35,497 nucleotides of DNA from a virus. The notes under the pieces are model-generated. The model was not told the origin of the DNA, did not search any database, and was given only the letters and a program-made list of their open reading frames with translations. Shown piece after piece: positions 1 to 35,497 of this stretch. Within the stretch, counting starts at the first letter, position 1, and each line of letters begins with the position of its first letter. Both the position numbers and the translations under genes were made by a program. The stretch lies in IMG/VR virus record IMGVR_UViG_3300027749_000284, positions 1 to 35,497 of that record; one strand, 5' to 3'.

Positions 1-457
1 AATTATAATAATCTATTCTTTCTTTTGTACTATTTGGATGATATGTAGTCCAAATTTGAGGAGCTTCTTTTCTACACTGAGCAATTCTATCTTCTGTAAT
101 TCCTTTAGTTTCTCTTGTATAATATAACCAAGATTCCCAATAATGGTCCGCATGAGGCGCAACGAATGTTACGGCTATTTGCCATTTAAAGAATACAAAA
201 CTTATCATAGGACTCCATTCAAATCTATAATCATCATACTTAGTCTTCCAACCCAATGATACAAAATCAAATCCTATTTTCTTAGTAACTACGGTTAGAT
301 ATCCTTTATTTTCTTTACTCTTCACCCATCTTCTTGGATAGAAGTACGGTGTGCCTAAAGCAATCTTTCCACAATACCATTTTAATTTCAATGGTTTAAA
401 TGGAGAGTTATATGCTCTTAGGTAATCAAAGCCTTTTATTAAATATTTTAATTTCAT
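1..457 (-). CDS. Conserved phage protein, 3' part outside window
   Basis: A reading frame opens with ATG at 457 and is still open at base 1, giving at least 152 residues. It is rich in aromatic residues (Trp, Tyr, Phe) and basic residues, with an N-terminal stretch reading KYLIKGFDYLRAYNSPFKPL and later RRWVKSKENKGY. No transmembrane segment or catalytic motif is evident. I recognise the general type as a protein often seen in phages of Bacteroidota, but no function is known to me. Its start overlaps the stop of the 57-residue gene to its right by ATGA, so it is translated as part of the leftward operon. Confidence 0.75.
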   Translation of the reverse strand, partial: MKLKYLIKGFDYLRAYNSPFKPLKLKWYCGKIALGTPYFYPRRWVKSKENKGYLTVVTKKIGFDFVSLGWKTKYDDYRFEWSPMISFVFFKWQIAVTFVAPHADHYWESWLYYTRETKGITEDRIAQCRKEAPQIWTTYHPNSTKERIDYYN

Positions 458-627
458 AATCTATTTAATCTAATTACAATTTCTTCTCTTACTTGTTTCC
501 AATCTTTAATATCTTCACTATTGTTTGGATATTCTTTAATAACTTTAATAATGCAATCTACTGTGTAAATAGCGTTCCAAACTCCTAATTGCTCTATTAA
601 TTCTTCTGATTTATCTAATGGTGTCAT
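454..627 (-). CDS. Small hypothetical protein (57 aa)
   Basis: The frame runs from ATG at 627 to TGA at 454-456 and encodes 57 residues, beginning MTPLDKSEELIEQLG and ending VIRLNRL. It is predicted to be helical and slightly acidic. Both ends overlap the neighbouring genes by four bases (ATGA), the arrangement used throughout this operon, which is the main reason to accept such a short frame. No family recognised. Confidence 0.65.
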   Translation of the reverse strand: MTPLDKSEELIEQLGVWNAIYTVDCIIKVIKEYPNNSEDIKDWKQVREEIVIRLNRL

Positions 628-872
628 AATTTCTCTATTTCTTTTTTAACTTCAATTAAATAATCTAATTCAATGGCTTCAAATTCGCTTCTATCTTCAT
701 TAAAAAGTTTCATTAAACATAACATTTGACTAATAAGTTCATCAACTGCTATTAATGCACATTGTTTAGCATCTTCATAATCATTATTAAATTTATAATT
801 GAACCCATCATTATTTTTATAACCTCCTTTATATTTATCAATTAACTTTTCTGCTTTTTCTTTTGCTGTCAT
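624..872 (-). CDS. Small conserved phage protein (MTAKEKAE family)
   Basis: This 82-residue protein begins MTAKEKAEKLIDKY and carries the segment DAKQCALIAVDELISQM in the middle. Proteins with the same MTAKEKAE start and AKQCALIAVDE core are common as small hypothetical genes in flavobacterial phages and prophages; that is recollection, not a search. It is mostly helical and contains one central conserved cysteine. It overlaps both neighbours by ATGA. Function unknown. Confidence 0.75.
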   Translation of the reverse strand: MTAKEKAEKLIDKYKGGYKNNDGFNYKFNNDYEDAKQCALIAVDELISQMLCLMKLFNEDRSEFEAIELDYLIEVKKEIEKL

Positions 873-1084
873 AATCCTTTTTCTTCTTTATATATTACTA
901 ATAAATCTTTAAATACGTTATTTGTGAAATTAAGTTTAAAATTAATATCTAACCACTCTGCAAATTTTATAGCAAAATCCTCTGCTATTTTTTCGTGTTC
1001 AATAGCAACTGTCTCTACCATCCCTTCATAATGTTCATCTTCATCATTAATGAACCATTGCTCAAATTTTTCTTTTAATTTCAT
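869..1084 (-). CDS. Small acidic protein, paralogue of next gene
   Basis: A 71-residue acidic protein with a core of IAEDFAIKFAEWLD and the ending LLVIYKEEKGL. The gene to its right (1081-1332) has the equivalent FAIGFGEYLD and the ending LLEIYKKEKGL, so the two are tandem paralogues. The conserved FAxxFxEWLD helix and the C-terminal helix are familiar from small proteins of Bacteroidota phages. Function unknown. Four-base overlaps on both sides indicate translational coupling. Confidence 0.7.
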   Translation of the reverse strand: MKLKEKFEQWFINDEDEHYEGMVETVAIEHEKIAEDFAIKFAEWLDINFKLNFTNNVFKDLLVIYKEEKGL

Positions 1085-1332
1085 AATCCTTTTTCTTTTT
1101 TATAGATTTCTAATAGTTCTTTCATTGTAAAACTTCTAATTTGCTCCTCTAATAATGAATCTAAATATTCACCAAATCCAATAGCAAAATTCTCTGTTAT
1201 TTTTACTAACTTATTTGTGTGGTCATAATCTAATGAACAGTCATTGTAACAATCCCAATATTGAGCGTGTGGTCTTATCTGTTGTTCTAATGCTATTAGT
1301 TGACTTAATTTTTCAATATCTATTTCTTTCAT
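1081..1332 (-). CDS. Small acidic protein, paralogue of preceding gene
   Basis: An 83-residue protein with the pattern ITENFAIGFGEYLD followed by FTMKELLEIYKKEKGL. It shares both blocks with the 71-residue neighbour at 869-1084. The N-terminal half differs and contains WDCYNDCSLDYDHTN with two cysteines four residues apart. No function recognised. It lies 11 bases from the gene that precedes it in transcription. Confidence 0.7.
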   Translation of the reverse strand: MKEIDIEKLSQLIALEQQIRPHAQYWDCYNDCSLDYDHTNKLVKITENFAIGFGEYLDSLLEEQIRSFTMKELLEIYKKEKGL

Positions 1333-1343
1333 CTTATTTAATT

Positions 1344-1706
1344 TTAAATATTATCTTTTCTAATTAAATACAATATATAAGAATATACTTCTAGCTCTAT
1401 TTGATGTGACCTAACCATTTGATTAGCTATTTCTTCACTGACTCCTGAGCTATAATACCTTGCTGTATTCTCATTAATCATCATACTATACGTTGAAATG
1501 ATTTTATTGAAGGCCCTTTCCTTTATGTCTTTCAAACTATCATCTGTATCAGGTTCAATTTCTAAATCACCATAAGGTAAACAATCTTCATTAAGTTTTT
1601 TATAATAATTTAGAGCAATCTCCACACATTTATTTGATACATTCTCCGTGTACTGTGGATTATATCCACCTACAATTTCAGCATACTGTTCTTTAAGTGT
1701 TTTCAT
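1344..1706 (-). CDS. Hypothetical protein (120 aa)
   Basis: The protein begins MKTLKEQYAEIVGGYNPQYT when read from the ATG at 1706. An upstream in-frame ATG at 1724 would add MLKKRK; I prefer 1706 because it gives a normal protein start and less overlap with the zinc-binding gene. It is predicted to be mainly helical, with EEIANQMVRSHQIELEVYSYI near the end. No recognised family or catalytic residues. Confidence 0.65.
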   Translation of the reverse strand: MKTLKEQYAEIVGGYNPQYTENVSNKCVEIALNYYKKLNEDCLPYGDLEIEPDTDDSLKDIKERAFNKIISTYSMMINENTARYYSSGVSEEIANQMVRSHQIELEVYSYILYLIRKDNI

Positions 1707-1887
1707 TTTTCTTTTTTTTAGCATTTCTTAATTTTTGATTAGCCATCATAGTTTCTTTATTGATTAAATAGTAAGCCTTATGATAATCTGCCTCACAAGA
1801 CTTACAATCTGCTCTCTTATTTCCATTGACTGTGCGGCTATAATTACTCAAGTGTTTTAATTTATCACACTTACTACAGATTTTCAT
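1693..1887 (-). CDS. Small zinc-binding (CxxC...CxxC) protein
   Basis: A 64-residue basic protein beginning MKICSKCDKLKHLSNYSR, with a second pair in ADCKSC at about residues 27-32, so CxxC-x(21)-CxxC can form one zinc knuckle. A YHKAYYLINKE helix and a lysine-rich tail follow. The same layout occurs in the N-terminal zinc domain of phage HNH-type and DNA-binding proteins, but the HNH triad itself is absent. It probably binds nucleic acid. It overlaps the previous and next genes by 14 bases each. Confidence 0.65.
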   Translation of the reverse strand: MKICSKCDKLKHLSNYSRTVNGNKRADCKSCEADYHKAYYLINKETMMANQKLRNAKKKKNENT

Positions 1888-2086
1888 ATTTAATTTTTAA
1901 GAAAAATTTACTCATTTTATATTCTTCCGACCAAGAATGGTTTTTTTCTTTTAAATCATTAGTGATACATTCATCTTTTTCGCTTTTGTATAAGTAACCT
2001 TTTCTATAGACTACTTGTTTACTACCAATCATTTTAACCGTTTTGATACATACGAATGTATCTCCTACTTTAATTTCTTTTGCCAT
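1874..2086 (-). CDS. Small SH3-like/beta protein
   Basis: A 70-residue protein that starts MAKEIKVGDTFVCIKTV and continues VVYRKGYLYKSEKDECITND. Alternating beta strands and the KVGDxFxC opening suggest a small SH3-like barrel. Similar proteins occur widely in phages of Bacteroidota, without known function. It begins two bases after the stop of the primase-helicase gene and so is transcribed with the replication module. Confidence 0.65.
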   Translation of the reverse strand: MAKEIKVGDTFVCIKTVKMIGSKQVVYRKGYLYKSEKDECITNDLKEKNHSWSEEYKMSKFFLKIKYENL

Positions 2087-2088
2087 AA

Positions 2089-4497
2089 TTACTCTTTATT
2101 ATCTTCTTTCTTTTTTATTATTATCCATCTACCAATATGGTCTCTATCTTCTTCAGGCATTGTGCCTTCTTTAAAAATAGCATAAGATACTAACCACTTA
2201 TAAAACTTAGTTCTACTTATAGTTAATTTACCTCTTACACTATAGTCAGGGTATTCATCTACGAATATATTATACAATTCATTTTTGTATAACCTAACAT
2301 TTGTAGGAAGAATACTACTTCTGTCGTTACTATCTACTAATCCAACCCATTCGATGAACTCGTGACAAGTCTCTGCTGATAACTGACGAATCTTTAAGTT
2401 TACAAACTTAGACTTAACTAATCCAAAAGACAAATAAAATCTCAAACATCCAATCATATAGTTGTCAAACTCGCACCAATCATCATCGTTCCAATCTCCA
2501 AACATCATCTTACCAAAATCGTCTCTAGGAGTGAAATTTAAACTATAGTGTTGATGCAGTTCAAGTTCCCATTTTCTTCTCGCAAATGAGTTACCTGCAC
2601 CTTTAATCGCATAGTTAGTTGTTATAGCAACCTTAGGAGATTTATTGAACGGTATCTTAATAGCATCCTTGTTCTTCTTCTCTAAAGTCAAACCCTCTGT
2701 AATAACACTGAACAATCTCTCAAAGTCAAAGTGTTTCTTAACATCATCAAAACAAAGTATCTGCGTATCTGCTGATACCAATTGATAAGGGAATGATTTC
2801 TCAAAGTTGAAAGACTTACCATCAATTACTACAAGTTTCTTCATATTGCTAAGAGCGTTCATAACTAATCCCTTACCTGTTCCTCCCTCAGGATTATCAC
2901 TGATAACCTCATCATTAAGAATGACTGCCGGACAAAAAGATAAGTTCTTATATCCATGCTGAAGGAATCCAATAGTACTTTCCATGGTCTTTATTCGGTG
3001 ATTATCACCGCCATTGATGTTGCTTATAAACTGTTTGAAGTCACAGTTGCCTGTAACGTCACAGATATTGAAGTTTCTATCAATCACATGGTCCTTCCAA
3101 ACATAACCACCTAAGTCCAAATAATCTATAGTTAGTATGCTATCTTTCATTATCTTAACAGCACAATTCTTGTAATACAGATATGCTGAATCTTTGGTAT
3201 CTGCTATAAAATAAATATCTATAGTAGAAAGCATAGAAAGAAAGTCATCTCTAAAGAACCTAGTATTGTCTGCGAAATAATTGTATATGCTATAATCATC
3301 CAACTCTAACAAATGAGCAAGCACAAAGTCTTTAATCTCTTTCTCTGTAGTATGGTCGATTAGGTTATTGGTAACCTTTACAAACACATAGTTCCTACTT
3401 CCCTCAGGACAAAACTTATAGAACCCTGAATCTTCTAAGAACTGTTTGAATAATATATGCTCAATCTTAATGACTCCCTTATCGTTCTTGGTCCAAAATG
3501 TCATCTTAGAATTCTCATCCTCAACTTTATTCAAGACCGCATCAATAGTCTCACTATCCAAATTGGAATCTTGTAGTTGGTAGCGAATCTCTTTTTTTGA
3601 TACACCTCGTCTTAACTTTGCACGAATTTGATTTATACGTTCTTCATCTTCGTAGTACTTAGTTCCGAAGTTAGCAGTATGCTTATAGGCCGAATCAATT
3701 GTTATTGCTATCTCGCTCAAAGAGAAGTCAGCATTTGAGAATTGATTTAGGATATATCCTGCTAGGCTTTTATTTATACCAAAATCATTAAACGCCATCG
3801 CAAGTATATAAGCATTATGATTTCGTTGTCCCTCTTGCATTGGGTACTTCTTTTCCCACCACTTAACAAGTATCTCTACAATCTTATTCTCATCAGAGAT
3901 TGGTATAGTAGCTTGGTCTCTTATCTTACTTACCTCAGTGTACTCAAGTTCTTCAATTATATCCCAAACAGAAGAATTATGATTGACGTAAATTAAGGGG
4001 TCGTAAGACTCGTAACACACACGACTGATGTTCTTACTCGTTTTATCAAAATAAGGGCTGTTAAAGTGCCTTTCTAGGCTATTGAAGTAGTTTGTGTGAT
4101 TATCTTCGTCAGCAGGAACCTTAACCAACACTTTTAAACCATTTCCTGATGGAGATATAAATACAGAGAAGACATATTTGTTTTTCGATATGGTCTCCTT
4201 GTCTTGCAATAATTCTTTTTGCTTTGCATATCCATCAAAGTCCAAACACATAAGGCCTGAATGTTGCTCTAATGCTGAATCTAATCTCTTTTTAAAAGTA
4301 CCACTAAAACATATAGCGGGTAATAACTTCTTAATCTCATTGCGCTCAGATTTGTTCTTCTCTAATCTGATACGCTTAACAATCTCTTTGGTAGCACCTG
4401 AACCATCTTTGATTCTATCCAATATAACATGCACATCTCTATAGAAAGGAGTGTCTGTATCACGTATGTTTTGGAATATTGTTATGTTATGCGTCAT
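2089..4497 (-). CDS. Primase-helicase (BT4734/VirE-N-like AEP domain plus SF3-like ATPase)
   Basis: This 802-residue protein is the probable replicative primase-helicase. The N-terminal part (about 1-180) looks like the BT4734/VirE-N primase-polymerase type: a metal-binding LDFDGY (D86, D88), SPSGNGLKV at 115-123 and ISRVCYESYDP near 157-166. A PriCT-like helical segment (QRNHNAYILAMAFNDFGI, about 224-241) follows. The C-terminal ATPase has Walker A PEGGTGKG (536-543), Walker B ILCFDD (580-585), a sensor-type AITTN (624-628) and a candidate arginine finger in FARRKWE (639-645), which fits helicase superfamily 3. It would unwind DNA and prime synthesis at the fork. A separate DNA polymerase is not in the window. 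It ends the replication module downstream of SSB, beyond two terminators, so it may have its own weak promoter in 4498-4630. Confidence 0.88.
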   Translation of the reverse strand: MTHNITIFQNIRDTDTPFYRDVHVILDRIKDGSGATKEIVKRIRLEKNKSERNEIKKLLPAICFSGTFKKRLDSALEQHSGLMCLDFDGYAKQKELLQDKETISKNKYVFSVFISPSGNGLKVLVKVPADEDNHTNYFNSLERHFNSPYFDKTSKNISRVCYESYDPLIYVNHNSSVWDIIEELEYTEVSKIRDQATIPISDENKIVEILVKWWEKKYPMQEGQRNHNAYILAMAFNDFGINKSLAGYILNQFSNADFSLSEIAITIDSAYKHTANFGTKYYEDEERINQIRAKLRRGVSKKEIRYQLQDSNLDSETIDAVLNKVEDENSKMTFWTKNDKGVIKIEHILFKQFLEDSGFYKFCPEGSRNYVFVKVTNNLIDHTTEKEIKDFVLAHLLELDDYSIYNYFADNTRFFRDDFLSMLSTIDIYFIADTKDSAYLYYKNCAVKIMKDSILTIDYLDLGGYVWKDHVIDRNFNICDVTGNCDFKQFISNINGGDNHRIKTMESTIGFLQHGYKNLSFCPAVILNDEVISDNPEGGTGKGLVMNALSNMKKLVVIDGKSFNFEKSFPYQLVSADTQILCFDDVKKHFDFERLFSVITEGLTLEKKNKDAIKIPFNKSPKVAITTNYAIKGAGNSFARRKWELELHQHYSLNFTPRDDFGKMMFGDWNDDDWCEFDNYMIGCLRFYLSFGLVKSKFVNLKIRQLSAETCHEFIEWVGLVDSNDRSSILPTNVRLYKNELYNIFVDEYPDYSVRGKLTISRTKFYKWLVSYAIFKEGTMPEEDRDHIGRWIIIKKKEDNKE

Positions 4498-4633
4498 CTC
4501 GTGTCGTTTTTATGTCGTTTTTGTTTTTGTAACTAATTGACTATTAGTACTACTGTCGATAATGTCAATTATTTCTTCTTAATACTAAAGTAAAAAAAAA
4601 TAAATATATATATTTATATATAGTAGTATATAG

Positions 4634-4664
4634 AAAAAAAAATCGGTTATCGGTATAAACCGAT
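4634..4664 (-). terminator. Rho-independent terminator (second of a tandem pair)
   Basis: Read leftward, a seven-base-pair stem (ATCGGTT / AACCGAT, 4642-4648 with 4658-4664) is followed by a run of eight to nine U residues (the A-tract at 4634-4642). It lies a few bases beyond another terminator, after the SSB gene. The strand and the U-tract position show it stops leftward transcripts. Confidence 0.8.
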
Positions 4665-4666
4665 GG

Positions 4667-4693
4667 TAAAAAAAGGGAGATTGTTAGTCTCCC
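4667..4693 (-). terminator. Rho-independent terminator after SSB (first of a tandem pair)
   Basis: Leftward RNA would form GGGAGA / TCTCCC (4675-4680 with 4688-4693, seven-base loop) and then a run of seven U residues (A-tract 4668-4674). It starts 17 bases beyond the SSB stop codon. Confidence 0.88.
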
Positions 4694-4709
4694 TGATTTA
4701 ACAGTAATA

Positions 4710-4994
4710 TTAGAACGGTAATCCATCATCATCATCTTCTTCAACAACAGATGATTTAGATTTGGCTTGCTTAGGAGAACTATCATTAGGCTCGTAAGTG
4801 TCTAAGTCCATGTAGTAGTTTCCACTACGTGCGGTCTTAACATTCAAGTTAACCCATCCACCCTTTTGGTGTTGCTTCATAAATGCCGTAGCATCTTCAA
4901 CTTTAATACTAATTCTACCCACTACGAAGTCAGGGGATTTTTCGTTTCTCTTGAATAAGAAACCGTCTGCGAAGATTTTTTCATCTTGTGCCAT
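4710..4994 (-). CDS. ssb: Single-stranded DNA-binding protein
   Basis: A 94-residue protein starting MAQDEKIFADGFLFKRNE and ending in an acidic tail EEDDDDGLPF. That tail is the hallmark of bacterial and phage SSBs: it binds partner proteins through the terminal Pro-Phe. The body has an OB-fold-like pattern of alternating strands (VVGRISIKV, GGWVNLNVKTA) with aromatic residues, but is shorter than cellular SSB. A longer in-frame start at 5039 is rejected because it lies inside a hairpin and the residues it adds look random. It would coat ssDNA during replication and annealing, and sits directly between the helicase-primase and the recombination nuclease. Tandem terminators follow it. Confidence 0.85.
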   Translation of the reverse strand: MAQDEKIFADGFLFKRNEKSPDFVVGRISIKVEDATAFMKQHQKGGWVNLNVKTARSGNYYMDLDTYEPNDSSPKQAKSKSSVVEEDDDDGLPF

Positions 4995-5013
4995 TGTAAT
5001 ACTTTTTTTAGTT

Positions 5014-5068
5014 TGCCTTAGTCTATTTGAACCTAGCATAACCCTCTAAGGCTAAGGCATGCTAGGTT
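5014..5068 (-). promoter_or_regulatory. Structured leader of the SSB gene with alternative hairpins
   Basis: The gap before ssb holds a perfect 10-bp inverted repeat (AACCTAGCAT at 5030-5039 with ATGCTAGGTT at 5059-5068). Its 19-base loop contains two CTAAGGC copies (5046-5052 and 5052-5058), and GCCTTAG at 5014-5020 is complementary to both. The leader can therefore fold in at least two mutually exclusive ways, as in attenuators or translational autoregulation sites. On the leftward strand no U-tract follows, so a simple terminator is unlikely. The function is inferred from sequence only. Confidence 0.6.
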
Positions 5069-5073
5069 TTGTT

Positions 5074-5820
5074 TTAATATAAAAATTCGTCTATATAATA
5101 ATTATCTATGTTATCCGATGGGTTCTCAGAAAAGTATTTCTGATACATATCCACCGCCTTGATAACTTTTAATTCTCCACCTCTAACAAATTCTTCTGTT
5201 GGTTTAAAGATAGCTAGGATACCTGTTACCTTGTCGATAACATAGAATACTAAAGGCTTACCAAATAACTTCTGATAGATGTAACACTGCGAGTCATAGT
5301 TATACTTCTTAGCGTTCCACTTAAACTTCTGTATATCGCTAGTGGTTTTCAAATCTATTACAGCATCGTTTGTTATGATATCTGCCTTACCTTTCCACAT
5401 CATTCCTTTAATCTCTCCAATGGCCGGAACCTCAAACTCATTACCATCTTTGTATATCTCCTCAAAAAACGCGATATTACCGTTGATAATTTTCACGAGG
5501 CCCTTGACATCATCTATTTCTTTTTTGAGCAAACAGAAGGGTAATTTGTGCTCTAAACAGAACGCTTTGTATTCTTTTGTAGTACGTGTAGTAACATCTA
5601 CAAACATTACGTCTTTAATCTTCTCAGGTTCTAGTATAGATTGGTGAAAATATCTACCCTCTGCAAATGCTTTGCAATCCTCTCGTGGTGTACGAAACTC
5701 CTTAGGATTTTCTAACAGCGTTCCTATATCTGAATTGGATAGGTAGTTCTTACCTACCCCTCCATAATACTCTTTATCATCTCTTAATAACTCAATGATG
5801 TGTTCGTTTACTTGTGCCAT
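5074..5820 (-). CDS. PD-(D/E)XK recombination exonuclease (DUF3799/RecE-like)
   Basis: This 248-residue protein matches the PDDEXK nuclease type found next to phage annealing proteins. The motif region is complete: AFAEGRYFHQSILEPEK (the conserved G-x-x-x-H helix), EVPAIGEIKGMMWKGKADII (acidic metal ligand), VIDLKTTSD (the D-x-K core) and a following YDSQCYIYQKL (Q-x-x-x-Y). Such nucleases resect double-stranded ends 5' to 3' to give ssDNA for the annealase. The start codon overlaps the stop of the DUF1071 annealase gene by one base, and the next gene is SSB, so the order annealase-exonuclease-SSB forms a compact recombination cassette. Confidence 0.88.
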   Translation of the reverse strand: MAQVNEHIIELLRDDKEYYGGVGKNYLSNSDIGTLLENPKEFRTPREDCKAFAEGRYFHQSILEPEKIKDVMFVDVTTRTTKEYKAFCLEHKLPFCLLKKEIDDVKGLVKIINGNIAFFEEIYKDGNEFEVPAIGEIKGMMWKGKADIITNDAVIDLKTTSDIQKFKWNAKKYNYDSQCYIYQKLFGKPLVFYVIDKVTGILAIFKPTEEFVRGGELKVIKAVDMYQKYFSENPSDNIDNYYIDEFLY

Positions 5821-6479
5821 TATGATTTAGGGTTTACAATGTTAGCGATTTCTTTTTTAAGCGCAGCACTTATGTTGTATTTACGATTCAATTGCTGACC
5901 GATTTTTCCCATACCTAATTCTTTATTGGCTTCAACATACTTAATTACTTTATTCCAATTATCAGAATCTTTTTTCAAGTCAGGTAAATCAGCAACAGGA
6001 GCCTCTGCTTTAGTAGCAACGACAGGAGTACTCTCTGATTCAGGTAAGTCTTCTCCTGCGTAGATATAGATACCCATGCCAAACATAGCTAAGTTCTTAA
6101 CTAAACATCTCATTAAGGTTTTGTTGATGTCAAACATTGTAGCGGCCTCAACAGTCTTCTCTCCGTATTTTGTAGTATAGTTATACGGAGCAACCTTCAT
6201 GGCTTTATTAGCTCCGTCCATAACAGGAAGCCACATACATAAAGTCTCTTCTTCTATTCTTACCTCGGTCATTACTATATACCCAAGATATTCATCATAA
6301 AAATAAGGTTTATTAGTAGTAGGGTCTGTAATAACTTGATATAAAGCATTAGGACAAACCTTCTTAACTTCTGACCATGCGTAACTCCAACTCAAATAAG
6401 TCAATCCACTTTTCTTTTCCACTTTAGAGTTAACATTAATTGACGATAACAATTCAAATACTGATTTTTTATTTTCCAT
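5820..6479 (-). CDS. Single-strand annealing protein (Sak / DUF1071, ERF-Rad52 superfamily)
   Basis: A 219-residue protein with the typical DUF1071 opening: SVFELLSSINVNSKVEKKSG, then YLSWSYAWSEVKK and later MWLPVMDGANKAMK and DINKTLMRCLVKNLAMFGMG. These blocks define the Sak-like annealing fold, about 150 residues long. The C-terminal 60 residues after ESESTPVV form a linker and a small helical domain (VEANKELGMGKIGQQLNR). It should pair complementary ssDNA made by the adjacent nuclease, in recombination-dependent replication and repair. The start is at 6479, preceded by a run of TTTAA repeats that forms an AT-rich leader without Shine-Dalgarno. Confidence 0.87.
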   Translation of the reverse strand: MENKKSVFELLSSINVNSKVEKKSGLTYLSWSYAWSEVKKVCPNALYQVITDPTTNKPYFYDEYLGYIVMTEVRIEEETLCMWLPVMDGANKAMKVAPYNYTTKYGEKTVEAATMFDINKTLMRCLVKNLAMFGMGIYIYAGEDLPESESTPVVATKAEAPVADLPDLKKDSDNWNKVIKYVEANKELGMGKIGQQLNRKYNISAALKKEIANIVNPKS

Positions 6480-6503
6480 TTAATTTAATTTAATTTAATT
6501 TGA

Positions 6504-6806
6504 TTATATAAATACTGACTTCTCTATGCTATTGATAATTGTTTGGTAGTCTCTATCTTCTTCAATTTTAATATTAACATTCTTAATACCATTGATGATT
6601 GAGTTCTCATGGATAGAAGCTCCATTATTTAACATAAAATTTTTGATTGTGATATGCTGAATCTGTCTGTTATAACACAGGTAATATAGTAACTGTCTTG
6701 CATCTACTATGTGTCTCTGTTTTGATTTTGAAAACAAAGTTTCTCTGTCCATACCGAATAGGTCTAGGACCTGCTCAACATAACGATTGAATACATTCTC
6801 TTTCAT
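6504..6806 (-). CDS. DnaA domain IV-like DNA-binding protein
   Basis: About 100 residues starting MKENVFNRYVEQVLDLFG. The middle reads SKQRHIVDARQLLYYLCYN, matching the domain IV basic region and helix of DnaA (RxxxxxARxxxxYL), and the end reads ENSIINGIKNVNIKIEEDRD, which fits the final helices of that domain (normally I..gi..v...i..d..y). It therefore looks like a stand-alone DnaA C-terminal double-strand DNA-binding domain with no AAA+ part. It may recognise phage origin boxes or compete with host DnaA. A longer frame begins at 6839 but the ATG at 6806 fits the downstream-of-promoter context (leader with AAATCAAATCAAATG). Its partners are the recombination genes to its left. Confidence 0.75.
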   Translation of the reverse strand: MKENVFNRYVEQVLDLFGMDRETLFSKSKQRHIVDARQLLYYLCYNRQIQHITIKNFMLNNGASIHENSIINGIKNVNIKIEEDRDYQTIINSIEKSVFI

Positions 6807-6828
6807 TTGATTTGATTTTATTAAAGAG

Positions 6829-6836
6829 CAAAGGTA
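6829..6836 (-). promoter_or_regulatory. Bacteroidota-type -7 box before the DnaA-like gene
   Basis: On the leftward strand the sequence TACCTTTG matches the consensus TAnnTTTG, 23 bases before the chosen ATG at 6806. The only TTG upstream lies 22 bases further, so the -33 part is weak. The short leader then holds AAATCAAATCAAATG. Confidence 0.5.
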
Positions 6837-6883
6837 CAAAAAACTTACATTACTTTTACAATTTTATTTACTTTTTATTTACA

Positions 6884-7165
6884 TTATTTTAAATCTGAAT
6901 ACTTTATATACACAAAACCATCGTGTATAATTTTGTCTGCGCTATCCCAACCTTCTTTAAATATAACATCGTTCTGCGTTAACTCTGACTTGAGTTTCTC
7001 TATATACAATGTAGCGTCCATCAACTCCTCTTGTAGATGTTGTAGCCATTGCATGAACGTTAAGTCATCTCTCTCTAATGTAGTTCCGTACTTAGCAAAG
7101 CCAAAGTCAGCTCGCTTATTATAACTACCTACTACTGAATTTACGATAGGGTCTCTGTTTTCCAT
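6884..7165 (-). CDS. Conserved phage protein with WLQHLQEELMD motif
   Basis: A 93-residue protein. The segment GFAKYGTTLERDDLTFMQWLQHLQEELMDATLYIEKL is a well-populated phage motif (KYGttL.R.DL...WL.H.QEE.MDa..Y.E.L). The alternating acidic residues on one helix face (EE...D...E) resemble the metal-binding helices of all-alpha NTP pyrophosphatases (MazG/dUTPase type), and a MazG-like gene lies close by, so a role in nucleotide clean-up is possible but unproven. The N-terminus is MENRDPIVNSVVGSY. Confidence 0.72.
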   Translation of the reverse strand: MENRDPIVNSVVGSYNKRADFGFAKYGTTLERDDLTFMQWLQHLQEELMDATLYIEKLKSELTQNDVIFKEGWDSADKIIHDGFVYIKYSDLK

Positions 7166-7169
7166 AATT

Positions 7170-7274
7170 TTATCTATTAAATTTATCTACTATATAATCC
7201 AAGAAATCCTTAGCAAGTTTACTAAAACCTACATAGGCAAGGCAACAAATGATTATTTTAAGTGCGGTCTCCAT
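7170..7274 (-). CDS. Small membrane peptide (34 aa)
   Basis: The frame from ATG 7274 to TAA 7170-7172 encodes METALKIIICCLAYVGFSKL and 14 further residues. The first 20 residues are hydrophobic enough for one membrane helix with two cysteines, followed by a charged tail. It overlaps the end of the next gene upstream by 22 bases and ends four bases before the following gene, which fits the packing of this operon. No homologue recognised. Confidence 0.5.
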   Translation of the reverse strand: METALKIIICCLAYVGFSKLAKDFLDYIVDKFNR

Positions 7275-7492
7275 ATTACTTTTGCAGTTATGTAATCCAT
7301 ATTCTTTATTGAAGATGGCTTCTCAGATATTATATCTGTTATCTCATATTGCGACTCCGGCCCGCAGGTAATTGTATCGCCTATACATATATAAGAATCA
7401 ATCGGAGCAACAAAACTAATTTGTTCTCTTTTCTTTGGATTTAAATCCCACACCATGAGATGACAATCCTTTAAGTTGTTATAGTTACTCAT
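7253..7492 (-). CDS. Hypothetical protein (79 aa)
   Basis: Starts MSNYNNLKDCHLMVWDLNPK and continues SYICIGDTITCGPESQYEIT. The VxPID..ICIGD pattern and strand-rich composition suggest a small beta barrel or SH3-like fold. Function unknown. Its start overlaps the end of the MazG-like gene by eight bases. Confidence 0.6.
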   Translation of the reverse strand: MSNYNNLKDCHLMVWDLNPKKREQISFVAPIDSYICIGDTITCGPESQYEITDIISEKPSSIKNMDYITAKVIWRPHLK

Positions 7493-7790
7493 CTTTTTTA
7501 AATTGACCGTTAATCATTTTTCCCGTACGTTTTGATATAACATTGTATGCACTCTCTAAACAAGACTCAAGACTTAAGCCTTGCATCTCTGCTTGGATGA
7601 TGATAGTTACAAATATATCTCCTAAAGCGTCAATTATTTCTTCTCTATTATCGTTAACAATAGCATCTTTAAGCTCGTGTACTTCTTCCCAAGTTTTCAT
7701 TGCTTGTGTCATTGTAGTTGCTTTTTCAAGTATTCCTTTTTCTCTTGACCAATCAATAACTAACGCTTCTAATTCTGTGTAATTTTTCAT
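7485..7790 (-). CDS. MazG-like nucleotide pyrophosphohydrolase
   Basis: A 101-residue all-alpha protein with the MazG acidic metal sites: KTWEEVHELKDAIVNDN (E..xE..xD) and REEIIDALGDIFVTIIIQAE (EE..D..GD), then GLSLESCLESAYNVISKRTG. MazG-type enzymes hydrolyse NTPs to NMP plus pyrophosphate, and phage versions are thought to lower ppGpp or remove non-canonical nucleotides. It is short, like the phage forms. It sits in the leftward operon near the replication genes, so a role in the nucleotide pool during replication is likely. Confidence 0.85.
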   Translation of the reverse strand: MKNYTELEALVIDWSREKGILEKATTMTQAMKTWEEVHELKDAIVNDNREEIIDALGDIFVTIIIQAEMQGLSLESCLESAYNVISKRTGKMINGQFKKDE

Positions 7791-7803
7791 AACTTATTTC
7801 TTT

Positions 7804-7998
7804 TTAACTGCAATTAATATCATAACTTCTTTCTTTTTTCCATTCAATTTCTTCTTCTTTACGACTTCTTTCTTGTTGCCATTTAACACCATCTGTGAAT
7901 ATTTTTATGTAATGTTTTTTATTATTTTGAAACATTATTTCGTTACCCCAATTTTCTATTGCATACTTTTCAGCCGCTTCTTCAAATGTTTCTTCCAT
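7804..7998 (-). CDS. Small paralogue of the GxKWQQERS family
   Basis: A 64-residue protein beginning MEETFEEAAEKYAIENWGNE with the mid-protein block FTDGVKWQQERSRKEEEI. The same LEEAAE/KWQQERS pattern recurs at 8169-9134, so these are duplicated genes. The family is frequent in phages of Bacteroidota; the function is unknown. Only part of the ERSYSEEDMRKA signature is present here: the protein ends early in WKKERSYDINCS. Confidence 0.7.
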   Translation of the reverse strand: MEETFEEAAEKYAIENWGNEIMFQNNKKHYIKIFTDGVKWQQERSRKEEEIEWKKERSYDINCS

Positions 7999-8000
7999 AA

Positions 8001-8165
8001 TTAATCTTCTTTTAATCCTAAATAATTAGATAAAACATATAGCCAAACTAATGTTACTATAGTTAATTCCTCTTTTGCAAAACTTTGTTTAGCAGCAACA
8101 ATTCCAATCACTCCTATTCCAAGAATTAACAATATTGAATTTATAATTTTCATAGTTTCTTTCAT
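8001..8165 (-). CDS. Small membrane protein (54 aa)
   Basis: The frame from ATG 8165 gives MKETMKIINSILLILGIGVI, then GIVAAKQSFAKEELTIVTLV and WLYVLSNYLGLKED. There are two hydrophobic spans (about residues 6-24 and 37-50) with a short charged linker, so it is a predicted two-pass membrane protein. Another in-frame ATG at 8153 is also possible. It sits between two members of the KWQQERS family and stops three bases before the next start. Confidence 0.6.
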   Translation of the reverse strand: MKETMKIINSILLILGIGVIGIVAAKQSFAKEELTIVTLVWLYVLSNYLGLKED

Positions 8166-8168
8166 AAC

Positions 8169-8372
8169 TTATTTATTTTTATGTTGTATCATCCAACCTT
8201 CAAAAGTATGATATTCCGCTCTCCATTCAAAAGCTTTTCTCATGTCTTCCTCGCTATAGCTTCTTTCTTGTTGAGAAAACAAACTCGGTAATATTTCATC
8301 AACTAATGTTTCAACATCAATTGAGTTGCCTTTATTGTAACCCCACTTTGCTAGTTCTTTTCTAAAATCCAT
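8169..8372 (-). CDS. Small paralogue of the KWQQERS family
   Basis: A 67-residue protein with ILPSLFSQQERSYSEEDMRK in its middle. The block SQQERSYSEEDMRKAFEW is shared with the protein at 8376-8636 and matches the widespread phage motif QER-Y-SEEE-M-A. The start is preceded by AAATAAGTTATGG, identical at several junctions of this array. Function unknown. Confidence 0.7.
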   Translation of the reverse strand: MDFRKELAKWGYNKGNSIDVETLVDEILPSLFSQQERSYSEEDMRKAFEWRAEYHTFEGWMIQHKNK

Positions 8373-8375
8373 AAC

Positions 8376-8636
8376 TTATTTCTTTTTAAATTGTTCAATG
8401 ATTGAATTTTCAGAATGTGTCTCTTCTAATCCGTAAGTACAAATTTCAGTTAATCCTGATAAATCAATAAAATCCCCAATTTCTTTATCTAAAGTACATA
8501 ACCTCGCTAATTGAATTGCTTTTCTCATATCTTCTTCGCTATAACTTCTTTCTTGTTGCCATTTAGCGCCATCAAAAAAAATATCCGTTTTTGTACCTAA
8601 AACTTTCAAATTAGCTTCTTCAAGTGTTTCTTCCAT
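8376..8636 (-). CDS. Small paralogue of the KWQQERS family
   Basis: An 86-residue protein starting MEETLEEANLKVLGTKTDIF and containing FDGAKWQQERSYSEEDMRKA. The second half (LDKEIGDFIDLSGLTEICTYG) differs from its neighbours. The first half clearly matches the paralogues at 7804-7998 and 8640-9134. No catalytic residues are apparent. Confidence 0.7.
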   Translation of the reverse strand: MEETLEEANLKVLGTKTDIFFDGAKWQQERSYSEEDMRKAIQLARLCTLDKEIGDFIDLSGLTEICTYGLEETHSENSIIEQFKKK

Positions 8637-8639
8637 AAC

Positions 8640-9134
8640 TTATTTATTTTGAAAATTATTCCACCACTCTTTTACTTCTAAAGAATTTTTAAATTTTTTA
8701 TTGGAACAAAGTAATAATGCCCATATAATTTCTTCTTCACTTCTTTCCTTTTGCCATTTAGCACCATTTATAAAATCTAATTTATTAATAGCTGAAGGAT
8801 ATTCATCCTCATAAACTAAACCGGTTTGATTTTCCCAATCATCTGAATATCTTTCAGCAGCTTCTTCAAGTGCCTCTTTATCAAAATTAATAAACTCATA
8901 GGCTGAAGCTCTATTGTCTAATATTTCTTCTTTTGGAATTACTCTTATTTCGTGTTTAAAAGCTTCTTCATACATTGCTAATTCTTCATCTTTTTTCATC
9001 ATATCTATTAAGTTTTTATAAGTTTTACATATATTACAGAATAATTCATTAGTAAGTCCATTAGAAATGATTATACTACATTCATTACATAGTGTAGCAC
9101 CTGTTCCGTTATTTAATTTGTGAATTGGTCTCAT
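8640..9134 (-). CDS. KWQQERS-family protein with N-terminal zinc-ribbon
   Basis: A 164-residue protein in which the usual LEEAAERYSDDW...FINGAKWQKERSEEEI core follows an N-terminal cysteine-rich part: TLCNECSIIISNGL and FCNICKTYKN (two CxxC pairs) suggest a zinc ribbon. This makes it the longest member of the array and possibly a fusion of a small zinc protein and a KWQQERS module. The C-terminus, KEWWNNFQNK, is a common ending in these phage proteins. Function unknown. Confidence 0.72.
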   Translation of the reverse strand: MRPIHKLNNGTGATLCNECSIIISNGLTNELFCNICKTYKNLIDMMKKDEELAMYEEAFKHEIRVIPKEEILDNRASAYEFINFDKEALEEAAERYSDDWENQTGLVYEDEYPSAINKLDFINGAKWQKERSEEEIIWALLLCSNKKFKNSLEVKEWWNNFQNK

Positions 9135-9136
9135 AA

Positions 9137-9517
9137 TTATCCATATATTACTTCTCCCATTACCATGTACTGAAATACAACATCGCTACTATCCGCATCT
9201 CCAATGCCTTCAATCTCATTCTCCAATGCCCATTTAAAATCTTCAGAAGATGATAGTTCGGCAATCCTACTCATTAATGTTTTCCGGCTTAATATCCCTA
9301 TTACTTCCTCCGAATCCTCAGAGTCATGTATGGGTATCTCAAGGGTATGGTCTAAGACTGCTTTCAATATCGCTGAACTGATATAAGGGTCTTCTTTCTT
9401 AGGTATCATTCTCCTTATCTTATCCCTAGACTCAGGGGTTAAGTAGGCCCAATAGTTACTGCCTCCCTCTAATGCTGTTACGCATACATTCTCTAATACA
9501 TCTCTATCTACTTCCAT
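9137..9517 (-). CDS. Conserved phage protein (ALEGGSNYW family)
   Basis: A 126-residue protein. The phrase VTALEGGSNYWAYL at residues 12-25 is a signature I have met in many phage proteins of unknown function. Later blocks read TLEIPIHDSEDSEEV and FKWALENEIEGIGDADSSD, which is acidic. No known enzyme motif. It begins two bases after the stop of its upstream neighbour in the operon. Confidence 0.7.
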   Translation of the reverse strand: MEVDRDVLENVCVTALEGGSNYWAYLTPESRDKIRRMIPKKEDPYISSAILKAVLDHTLEIPIHDSEDSEEVIGILSRKTLMSRIAELSSSEDFKWALENEIEGIGDADSSDVVFQYMVMGEVIYG

Positions 9518-9519
9518 AA

Positions 9520-9786
9520 TTATCTTCTTTTAATATTCATACTTTCTGCTATTCTCTGTATAGATGTCCAAGTGTTCTCTATAACTGCTACGTTGTTTAG
9601 AGCCATATCTAATATTGTCATGGCCTCTTGCTTAGTACATACATACTGCTCAATAATATCATCTACCTCCCATAGAGATTCAATATAATACCCGTAGCTT
9701 TTTAATATTTTCTTAGCCATGTCTAAGTCTTTTAATGCTTTATCTGTAATAGATTGCATTGTCTCATTGGTTTGATTTAATTCCAT
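9520..9786 (-). CDS. Hypothetical helical protein (88 aa)
   Basis: Starts MELNQTNETMQSITDKALKD and contains DIIEQYVCTKQEAMTILDMA and a last helix VIENTWTSIQRIAESMNIKRR. It is entirely helical in appearance. The ATG is preceded by the leader AAATCAAATGG, seen before several leftward genes. No function recognised. Confidence 0.65.
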   Translation of the reverse strand: MELNQTNETMQSITDKALKDLDMAKKILKSYGYYIESLWEVDDIIEQYVCTKQEAMTILDMALNNVAVIENTWTSIQRIAESMNIKRR

Positions 9787-9796
9787 TTGATTTGAT

Positions 9797-10021
9797 TTAA
9801 TTGTTAGTATTCAGTATTTTAATTATTTCATCTCTATTAGGCATATGATTTCTACATTTAGTACATGTACATTGTTCAATAGAAAATCTACCACAATATG
9901 GACTAAATATATATCCTGCATCAATAAGCTTTTTATACTCACCATTACCTATCCATCTTTGTAAAGTTTTAGGATTAGATATTCTTAATGTACCACACAT
10001 TGGCGCTTCCCATTGTTCCAT
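9797..10021 (-). CDS. Small Cys-rich protein (74 aa)
   Basis: A 74-residue protein with cysteines in MCGTLRISNP, SPYCGRF and EQCTCTKCRNHMPNRDE. The CxCxxC cluster near residues 51-56 plus the other cysteines suggest one zinc site. The segment TLQRWIGNGEYKKLIDAGYI looks like a helix-turn-helix of the MerR/winged type, in line with a DNA-binding role, but that is only an impression. Its transcript lies downstream of the tRNA region. Confidence 0.6.
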   Translation of the reverse strand: MEQWEAPMCGTLRISNPKTLQRWIGNGEYKKLIDAGYIFSPYCGRFSIEQCTCTKCRNHMPNRDEIIKILNTNN

Positions 10022-10052
10022 TTGATTTTATTTAATTGTTAATATTTTTAGC

Positions 10053-10136
10053 ACCCATAACACACAGCGATTAAAATCGTGTACATGTTATTAGGGTCAC
10101 GTAGTTATGGAGCATTCGCTAACCTATAATAACTAC
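10053..10136. ncRNA. Two strong hairpins in noncoding region
   Basis: Bases 10053-10097 contain a long stem (ACCCATAACA with TGTTAT-TA-GGGT, one two-base bulge) enclosing a smaller CGAT/ATCG hairpin. Directly next to it, 10101-10108 and 10129-10136 form an eight-base-pair perfect stem (GTAGTTAT / ATAACTAC). They sit just outside the 3' end of the leftward tRNA region. Whether they are terminators, processing signals or a small RNA cannot be decided: neither has a clear U-tract. Confidence 0.4.
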
Positions 10137-10370
10137 TTGCTGAGAACTCATTTGCGGTGTGTCGAATATCTTCAACTTCCAATCCTTTCTCAAGGGAGCA
10201 CCACATTCAATATTACTATTGATATCTTTATGTAAATAACAACTTCATAGATGCTTTAGCTAAAGAGAAGTTTAATCATCATTTTTATCTACAAAGGTTC
10301 AATGTTTAGCCTTTATTGTTTGCTACTTGATACTTAGCCTCAGTACCCAATCCTCTTATAGCCGATTTTG

Positions 10371-10450
10371 TGGGCAAGACAGGATTCGAACCTGCAAAAG
10401 ATTTCTCAACCTAGCATCGCTACGCTTGTGTACCATTCCAACACTTACCC
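10371..10450 (-). tRNA. tRNA, Leu-like body with unusual anticodon arm
   Basis: Leftward strand: a seven-base-pair acceptor stem (GGGTAAG with CTTGCCC, one G-U pair), an A discriminator at 10371, and a classical T arm GCAGGTTCGAATCCTGT. The D-arm TTGGAATGGTACACAA and a 13-base variable region resemble tRNA-Leu (type II). The anticodon arm does not form a normal five-pair, seven-base loop: the best fit, GCGTA / TAGGT with loop GCGATGC, has a G-G mismatch, C in place of U33, and GAT as nominal anticodon. CCA is not encoded. Also, a rightward frame over it contains the peptide DRIRTC, a known shadow of tRNA genes, which supports the call. Confidence 0.75.
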
Positions 10451-10601
10451 GTTTGCTTGTCTTTCCAAGCTGTCAATCTTATTGTAATTTCAGGACTATG
10501 AGTGAGGTGCAAGCGCAACCCCGAGCAGCTACTGAATTAACCAATGGCATTACAACGGCCTACATTACCGATAAGTAAGGATTCCAAATTGCTGCTCACA
10601 T

Positions 10602-10871
10602 TTATTCTATTTCCGAAATTGCTTCTCTAAGCATATCGGATTGTGTCTTTAATAACATTTTCTCTATTATTTCACTTGTAGCTAAGAATAGAATAACATT
10701 GTAATCGAAATTATCGTGAATCATTTCTGCTAATTCACTTCGCTTCTGATTGTCTCTCATAACAAAATTAGCAAATATTGAATTTAGTTTTTGGTGTATC
10801 TCCTCTTTTTCGATTTTAATATCTAATGCCTTTAATGAGTTTTCTTTCTTGTGATTGAATTTAATTTTCAT
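10602..10871 (-). CDS. Hypothetical helical protein (89 aa)
   Basis: Starts MKIKFNHKKENSLKALDIKI and continues with helices IHQKLNSIFANFVMRDNQKR and MLLKTQSDMLREAISEIE. Rich in charged residues. No recognised family. It lies immediately upstream (in transcription) of the noncoding tRNA region. Confidence 0.6.
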   Translation of the reverse strand: MKIKFNHKKENSLKALDIKIEKEEIHQKLNSIFANFVMRDNQKRSELAEMIHDNFDYNVILFLATSEIIEKMLLKTQSDMLREAISEIE

Positions 10872-10883
10872 GTTTGTTTATTA

Positions 10884-11066
10884 TTAGTAGTTATTTGTTG
10901 TTGTTTGCACAAATATAGTGCTATAATTCTCTTTTTTGTACCATACAATGAAGTTATCTCCACAATTACTATTTAATTTATGGCATAAACTCTTTGCTTT
11001 GTATAAACTACTGACCTTAGTCAGTAGTTCGTTACATCCTCTGTATTCTAAATAGACACAGTACAT
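10884..11066 (-). CDS. Hypothetical protein (60 aa)
   Basis: A 60-residue protein beginning MYCVYLEYRGCNELLTKVSS, with KAKSLCHKLNSNCGDNFIVW in the middle. Beta-alpha-beta pattern typical of a tiny phage host-takeover protein; several cysteines but no clear metal motif. Its start overlaps the end of the 49-residue gene by 19 bases. Confidence 0.55.
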   Translation of the reverse strand: MYCVYLEYRGCNELLTKVSSLYKAKSLCHKLNSNCGDNFIVWYKKENYSTIFVQTTTNNY

Positions 11067-11197
11067 TTCTTCTCTTTAATAGGTTTGACACTGTTCTTAT
11101 ATACTCTGTCGAACGCTTCGCTCATGCGTTTGTTGTCTGCCAAATGAACGCTCTTTATATTTACTAGCCATTCATAAAATCTGTTTACGTCTTCCAT
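11048..11197 (-). CDS. Small hypothetical protein (49 aa)
   Basis: The frame from ATG 11197 to TAG 11048-11050 reads MEDVNRFYEWLVNIKSVHLA, DNKRMSEAFDRVYKNSVKPI and KEKKCTVSI. It has a plausible helix with a basic end. Its start lies within TTCCATAATTATGATAG, one of the repeated start contexts of this operon. No family recognised. Confidence 0.5.
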   Translation of the reverse strand: MEDVNRFYEWLVNIKSVHLADNKRMSEAFDRVYKNSVKPIKEKKCTVSI

Positions 11198-11210
11198 AAT
11201 TATGATAGTT

Positions 11211-12056
11211 TTAATAGTCTGAATTGATTGCTTTGTATAGGTCTGTTATTGTGTCTACATTATTTAAATGCATCATCTCCTCTAGGTCGCCAAGGGATGT
11301 CTCAGCGTCAGGGTCTAGGTTATATATCTCACATAGATACTCATATAACTCCCATTCATCGTATAGGACACCGTCCTCCTCATTAAATCCATAATTGTAA
11401 TCATCTTTCTTTACAGTACTGATTGGTTCATCATCCCATGCATCATTCCATGCATCATCCCATGCTGAAACAGTAGCTCCGGGTTTGGCTACCTTTTGAT
11501 TACCATAGTACACATAAGACTTATACTCTTTGTACGAATCATTTGAGTACCAATTGCCACTAGACCATGCACCTAGCTCCTCGTTGATAATGGTATACTT
11601 ATCCTTATTGTCTAAGAAGATTAACTTACTATAGCCTATATACTCTGATATGAAATACTTACTCATCTCACATGATAAGAACTCATGTTTGAATTTCTTA
11701 AGCATATCATTGAACTCATAGGTATCTGAGAAACTTTTGTTACCTAATCCCTTGATGACTCCATTGTGTACGAATCCTAGGTTATCATTGGTAAGGAATG
11801 GATGAAGATTATGCTCACCATTGTATCCACTAGTAGCGATACGAAAATGCAGGACGATATTGCCAATGGACTTATCATCACGTAACTCGTTATACTTCTC
11901 AAGGTAATCATCATACTCGTATGACTTGAATACATTTAGCTTATTGTTCTTGGTCCATAGAAGGCCGGCTCCCATGTCATTGTTATCCCAAGAGTTTTGA
12001 ATTTGATTTTTAGGTAATCTACCACCTTTTTTACAGTTTAAAATTGCTATGCACAT
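11211..12056 (-). CDS. Class-II glutamine amidotransferase (Ntn-type)
   Basis: This 281-residue protein begins MCIAILNCKKGGRL: the N-terminal Cys2 becomes the nucleophile after Met removal, as in class-II glutaminases. Family blocks are intact: NDMGAGLLW (28-34), VLHFRIATSG (68-77, substrate-binding Arg), NLHPF (83-87), GFVHNG (94-99) and a Ser-Asp-Thr at 110-112. It should release ammonia from glutamine for a partner enzyme. Its neighbour is a predicted amidoligase, so the pair probably forms amide or peptide bonds on an acceptor, using ammonia or an amine. The C-terminal half is unusual, with the acidic tandem AWDDAWNDAWDDEP and DLEEMMHLNNVDT, which could be a partner-binding tail. Confidence 0.82.
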   Translation of the reverse strand: MCIAILNCKKGGRLPKNQIQNSWDNNDMGAGLLWTKNNKLNVFKSYEYDDYLEKYNELRDDKSIGNIVLHFRIATSGYNGEHNLHPFLTNDNLGFVHNGVIKGLGNKSFSDTYEFNDMLKKFKHEFLSCEMSKYFISEYIGYSKLIFLDNKDKYTIINEELGAWSSGNWYSNDSYKEYKSYVYYGNQKVAKPGATVSAWDDAWNDAWDDEPISTVKKDDYNYGFNEEDGVLYDEWELYEYLCEIYNLDPDAETSLGDLEEMMHLNNVDTITDLYKAINSDY

Positions 12057-12067
12057 AATGTTTGTTT

Positions 12068-13315
12068 TTATTTATTATTATTATTATTATTTTTATCGTT
12101 GATATCTAACCCCTCGAATTGTTTAGTGAACTGCACGAACCTAGTCTTTAACTCAACTAACTTGTCATCTGAATAGACTTGACTAAGTAACTTTGTGAAC
12201 TTGGTGTCCACATTATAGTATGCTCTGATGATGTCCGATGTTGGGTGCTGTAGTATCATCATAAGTAACTTACTTCTCCACTTCAATGATTTAACATTTC
12301 GTACGGCACTAATAATCCTGAACTCCACCCTATTGTCATGTATCTTGATGGCTTGGTACTTCTCGTTCTCATTCTTAAGGTCGTTATTGTTCTTACCTTT
12401 GCAGTAATTCTTGTCGACTCTACCATAGTATAAAGCATAGAACAGTGGTGTATAACCCTTTATCTTCTCAAACATTTCCTCACCCGATAACCCTACCTCT
12501 GATAAATGTATATGACCACCACAACTTAATGATGTATCGGCATTGATATGCTCAACGAGTACGCTATTGCCCTCAATGTGCTTGAATATCTTATCAATAT
12601 TGAACTCAAACGTAGGACTGATTAACTCATAGCCTGAGTAATCATCAAGACTTCCATCTCGTTCCTTTCTCCATGTATCAGCTGTCTCATTCTCAAAGTC
12701 ATTTATATTGATACTACGCAATACATCAAAGTCTTCTTTCTCAATCTCATAGCCAATACGATACTTTGATTTGCCGTCAAAGTTAATTGTCCCATAGCTA
12801 CCATTATGATAACCTCTAGTGTAATCCTCACTATCGTCCTCCTCTCTATCCTCGGGATATGTGTAATATTCTCCGGAATCACTATGGTAGTATACGTTGT
12901 CTCTAAAATCCCAATCGTTGGTATCTTCTACATACACAATATCGTAGTACTCTTGGGCATCGCAATCATAGTATTCACCACGAAACTCTATCCAATCTGA
13001 ATTCCTTTGTGCATAAGACTCGCTATACGTCTGCGAGTGACCTCTGCCCTCGTGTACAATAACCCCATAGTCATCATGGTAGTACTCCTCATTGCCCATA
13101 CAAAAGAACGATAAGTCACGGTCAAGTATCTTACCGTGATGGTCATACACATAGGCCTCTTCTGAGAACATATACTGCTCGCTCTCAATGTAGCAATTCT
13201 CGGCTAACTCGTCTAGCGTTACGTATTCTTGCTCGATACTTCTGATTGCCTTTTCAATCATACCTCTGTCTTCGTTGAATACTCCGTAAAGTACTCTTAA
13301 ATCTGATAATTCCAT
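12068..13315 (-). CDS. Amidoligase (COOH-NH2 ligase, ATP-grasp-like)
   Basis: A 415-residue protein. The C-terminal two thirds carry the amidoligase motifs in order: YRIGYEIEKED (185-195), KERDGSLDDY (217-226), GYELISP (228-234), SCGGHIHLS (264-272), KYQAIKIHD (319-327) and RVEFRI (329-334). These are the ATP- and metal-binding positions of the COOH-NH2 ligase group described with ATP-grasp and glutamine-synthetase-like enzymes. The N-terminal 180 residues contain Tyr/Asp-rich repeats (EEYYHDDYGVIVHEG, EYYDCDAQEYYD, VYYHSDSGEYYTY), a substrate- or partner-binding module. It forms an operon with the class-II glutaminase at 11211-12056, the gap being 11 bases. Known pairs of this type are thought to modify peptides, lipids or other metabolites; the substrate here cannot be read. 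The C-terminus ends in an Asn-rich tract. Confidence 0.82.
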   Translation of the reverse strand: MELSDLRVLYGVFNEDRGMIEKAIRSIEQEYVTLDELAENCYIESEQYMFSEEAYVYDHHGKILDRDLSFFCMGNEEYYHDDYGVIVHEGRGHSQTYSESYAQRNSDWIEFRGEYYDCDAQEYYDIVYVEDTNDWDFRDNVYYHSDSGEYYTYPEDREEDDSEDYTRGYHNGSYGTINFDGKSKYRIGYEIEKEDFDVLRSININDFENETADTWRKERDGSLDDYSGYELISPTFEFNIDKIFKHIEGNSVLVEHINADTSLSCGGHIHLSEVGLSGEEMFEKIKGYTPLFYALYYGRVDKNYCKGKNNNDLKNENEKYQAIKIHDNRVEFRIISAVRNVKSLKWRSKLLMMILQHPTSDIIRAYYNVDTKFTKLLSQVYSDDKLVELKTRFVQFTKQFEGLDINDKNNNNNNK

Positions 13316-13328
13316 AATAGTGATAGTT

Positions 13329-13658
13329 TTACTTGGTTAATAAATTAAATTCTTCAGTTAGTCTTTCCTTGTTGTCACTCTTTCTTGTGTACTCCATGTC
13401 ATCCATAGCGTATGTTTTAGTAAGCCACCAAGTCACACCCATGATATTTTCCTCATTGGTGCTACATCCCCATGTCATTACATGTGTGTCGTTCTTTCTT
13501 ACTCTGAATAAGAATTGTATAGGATACATTGGCGATATACCTCCCATCAATTTGATTTCATATGTAATCTCAAAGCCCGATGCTGTTCGTAAGACACCGT
13601 CTTTGTATTCTACAAAATTTAATTTGTTTAGGCCGGCAATAAAATGTTCTGTGTCCAT
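13329..13658 (-). CDS. Hypothetical protein (109 aa)
   Basis: Starts MDTEHFIAGLNKLNFVEYKD and contains EITYEIKLMGGISPMYPIQF, THVMTWGCSTNEENIMG and ITWWLTKTYAMDD-like blocks. Mixed alpha/beta. No family recognised. It begins with a leader of the AAAACC-AA-TAG type shared with later genes (13655-13680). Co-operonic with the amidoligase pair, so it could be a modifying or partner protein for it. Confidence 0.58.
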   Translation of the reverse strand: MDTEHFIAGLNKLNFVEYKDGVLRTASGFEITYEIKLMGGISPMYPIQFLFRVRKNDTHVMTWGCSTNEENIMGVTWWLTKTYAMDDMEYTRKSDNKERLTEEFNLLTK

Positions 13659-13661
13659 AAT

Positions 13662-13952
13662 CTAGTTGGTTTTAATTGTTGGGTAATACTTTTCTAAAAA
13701 CTCTGTTCTATACTTTTTAAACTGTGGCCAAAACTCATCACATGGTATGAAAACGAAATCTGTCTCTACCTCAAATAAAATGCGGTCTGTTTGCGTACTC
13801 TGTATAAGTAATATTTTTGACTCTAAGTCAAAGTGTCCAAAGTTTAGCCACCTTGGTGACTCTCTTGGCGTACCTATTAGCATGAACATTGCACAATGTT
13901 GGTGCATCTCAAAGTCTAGGTTATCTTTGATGGGTGTTATGTAATCTTCCAT
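13662..13952 (-). CDS. Hypothetical protein (96 aa)
   Basis: A 96-residue protein starting MEDYITPIKDNLDFEMHQHC with blocks RWLNFGHFDLESKILLIQST and VETDFVFIPCDEFWPQFKK. It looks like a compact beta-rich domain. No function seen. Downstream of the amidoligase system in the same direction. Confidence 0.55.
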   Translation of the reverse strand: MEDYITPIKDNLDFEMHQHCAMFMLIGTPRESPRWLNFGHFDLESKILLIQSTQTDRILFEVETDFVFIPCDEFWPQFKKYRTEFLEKYYPTIKTN

Positions 13953-13954
13953 AA

Positions 13955-14278
13955 TTATTTGTTTAATTGATTAAGAATAATCTCCTCTATTGAGTATGAT
14001 GTATTTCTAAGTTCTTGTGCCTCATCGTCTATCTGTAAATATTCCTCACTTAAATAACGATACTCAGCGTTAGGATTCATAAACAACTTACTCTCATCTT
14101 CCTCGTATTCTTTTAACTTTAAATTCAATACTTTTAATTTATCGGTTGACTCTTTTTCAAACTTAGCAACGATACTGTTTGCTTCGTGTTCACTTGTAAA
14201 TACTCCTAGTGCTCTTTTGTTATAAAGCTCATTACGCTCGTCAGAATAATTTTCGTTAATTTGATATACTTTTTCCAT
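13955..14278 (-). CDS. Hypothetical coiled-coil protein (107 aa)
   Basis: Starts MEKVYQINENYSDERNELYN and carries the helical stretch AKFEKESTDKLKVLNLKLKE followed by YRYLSEEYLQIDDEAQELRN. Heptad-like spacing suggests a coiled coil. The VFTSEHEANSIV segment is typical of small proteins that add an entry to a counter-like helix. Its leader AAAACTATCACTATTATGG is identical to that before the gene at 12068-13315. Confidence 0.57.
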   Translation of the reverse strand: MEKVYQINENYSDERNELYNKRALGVFTSEHEANSIVAKFEKESTDKLKVLNLKLKEYEEDESKLFMNPNAEYRYLSEEYLQIDDEAQELRNTSYSIEEIILNQLNK

Positions 14279-14291
14279 AATAGTGATAGTT

Positions 14292-14603
14292 TTAATAAAG
14301 TTCTAAATCTAATTCTGTACTCTCTAATGTTTTGCAGTCAAATATGGCTACTATTTTTTTACGGTCATATCCGTTTCGGTCAGAACTATAACAGTCTACT
14401 ATAGACACCAAAGTATATTCTTCAATATCACTCCATTTGGCTATTTCATAGTCTTGATGATATTCAAACAGTACTCCTTTCTTACCTATTCCGATTACTT
14501 CTTCGCCAATGTTAGGGTCTGTTGAGTTTAAGTCAATATCATTTGTTTCAACAATATAAACGCAGTCTTCTTTGTCTATAAATTCTATAATTTCTTTGTT
14601 CAT
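14292..14603 (-). CDS. Hypothetical protein (103 aa)
   Basis: A 103-residue protein, acidic. It contains IVETNDIDLNSTDPNIGEEV and LVSIVDCYSSDRNGYDRKK. No catalytic motif. The leader AACCAATTAGAAATTATG is nearly identical to the one at 15018-15038. Confidence 0.55.
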   Translation of the reverse strand: MNKEIIEFIDKEDCVYIVETNDIDLNSTDPNIGEEVIGIGKKGVLFEYHQDYEIAKWSDIEEYTLVSIVDCYSSDRNGYDRKKIVAIFDCKTLESTELDLELY

Positions 14604-14618
14604 AATTTCTAATTGGTT

Positions 14619-15020
14619 TTAATTGTTAAATTCGTTATCTGTTGTCTCTATAAGTTTTGTTTCGTAGGTCACGACCTCAAAGTATTTTGCTTCCCACAAA
14701 TATGGATAGTCATTCGGTCCTCCTACTATTATTTGATGTGTTGGCTCGGGTAGTTTGTCAACATCAATTTTGTTTCTTACTTTATATAAGTCTACCCCAT
14801 AGCAGTCGTATTTCACGTTGAAAATCTCGTCAAATCTACCTTCAAAGCAAGCCGTCATTCCGTTACGAGCATTTATATACTCGTACTCATCATACACTTC
14901 TTCGATGATATTTCCATCGTCATCATAGGTAGATTTGTCTTCGTTAAGGTCTATTGCTGTTTCAATGTACTCTTTTTTGATACGCACACGTTGGTGTATC
15001 CATGATTGAATTGTTTCCAT
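14619..15020 (-). CDS. Hypothetical acidic protein (133 aa)
   Basis: Starts METIQSWIHQRVRIKKEYIE and has an acidic central run STYDDDGNIIEEVYDEYEY, then RFDEIFNVKYDCYGVDLYKV and a HQIIVGGPNDYPYLWEAKYF segment. It belongs to the same repeated-leader operon. No family recognised. Confidence 0.55.
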   Translation of the reverse strand: METIQSWIHQRVRIKKEYIETAIDLNEDKSTYDDDGNIIEEVYDEYEYINARNGMTACFEGRFDEIFNVKYDCYGVDLYKVRNKIDVDKLPEPTHQIIVGGPNDYPYLWEAKYFEVVTYETKLIETTDNEFNN

Positions 15021-15025
15021 AATTT

Positions 15026-15139
15026 CTAATTGGTTTTATAATTGATTGCTATTAATACTAATACTCCTATAATTAAAACGAGTGGGTACACTGTTAACAT
15101 GCACACACTCGCTATTACAATATTCAATGCTATTCTCAT
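15026..15139 (-). CDS. Small membrane peptide (37 aa)
   Basis: The frame from ATG 15139 to TAG 15026-15028 encodes MRIALNIVIASVCMLTVYPL, then VLIIGVLVLIAINYKTN. Nearly the whole protein is one or two membrane segments with a short basic/polar end. Overlaps the next gene's end by four bases (ATGA). Role unknown. Confidence 0.55.
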   Translation of the reverse strand: MRIALNIVIASVCMLTVYPLVLIIGVLVLIAINYKTN

Positions 15140-15318
15140 GCGGTTTTAAATATTAGGCGCTCGGTTAGTCGCATTTCCAAAATTTTCTTCGCATCCTTGT
15201 ATTCCACTTTCTTAAGCAGCATTATACATTTCAATGCCCTTGAATAGGCTCTAATATCTTTCTCGATTTGTTGTATTACATTTGTAACATCAACTTTTGT
15301 GTTTATTCTTGGTCTCAT
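15136..15318 (-). CDS. Small basic protein (60 aa)
   Basis: Reads MRPRINTKVDVTNVIQQIEK and then KCIMLLKKVEYKDAKKILEM. Helical and basic, a common size for host-directed early proteins. It begins two bases after the stop codon of the small membrane gene to its right and its own stop overlaps a following membrane peptide. Confidence 0.55.
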   Translation of the reverse strand: MRPRINTKVDVTNVIQQIEKDIRAYSRALKCIMLLKKVEYKDAKKILEMRLTERLIFKTA

Positions 15319-15319
15319 A

Positions 15320-15523
15320 TTATTTTTCTAAGTATTCGTTATAGTCTACTGCCACTATGACCGATGGTATCCAACCTATTAACATCATTAATAGAACTGT
15401 AGTCCCATGGCATAGGCTTTGTTTGTACGATAAGTCACTCAATAAATAGACTATTAAGCCTACAATTGAGAACGTTAATAATAGTGTGCTAATAATTACG
15501 AGCATTATTTTAGTGTGTTTCAT
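15320..15523 (-). CDS. Two-span membrane protein (67 aa)
   Basis: Starts MKHTKIMLVIISTLLLTFSIVGLIVYLLSD: an N-terminal hydrophobic helix, then a polar loop SYKQSLCHGT, then TVLLMMLIGWIPSVIVAVDY as a second helix. Small membrane protein of unknown role. Confidence 0.6.
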   Translation of the reverse strand: MKHTKIMLVIISTLLLTFSIVGLIVYLLSDLSYKQSLCHGTTVLLMMLIGWIPSVIVAVDYNEYLEK

Positions 15524-15529
15524 TTTTAG

Positions 15530-15781
15530 TTAGTTTAAAATTGGTAATATTATTTTGTTTACTTTTCTAATGTAGAAGACTGCTTCTCGGGAATGATAAA
15601 TTTCCTTTAGCAATATTTCTTTCATTTCATTTCCGAAATTAATTTGAGTTTCATTTATTGCGCTATCTAAGAAACTATTTATCTCATTTAATTGCGCAAT
15701 AGATATACTAATTTTGTCTTCGTAATAACGAATAGGTTTTAAGTTTTGCAATTCAATTTGCAATTCACTAGGTAAGTTCAT
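15530..15781 (-). CDS. Hypothetical helical protein (83 aa)
   Basis: From ATG 15781 the protein begins MNLPSELQIELQNLKPIRYY and includes IAQLNEINSFLDSAINETQI and KEILLKEIYHSREAVFYIRK. An upstream ATG at 15814 lies two bases from the tRNA-like element, so the inner ATG, which has the AAATAAAATG leader, is more likely. Helical, no family recognised. Confidence 0.6.
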   Translation of the reverse strand: MNLPSELQIELQNLKPIRYYEDKISISIAQLNEINSFLDSAINETQINFGNEMKEILLKEIYHSREAVFYIRKVNKIILPILN

Positions 15782-15814
15782 TTTATTTGGTTTTAAATTG
15801 ATGGAATATTCCAT

Positions 15815-16420
15815 TTGCGCATAGTGAGGAATCGAACCTCATTAAACCGTTTACAATTGTAAATTTCCATTGGCTATGCTATATAAAAACTCCACCACAC
15901 TATTAAAGCATGATGGAGTAGTTTAAGTTCATTTGTTTACATTTGTAAATACCGTTTTACTATCTTTTCTTTTTTCTAAATACACTATTCAATAACCTAT
16001 ATAATTTTGCGCACTAACTTTGGATAGTCGTTAGCGTATAGGAATTCTTCGCCTTAATTGAATATGTTTGTGCCTCCCGTTTTCGGTGTGCCTACACAAT
16101 CGCCTATAAATTTAACTTAGCGGATATGTTCGACCAACTACTTAATAAAATAGTTGACTGTTACAATATTACTTTTTTAGTGTAATAGTGCGAAAAGTTT
16201 TGTCAGGATTTCAAGGAACGACTTTTAAAGATTTTTAGCATTGCGCTTTTTTTATGTTCCCCCGCATTGCACGGAGTTAATGAACACAAACACAAACCAA
16301 TAAAAGAAAATGAACGTTTGTAAATTAGTAGCTATTAAATAGCCTTAAGCCCATTCGTGACGTCAACACTTTACAAATGAATGAGAACGGTTTTAAAGGT
16401 TAACCGTAAACCTTGCAAGG
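15815..16420. other. Noncoding intergenic region with repeated palindromes
   Basis: About 600 bases without a convincing gene. Beside the tRNA-like element it contains two related palindromes, GTTTACAATTGTAAATTT at 15849-15866 and GTTTACATTTGTAAAT at 15935-15950, and part-sites at 16313-16326 (CGTTTGTAAATTAG) and 16368-16380 (CTTTACAAATGAA). A CAACTA...TAGTTG stem lies near 16136-16160. A hairpin ACGGTT...AACCGT (about 16387-16407) sits past the end of the next leftward gene. These look like regulatory sites for the switch between leftward and rightward blocks. Confidence 0.5.
15817..15880 (-). tRNA. tRNA-like element lacking a normal D-arm
   Basis: On the leftward strand there is a clear T-arm TGAGG-TTCGATT-CCTCA (15825-15841) and a six-pair acceptor, GCATAG with CTATGC (15874-15879 with 15819-15824). 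The centre is too short for a D-arm and a regular anticodon arm: it has a palindrome TTTACAATTGTAAA instead. It could be a truncated tRNA, a tRNA-like structure with another role, or a chance remnant; the anticodon is not assigned. Confidence 0.45.
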
Positions 16421-16792
16421 CTATTTTTTAGCCTCATTTTTGTTTTGAGTCACGGCTTTCTCAACAAGGGCTTGTTTAAGGTTAAATTTGCCAAAAGCTT
16501 TGTACCCATCCCAATTAGAGTAAGAGTCTTTTTTAGGTAGCTTAGCCACAAAATCTTTGAACGATGGAACGGTTTTCTGCCCTGTTATATCTTTAATGTA
16601 AATATTAGCCTTGCAATTGGCGTATACCTTTGATGCGGTTTTGTTTTCGATTTTGTCGGTAACATTAGCCAACTTAATAAAATCAAAAGTACTTTTGTCC
16701 TTCTTAGTTGTTAACGCCTCTTTTCTAGTCTCAAGGCTTACTTTTGGCTTAGTTGTTGGTTCTACAGTTGTTGTTGTTGTTGAATTTTTCAT
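16421..16792 (-). CDS. Small basic Thr/Lys-rich protein with own promoter
   Basis: 123 residues starting MKNSTTTTTVEPTTKPKVSL: a disordered Thr-rich leader, then ANVTDKIENKTASKVYANCK and a folded part IYIKDITGQKTVPSFKDFVA and SYSNWDGYKAFGKFNLKQAL. It is strongly basic. It has a near-ideal Bacteroidota promoter at 16878-16908 and no upstream neighbour, so it is expressed on its own, probably early and strongly. Function unknown. Confidence 0.65.
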   Translation of the reverse strand: MKNSTTTTTVEPTTKPKVSLETRKEALTTKKDKSTFDFIKLANVTDKIENKTASKVYANCKANIYIKDITGQKTVPSFKDFVAKLPKKDSYSNWDGYKAFGKFNLKQALVEKAVTQNKNEAKK

Positions 16793-16877
16793 AATAATTT
16801 GTGTTAATGTGCTGATTTTCAGCTAGTTAAGTCGGCAATATGCCTAAAATTGATACAATTCCCGTACAATTCTGAAG

Positions 16878-16908
16878 CAAATATAAAACAAATATTAGTT
16901 ATAGCAAA
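16878..16908 (-). promoter_or_regulatory. Bacteroidota sigma-ABfr promoter (TTTG-N19-TATATTTG)
   Basis: Leftward strand: TTTG at 16908-16905, a 19-base spacer and TATATTTG at 16885-16878. This fits the published consensus TTTG / TAnnTTTG at its usual spacing exactly. It lies about 85 bases from the start of the 123-residue basic protein, so the transcript has a fairly long leader. Confidence 0.8.
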
Positions 16909-16956
16909 TTTTTTTATAATTATTTTCAGTTTATTTTCATTTTCTTAGTGTTCATA

Positions 16957-17035
16957 GGGGCTCACAAGGGGCTAAATTATGGGGTAAATTCATGGTAAAA
17001 TTAGTAAGAGGGGGTTTCCCCAATGTTTACGGGGG
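16957..17035 (+). repeat. Cluster of G-tracts with direct repeat
   Basis: Within 80 bases the rightward strand has five runs of four or five G (16957-16960, 16968-16971, 16981-16984, 17010-17014, 17031-17035). The first and last parts share a TCACAAGG word (GGGGCTCACAAGGGG and GGGGGTTCACAAGG). The run at 17010 is followed by TTTCCCC and forms a small hairpin. The pattern stands out strongly in otherwise AT-rich DNA. A possible origin, packaging or G-quadruplex site. Confidence 0.5.
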
Positions 17036-17040
17036 TTCAC

Positions 17041-17330
17041 AAGGTTTTTTACTTTATACTGAACCGAGCGCATGCGTGTATATATTAATCATGCATGAGG
17101 CAAAGTGACCAAGCAATGGAACGACGGGACGGAACGATATAATACCATGCGTAACGATACCAAGCTAGAAAAGTTAGTAGGACAATGGAGCGGGGCAAAA
17201 AGCCAAAAAAACTGCCAAGAAAAAGGGGAATTGATACCCCCCCCATGCGAAAAAAAAGTGACTTTCGGAACGGGCACTCCTTCGCAGAACGTGCTGTCTA
17301 CCCAAACAATATAGACACCTGATAACAAAA
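17041..17330. other. GC-richer segment without a convincing gene
   Basis: By hand count 54 of 120 bases from 17101 to 17220 are G or C, well above the flanks. It contains an eight-C run (17237-17244) opposite a GGGG (17225-17228) that can pair, and GCGCATGCGT-like palindromes. Two overlapping frames of 69 and 79 codons cross it on opposite strands, but neither looks like a protein of this phage. Its composition suggests noncoding function, an RNA, or acquired DNA. Confidence 0.4.
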
Positions 17331-17336
17331 AAAACC

Positions 17337-17344
17337 TATCTTTG
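17337..17344 (+). promoter_or_regulatory. Bacteroidota-type -7 box (TATCTTTG)
   Basis: The sequence TATCTTTG fits TAnnTTTG, 23 bases before the start of the 83-residue protein at 17368. A clear TTTG at the -33 position is not present. Confidence 0.5.
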
Positions 17345-17367
17345 CTATAACTTTAAAAATCAATAAG

Positions 17368-17619
17368 ATGAAAAGACAACCTTTAAATTTAGGAAATAGT
17401 ATTTACCAACAGAAGAATACGGGCAGTTATGATGGCCTAACTGTTAAAGATGGTATGCTAATTAACAACAGACCCGATGGACAAACAGGTATTGCTCAGA
17501 TGTCACAAATGAGAAAATCAATGCATAGAGCGGAGAAAATTTCAACCATGGCTTCTGCATTTGCTATGGGAGAAATGATGTCAGATATGGGTTCTCAATC
17601 AGGTTCATGTTGTGACTAG
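17368..17619 (+). CDS. Hypothetical Met-rich protein (83 aa)
   Basis: Begins MKRQPLNLGNSIYQQKNTGS and continues GMLINNRPDGQTGIAQMSQM, then a Met-rich helix MASAFAMGEMMSDMGSQSGS and a final CCD. No family is recognised. It is the first rightward gene of the region, with its own promoter and a following terminator at 17636-17665, so it is monocistronic. Confidence 0.65.
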   Translation: MKRQPLNLGNSIYQQKNTGSYDGLTVKDGMLINNRPDGQTGIAQMSQMRKSMHRAEKISTMASAFAMGEMMSDMGSQSGSCCD

Positions 17620-17635
17620 AAACTAAAATCAACTG

Positions 17636-17665
17636 AGGGACGTAATTGTCCCTTGGTTATTTTTA
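17636..17665 (+). terminator. Rho-independent terminator
   Basis: Stem AGGGAC / GTCCCT (17636-17641 with 17648-17653, six-base loop) followed by TTGGTTATTTTT. It lies 17 bases after the 83-residue gene, on the rightward strand. Confidence 0.7.
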
Positions 17666-17920
17666 CTATAATGCTCCAACCTTATAATTCAACTTTATAA
17701 CCCTACAGACTTATTGCGACAATAATCGACGCAAAATCTATAATTTCTGTACATTTTTGCGACGACTTGATTTTTGTAACTTCTTCTTTATTAATACTTT
17801 ATCTTCTTTATGTCGAAAATGTCGAAAAAGAGTAAGTTTTATAGTCAGAAAAAATAGTAGTAGTATAGTATTTTCTAAGAGAGAGTAGGGAAAACACAAA
17901 ATCGGTATATGACATTTTCA

Positions 17921-17979
17921 GACAATAATAATAATAACGACAATAATAATAATTACCAATACCTCATGGTGGTATTTTT
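17921..17979 (+). repeat. Direct repeat and hairpin upstream of groEL
   Basis: GACAATAATAATAAT occurs at 17921-17935 and again at 17939-17953, separated by three bases. Immediately after is a six-base-pair stem AATACC / GGTATT (17958-17963 with 17971-17976, loop TCATGGT) and a run of five T (17975-17979): a terminator-like hairpin. The rest of 17666-18024 is AT-rich with GTCGAAAATGTCGAAAA repeated words (about 17812-17828) and no gene. This may be an iteron/origin or regulatory site. Confidence 0.5.
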
Positions 17980-18024
17980 GTATATCATAATTTTTCTGCT
18001 AACGCACATTTTTTCTAAAGATGG

Positions 18025-18054
18025 TTTAAATTAAAAATGAATGTAATATATTTG
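18025..18054 (+). promoter_or_regulatory. Promoter of groEL (-7 box TATATTTG)
   Basis: TATATTTG at 18047-18054 matches the consensus exactly, with TTTA at 18025-18028 as a weak -33 box and an 18-base spacer. The ATG of groEL follows at 18081, after a leader ending AAATTCAAATCAAATG. Confidence 0.65.
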
Positions 18055-18080
18055 CAAATAATAATTTAAATTCAAATCAA

Positions 18081-19697
18081 ATGTTAGACAATCAAGGTTA
18101 TGCTCCTAAAGATTTATTCTTTGGTGATAATGGTAGAAAAAAATTAGTTAACGGTGTAGTTAAAATGTCAAAGGCTGTAAAAAGCACATTAGGTCCCGGA
18201 GGTAATCCTGTTCTAATTGAATCACCAAGTCACACCCATGGTATCACAGTTACAAAAGATGGTGTTACTGTAGCAAAGTCAATCGACTTATTTGACCCAA
18301 CAGAAAACCTTGCGGTAAAAATGATGAAGGAAGCTGCTGAGCGTACCGCTACAAGTGCGGGTGACGGAACAACAACTGCTATCGTTTTAACTGAAGCATT
18401 AGTCCTTGGAGGACTTCAGTACATTGAGGAAACTCACAACCGAACTGAAGTATTAAGACAAGTGGTGGAGATTAGCGAGAAGGTGGTGGATAGGTTGAAA
18501 AAACGAAGCAAGAAAGTTAATGCTTCTATGTTGGTGGATGTGGCTAGCATCTCAGCCAATAATGACCGCGAAATAGGCAAGATAATTGCTGAGGTATACA
18601 AAGATGTAGGTAAGACAGGAATCGTGACTGTAGAGCGCTCTCAGAGCGACGAAACTTATGCCGAGACTACAATGGGTTTGAAATTTGATAGAGGGTATCT
18701 TAGCCCGATGTTTATCAATGACCAAAAGAAGGATGAGTGTATCTTTGATGACGTGATGATTTTAGTCGCTGATATGGAGATTGCAAATATTCTTCAGATT
18801 GAGAACATATTGAAACCAATTATTACAGAAGGAAAGAAGTTGTTGATTATTGCGCCTTGCAATGTGAATGTGATTAACACATTATCAGCAAATGTTATGA
18901 AAGGAAATGTGAAAATATGTGCAGTTCCTCCTCCAAGTTTCGGATACAAGCAACATGAGCTTATGCATGACATCGCTGTTAGCGTTGGTGCTACTTATTT
19001 CAGTGAGAAAACAGGAGATGATTTAAGTATTATCAATTATGGTGACCTTGGCCACGCTTCAAAAGTAATCGTAAGCAAAGATAAGACCGTAATTATAAAG
19101 TCAGACGTTAAATTAGACCAAAAAGTAATAGACGAAAGAGTTTCCCAATTATGGTTAACACATAAGATGGCGAATAAAAAGGCCGATAAAGACTTCTTAT
19201 TGGAGCGAATTGCGTCATTAACAGGTGGAATTGGTGTAATTTTCGTAGGTGGACAGACAGATTTGGAGCAAAAAGAACTATACGATAGAGTTGACGATGC
19301 AGTTTGTGCAGTTCGTTCAGCACTTGAGGAAGGTATTATTCCCGGAGCAGGTAAAGCTTTGTTTGAAGAAAGTTTCCTAGAAGGAATTACTTCAGTAGGG
19401 AAAGAAGAGTACATAGTTGCTAGGAAAATAGTTGGAGAAGCATTACAAGCTCCATTTATTCAAATACTTTCAAACGCAGGACTAAAGGTTGAGAACATTT
19501 ACACAGGTCCAATGGAGATTGGTAATGGATACAATCTTAAGACAGGCGAGATGGGTAATTTAATTAAGATGGGAGTAATTGACCCACTGAAAGTTACAAG
19601 GTCTGCATTGCAAAACGCAATATCCGTTGCGGTAACAATCTTAAGTACAAATGCTATTGTAACAATGGCTCGTACTTATGAGCAAGCTCAAGATTAA
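18081..19697 (+). CDS. groEL: Phage-encoded GroEL chaperonin (Cpn60)
   Basis: A 538-residue, full-length chaperonin subunit: equatorial, intermediate and apical domains are all present. ATP-site markers are GAGDGTTT-like SAGDGTTTAIVLTEAL (92-107; D95 is the phosphate/Mg ligand), SIDLFDP (67-73) and the catalytic region LYDRVDDAVCAVRSALEEGI (D405/D406). The motif GIIPGAGKAL corresponds to the usual GVVAGGGVAL. The apical part SPMFINDQKKDECIFDDVMI is conserved. The C-terminal GGM tail is missing: the protein ends YEQAQD. It would form a double-ring folding chamber for phage proteins, probably with the Cpn10-like protein encoded at 20134. It has its own promoter. Codon use is like the neighbouring phage genes, not like recent transfer from a host. 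Confidence 0.93.
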   Translation: MLDNQGYAPKDLFFGDNGRKKLVNGVVKMSKAVKSTLGPGGNPVLIESPSHTHGITVTKDGVTVAKSIDLFDPTENLAVKMMKEAAERTATSAGDGTTTAIVLTEALVLGGLQYIEETHNRTEVLRQVVEISEKVVDRLKKRSKKVNASMLVDVASISANNDREIGKIIAEVYKDVGKTGIVTVERSQSDETYAETTMGLKFDRGYLSPMFINDQKKDECIFDDVMILVADMEIANILQIENILKPIITEGKKLLIIAPCNVNVINTLSANVMKGNVKICAVPPPSFGYKQHELMHDIAVSVGATYFSEKTGDDLSIINYGDLGHASKVIVSKDKTVIIKSDVKLDQKVIDERVSQLWLTHKMANKKADKDFLLERIASLTGGIGVIFVGGQTDLEQKELYDRVDDAVCAVRSALEEGIIPGAGKALFEESFLEGITSVGKEEYIVARKIVGEALQAPFIQILSNAGLKVENIYTGPMEIGNGYNLKTGEMGNLIKMGVIDPLKVTRSALQNAISVAVTILSTNAIVTMARTYEQAQD

Positions 19698-19714
19698 TAA
19701 CTAATAAAATATTT

Positions 19715-20137
19715 ATGGTTGCATGCAAAAATTGTGGTGAAGAATTTGAAAGAAGTAAAGGCTATTCTAATTTTTGCAAGGCAACTTGTAAAGGTACAAA
19801 TAAAGGAATTCAAGTTGATTGGGCTTTAATAAACAGTAAGAAAGAAAAATTATTAAAGCATACACAAACTTGTAATGACAAAGCAGAGAAAAGTTTTTTT
19901 CAAGGAGACAAACTCAATATAGATACAATAAGAAAATTACTAATGCGAAAAGTAAATTATACTTGTGAGTATTGTAAGGGTGCTATGTGGATGGGTAAAA
20001 AAATACCACTCGAGATACATCACGTAGATGGTAACAATAAAAATAACAAACCTGAGAACCTGCATATAATTTGTCCAAATTGTCATTCGCAGACAGATAA
20101 CTTCAGAGCTAAAAATATTAAAAAGAAAAACATATGA
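19715..20137 (+). CDS. HNH endonuclease
   Basis: A 140-residue protein with an N-terminal zinc site MVACKNCGEEFERSKGYSNF (CKNC...CKATC) and a complete HNH domain: VNYTCEYCKG (zinc pair), PLEIHHVDGNNKNNKPENLH (the catalytic His pair and Asn) and IICPNCHSQT (second zinc pair and final His). It cuts DNA; similar free-standing enzymes are homing endonucleases in phages. It is inserted between groEL and groES, with ATG 17 bases after the GroEL stop and ending in an ATGA overlap with the co-chaperonin. This suggests a mobile gene that moved into the chaperonin operon. Confidence 0.9.
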   Translation: MVACKNCGEEFERSKGYSNFCKATCKGTNKGIQVDWALINSKKEKLLKHTQTCNDKAEKSFFQGDKLNIDTIRKLLMRKVNYTCEYCKGAMWMGKKIPLEIHHVDGNNKNNKPENLHIICPNCHSQTDNFRAKNIKKKNI

Positions 20138-20391
20138 TGCCCATCGGAAAATTTATTGTCATCAAAACTATTGATGAAGAATTGAAAACAGAATCAGGAT
20201 TGATTCTATCAGGAGAAGATGTAAACCAAATGCGTTATAAACGTGGTTTAGTAATACAAGCAGGAACAGATGTGCCCTTCATCAAAGAAGATGATGAAAT
20301 CTATTACGATAAGGCACATGGGTTCACTATGCTAATTGAGGATAAGCAATATACTATTATTACTGAACGGGATGTCGTTGTTGTTTTATAG
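20134..20391 (+). CDS. groES: GroES-like co-chaperonin (Cpn10)
   Basis: An 85-residue protein with the Cpn10 pattern: MMPIGKFIVIKTIDEELKTE (first strand, PxGxxVxVK), ESGLILSGED (mobile-loop-like SGLIL), KRGLVIQAGT (RGxVxxxG), IKEDDEIYYDKAHGFTMLIE (GDxVxxxxxxG) and a final strand TIITERDVVVVL. It is shorter than host GroES (about 95) and the mobile loop is compact. It should cap the GroEL ring. Start at 20134 overlaps the HNH stop by ATGA. Its 3' end overlaps the convergent wHTH gene by 32 bases. Confidence 0.88.
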   Translation: MMPIGKFIVIKTIDEELKTESGLILSGEDVNQMRYKRGLVIQAGTDVPFIKEDDEIYYDKAHGFTMLIEDKQYTIITERDVVVVL

Positions 20392-20806
20392 TCTTATTCA
20401 TTTCAATAATCATATCTCGATATACTTTATCTGAGTACGATACGTTCTTTAAGAACATTTTATTATTAGAATTACTAACGGGGATTTCTTCTCCGTTTAG
20501 TTTTCTATATATCGACTGAATCATTCTAGTCGCCTTAATTGATAATTGGTATACTGCTCTTCTTCCTCCCGGAGTCATACCATGTCTGAATGATTGAATC
20601 CAACCTAACTGTCTTAGTCTTTCAAATCTTTGTTTGTCCCATCCTAGAAGGTTATTAAACTCTCCAAACTTATCTTTATCGAAGTACGTTTCTGAGTACA
20701 AGAATAATAATACATCCAAGTCTGATTGGGTCAATTCATATTTTACTTTTACAAATTGACGAATGACTCTCCAATACTTAAGGTAATCTTCTTTATTTGA
20801 TTTCAT
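20360..20806 (-). CDS. Winged-helix DNA-binding protein
   Basis: 148 residues. YELTQSDLDVLLFLYSETYF, WDKQRFERLRQLGWIQSFRH, GGRRAVYQLSIKATRMIQSI fit a MarR-like winged helix: helix 1, the recognition part, the RxxxLGWI wing region and a final long helix. It runs opposite to all its neighbours and its promoter area overlaps the one for the small basic genes (20822-20840). This placement fits a regulator of late-gene or chaperonin transcription; it could also be a virion-linked DNA-binding protein. No effector site can be read. Confidence 0.75.
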   Translation of the reverse strand: MKSNKEDYLKYWRVIRQFVKVKYELTQSDLDVLLFLYSETYFDKDKFGEFNNLLGWDKQRFERLRQLGWIQSFRHGMTPGGRRAVYQLSIKATRMIQSIYRKLNGEEIPVSNSNNKMFLKNVSYSDKVYRDMIIEMNKTIKQQRHPVQ

Positions 20807-20821
20807 TTAATTTTTTTTTTA

Positions 20822-20840
20822 TACATTTGCTACAAATATA
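20822..20840. promoter_or_regulatory. Divergent overlapping -7 boxes
   Basis: On the rightward strand TACATTTG (20822-20829) and on the leftward strand TATATTTG (20840-20833) both match TAnnTTTG and lie four bases apart. They point to the 52-residue gene at 20862 and the wHTH gene at 20806. The close pair implies that polymerases at one interfere with the other. Confidence 0.55.
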
Positions 20841-20861
20841 TTAATTAAAATTATATAAACT

Positions 20862-21020
20862 ATGTTACAACCTAAACACAATCGTCCCGATACTCCGTTA
20901 GCAGAAACTCCTCAACCAAGACCTATTGCAAAGCATGTTGCGGAAGGAGTAGTTGTTCCTACAAAAAATAAAAAAGAAGAGTTCACTTATTTAACAAAAA
21001 AAGAAAAAGGTGGTAACTAA
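20862..21020 (+). CDS. Small Pro-rich protein (52 aa)
   Basis: Translated from ATG at 20862: MLQPKHNRPDTPLAETPQPR, PIAKHVAEGVVVPTKNKKEE and FTYLTKKEKGGN. The RPDTPLAETPQP block recurs in the next gene as RPDTPLAATPEPQP, so the two are paralogues. Basic, disordered. It may be a virion-associated or DNA-binding peptide. Confidence 0.6.
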   Translation: MLQPKHNRPDTPLAETPQPRPIAKHVAEGVVVPTKNKKEEFTYLTKKEKGGN

Positions 21021-21189
21021 TAAAAGACCCGATACTCCGTTAGCAGCTACACCTGAACCTCAACCTGTTAGTTCAGGATTACAACCTGCAAGTCAGATGG
21101 TTACTCAACCTGTTAACAAGTATCAGGCTACAGCAGATGCCGCTATAATGCAGATAAATAGTTTACCAAAACCTAATCAACAGCAATAA
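21010..21189 (+). CDS. Small Pro/Gln-rich protein (59 aa), GTG start
   Basis: A GTG at 21010 opens a frame reading (M)VTNKRPDTPLAATPEPQP, then VSSGLQPASQMVTQPVNKYQ and a C-terminal ADAAIMQINSLPKPNQQQ. There is no in-frame ATG before the conserved RPDTPLA block, so GTG is the likely start. It overlaps the previous gene by 11 bases. Paralogous to it in the first 15 residues. Confidence 0.55.
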   Translation: MVTNKRPDTPLAATPEPQPVSSGLQPASQMVTQPVNKYQATADAAIMQINSLPKPNQQQ

Positions 21190-21191
21190 TC

Positions 21192-21434
21192 ATGGCGACT
21201 AAAACTGTAAGTACTGAAACCGAAAAACCTATAGTTGATATTAAAACAGCGTTAGCTGATATTAATGCAAGGTCTGCTTTGAGAATGAAAGCAATACAGG
21301 AGTCTAATGCTAGTAACAAAGCAAGAGTTAGGACTAGAAGAAATTTAGGAGATAATGGTATTCAAGGATTAGCATCATTGCATAATACATTAGGAAGACA
21401 ATACATGAATAAACCTGAGAGTCAGAATTCATAA
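21192..21434 (+). CDS. Small basic protein (80 aa)
   Basis: Starts MATKTVSTETEKPIVDIKTA, continues ADINARSALRMKAIQESNAS and NKARVRTRRNLGDNGIQGLA, then SLHNTLGRQYMN. A basic Arg-rich centre, helical. Two bases after the stop of the preceding gene. Unknown; could bind DNA or be a scaffold or internal virion protein. Confidence 0.6.
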   Translation: MATKTVSTETEKPIVDIKTALADINARSALRMKAIQESNASNKARVRTRRNLGDNGIQGLASLHNTLGRQYMNKPESQNS

Positions 21435-21453
21435 TCAATTAATATAAATAAAA

Positions 21454-21606
21454 ATGGCAACACCAAAATTACCTGCATCATCAAAAATGAAGATGCCAAT
21501 GGCAGGAGCAAAACCTGCTATTAAAAATGCACTTAAAGGAGCAGCTAAAGGAGCAGCTAAAGGAGCAGTAAAAGAAGTAAAGGCAACAATGAAAAAAAAG
21601 TGCTAA
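21454..21606 (+). CDS. Lys/Ala-rich histone-like small protein (50 aa)
   Basis: Translated from ATG 21454: MATPKLPASSKMKMPMAGAK, PAIKNALKGAAKGAAKGAVK and EVKATMKKKC. The KGAAKGAAKGA run is like the basic tails of histone H1 or HU-like and virion DNA-condensing proteins, and like a membrane-active helix. It ends with the stop at 21604-21606; the next gene begins three bases later. Confidence 0.6.
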   Translation: MATPKLPASSKMKMPMAGAKPAIKNALKGAAKGAAKGAVKEVKATMKKKC

Positions 21607-21608
21607 AA

Positions 21609-21800
21609 ATGGCTAAAGAAAAAGACACTCCGAATTTGCCGGGTTCATCTCGTATGCAAATGTCAAGCGCAAGTGGCAATGGTACTAACGGCTTGATTAA
21701 AGAAACAGGTGGTATGGCATCAGGAAGTAAAGGAACTTCTAAAAGAATTACAGGTTCAGCTTCAAAAAAAGGTATGAAAGGAACTAATCCTTATTGTTAA
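21609..21800 (+). CDS. Small Gly/Ser/Lys-rich protein (63 aa)
   Basis: Read from the ATG at 21609: MAKEKDTPNLPGSSRMQMSS, ASGNGTNGLIKETGGMASGS and KGTSKRITGSASKKGMKGTN. Disordered, basic, Gly/Ser-rich with no hydrophobic core. A longer frame from 21600 would start MLK inside the preceding gene's end; the later ATG is chosen. Unknown. Confidence 0.6.
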   Translation: MAKEKDTPNLPGSSRMQMSSASGNGTNGLIKETGGMASGSKGTSKRITGSASKKGMKGTNPYC

Positions 21801-21818
21801 TTATTAAAATTTAAAAAG

Positions 21819-21995
21819 ATGGAAGATATACAAGAAGATAATATCGTTAATGTAACTCCTGAGGTTACTCCTGAGGTTACTCCTGAGGTTACTCCTGAGG
21901 TTACTCCTGATGTAGTTGCTGAAATAGAAGTAGTTGCAGATGTAGTTGTTGAGAATAATGACCCCGGATATCATAGTAGAGATTTCAATTCATAA
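21819..21995 (+). CDS. Small repetitive acidic protein (58 aa)
   Basis: From ATG 21819: MEDIQEDNIVNVTPEVTPEV, TPEVTPEVTPDVVAEIEVVA and DVVVENNDPGYHSRDFNS. The middle is a tandem VTPE repeat (see the 12-base DNA repeat). Acidic and probably extended; the conserved-looking end NDPGYHSRDF may be the functional part. Confidence 0.55.
   Translation: MEDIQEDNIVNVTPEVTPEVTPEVTPEVTPDVVAEIEVVADVVVENNDPGYHSRDFNS
21855..21914 (+). repeat. 12-bp tandem repeat inside a gene
   Basis: ACTCCTGAGGTT is repeated four times exactly (21855-21902) and a fifth, changed copy (ACTCCTGATGTA) follows. It encodes Thr-Pro-Glu-Val units, so copy-number change would keep frame and alter the length of this protein only. 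Confidence 0.75.
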
Positions 21996-22003
21996 TAAAT
22001 ATC

Positions 22004-22153
22004 ATGGGAAAATTTGAACAATTAAGTAATAAGATTCAAAGTAAGCAAGGTATTAGTGAAGAAAGAGCTAATGCAATTGCTGCTACAATTGGTAGAAATA
22101 AATATGGTAAAGAGAAATTTGCCAAAATGGCTGTAGCCGGAAAAAAGAAATAA
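22004..22153 (+). CDS. Small basic protein with ISEERANAIAATIG motif (49 aa)
   Basis: From ATG 22004: MGKFEQLSNKIQSKQGISEE, RANAIAATIGRNKYGKEKFA and KMAVAGKKK. The helix GISEERANAIAATIGRNKYG is a pattern I have seen in small virion-associated or decoration-type phage proteins, but no function is known to me. Strongly basic C-terminus. Confidence 0.6.
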   Translation: MGKFEQLSNKIQSKQGISEERANAIAATIGRNKYGKEKFAKMAVAGKKK

Positions 22154-22217
22154 AATATAACAATCCTATTCCTTTCAGTATAATGATGGGAATGGGATTT
22201 TTAATAATAAAGTACCA

Positions 22218-22265
22218 ATGAAAAAAGAAACTGATAAAGCAAAACAATACGAGTCTAAAAAATAA
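22218..22265 (+). CDS. Tiny basic peptide (15 aa), doubtful
   Basis: A short frame MKKETDKAKQYESKK with stop at 22263-22265. The same frame is open upstream without an ATG. It fits the string of tiny basic genes here but may be noise. Confidence 0.25.
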   Translation: MKKETDKAKQYESKK

Positions 22266-22277
22266 TTAGATGGTAAG

Positions 22278-22328
22278 ATGAAATTCCTAAAAGGAAACAT
22301 AAGCAAACCACATCCTAAGAAAAAATAA
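22278..22328 (+). CDS. Tiny basic peptide (16 aa), doubtful
   Basis: A frame from ATG 22278 reads MKFLKGNISKPHPKKK. Basic, compatible with the surrounding small proteins, but too short to be sure. Confidence 0.25.
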   Translation: MKFLKGNISKPHPKKK

Positions 22329-22352
22329 AATTTAATTTAATACCTTTACAAA

Positions 22353-22520
22353 ATGAAATCACAAGGACTAGGAGATGTTATTGAAAAAGTAACAACTGCA
22401 ACAGGAATAAAAAAAGTAGTTGAAACAGTTTCTGAAATAACAGGCGTAGATTGCGGTTGTGCAAAAAGAAAAGAAGCATTGAATAATCCTAATTTATTAA
22501 TAAATAAAATATTAAAATAA
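22353..22520 (+). CDS. Conserved small protein with CGC motif (55 aa)
   Basis: From ATG 22353: MKSQGLGDVIEKVTTATGIK, KVVETVSEITGVDCGCAKRK and EALNNPNLLINKILK. The block ATGIKKVVETV...DCGCAKRKEALN is a pattern I have seen in small proteins of unknown function in many phages of Bacteroidota and marine phages. The paired cysteines (CGC) may bind a metal or form a disulphide. The stop overlaps the next ATG by one base (TAATG). Confidence 0.68.
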   Translation: MKSQGLGDVIEKVTTATGIKKVVETVSEITGVDCGCAKRKEALNNPNLLINKILK

Positions 22521-23011
22521 TGTCAGTATTTAAATCAACATATTCAAGAGTGTTAAGAGCTCATCCATCAGATAATGCCGATATAGCATATCCAAATGCA
22601 ATTGCATCAGGAGTAAGCACTTCTACTATTGGTACAAATATAATTGTAGACGTTAATGGAGATTTTGTAAATAAAGGTGTAAAAACAGGGGATGTTATAC
22701 ATAATGATACATTGTCTACGGCCGCAACGGTAGTAACCGTAAGTTCTGACGGTCAAACTTTAGTTTTAAATGCAGATATTTTTTTAGCTTTAGGACAATC
22801 TTATATTGTCTATGCAATGTCTTCTCAATCAAGTCAGGGCAATCCCGGTTGTGTTTTATATATCGGAGGAGCAGGCAATGTTTCAGTTGTAACAATTGGA
22901 GGAGAGCAGATAGGTTTTACAGGATTAGCCGCAGGAACAATACTTCCTGTTCAAGTTAGACGACTTAGAGCAACAGGCACTACAGCTACTAACGTAAATG
23001 CTCTTTGGTAG
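22520..23011 (+). CDS. Probable virion structural protein (163 aa)
   Basis: A beta-rich protein starting MSVFKSTYSRVLRAHPSDNA. The C-terminal domain (about 105-163) reads CVLYIGGAGNVSVVTIGGEQ and then LPVQVRRLRATGTTATNVNA with ending LW. This pattern (YxGGAGxVxVxTxGG...LPVQVxxVxATGTTAxxxxALW) is common at the end of phage capsid-decoration, head-fibre or tail proteins. It has no enzyme residues. Placed just before the lysis genes. Confidence 0.62.
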   Translation: MSVFKSTYSRVLRAHPSDNADIAYPNAIASGVSTSTIGTNIIVDVNGDFVNKGVKTGDVIHNDTLSTAATVVTVSSDGQTLVLNADIFLALGQSYIVYAMSSQSSQGNPGCVLYIGGAGNVSVVTIGGEQIGFTGLAAGTILPVQVRRLRATGTTATNVNALW

Positions 23012-23015
23012 AATA

Positions 23016-23450
23016 ATGAAATATATAAACTATATAGCATCTTCATTAGTACTTTTATTTGTACCAATATATGGACTTCTAATAGCTGTAGGTGCAGCAA
23101 TATTCCTCGATACATTCACAGGAATATTTAAAAGCGTAAAACTAAATGGATGGTCTAGCATCAGAAGTAGGCCATTATCGAATATAATTTCAAAGATGGC
23201 ATTATATGAGATATGTATTTTATTTCTTTTTCTAATAGACAAATTTGTTTTAAATGAATTTGTTGTTAAATATTTTGAGATTACATTTATGTTTACAAAA
23301 ATATGTGCTATACTTTTAATTTTTATAGAGTTGGTTTCAATTAAAGAAAACATTGAAGCAACTTTTAAAGTTGATATTTGGAAGTTATTAAAACAAGTAT
23401 TCCTTAGGGCAAAAGAAGTCAAAACAGATATAGAAAATTTGCAACAATGA
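23016..23450 (+). CDS. Holin (phage holin family 4-like)
   Basis: About 144 residues. The N-terminus YINYIASSLVLLFVPIYGLL is followed by AVGAAIFLDTFTGIFKSVKL, where LDTFTGIxKS is the core of the toxin-secretion/phage-lysis holin type. Later IFLFLIDKFVLNEFVVKYFE and ICAILLIFIELVSIKENIEA give further membrane spans. It would form membrane lesions that release the lytic enzyme. I chose the ATG at 23016 since one at 22998 begins inside the previous gene. It overlaps the next gene by four bases. Confidence 0.78.
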   Translation: MKYINYIASSLVLLFVPIYGLLIAVGAAIFLDTFTGIFKSVKLNGWSSIRSRPLSNIISKMALYEICILFLFLIDKFVLNEFVVKYFEITFMFTKICAILLIFIELVSIKENIEATFKVDIWKLLKQVFLRAKEVKTDIENLQQ

Positions 23451-23830
23451 AAATTACAATAAAAAGACTACATAAAACAGAACATTCAACAATTGGAGAA
23501 TTATCTATAGATGGTAAGTTTGAATGTTACACGTTAGAGGATGTAGAACGTGAAGTAAAAATTAAAGGAGAGACAGCAATACCAAAAGGTACATATATAG
23601 TCGGAATAACTCTTAGCAGTCGATTTAAGAGACTATTGCCAATTTTAGCTAATGTACCAAACTTTGAAGGAGTTCGTATCCATAGCGGTAATACTAATCA
23701 CGATACAGAGGGATGTATATTAGTTGGAGCAACACGTTCAATTGATTATGTTGGAAACTCTCGACTTGCTTTTGAGAAACTATTCAAAAAAATGCAATTA
23801 GCAAAAGAAATAACATTAACAATAGAGTAA
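23447..23830 (+). CDS. DUF5675-like protein, possible cell-wall (L,D-transpeptidase-fold) enzyme
   Basis: A 127-residue protein: ITIKRLHKTEHSTIGELSID, YTLEDVEREVKIKGETAIPK, GTYIVGITLSSRFKRLLPIL and GVRIHSGNTNHDTEGCILVG. The HSGN...TEGCI motif is like the HGT...S.GCI catalytic site of YkuD-type transpeptidases, and the family is known to me as DUF5675 from phages. Its place after the holin makes a role in lysis likely, but no amidase or lysozyme motif is present. The catalytic cysteine would be in TEGCILVG. Confidence 0.72.
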   Translation: MKITIKRLHKTEHSTIGELSIDGKFECYTLEDVEREVKIKGETAIPKGTYIVGITLSSRFKRLLPILANVPNFEGVRIHSGNTNHDTEGCILVGATRSIDYVGNSRLAFEKLFKKMQLAKEITLTIE

Positions 23831-24105
23831 TGGCAAATAAGACATCAGCTTGGACAAGAAAAGAAGGAAAATCTGAGACAGGAGGTTTAAATGCTAAAGG
23901 TGTAGCGAGTTATAGAGCTGCTAATCCCGGAAGTAAATTAAAAATGGCTGTAACAACTCCTCCTTCTAAATTAAAAGCAGGAAGTAAAGACGCCAATAGA
24001 AGAAAATCTTTTTGTGCTCGTATGGGAGGAATGGAAGGTCCTATGAAAAAACCAAATGGAGAACCCACAAGAAAAGCATTAGCATTAAAAAAATGGAACT
24101 GTTAA
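23830..24105 (+). CDS. DUF6321-type conserved phage protein
   Basis: A 91-residue basic protein beginning MANKTSAWTRKEGKSETGGL, with GLNAKGVASYRAANPGSKLK, NRRKSFCARMGGMEGPMKKP and EPTRKALALKKWNC. This sequence of blocks matches the DUF6321 family as I remember it: W-x-R-K-x-G-K...GGLN-x-K-G...R-R-x-S-F-x-A-R-M-x-G...TRKALALxxW. The role of the family is unknown; many phage and metagenome proteins share it. Starts at the last base of the previous gene's stop. Confidence 0.78.
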   Translation: MANKTSAWTRKEGKSETGGLNAKGVASYRAANPGSKLKMAVTTPPSKLKAGSKDANRRKSFCARMGGMEGPMKKPNGEPTRKALALKKWNC

Positions 24106-24116
24106 AAAACAACTAT

Positions 24117-24278
24117 ATGAATAATATCCCTGAACCAATTAAAAATGCTTTAGATGAAGTAGCAAATCAATACGCTTCAAGTCCTTCAACAACAAATGCA
24201 GGATTTTTTTTACGATTAATTTGTAAATTTATAAGTCCAAGTACGCTAATTAAAATGTTTGCTCATAAGTTAACGTAG
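24117..24278 (+). CDS. Small hypothetical protein (53 aa)
   Basis: From ATG 24117: MNNIPEPIKNALDEVANQYA, SSPSTTNAGFFLRLICKFIS and a C-terminus PSTLIKMFAHKLT. Helical with a possible short membrane or amphipathic stretch. An ATG at 24093 would give a longer protein overlapping the DUF6321 gene. Unknown. Confidence 0.5.
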   Translation: MNNIPEPIKNALDEVANQYASSPSTTNAGFFLRLICKFISPSTLIKMFAHKLT

Positions 24279-24286
24279 TTTTTTAT

Positions 24287-24294
24287 TATCTTTG
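24287..24294 (+). promoter_or_regulatory. Bacteroidota-type -7 box (TATCTTTG)
   Basis: TATCTTTG at 24287-24294 fits TAnnTTTG and stands 33 bases before the start at 24327. No proper -33 TTTG at the normal spacing (one lies 25 bases away). Confidence 0.5.
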
Positions 24295-24326
24295 TATAAT
24301 TAATAATCAAATAAAATTAAATTAAA

Positions 24327-24563
24327 ATGGAAAATGTTCAAGTAACACAAGAAGAATTAACGACTATTCAAGAATTAAATTCAGAATTCAATAAAGCTAA
24401 AATGGCTATTGGAGATGTTGAATTACAAAAACAACAAATCTTACGTCATATTGAAGAATTAAAATTACAGTTTACAACACATGAAAAATTACTAGTTGAT
24501 AAATATGGTGCTGATGCTGTTATTAATATTCAAACAGGAGAAGTAACACAAAAAGAAAAATAA
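24327..24563 (+). CDS. Small coiled-coil protein (78 aa)
   Basis: MENVQVTQEELTTIQELNSE followed by FNKAKMAIGDVELQKQQILR and HIEELKLQFTTHEKLLVDKY: heptad-spaced hydrophobics across most of its length indicate a coiled coil of about 55 residues, ending DAVINIQTGEVTQKEK. The motif KYGaDaviniqtGei is known from small phage proteins. Role unknown; possibly a chaperone or assembly factor. Confidence 0.65.
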   Translation: MENVQVTQEELTTIQELNSEFNKAKMAIGDVELQKQQILRHIEELKLQFTTHEKLLVDKYGADAVINIQTGEVTQKEK

Positions 24564-24564
24564 T

Positions 24565-24906
24565 ATGATACCGGGAAAATTTATCGGAACATTGTTCCAA
24601 TCAAGAGATGCAATGCACATCACACATCTTCAAACGACATCGTTTGCAGAACATAAAGCATTAAACGCATATTATGATGGAATACTTGAGTTAACTGATT
24701 CATTTACTGAGAAATATTTTGGATTTAACAAAAGAGTTGAGATAATTATTCCTGAGTCAAAAGTATTAGATGCTACTACTCATTTAAAGGAACTCCGTTC
24801 AATAATGGTTACAGAAAGAGATAATTATCCATCTGAATTACAAAATATTATTGATGAGATGATTGGTTTAGTTGACGAAATTCTATACCTTTTAACTTTA
24901 AACTAA
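24565..24906 (+). CDS. Ferritin/Dps-like helical protein (DUF5856-type)
   Basis: A 113-residue protein: LFQSRDAMHITHLQTTSFAE, HKALNAYYDGILELTDSFTE, KRVEIIIPESKVLDATTHLK, and a final helix FPSELQ-like PSELQNIIDEMIGLVDEILY. The layout HxxHLQT.SFAEHxAL..YYDG..ELxD resembles the iron-binding helices of Dps-type proteins, and I recall similar phage proteins as DUF5856. Metal residues would be the His and Glu/Asp in helices 1-2. It has no obvious link to tail genes. Confidence 0.6.
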   Translation: MIPGKFIGTLFQSRDAMHITHLQTTSFAEHKALNAYYDGILELTDSFTEKYFGFNKRVEIIIPESKVLDATTHLKELRSIMVTERDNYPSELQNIIDEMIGLVDEILYLLTLN

Positions 24907-24914
24907 AATAAAAG

Positions 24915-25361
24915 ATGGCTAAAATTAGCACATATCCACAGCCTACTATCCCCCAATTGGGGGATTATCTTCTTGGTACAGATATTAGTGATTTATTAAT
25001 GACTAAGAATTTTCTTGTATCTGATTTAGCTACTTTAATAGGTCCTGTTATTAGGCCATATAAAGTTTATTCAGCTTTAATTTCTCAGACAGGTACTGCA
25101 AACCCAACTGTTATAGTCCTTGAAAATACACTTGGAGGAACTATAGTTTGGTCAAGACCAACTGTTGGCGTATATACAGGAACATTAACAGGTGCATTTA
25201 CTGTAAATAAAACTACTATTCTAAATAGTACTACTTCTAATAGTATTACTCTTTCAAGTAGTAATATTAATCAAGTAGTTATCGAAACAAGAACTGTAAC
25301 TTTAGGTAACTCAGATGGGTTATTAACAAATGCAACAATAGAGATTAAAGTATATAATTAA
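24915..25361 (+). CDS. Short tail-fibre-like protein (148 aa)
   Basis: Starts MAKISTYPQPTIPQLGDYLL and contains LGTDISDLLMTKNFLVSDLA; this module is shared with the larger protein that follows (MAKISTYPSADSPLLLSDRL, TKNFSLGDLL), so they are paralogous at the N-terminus. The remaining C-terminal part is beta-rich and Thr/Ser-rich (TRTVTLGNSDGLLTNATIEI). Such short forms may be virion attachment bases. Confidence 0.7.
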   Translation: MAKISTYPQPTIPQLGDYLLGTDISDLLMTKNFLVSDLATLIGPVIRPYKVYSALISQTGTANPTVIVLENTLGGTIVWSRPTVGVYTGTLTGAFTVNKTTILNSTTSNSITLSSSNINQVVIETRTVTLGNSDGLLTNATIEIKVYN

Positions 25362-25374
25362 TATATAAAACATA

Positions 25375-28053
25375 ATGGCAAAAATATCTACTTATCCATC
25401 AGCGGATAGTCCTTTATTATTAAGCGATAGGTTAATAGGTACAGAAGCTATCAGAACAACACCTACTAATACTCCTCTTGCGACAAAGAATTTTTCGTTA
25501 GGGGATTTATTACTATTATTTTCTTCAGAGTTTCCTGCTGCTTCTTTACAAGCAGTTCTTAATACAGGAAATACTGCTATTCAAAATATAAATTTAACAG
25601 GTACTATTACTACTGATTTAATAAAAACTTCAAATATTGAAGATACAAGTGGAAGTCAAGGTACCGTTTTTCAATTTTTAAGTAAAGGTGCAAATAGTAT
25701 TAATTGGGTTGATTTACCTGCTTCATCATTACAAGCAGTACTTGATAAAGGAAATACGGCTACTCAAAATATAATACTTACAGGTAATATTACATCTACT
25801 AAAATAATACCGGGGAATATACAAGATGATACATTTGGCATTGGACTATCGGGTCAAGTACTTTCTAAAACAGCATCAGGAATAAGATGGATAAGTAGTC
25901 CGTCAGTTTCTACTCCGGGATTAGCTGATATTTTATCAGTTGGAAATACAGCTACTAATGACATAAACCTTATTGGTAACTTTTATGGAAATTCATTTAA
26001 ATTTTTAAATGGATATAATTCTACTATTCAATATTCAGGAACTACTTTTAATTCTTGGGATTTACCAAATAAGTCAGGAACTATTGCGTTAATATCAGAC
26101 ATATCAAATACAACTTATTCAGAAATTCCTACAGGAGCAATTGATGGAACTAATACAGTATATACACTTACTAATCTTCCATTAAACTCAAAATCATTAC
26201 TTATAGTAATAGACGGATTAACACAATATAATGGTATTGATTATAATTTAGCACAAAATTCAAATGTTGTTACATTTACATTTGCTCCTGCGTCAGGAAG
26301 CACTATGTTTGCATATTATAATTTTCTTACAGGAACTAATTTAGATTTAAGTAATTATGCTACAAAAACAGATTTAGCTATAGTTACTCAGGTTATAGAC
26401 CCACTTATCAATCAACAGCCCCAATATTTCTATATTACAGACGGAAGTGGAAATGTAATTTTAAAGATTGATGCAAACGGAGCTAATACTATTAAATATA
26501 ATATTTGTAATTCTAGTGGAGCAATAATTGGAACTTTAGATGCTACAACATTAAATGATATTGCCAAAGTTACTCCATTAGCATCATCTTTTAATTTAGA
26601 TAGTAGATATTTGGATAGTTATTATTTAACAGATAATTTAGATAATGTTATATTAAAATATACAGCAGATGGATTTGATGTAGCTAAATTATCTGCTCAT
26701 TTTCAATCATTGATAACAGGACAAGTTGCAAGTTCTAGTTTTAATTCAGTTGGTAACTTTCTTGATGATATTAATATGAATATCATTTATGGACAATCAT
26801 TAGCTGTTGAAGGTCAAACTCTTAGTGCTGAAGATTTTTATACCGCAACTCAATTTGCACAGGGCGTACTTCTTTTACCTCCTGCCGATAGTAATATTAA
26901 TGATAAAGCATATAATCAAACTTATTTTGGTGATATTACAAATATGACTTATACAGGTAGTGGATTAAATGCAAGAATGGTTACAAAAAAATGGAATGAA
27001 TTAATTAAATCAGAAGATGGTATTGATTTAAATACTTTTAATTTTAGTTTAATGGGCTTTAATGGAGGTGTATCAGGCTATGCTTGGTACCAATTAAATA
27101 AACAAAATATATCTATTGATTCTACAGGATGGGCCACTATGACTGCATTTGGGGCTCAAGGAGTAGGAAGACCTTATTGTCATTTATTACACGCTGTTTA
27201 TTTTGGAAGAGAAAGAGCACATGCACAAGGAAAATCATTTAATGTAAATACACTATCTTGGGTACAAGGAGAAGCTGCAGATGATAAATTTAATACTATT
27301 GACCAATATTATACTAAATTAGTAACTATATTTACAGATTTAAATAATGATATTAAACAAATTACAGGACAAACAAATGATGTTCAATTTGTAATTTATC
27401 AAAATTCATCATTTGCAATATATCAAGTCCCAACTTCTCCTAATTATATAGCAGGAGCATATAGTGAGGGAGTTCCATTAGCTTGTTTAAAAGCAGCAAG
27501 AGATTTAAGCAATGTATCTCTAGGAACACCTTTATATCCTTTCAGTGTATCACAGACTACTGTTGATAAAGTACATTTAACAAATTTAGGATATGCAATG
27601 ATGTCAAGCATGTTTGGTATTGTAGCAAAAAGAATAGTTACAGATAAAAGAACTATAAATCCTCTATATCCTAACACTATTACAACATTCTCAGATGGGA
27701 CAAATTATTTTGTAAGAGTTCAATTTGATGTATTACAAAGACCTCTTGTTTTTGATACTTCAGGTAACGATGGAGTTAATATGCGTGGACATGGAGGACA
27801 ACCTAATTATGGATTTTCAATATTAACATCAGGAGGATTAGAAATAATTACAAATGTTAGATTAAGTACTGATGATTCAGTAGTAATTGAAACATCTCAA
27901 AACCCTGTTGGATTAAGTATGACTTATGCTTGGACAGGTGTATTTGGTGGAGGTAATTTAAGAGATTCTCAAGGAGATATAATAACTACCACTTTTAATC
28001 ACATAACATATAGATGTGATAATTGGTGCCCATTTTTCAGAATAACTATTTAA
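25375..28053 (+). CDS. Tail fibre / adhesin with SGNH esterase domain
   Basis: An 892-residue protein with three parts. Residues 1-50 are the MAKISTYP...TKNFSLGDLL module shared with the gene before. Residues about 55-250 have three copies of SLQAVL-x-GNTA-x-QNI-x-LTG (near 56, 118 and 183), Thr/Asn-rich. Residues about 465-740 form an SGNH hydrolase / sialate-O-acetylesterase-like domain: IIYGQSLAVEG with Ser475 in the GQS motif, FNGGVSGYAWYQ, VQGEAADDKF (about 629-638) and DKVHLTNLGYA with Asp731-x-x-His734. The C-terminal end GGGNLRDSQGDI is beta-rich. It would cut acetyl groups from host surface glycans while binding the cell. Confidence 0.85.
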   Translation: MAKISTYPSADSPLLLSDRLIGTEAIRTTPTNTPLATKNFSLGDLLLLFSSEFPAASLQAVLNTGNTAIQNINLTGTITTDLIKTSNIEDTSGSQGTVFQFLSKGANSINWVDLPASSLQAVLDKGNTATQNIILTGNITSTKIIPGNIQDDTFGIGLSGQVLSKTASGIRWISSPSVSTPGLADILSVGNTATNDINLIGNFYGNSFKFLNGYNSTIQYSGTTFNSWDLPNKSGTIALISDISNTTYSEIPTGAIDGTNTVYTLTNLPLNSKSLLIVIDGLTQYNGIDYNLAQNSNVVTFTFAPASGSTMFAYYNFLTGTNLDLSNYATKTDLAIVTQVIDPLINQQPQYFYITDGSGNVILKIDANGANTIKYNICNSSGAIIGTLDATTLNDIAKVTPLASSFNLDSRYLDSYYLTDNLDNVILKYTADGFDVAKLSAHFQSLITGQVASSSFNSVGNFLDDINMNIIYGQSLAVEGQTLSAEDFYTATQFAQGVLLLPPADSNINDKAYNQTYFGDITNMTYTGSGLNARMVTKKWNELIKSEDGIDLNTFNFSLMGFNGGVSGYAWYQLNKQNISIDSTGWATMTAFGAQGVGRPYCHLLHAVYFGRERAHAQGKSFNVNTLSWVQGEAADDKFNTIDQYYTKLVTIFTDLNNDIKQITGQTNDVQFVIYQNSSFAIYQVPTSPNYIAGAYSEGVPLACLKAARDLSNVSLGTPLYPFSVSQTTVDKVHLTNLGYAMMSSMFGIVAKRIVTDKRTINPLYPNTITTFSDGTNYFVRVQFDVLQRPLVFDTSGNDGVNMRGHGGQPNYGFSILTSGGLEIITNVRLSTDDSVVIETSQNPVGLSMTYAWTGVFGGGNLRDSQGDIITTTFNHITYRCDNWCPFFRITI

Positions 28054-28065
28054 AATAAAATAATT

Positions 28066-28959
28066 ATGATAATTAAACTAACAGGTGCAGATTTTAGCAC
28101 AAGCAATATTGGGAAAATAGATATTAGAACAGCTCCTGATGCTGCAACACAAATTCTTTTAAATACTTACGGTAAAACAACTTGGACATTAACTCAAGAG
28201 CTAGCTATCAATGACTTCTTGTTAGGATTCAATGCTGCTGCATGGAAATCAAAAGTTAAAAGATTAGTAATGCCTATATTAGCTCCTGCTGACACTATAA
28301 TTAAAAATGAGCAAGGAGTATTCTTTTATGACTTAATATCAGCATCAAATTTAACAGCTCTATACGGTCCTGCATATACTTATCTTGGAGCAAATACTCC
28401 ATTAGAGATAAGAGCCAATGGTTTAATAAATCCAAATGCTGCTACAATATCAAATGGTAATGATTATTTTGGTATTAATTATAATGTTGATACTACATTA
28501 ACTCTTAATAATTTTCATTATGGAGTTTATAGTTATAAAGATGCTACAGACCAAAATTTATCAACCATATCAGCATCAATAGGAGTAGGAGCAACTAATT
28601 TCATGGAAGTAATAACAGAAGATTTATTTTCTATTGGGTACTATAGCGCAGGAGTTTCGGGAGATGTAAAAGGATATTGGGATGTAAATACAAAATTCGT
28701 AAAAGGATTTAGAATAGGGTCATATAATGGAACATTAATGAATGGATTAAGCTGTAATTCCCCTTTATCATCAGTATCATATAGAAATACATCTCCATTG
28801 AATACTTCATCATTTAATTCAACTCTTATTAGTAGAAATTTAGGTCCAAATAAAACACAACTTTCTTTAATAACTATAGGAGAATATTTAACTCAAAGTG
28901 AATTATTTGAATACAATGCTTTAGTTTCTACATTAATGAATGCTCTTTGGACTGTTTAA
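28066..28959 (+). CDS. Probable tail-fibre or receptor-binding protein
   Basis: 297 residues, beta-rich. It reads RTAPDAATQILLNTYGKTTW, NDFLLGFNAAAWKSKVKRLV, NPNAATISNGNDYFGINYNV, and ends in a helix GEYLTQSELFEYNALVSTLM before NALWTV. This C-terminal helix is typical of tail and adhesin proteins of Bacteroidota phages. Position between two fibre genes supports a structural role. No catalytic motif. Confidence 0.65.
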   Translation: MIIKLTGADFSTSNIGKIDIRTAPDAATQILLNTYGKTTWTLTQELAINDFLLGFNAAAWKSKVKRLVMPILAPADTIIKNEQGVFFYDLISASNLTALYGPAYTYLGANTPLEIRANGLINPNAATISNGNDYFGINYNVDTTLTLNNFHYGVYSYKDATDQNLSTISASIGVGATNFMEVITEDLFSIGYYSAGVSGDVKGYWDVNTKFVKGFRIGSYNGTLMNGLSCNSPLSSVSYRNTSPLNTSSFNSTLISRNLGPNKTQLSLITIGEYLTQSELFEYNALVSTLMNALWTV

Positions 28960-28975
28960 TATAATATAAATAAAA

Positions 28976-31075
28976 ATGGCACAAGCAAAAATAAAAATAG
29001 CAGATATAGCGGCAACAGGAACACCTAGTTCATCTACATATTATAGAGGTGATAATACTTGGGCCACTGCTCCTTTACCTGCAGGTTATAACAATACTAA
29101 TTGGGATACAGCATATAGTGAAAGAAATAGATGGGATGGTAGTGTAGTAGGCTTAACTGCTACAACAGGAAGAGTGTCGTTAGGAATTGATAAAATTACA
29201 AATTTATTAAATGCTAATTATACTGCATTAGTAACTGATAAAGTTATTGCAACAAGCATAGCGTTCACTGCAGCAAGAACAGTAACTATACCTGCTGCAA
29301 ATACTGTAAATGCAGGATATGAACTTATAATAGCTGATTTATTTGGAACTATTACAAGTACTAATACATTAATAATTGCAAGAGCAGGAACTGATACTAT
29401 AAACGGAGCAACTTCTATAGTTATTGGAGCAGCATACGGTATGAGACGTTTATTTTCTGATGGAATAAGTAAATGGACTTTGGATGCAGGAGTTATGAGA
29501 ATTTCTGATTATATTGGAACTACATTGACTCCTTCTGTATTAATAGCCACTGATTCTAATTCTAAGTTACAACCATTATCTACGGCAATATACCCATCAT
29601 TAACTGAACTTTCATATTTAAAAGGTGTTACAGGTTCTATTATTTCGGGTTCTTTAACAAGTAATTATATTCCTAAAGCATCAGGAGTATCTACTCTTAG
29701 CAATAGTTCTATACAAGATAATGGAACAACAGTTACAATTACAAATAGTTTATCAATAATTGGATTACAATCATTACAAGGAACAACAGCATCTGATACC
29801 GCTCCTTTAGGTTCCGAACTAACAACAACAGGAACAAGCGATGGGTCTTGGACAGGAACATCATTTGCAACAGGATATACTCATACTTCGGGAACAGCTA
29901 CAGCATTAACAAGTACATTAGCTGCTGTTATTGGAAATTTATATAGAATTAATACAACTATTACGGGTAGGACCGCAGGTTCTATTACACTTACTTTTGG
30001 AGGGGTAACATTTTATACGGGACAATCAACAACAAGAGCTTTTGCCCAAAAAGCTACAGCAACAACATCTTTAAATATAACACCTACAAGTGATTTTGAC
30101 GGAACAATAGTTTTAAATATTCAAGTAGTTGGAGTTAGTTCATCTATTACTACTTGGAAAAATACATCGGGAAATGCTGCTGAAATTAGAGGAACTACAA
30201 GTAATTTATTTATCGGAATTAATGCAGGAGCACATTCTACAGTACTTGAATCTAATAGTTATTTAAATACTCATATTGGACATCAATCAGGATATTGGGA
30301 TGTAGGTAGAAGTAATACATCTTTAGGATATCAATCACAATATTTAAATACAAGTGGAGTATCTAATGTAGCCATTGGATATAATGCAGGATATACAAAT
30401 TCAACATCAGGCACTAGTACCGCTATTGGCGCTCTTTCATTATTTAGTAATACAAGTTCTGCTAATACTGCTATTGGCTCAGAATCATTAACTAACCTTA
30501 GTGTAGGAATTTCTAATACTGCAATAGGAACTCAAGCAGGTAAATTTATAGTAGATGGAGTAACTGCACTTACTCTTGCAACTAATAGTATATTTTTAGG
30601 ATATAACACTAAGGCATTAGCAGATAATCAAGCTAACCAAATAGTTATTGGGTATAACTCTACAGGGTTAGGTCCAAATACAACTATATTAGGAAATAGT
30701 TCTATAATAGGTAATTTAGTTTATGGAAATAAATTTTTTACTCAAAATAATCCTACAGCTATAACTGCTACAAGCACACTAACTATAGCTCAATTATTAA
30801 CAAATATTATTACTGTAACAAGCGCAATAGCAGTATCTTTGACTTTGCCTACAGGAACATTAACAGATGCAGGGATATTAGCAGGAGCATTACCTATAAA
30901 CACTGCCTTTGATTTTACAATAATAAATTTAGGTTCAAGTGTAGGTATTGTTACTTTAGTAGCGGGTACAGACCATACTATTATAGGACTTGCGACAATT
31001 CCTATTGTATCTCAAGCTACATTTAGAACAAGAAAAACAGCAGCAAATACATACGTAACTTATAGAATATTTTAA
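28976..31075 (+). CDS. Tail fibre with YadA-head-like repeats
   Basis: A 699-residue Thr/Ser/Asn/Gly-rich protein. From about residue 420 to 560 it holds repeats such as NTSLGYQSQYLN, NVAIGYNAGYTN, STAIGALSLFSN, NTAIGSESLTN, NTAIGTQAGKF and NSIFLGYNTKA: the N-T-A-I-G units of trimeric adhesin heads and phage fibres. The N-terminal part (GDNTWATAPLPAGYNN) and the central beta-rich part make a long stalk. The end NTYVTYRIF is a conserved C-terminal fibre tip. Likely receptor-binding trimer. Confidence 0.85.
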   Translation: MAQAKIKIADIAATGTPSSSTYYRGDNTWATAPLPAGYNNTNWDTAYSERNRWDGSVVGLTATTGRVSLGIDKITNLLNANYTALVTDKVIATSIAFTAARTVTIPAANTVNAGYELIIADLFGTITSTNTLIIARAGTDTINGATSIVIGAAYGMRRLFSDGISKWTLDAGVMRISDYIGTTLTPSVLIATDSNSKLQPLSTAIYPSLTELSYLKGVTGSIISGSLTSNYIPKASGVSTLSNSSIQDNGTTVTITNSLSIIGLQSLQGTTASDTAPLGSELTTTGTSDGSWTGTSFATGYTHTSGTATALTSTLAAVIGNLYRINTTITGRTAGSITLTFGGVTFYTGQSTTRAFAQKATATTSLNITPTSDFDGTIVLNIQVVGVSSSITTWKNTSGNAAEIRGTTSNLFIGINAGAHSTVLESNSYLNTHIGHQSGYWDVGRSNTSLGYQSQYLNTSGVSNVAIGYNAGYTNSTSGTSTAIGALSLFSNTSSANTAIGSESLTNLSVGISNTAIGTQAGKFIVDGVTALTLATNSIFLGYNTKALADNQANQIVIGYNSTGLGPNTTILGNSSIIGNLVYGNKFFTQNNPTAITATSTLTIAQLLTNIITVTSAIAVSLTLPTGTLTDAGILAGALPINTAFDFTIINLGSSVGIVTLVAGTDHTIIGLATIPIVSQATFRTRKTAANTYVTYRIF

Positions 31076-31076
31076 A

Positions 31077-31304
31077 ATGGACATTCGTAAAATATCAATA
31101 GGACCTGACTATAAAAATGGTGCAATGCACTATATAGTAGGTCAAAAAGTACTTGGAGATTCAAATGAAATTCACCTAATCAAACATGATGTAGGTACTC
31201 GTTCGATAAAAATATATATTATTAATGAAAAAGAAGAGGTAGTTCTGTGGAAAGAGTTTACCTTTACAATTCCAATTTCAATCGAATTTAATATAAACTT
31301 TTAA
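31077..31304 (+). CDS. Hypothetical protein (75 aa)
   Basis: A 75-residue protein beginning MDIRKISIGPDYKNGAMHYI and continuing GDSNEIHLIKHDVGTRSIKI and NEKEEVVLWKEFTFTIPISI. Mostly strands. It starts two bases after the fibre stop and overlaps the next start by one base. No family recognised. Confidence 0.62.
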   Translation: MDIRKISIGPDYKNGAMHYIVGQKVLGDSNEIHLIKHDVGTRSIKIYIINEKEEVVLWKEFTFTIPISIEFNINF

Positions 31305-31867
31305 TGAAATCTCCATTCTACTTTATAGCAAAGCCTGTAAATGGAAAACGTTATGATAATACAAGGGATATTGGGGGTACTGATTTTATAGTTAGTACTT
31401 CTGAAGAAGACCATAGGTTTTCTAACAGATATGCTGATGTCATAGAACTTCCAATAGGTTATAATGGTCCTATATCAATAGGCGATACTCTTCTTGTGCA
31501 TCACAATGCATTTAAGTTCTATAATGATATGCGGGGTCGTCAAAAAAGCGGTAAGAGTTTTTTTAAAGATGATTTGTTTTTTATAGAGACAGACCAATTT
31601 TTTATGTATAAGAAAGGTTCCGCTTGGAACGCTTACGATAGATATTGTTTTGTAAAGCCAATTCCATCAACAGAGTCATATATAAAGAAACCATTCAGCG
31701 AAGAACCCTTAATGGGTCAGATGATTTACCCAAATGAATACCTAGTTAGTAAAGGTATAAATAAAGGAGACTATGTTTGTTTTACTCCCGATAGTGAATA
31801 TGAATTTACTGTTGATGGAGAAAAGTTATATAGGATGTATGACCATCAAATAACAATGAAGATATGA
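31304..31867 (+). CDS. Second Cpn10/GroES-like protein (187 aa)
   Basis: A protein of 187 residues with two regions like the GroES barrel. First: FYFIAKPVNGKRYD, YADVIELPIGYNGPISIGDT, LLVHHNAFKFYND, then DDLFFIETDQFFMYKKG (residues about 5-104). Second: MGQMIYPNEYLVSKGINKGD and YVCFTPDSEYEFTVDGEKLY, RMYDHQITMKI (about 138-187). The pairs (I/V)GDxxLV / GDYVCF plus the DGE-x-LYRM-x-x-x-xI end are Cpn10-like. No mobile-loop IVL motif is clear. It could be a second co-chaperonin for the phage GroEL, or a barrel-shaped assembly protein. It overlaps the SET gene by four bases. Confidence 0.55.
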   Translation: MKSPFYFIAKPVNGKRYDNTRDIGGTDFIVSTSEEDHRFSNRYADVIELPIGYNGPISIGDTLLVHHNAFKFYNDMRGRQKSGKSFFKDDLFFIETDQFFMYKKGSAWNAYDRYCFVKPIPSTESYIKKPFSEEPLMGQMIYPNEYLVSKGINKGDYVCFTPDSEYEFTVDGEKLYRMYDHQITMKI

Positions 31868-32241
31868 CAGGGTTTCATGGAATGCTTGAGGAATATGGAA
31901 TAGACTTTAATAAATTAAAAGAATATTTAAAATCAGAAGAATTTCTTGAAATTGCAGGTCCTGTTGTAGATGAAAAAAATGATAATTATCAAGTAGACAA
32001 ATCAGTTATAGATGGTTTAGGAATATTCTCAAATAAAAATTTTAAAAAAGGAGATATTATAGGATATGCAAGATTGGGTAATACAAGAACTTTAGCGGGA
32101 AGGTATGCTAATCATTCAGATGCAAATAATGCAAATTTTTATTATACTGATAATAGTCAAGATGCTAAGTTAGTTTGTGAAAAAAATATCTCTGTAAATG
32201 AAGAAATTTTAATTAACTATAGAAATCATTTGATAATATGA
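31864..32241 (+). CDS. SET-domain protein (predicted lysine methyltransferase)
   Basis: 125 residues. After a short N-terminal part, SVIDGLGIFSNKNFKKGDII (47-66) matches the SET opening G-x-G-x-x-A-x-x-x-I-x-x-G-x-x-I, RYANHSDANNANF (80-92) matches R-x-x-N-H-S-x-x-P-N, and VNEEILINYRN (111-121) matches the G-x-E-(I/L)-x-x-x-Y ending. These are the S-adenosylmethionine and catalytic Tyr positions; Tyr119 would be the catalytic one. The post-SET zinc motif is missing and the domain is minimal. A lysine on host, capsid or terminase protein could be its target. It overlaps its neighbours by ATGA on both sides. Confidence 0.82.
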   Translation: MTGFHGMLEEYGIDFNKLKEYLKSEEFLEIAGPVVDEKNDNYQVDKSVIDGLGIFSNKNFKKGDIIGYARLGNTRTLAGRYANHSDANNANFYYTDNSQDAKLVCEKNISVNEEILINYRNHLII

Positions 32242-32537
32242 CAACTAAAGAGATAAAACTAAAGATAATTGCTGCGGGCCACAAAGCAGTATTAGAGTTA
32301 ATTAAGGTTGCTGAAGATTCAATCTTGAATAGTTATACAGATGGTGATGATGGAAGCTCGGGAAACTTAGCGGCAGATAAATTAAAAAATGCGGCAGCTA
32401 CAAAAAAGCTAGCTATTTTTGATGCGTTTGAGATTTTAAATAGAATAGAGTCTGAAAGAGAAAGTTTAGACTTAATGGAAAAGGGGACAAGTAAAATAGA
32501 TACAAAACAAGGATTTGCAGAACGAAGGTCAAAATAA
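32238..32537 (+). CDS. Candidate small terminase subunit
   Basis: A 99-residue helical acidic protein just before the large terminase, with helices IKLKIIAAGHKAVLELIKVA, GNLAADKLKNAAATKKLAIF and DAFEILNRIESERESLDLME. Size, helix content and place suit a small terminase, and the AADKLKNAAATKK stretch resembles the oligomerisation helices. The N-terminal HTH is not obvious. It ends with AERRSK, overlapping the large subunit by 23 bases. Confidence 0.55.
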   Translation: MTTKEIKLKIIAAGHKAVLELIKVAEDSILNSYTDGDDGSSGNLAADKLKNAAATKKLAIFDAFEILNRIESERESLDLMEKGTSKIDTKQGFAERRSK

Positions 32538-34761
32538 TATATATACTATAGCGCATGACTATGTACCCGCTAATGCCATTACTAAAAAGAATGGTAATAA
32601 GTCTTGGATATATGGTTACAACGACCAATATGATATGGTTATAATATCTAAGACAGGTCAGATAGGCGACATAGTAAATATATCAGGTATCTATATTGCA
32701 CTTCCTTTAGCTCCTAAAAAATGCTTTCAAAGAAGCGCCACAAAAAGTGAACAGTATTGGGAAAGAGAACCTTTACCTAAACAACTCTCAAAAATACAAT
32801 CAATATTCCAATGGAATGATACGCCTTCTGAGTTTAAGAATAAGTGGGTTGATTATATTGAAAATGAATTCGATGCTAGAGAGAGTGGAGTTTGGTTTAT
32901 GAACAATGGAACTCCTACTTACATAACAGGCTCTCATTATATGTATCTCCAATGGTCTAGTATTGATGTTGGTTATCCTGACTTTCGTGAAGCAAATAGA
33001 ATATTTTGGATATTTTGGGAAGCGTGTAGAGCAGACTCGAGATGTTTCGGAATGATATATCTAAAGATTAGACGTTCAGGATTTTCTTTTATGTCTTCTT
33101 CAGAAGCTATAAATATAGGTACTCTTGCAAAAGATGCTAGGATTGGTATCCTATCTAAGACAGGAGCTGATGCTAAGAAGATGTTTACAGATAAAGTAGT
33201 TCCTATAAATATAAGACTTCCATTTTTCTTTAAACCTATTATGGATGGTATGGATAAACCTAAGACAGAATTGGCCTTCCGTGTACCGGCATCTAAGATT
33301 ACAAAGAAGAATATGTACGAGATTGAAGATGAATCAATAGAAGGATTAGATACATCAATAGATTGGAAAAATACAGATGATAACTCCTATGATGGAGAAA
33401 AATTATTATTCTTGGCCCATGACGAAAGTGGTAAGTGGACTAAGCCTTTTAATATTAAAGAGAATTGGCGAGTAACTAAAACTTGTCTTCGTTTGGGAGC
33501 TAAGATAATCGGTAAGTGTATGATGGGTTCAACATCAAATGCATTATCTAAAGGAGGTCAGAACTATAAAGACATGTACGAGGAATCATTAGCAACAAGT
33601 CGTAATGCTAATGGTCAAACAAAAAGTGGACTATATTCATTGTTTATTCCAATGGAATGGAATATGGAGGGATTTATTGATAAATACGGTATGCCTGTAT
33701 TCTATAAACCTGAAGTACCTGTACTTGGAGTAGATGGTATGATGATAAAGAATGGAGCTATTAATTATTGGGAGGCAGAGGTTGACTCTCTTAAGAATGA
33801 TGCAGATGCTTTAAATGAATTCTATCGTCAGTTTCCACGTACTACGTCTCACGCATTTAGAGATGAAAGCAAGCAGTCTTTATTTAATCTTACAAAAATA
33901 TACCAACAAATCGACTACAATGATAGTTTGATAAAAGAGCACTTTGTAACACGTGGTTCTTTTCATTGGAAAGACGGTATTAAAGACACTAAAGTTATAT
34001 TTACTCCTGATACTAGGGGAAGATTTTTAGTTAGTTGGACTCCTGCTAAGTATTTACAAAACAATGTACACTCAAGAGGCGGAATGAAATATCCCGGGAA
34101 TGAACATATAGGTTCATTTGGATGTGACTCTTATGATATATCTGCGGTAGTTGGAGGCAGAGGGTCTAATGGTTCTTTGCATGGACTTACTAAGTTCAAT
34201 ATGGATGAAGCTCCTTCAAACGAATTTTTCTTAGAATATATTGCAAGGCCTCAAACAGCAGAGATATTTTTCGAAGAAGTATTAATGGCATGTGTATTTT
34301 ATGGTATGCCAATTCTAATTGAGAATAACAAACCTAGATTACTTTACCATTTTAAAAATAGAGGTTATAGACACTATTGTCTAAATAGACCTGATAAGCA
34401 ATATAATAAATTATCAAAAACAGAACGTGAACTTGGAGGAATACCTAACTCATCTGAAGATGTTAAGCAATCTCACGCATCAGCTATTGAATCATATATA
34501 GAAAAGTATATCGGTATAGATTTTACTTCTTCATATAGAGACAATGATGATATGGGAACAATGCCCTTTACTAGAACTTTAGAGGATTGGGCTAAATTTG
34601 ATATTAATGACCGAACAAAATTTGATGCTTCTATTAGTTCAGGATTAGCTATTATGGCTAATCAGAAGCATTTATATATGCCGGAGAAAAAAGATTCAAA
34701 AATAAGTATTAACTTCGCAAGGTATTCTAATGATGGTTCAACAAGTCAACTAATTAAATGA
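32515..34761 (+). CDS. terL: Large terminase subunit (ATPase and nuclease), TTG start
   Basis: A 748-residue packaging motor. Adenine-side part GSHYMYLQWSSIDVGYPDFR, Walker A-like LKIRRSGFSFMSS (183-195), a coupling segment GILSKTGADAKKMF (211-224), Walker B LLFLAHDESG (297-306), and the RNase-H-like nuclease DSYDISAVVGG with D538 and D541 after GSFGC. It is long, like the terminases of crAss-like phages. The start at 32515 is TTG, inside the preceding gene; the first ATG comes only after 40 residues, so TTG or another rare start is required. It ends in TAAATGA, overlapping the portal start by four bases. Confidence 0.9.
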   Translation: MQNEGQNNIYTIAHDYVPANAITKKNGNKSWIYGYNDQYDMVIISKTGQIGDIVNISGIYIALPLAPKKCFQRSATKSEQYWEREPLPKQLSKIQSIFQWNDTPSEFKNKWVDYIENEFDARESGVWFMNNGTPTYITGSHYMYLQWSSIDVGYPDFREANRIFWIFWEACRADSRCFGMIYLKIRRSGFSFMSSSEAINIGTLAKDARIGILSKTGADAKKMFTDKVVPINIRLPFFFKPIMDGMDKPKTELAFRVPASKITKKNMYEIEDESIEGLDTSIDWKNTDDNSYDGEKLLFLAHDESGKWTKPFNIKENWRVTKTCLRLGAKIIGKCMMGSTSNALSKGGQNYKDMYEESLATSRNANGQTKSGLYSLFIPMEWNMEGFIDKYGMPVFYKPEVPVLGVDGMMIKNGAINYWEAEVDSLKNDADALNEFYRQFPRTTSHAFRDESKQSLFNLTKIYQQIDYNDSLIKEHFVTRGSFHWKDGIKDTKVIFTPDTRGRFLVSWTPAKYLQNNVHSRGGMKYPGNEHIGSFGCDSYDISAVVGGRGSNGSLHGLTKFNMDEAPSNEFFLEYIARPQTAEIFFEEVLMACVFYGMPILIENNKPRLLYHFKNRGYRHYCLNRPDKQYNKLSKTERELGGIPNSSEDVKQSHASAIESYIEKYIGIDFTSSYRDNDDMGTMPFTRTLEDWAKFDINDRTKFDASISSGLAIMANQKHLYMPEKKDSKISINFARYSNDGSTSQLIK

Positions 34762-35497
34762 AAAACGTAACAATAGATATTACATCTTCAGTATTTCCAA
34801 GTCAGTTAGCAACTGATGCAGAAAAAGCATCTCAACAATTTGGACTACAAGTAGGTCAAGCTATTCAATATGAGTGGTTTAGAAAAGATGGAAACAGTTG
34901 TAGATATTATGGTCAATGGAAAGAATTTCATAGACTTAGACTATATGCAAGAGGAGAACAGTCAATTGCAAAATATAAAAATGAATTAGCTATAGATGGT
35001 GATTTATCTTATCTAAATTTAGATTGGACACCTGTGCCTATAATTCCAAAGTTTGTTGACATTATTGTTAACGGAATGGCTGATAGATTATTTAAAGTTA
35101 AGGTATATTCGCAAGACGCAATGTCTCAAGCTAAAAGAAGTAAGTATCAAGATATGCTTGAAGGGCAGATGGTTGCAAAACCTGTGTTACAAGTCATAAA
35201 AGAAAAAACAGGATTTAATCCTTTTACTACAGACCCTGAGAAGTTACCTGAGACAGATGAAGAATTAGCATTATATATGCAACTTAATTATAAGCCTGCT
35301 ATCGAGATTGCTGAAGAAGAAGCTATTAATACGATATTTGATGAAAATCATTATAATGATATTCGTTGGAGATTAGATTATGATGCAACAGTACTTGGTA
35401 TATCTATAGCAAAACATGAATTTTTACAAGGAACAGGAGTTAAGATTTCTTATGTTGACCCTGCCAATGTGGTATATAGTTATACAGAGGACCCTTA
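34758..35497 (+). CDS. Portal protein, 5' part; continues outside window
   Basis: Open frame from ATG 34758 to the window end, 246 codons. It begins MKNVTIDITSSVFPSQLATD and continues ASQQFGLQVGQAIQYEWFRK, RYYGQWKEFHRLRLYARGEQ, TPVPIIPKFVDIIVNGMADR and later RWRLDYDATVLGISIAKHEF. This pattern (a long N-terminal wing, then IIPKFVDIIVNGMADRLF) fits the portal proteins of crAss-like and related phages. Directly after TerL by ATGA, as usual for packaging genes. Confidence 0.82.
   Translation, partial: MKNVTIDITSSVFPSQLATDAEKASQQFGLQVGQAIQYEWFRKDGNSCRYYGQWKEFHRLRLYARGEQSIAKYKNELAIDGDLSYLNLDWTPVPIIPKFVDIIVNGMADRLFKVKVYSQDAMSQAKRSKYQDMLEGQMVAKPVLQVIKEKTGFNPFTTDPEKLPETDEELALYMQLNYKPAIEIAEEEAINTIFDENHYNDIRWRLDYDATVLGISIAKHEFLQGTGVKISYVDPANVVYSYTEDP

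Follow-up and report, generated by a model that had tools for sequence, protein, structure and literature searches.

The window, that is, the whole stretch of DNA analysed here, comprises the 35,497 bases of an IMG/VR virus record and represents part of a genome, with a GC content of 33% and Shine-Dalgarno sites at hardly any of its starts (3/35). A Bacteroidota bacterium is likely to be the host of this virus, because its large terminase (TerL) resembles those of the podovirus MW202828 (78% identity) and of the Flavobacterium 'elemo' phages (45% identity). Two adjacent and intact open reading frames on the minus strand, with the ligase gene upstream, the glutaminase gene downstream and 11 bases between them, occupy exactly the positions (11211-13315) assigned to them in an initial annotation made from the DNA letters. 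The features of the locus are as follows:

11048..11197, minus strand: small conserved open reading frame (49 aa) that closely follows the glutaminase gene, with a homologue at that place in 9/15 relatives
11211..12056, minus strand: class-II (Ntn) glutamine amidotransferase / glutaminase, 281 aa (open reading frame, profiles, AF2)
11427..11462, minus strand: WDDAWNDAWDDE, glutaminase residues 199-210 (alignment and pLDDT)
12068..13315, minus strand: amidoligase of 415 aa with two domains (open reading frame, profiles, AF2)
12116..12775, minus strand: catalytic domain of the ligase, residues ~181-400 (alignment and fold)
12776..13198, minus strand: Tyr/Asp-rich beta-hairpin repeats of the ligase, residues ~40-180 (AF2, BFVD)

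The two genes are co-oriented with those for a primase (BT4734-like/PriCT), a Sak annealing protein and an exonuclease, and the packaging and tail genes (tail-fibre, tail-spike and terminase) are found on the opposite strand. The initial annotation was right in placing the pair in one operon and in stating that such pairs had been described from comparative genomics.

The window glutaminase alone falls below the Pfam cut-offs, scoring 17.9 vs 27 bits for GATase_6 (E 0.003) and 15.4 vs 23 bits for GATase_4 (E 0.009). These families are matched (E<=0.01) by 35/44 and 32/44 of its relatives, respectively; a relative from Chitinophaga clears the GATase_4 cut-off with 37.5 bits, and a profile search matched the GlmS glutaminase at 3.6e-5. 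In an AlphaFold (AF2) model built from the 44 relatives (mean pLDDT 84.7), the protein has a class-II (Ntn) fold, the PDB structures nearest to residues 2-177 being EgtC (4zfj, Z 13.9) and GlmS (1xff, Z 13.6), which superpose with an rmsd of 3.0-3.4 over 161-168 residues; the GlmS/PurF glutaminases together match the model at Z 12-13.6. The Cys2, HFR, HPF and HNG blocks by which the protein had been recognised as a class-II glutaminase are present and conserved in the aligned relatives, since C2, H70, R72, T75, G77, H85-P86-F87, H97-N98-G99 and D111-T112 are unchanged across all 44, and Cys2 lies at the predicted mature N-terminus, as had been expected. By GlmS numbering, we equate these invariant residues with the nucleophile, with the Arg and Asp that bind glutamine and with the oxyanion Asn-Gly; the glutamyl pocket of the enzyme therefore looks intact. 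A less fortunate proposal was that the acidic WDDAWNDAWDDE stretch forms a tail of the glutaminase that could pair with the repeats of the ligase. This stretch is internal, is absent at that place in the aligned relatives and falls within residues 194-225, where pLDDT is <50; in the model it belongs to a disordered linker, variable in sequence, that joins the Ntn domain to a small helical domain at the C-terminus, and the pairing is therefore unsupported. A functional tail was ruled out for lack of conservation. In several more distant relatives, the linker region is occupied by a zinc ribbon or by a gamma-glutamyl cyclotransferase (GGCT) domain.

Sequence searches with the window ligase were likewise weak: alone it had no match in Pfam, missing the gathering cut-off of PF12224 (Amidoligase_2), and a PDB sequence search gave nothing usable. 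Its assignment is nevertheless consistent at the family level, with a match to the PHROG family phrog_7469 (amidoligase, E 0.003), PF12224 matched by 8/62 of its relatives (E<=0.01), and the homologous cellular ligases of loci L131 and L132 scoring 39.8 and 36.3 bits against the 22 bits that PF12224 requires. An AF2 model built from the 62 relatives (mean pLDDT 92.5) agrees with the claim that the 415-residue protein belongs inside the amidoligase fold. Residues 180-391 match YbdK (Z 9.1, 190 residues aligned, rmsd 3.8), glutamine synthetases (GS) also match the C-terminal half (Z 8-9), and among the viral structures of BFVD the model is matched by phage amidoligases with E down to 3e-15, including those of Pseudomonas phage tf, Salinivibrio phage CW02 and Cellulophaga phi14:2; the Foldseek matches include as well the GS-fold protein modifier Dop (9cku). 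Given these matches, the modelled ligase is an amidoligase of the GS/YbdK fold and not an ATP-grasp enzyme. Thus, the motifs GYEIE, ERDGS, ELISP, GGHIHL and VEFRI had been correctly singled out as present and are conserved, but their description as ATP-grasp-like does not hold. Residues G188, E190, E192, K193, E218, D220, S222, G228, E230, G266, G267, H268, R299, E331, R333 and R347 are invariant in the 62 relatives, the catalytic motifs remain unchanged down to ~20% identity, and a core G-E-E-D-S-E-H-E-R is largely common to the ligases of phiEco32, LUZ24, RIO-1 and StenR_269.

The Tyr/Asp-rich repeats that had been noticed at the N-terminus of the ligase are real, and they are modelled with high confidence as a series of beta-hairpins that diverges fast among relatives. 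One top BFVD match of the ligase carries the annotation 'LIM domain containing', and the L131 and L132 ligases have clear zinc ribbons at the homologous place (CEGC..CNDC, CRHC..CEYC, CENC..CNC). For these reasons, we infer that the repeats are a degenerate zinc-ribbon/LIM-like array, which probably binds the acceptor. CxxC pairs are missing from the repeats of the window ligase and few across the family; functional zinc binding by the window's own repeats was rejected on this account.

The pairing has been surveyed in 80 viral loci, the window and some close copies among them. A glutaminase gene lies beside the ligase gene on the same strand in 71/80, nearly always downstream and mostly at a spacing of 0-60 bases. 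Of the nine exceptions, five break off inside the ligase or at its edge and three within about 1 kb, the latter belonging to a clade in which the usual ligase-glutaminase spacing is 0.8-3.9 kb. The ninth, locus L089, was considered as a ligase without a partner and rejected because it holds a 78-residue ligase remnant. For both genes, close pairs whose dS is at least 0.07 give dN/dS values of 0.03-0.27, which shows that purifying selection maintains the two; these low values, together with the order kept in 71/80 viral loci, argue that the pair is not a product of chance. Several variations of the arrangement have been observed. Open reading frames that resemble GIY-YIG homing endonucleases by eye are inserted exactly at the junction of the two genes in loci of two different phages (L041:7228-7860 and L080:6989-7594), and one glutaminase is flanked by two diverged ligase paralogues in two others (L061:4284-8310 and L074:25-3737). 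Fusions of the glutaminase with a GGCT domain and a C-terminal zinc ribbon occur at L087:9024-10154, L096:10698-11786, L099:9002-10078 and MW202828 47708-48925; in loci of the L087/L096/L099 type, many small open reading frames separate ligase from glutaminase.

With regard to a conserved third gene, for which a neighbourhood survey had been suggested, no conserved enzyme was found beside the pair in the clade of the window, where the recurrent neighbours are small unassigned open reading frames only. The 49-aa frame is possibly an accessory gene of the pair. Another small frame near the pair (15136-15318, minus strand, 60 aa) is conserved in 11/15 relatives. Gamma-glutamyl cyclotransferase (PF06094) is present in 6/20 relative records, always as a glutaminase fusion of the sister clade, and was not detected in the other 14, which make up the wider clade of the window. 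A second COOH-NH2 ligase (PF14395) was not found in 17 relative records by a search that recovered the controls LUZ24 and phiEco32; nor was a RimK-type ATP-grasp enzyme in the same number of records, with a model that gave only weak signals for the controls phiEco32 and RIO-1 and none for LUZ24.

Pairs of this kind have been reported before. The amidoligase superfamily was first proposed by Iyer et al. (2009), as related in the papers that cite it, and a phage 'peptidoglycan modification cassette' thought to prevent superinfection has been described (PMC5498523) and the proposal restated (PMC11945000). From 2009 onward, peptidoglycan modification has been the annotated role of phage amidoligase cassettes, but no experimental or biochemical proof for any cassette member or for the peptidoglycan target was found in the literature searched, and this target is best regarded as a prediction. 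The cassette phages include phiEco32, LUZ24/PaP3/tf and RIO-1/PSA-HP1. Their likeness to the window lies in a GS-fold, Amidoligase_2-type ligase followed by a class-II glutaminase near replication genes, and LUZ24 gp18-gp19 and phiEco32 84-83 have the same order. On the other hand, the LUZ24/phiEco32 set is larger, with a second COOH-NH2 ligase, an ATP-grasp enzyme and a cyclotransferase, whereas in the window version two enzymes only are seen and no second ligase, ATP-grasp enzyme or separate GGCT was detected. The degenerate zinc-ribbon-like N-terminal array also distinguishes the window ligase from those of the cassette, and the window glutaminase is of a short subtype close to those of the OM43 phage MEP401 and of StenR_269 (gat1). 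An adjacent two-gene pair is likewise found in MEP401 (gp05-gp06), one of the OM43 phages in which the function of these ligase and glutaminase genes was left unexplored (PMC10580990); its glutaminase is 35% identical to that of the window over 90% of the length, and its ligase is far diverged (profile E 5e-5, hhalign 88%) with a longer N-terminus. The Manatee Spring podovirus MW202828, of the same lineage as the window (TerL 78%, groEL), has a similar layout of ligase then glutaminase, but its glutaminase is a fusion protein that also contains a gamma-glutamyl cyclotransferase domain and, at the C-terminus, a zinc ribbon. The ligase-glutaminase pairing itself is already known from other phages, and the pair of the window is well supported as a minimal two-gene form of it that also travels on bacterial elements. 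An elaborate set is that of Stenotrophomonas phage StenR_269 (OR838459.1 7097-15255, L024), which holds two class-II amidotransferases, several GS-like ligases, a GGCT-like protein, a D-Ala-D-Ala-ligase-like ATP-grasp enzyme and interspersed tRNA genes.

Outside phages, no copy was found in the PLSDB plasmids, and a first scan of bacterial genomes gave no close ligase relatives. The glutaminase profile then found a copy in Chitinophaga, and profile searches of sampled genomes added two more, with matches in 1/396 (Chitinophaga family), 3/395 (Chitinophaga phylum), 2/164 (order of genome G758) and 1/395 (class of G758). In each of the three genomes with a cellular copy, the ligase gene is directly upstream of the glutaminase gene. 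The copy of Chitinophaga eiseniae (L127) lies beside genes for CTnDOT TraJ and TraG and E2/ThiF genes of the PRTRC type, in what is a CTnDOT-like conjugative element. Of the other copies, whose neighbours were covered by a PADLOC scan, L131 (G758:C20) is accompanied by a type IIG enzyme, a TIR gene and a prokaryotic Argonaute, the last with a DUF4062 partner, and L132 (G483:C35) by QatB, QatC and QatD. Besides the ligase-glutaminase pair, these two related islands have in common a Cdc6-like AAA protein and a serine-recombinase/HerA-like core; since G758 and G483 belong to one order and this core recurs in both, they are not independent. To judge from their gene content, all three loci look mobile or defence-rich, and no virion genes were found in the stretches read of the L127 element and of both islands. 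Small as these numbers are, they suggest a role of the pair in competition between mobile elements, and the copies on a conjugative element and in islands fit a host-directed role better than a virion-directed one.

The best explanation as a whole, to which we give a probability of about 0.4, is that the two enzymes act jointly on an acceptor of the host envelope. The underlying chemistry, a glutamine-fed, ATP-dependent amide formation, is in itself quite probable. The pair would be made early in infection from the replication-side operon; the class-II glutaminase would hydrolyse glutamine by means of Cys2 and release ammonia, the GS-fold ligase would activate a carboxylate with ATP as an acyl phosphate, and ammonia, or less likely another amine, would attack it to give a carboxamide. 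The acceptor, probably bound by the zinc-ribbon-like N-terminal domain of the ligase, would most likely be a cytoplasmic peptide from which the host envelope is built, such as a peptidoglycan stem-peptide precursor, and the amidated surface might be entered less easily by competing phages or elements. As the second ligase and the ATP-grasp enzyme were not found in the 17 relative records, the acceptor may differ from that of the cassette. In principle, the peptidoglycan amidotransferase MurT/GatD follows a similar scheme, its glutaminase supplying the ammonia with which the ATP-dependent ligase converts a carboxylate to an amide. The two systems are not homologous; MurT has a Mur-ligase fold and GatD belongs to the class-I amidotransferases, whereas the window pair consists of a class-II Ntn glutaminase and a GS-fold ligase.

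A rather unlikely alternative involves gamma-glutamyl chemistry, in which the ligase would join the gamma-carboxyl of glutamate to an amine, as YbdK/GCS-like enzymes do, and the class-II protein would be EgtC-like and hydrolyse gamma-glutamyl amides, the fused cyclotransferase of the sister clade removing the group; the pair would then build or break down a metabolite or peptide that bears a gamma-glutamyl tag. EgtC (Z 13.9) and YbdK (Z 9.1) are indeed the top PDB folds, tied with GlmS and GS, and a GGCT domain is fused to the sister-clade glutaminase. There is also a likeness to EgtA/EgtC of ergothioneine synthesis, a GCS-type ligase and a class-II-like Ntn hydrolase, of which EgtC cleaves gamma-glutamyl conjugates; no other ergothioneine genes were seen. 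But the likeness to EgtC and YbdK is one of fold only, GlmS/PurF match equally well and are preferred, in the case of GlmS, by the profile search, and no GGCT was detected in the wider clade of the window (14 records searched). We also doubt, to a similar degree, that the pair is a protein-directed modifier, by analogy with the GS-fold enzymes PafA/Dop, whose N-terminal array would recruit a host or competitor protein so that the ligase could amidate its carboxylate or conjugate it to an amine, as a defence or counter-defence device. The array is well folded and fast-diverging and has cellular relatives with intact zinc ribbons, Dop is among the Foldseek matches, and the cellular copies adjoin pAgo/TIR/type IIG and QatB-QatC-QatD genes; zinc ribbons, however, bind many kinds of ligand, the cellular copies are only three, two of them in closely related elements, and an island neighbourhood is no proof of a defence role.

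Host envelope precursors are favoured as acceptors over virion proteins. The capsid or tail peptide put forward in the initial annotation as a possible substrate is disfavoured by the copies on a CTnDOT-like element and in two islands, whose stretches read hold no virion genes, and by the location of the pair with replication genes on the strand opposite to the packaging and tail genes; a profile search moreover detected no copy in a cultured phage of the related Flavobacterium elemo group. Maturation of such a peptide, for which the strong conservation of the pair by phages could speak, is accordingly highly improbable. Class-II amidotransferases serve some phage 7-deazaguanine pathways, and for this reason a role in phage DNA, where the pair would amidate a modified nucleobase or nucleotide, has been considered; QueC and a thymidylate-synthase-type gene are absent from 18 relative records (possibly incomplete), and the pair also occurs on the conjugative element and in the islands, so that there is very little to be expected from this explanation. 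A bolder generalisation, speculative and in our opinion improbable, is that of a portable conflict module common to phages, conjugative elements and defence-rich islands, in which zinc-ribbon-guided, glutamine-fed amidation would alter one particular protein of the cell, or a peptide of its envelope, and thereby exclude competing mobile elements.

The two-gene version offers the simplest way to test the chemistry and identify the acceptor, as an assay would require no additional ligase or ATP-grasp enzyme. Should the acceptor prove to be a peptide or protein of the host envelope, a widespread class of phage early genes would be explained, and a chemical mechanism of superinfection exclusion might be added to those known. 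Two other features of the window deserve mention. Just downstream of the pair (10371-10450, minus strand), there is an Rfam tRNA match of 33.7 bits (cut-off 29), without confirmation by ARAGORN. Finally, a chaperonin of the GroEL family is encoded at 18081-19697 on the plus strand (Pfam Cpn60 4e-52, PHROG groEL 7e-129); it is kept in 11 relatives, and groEL with a groES annotation is also present in the Flavobacterium elemo phages and in MW202828.
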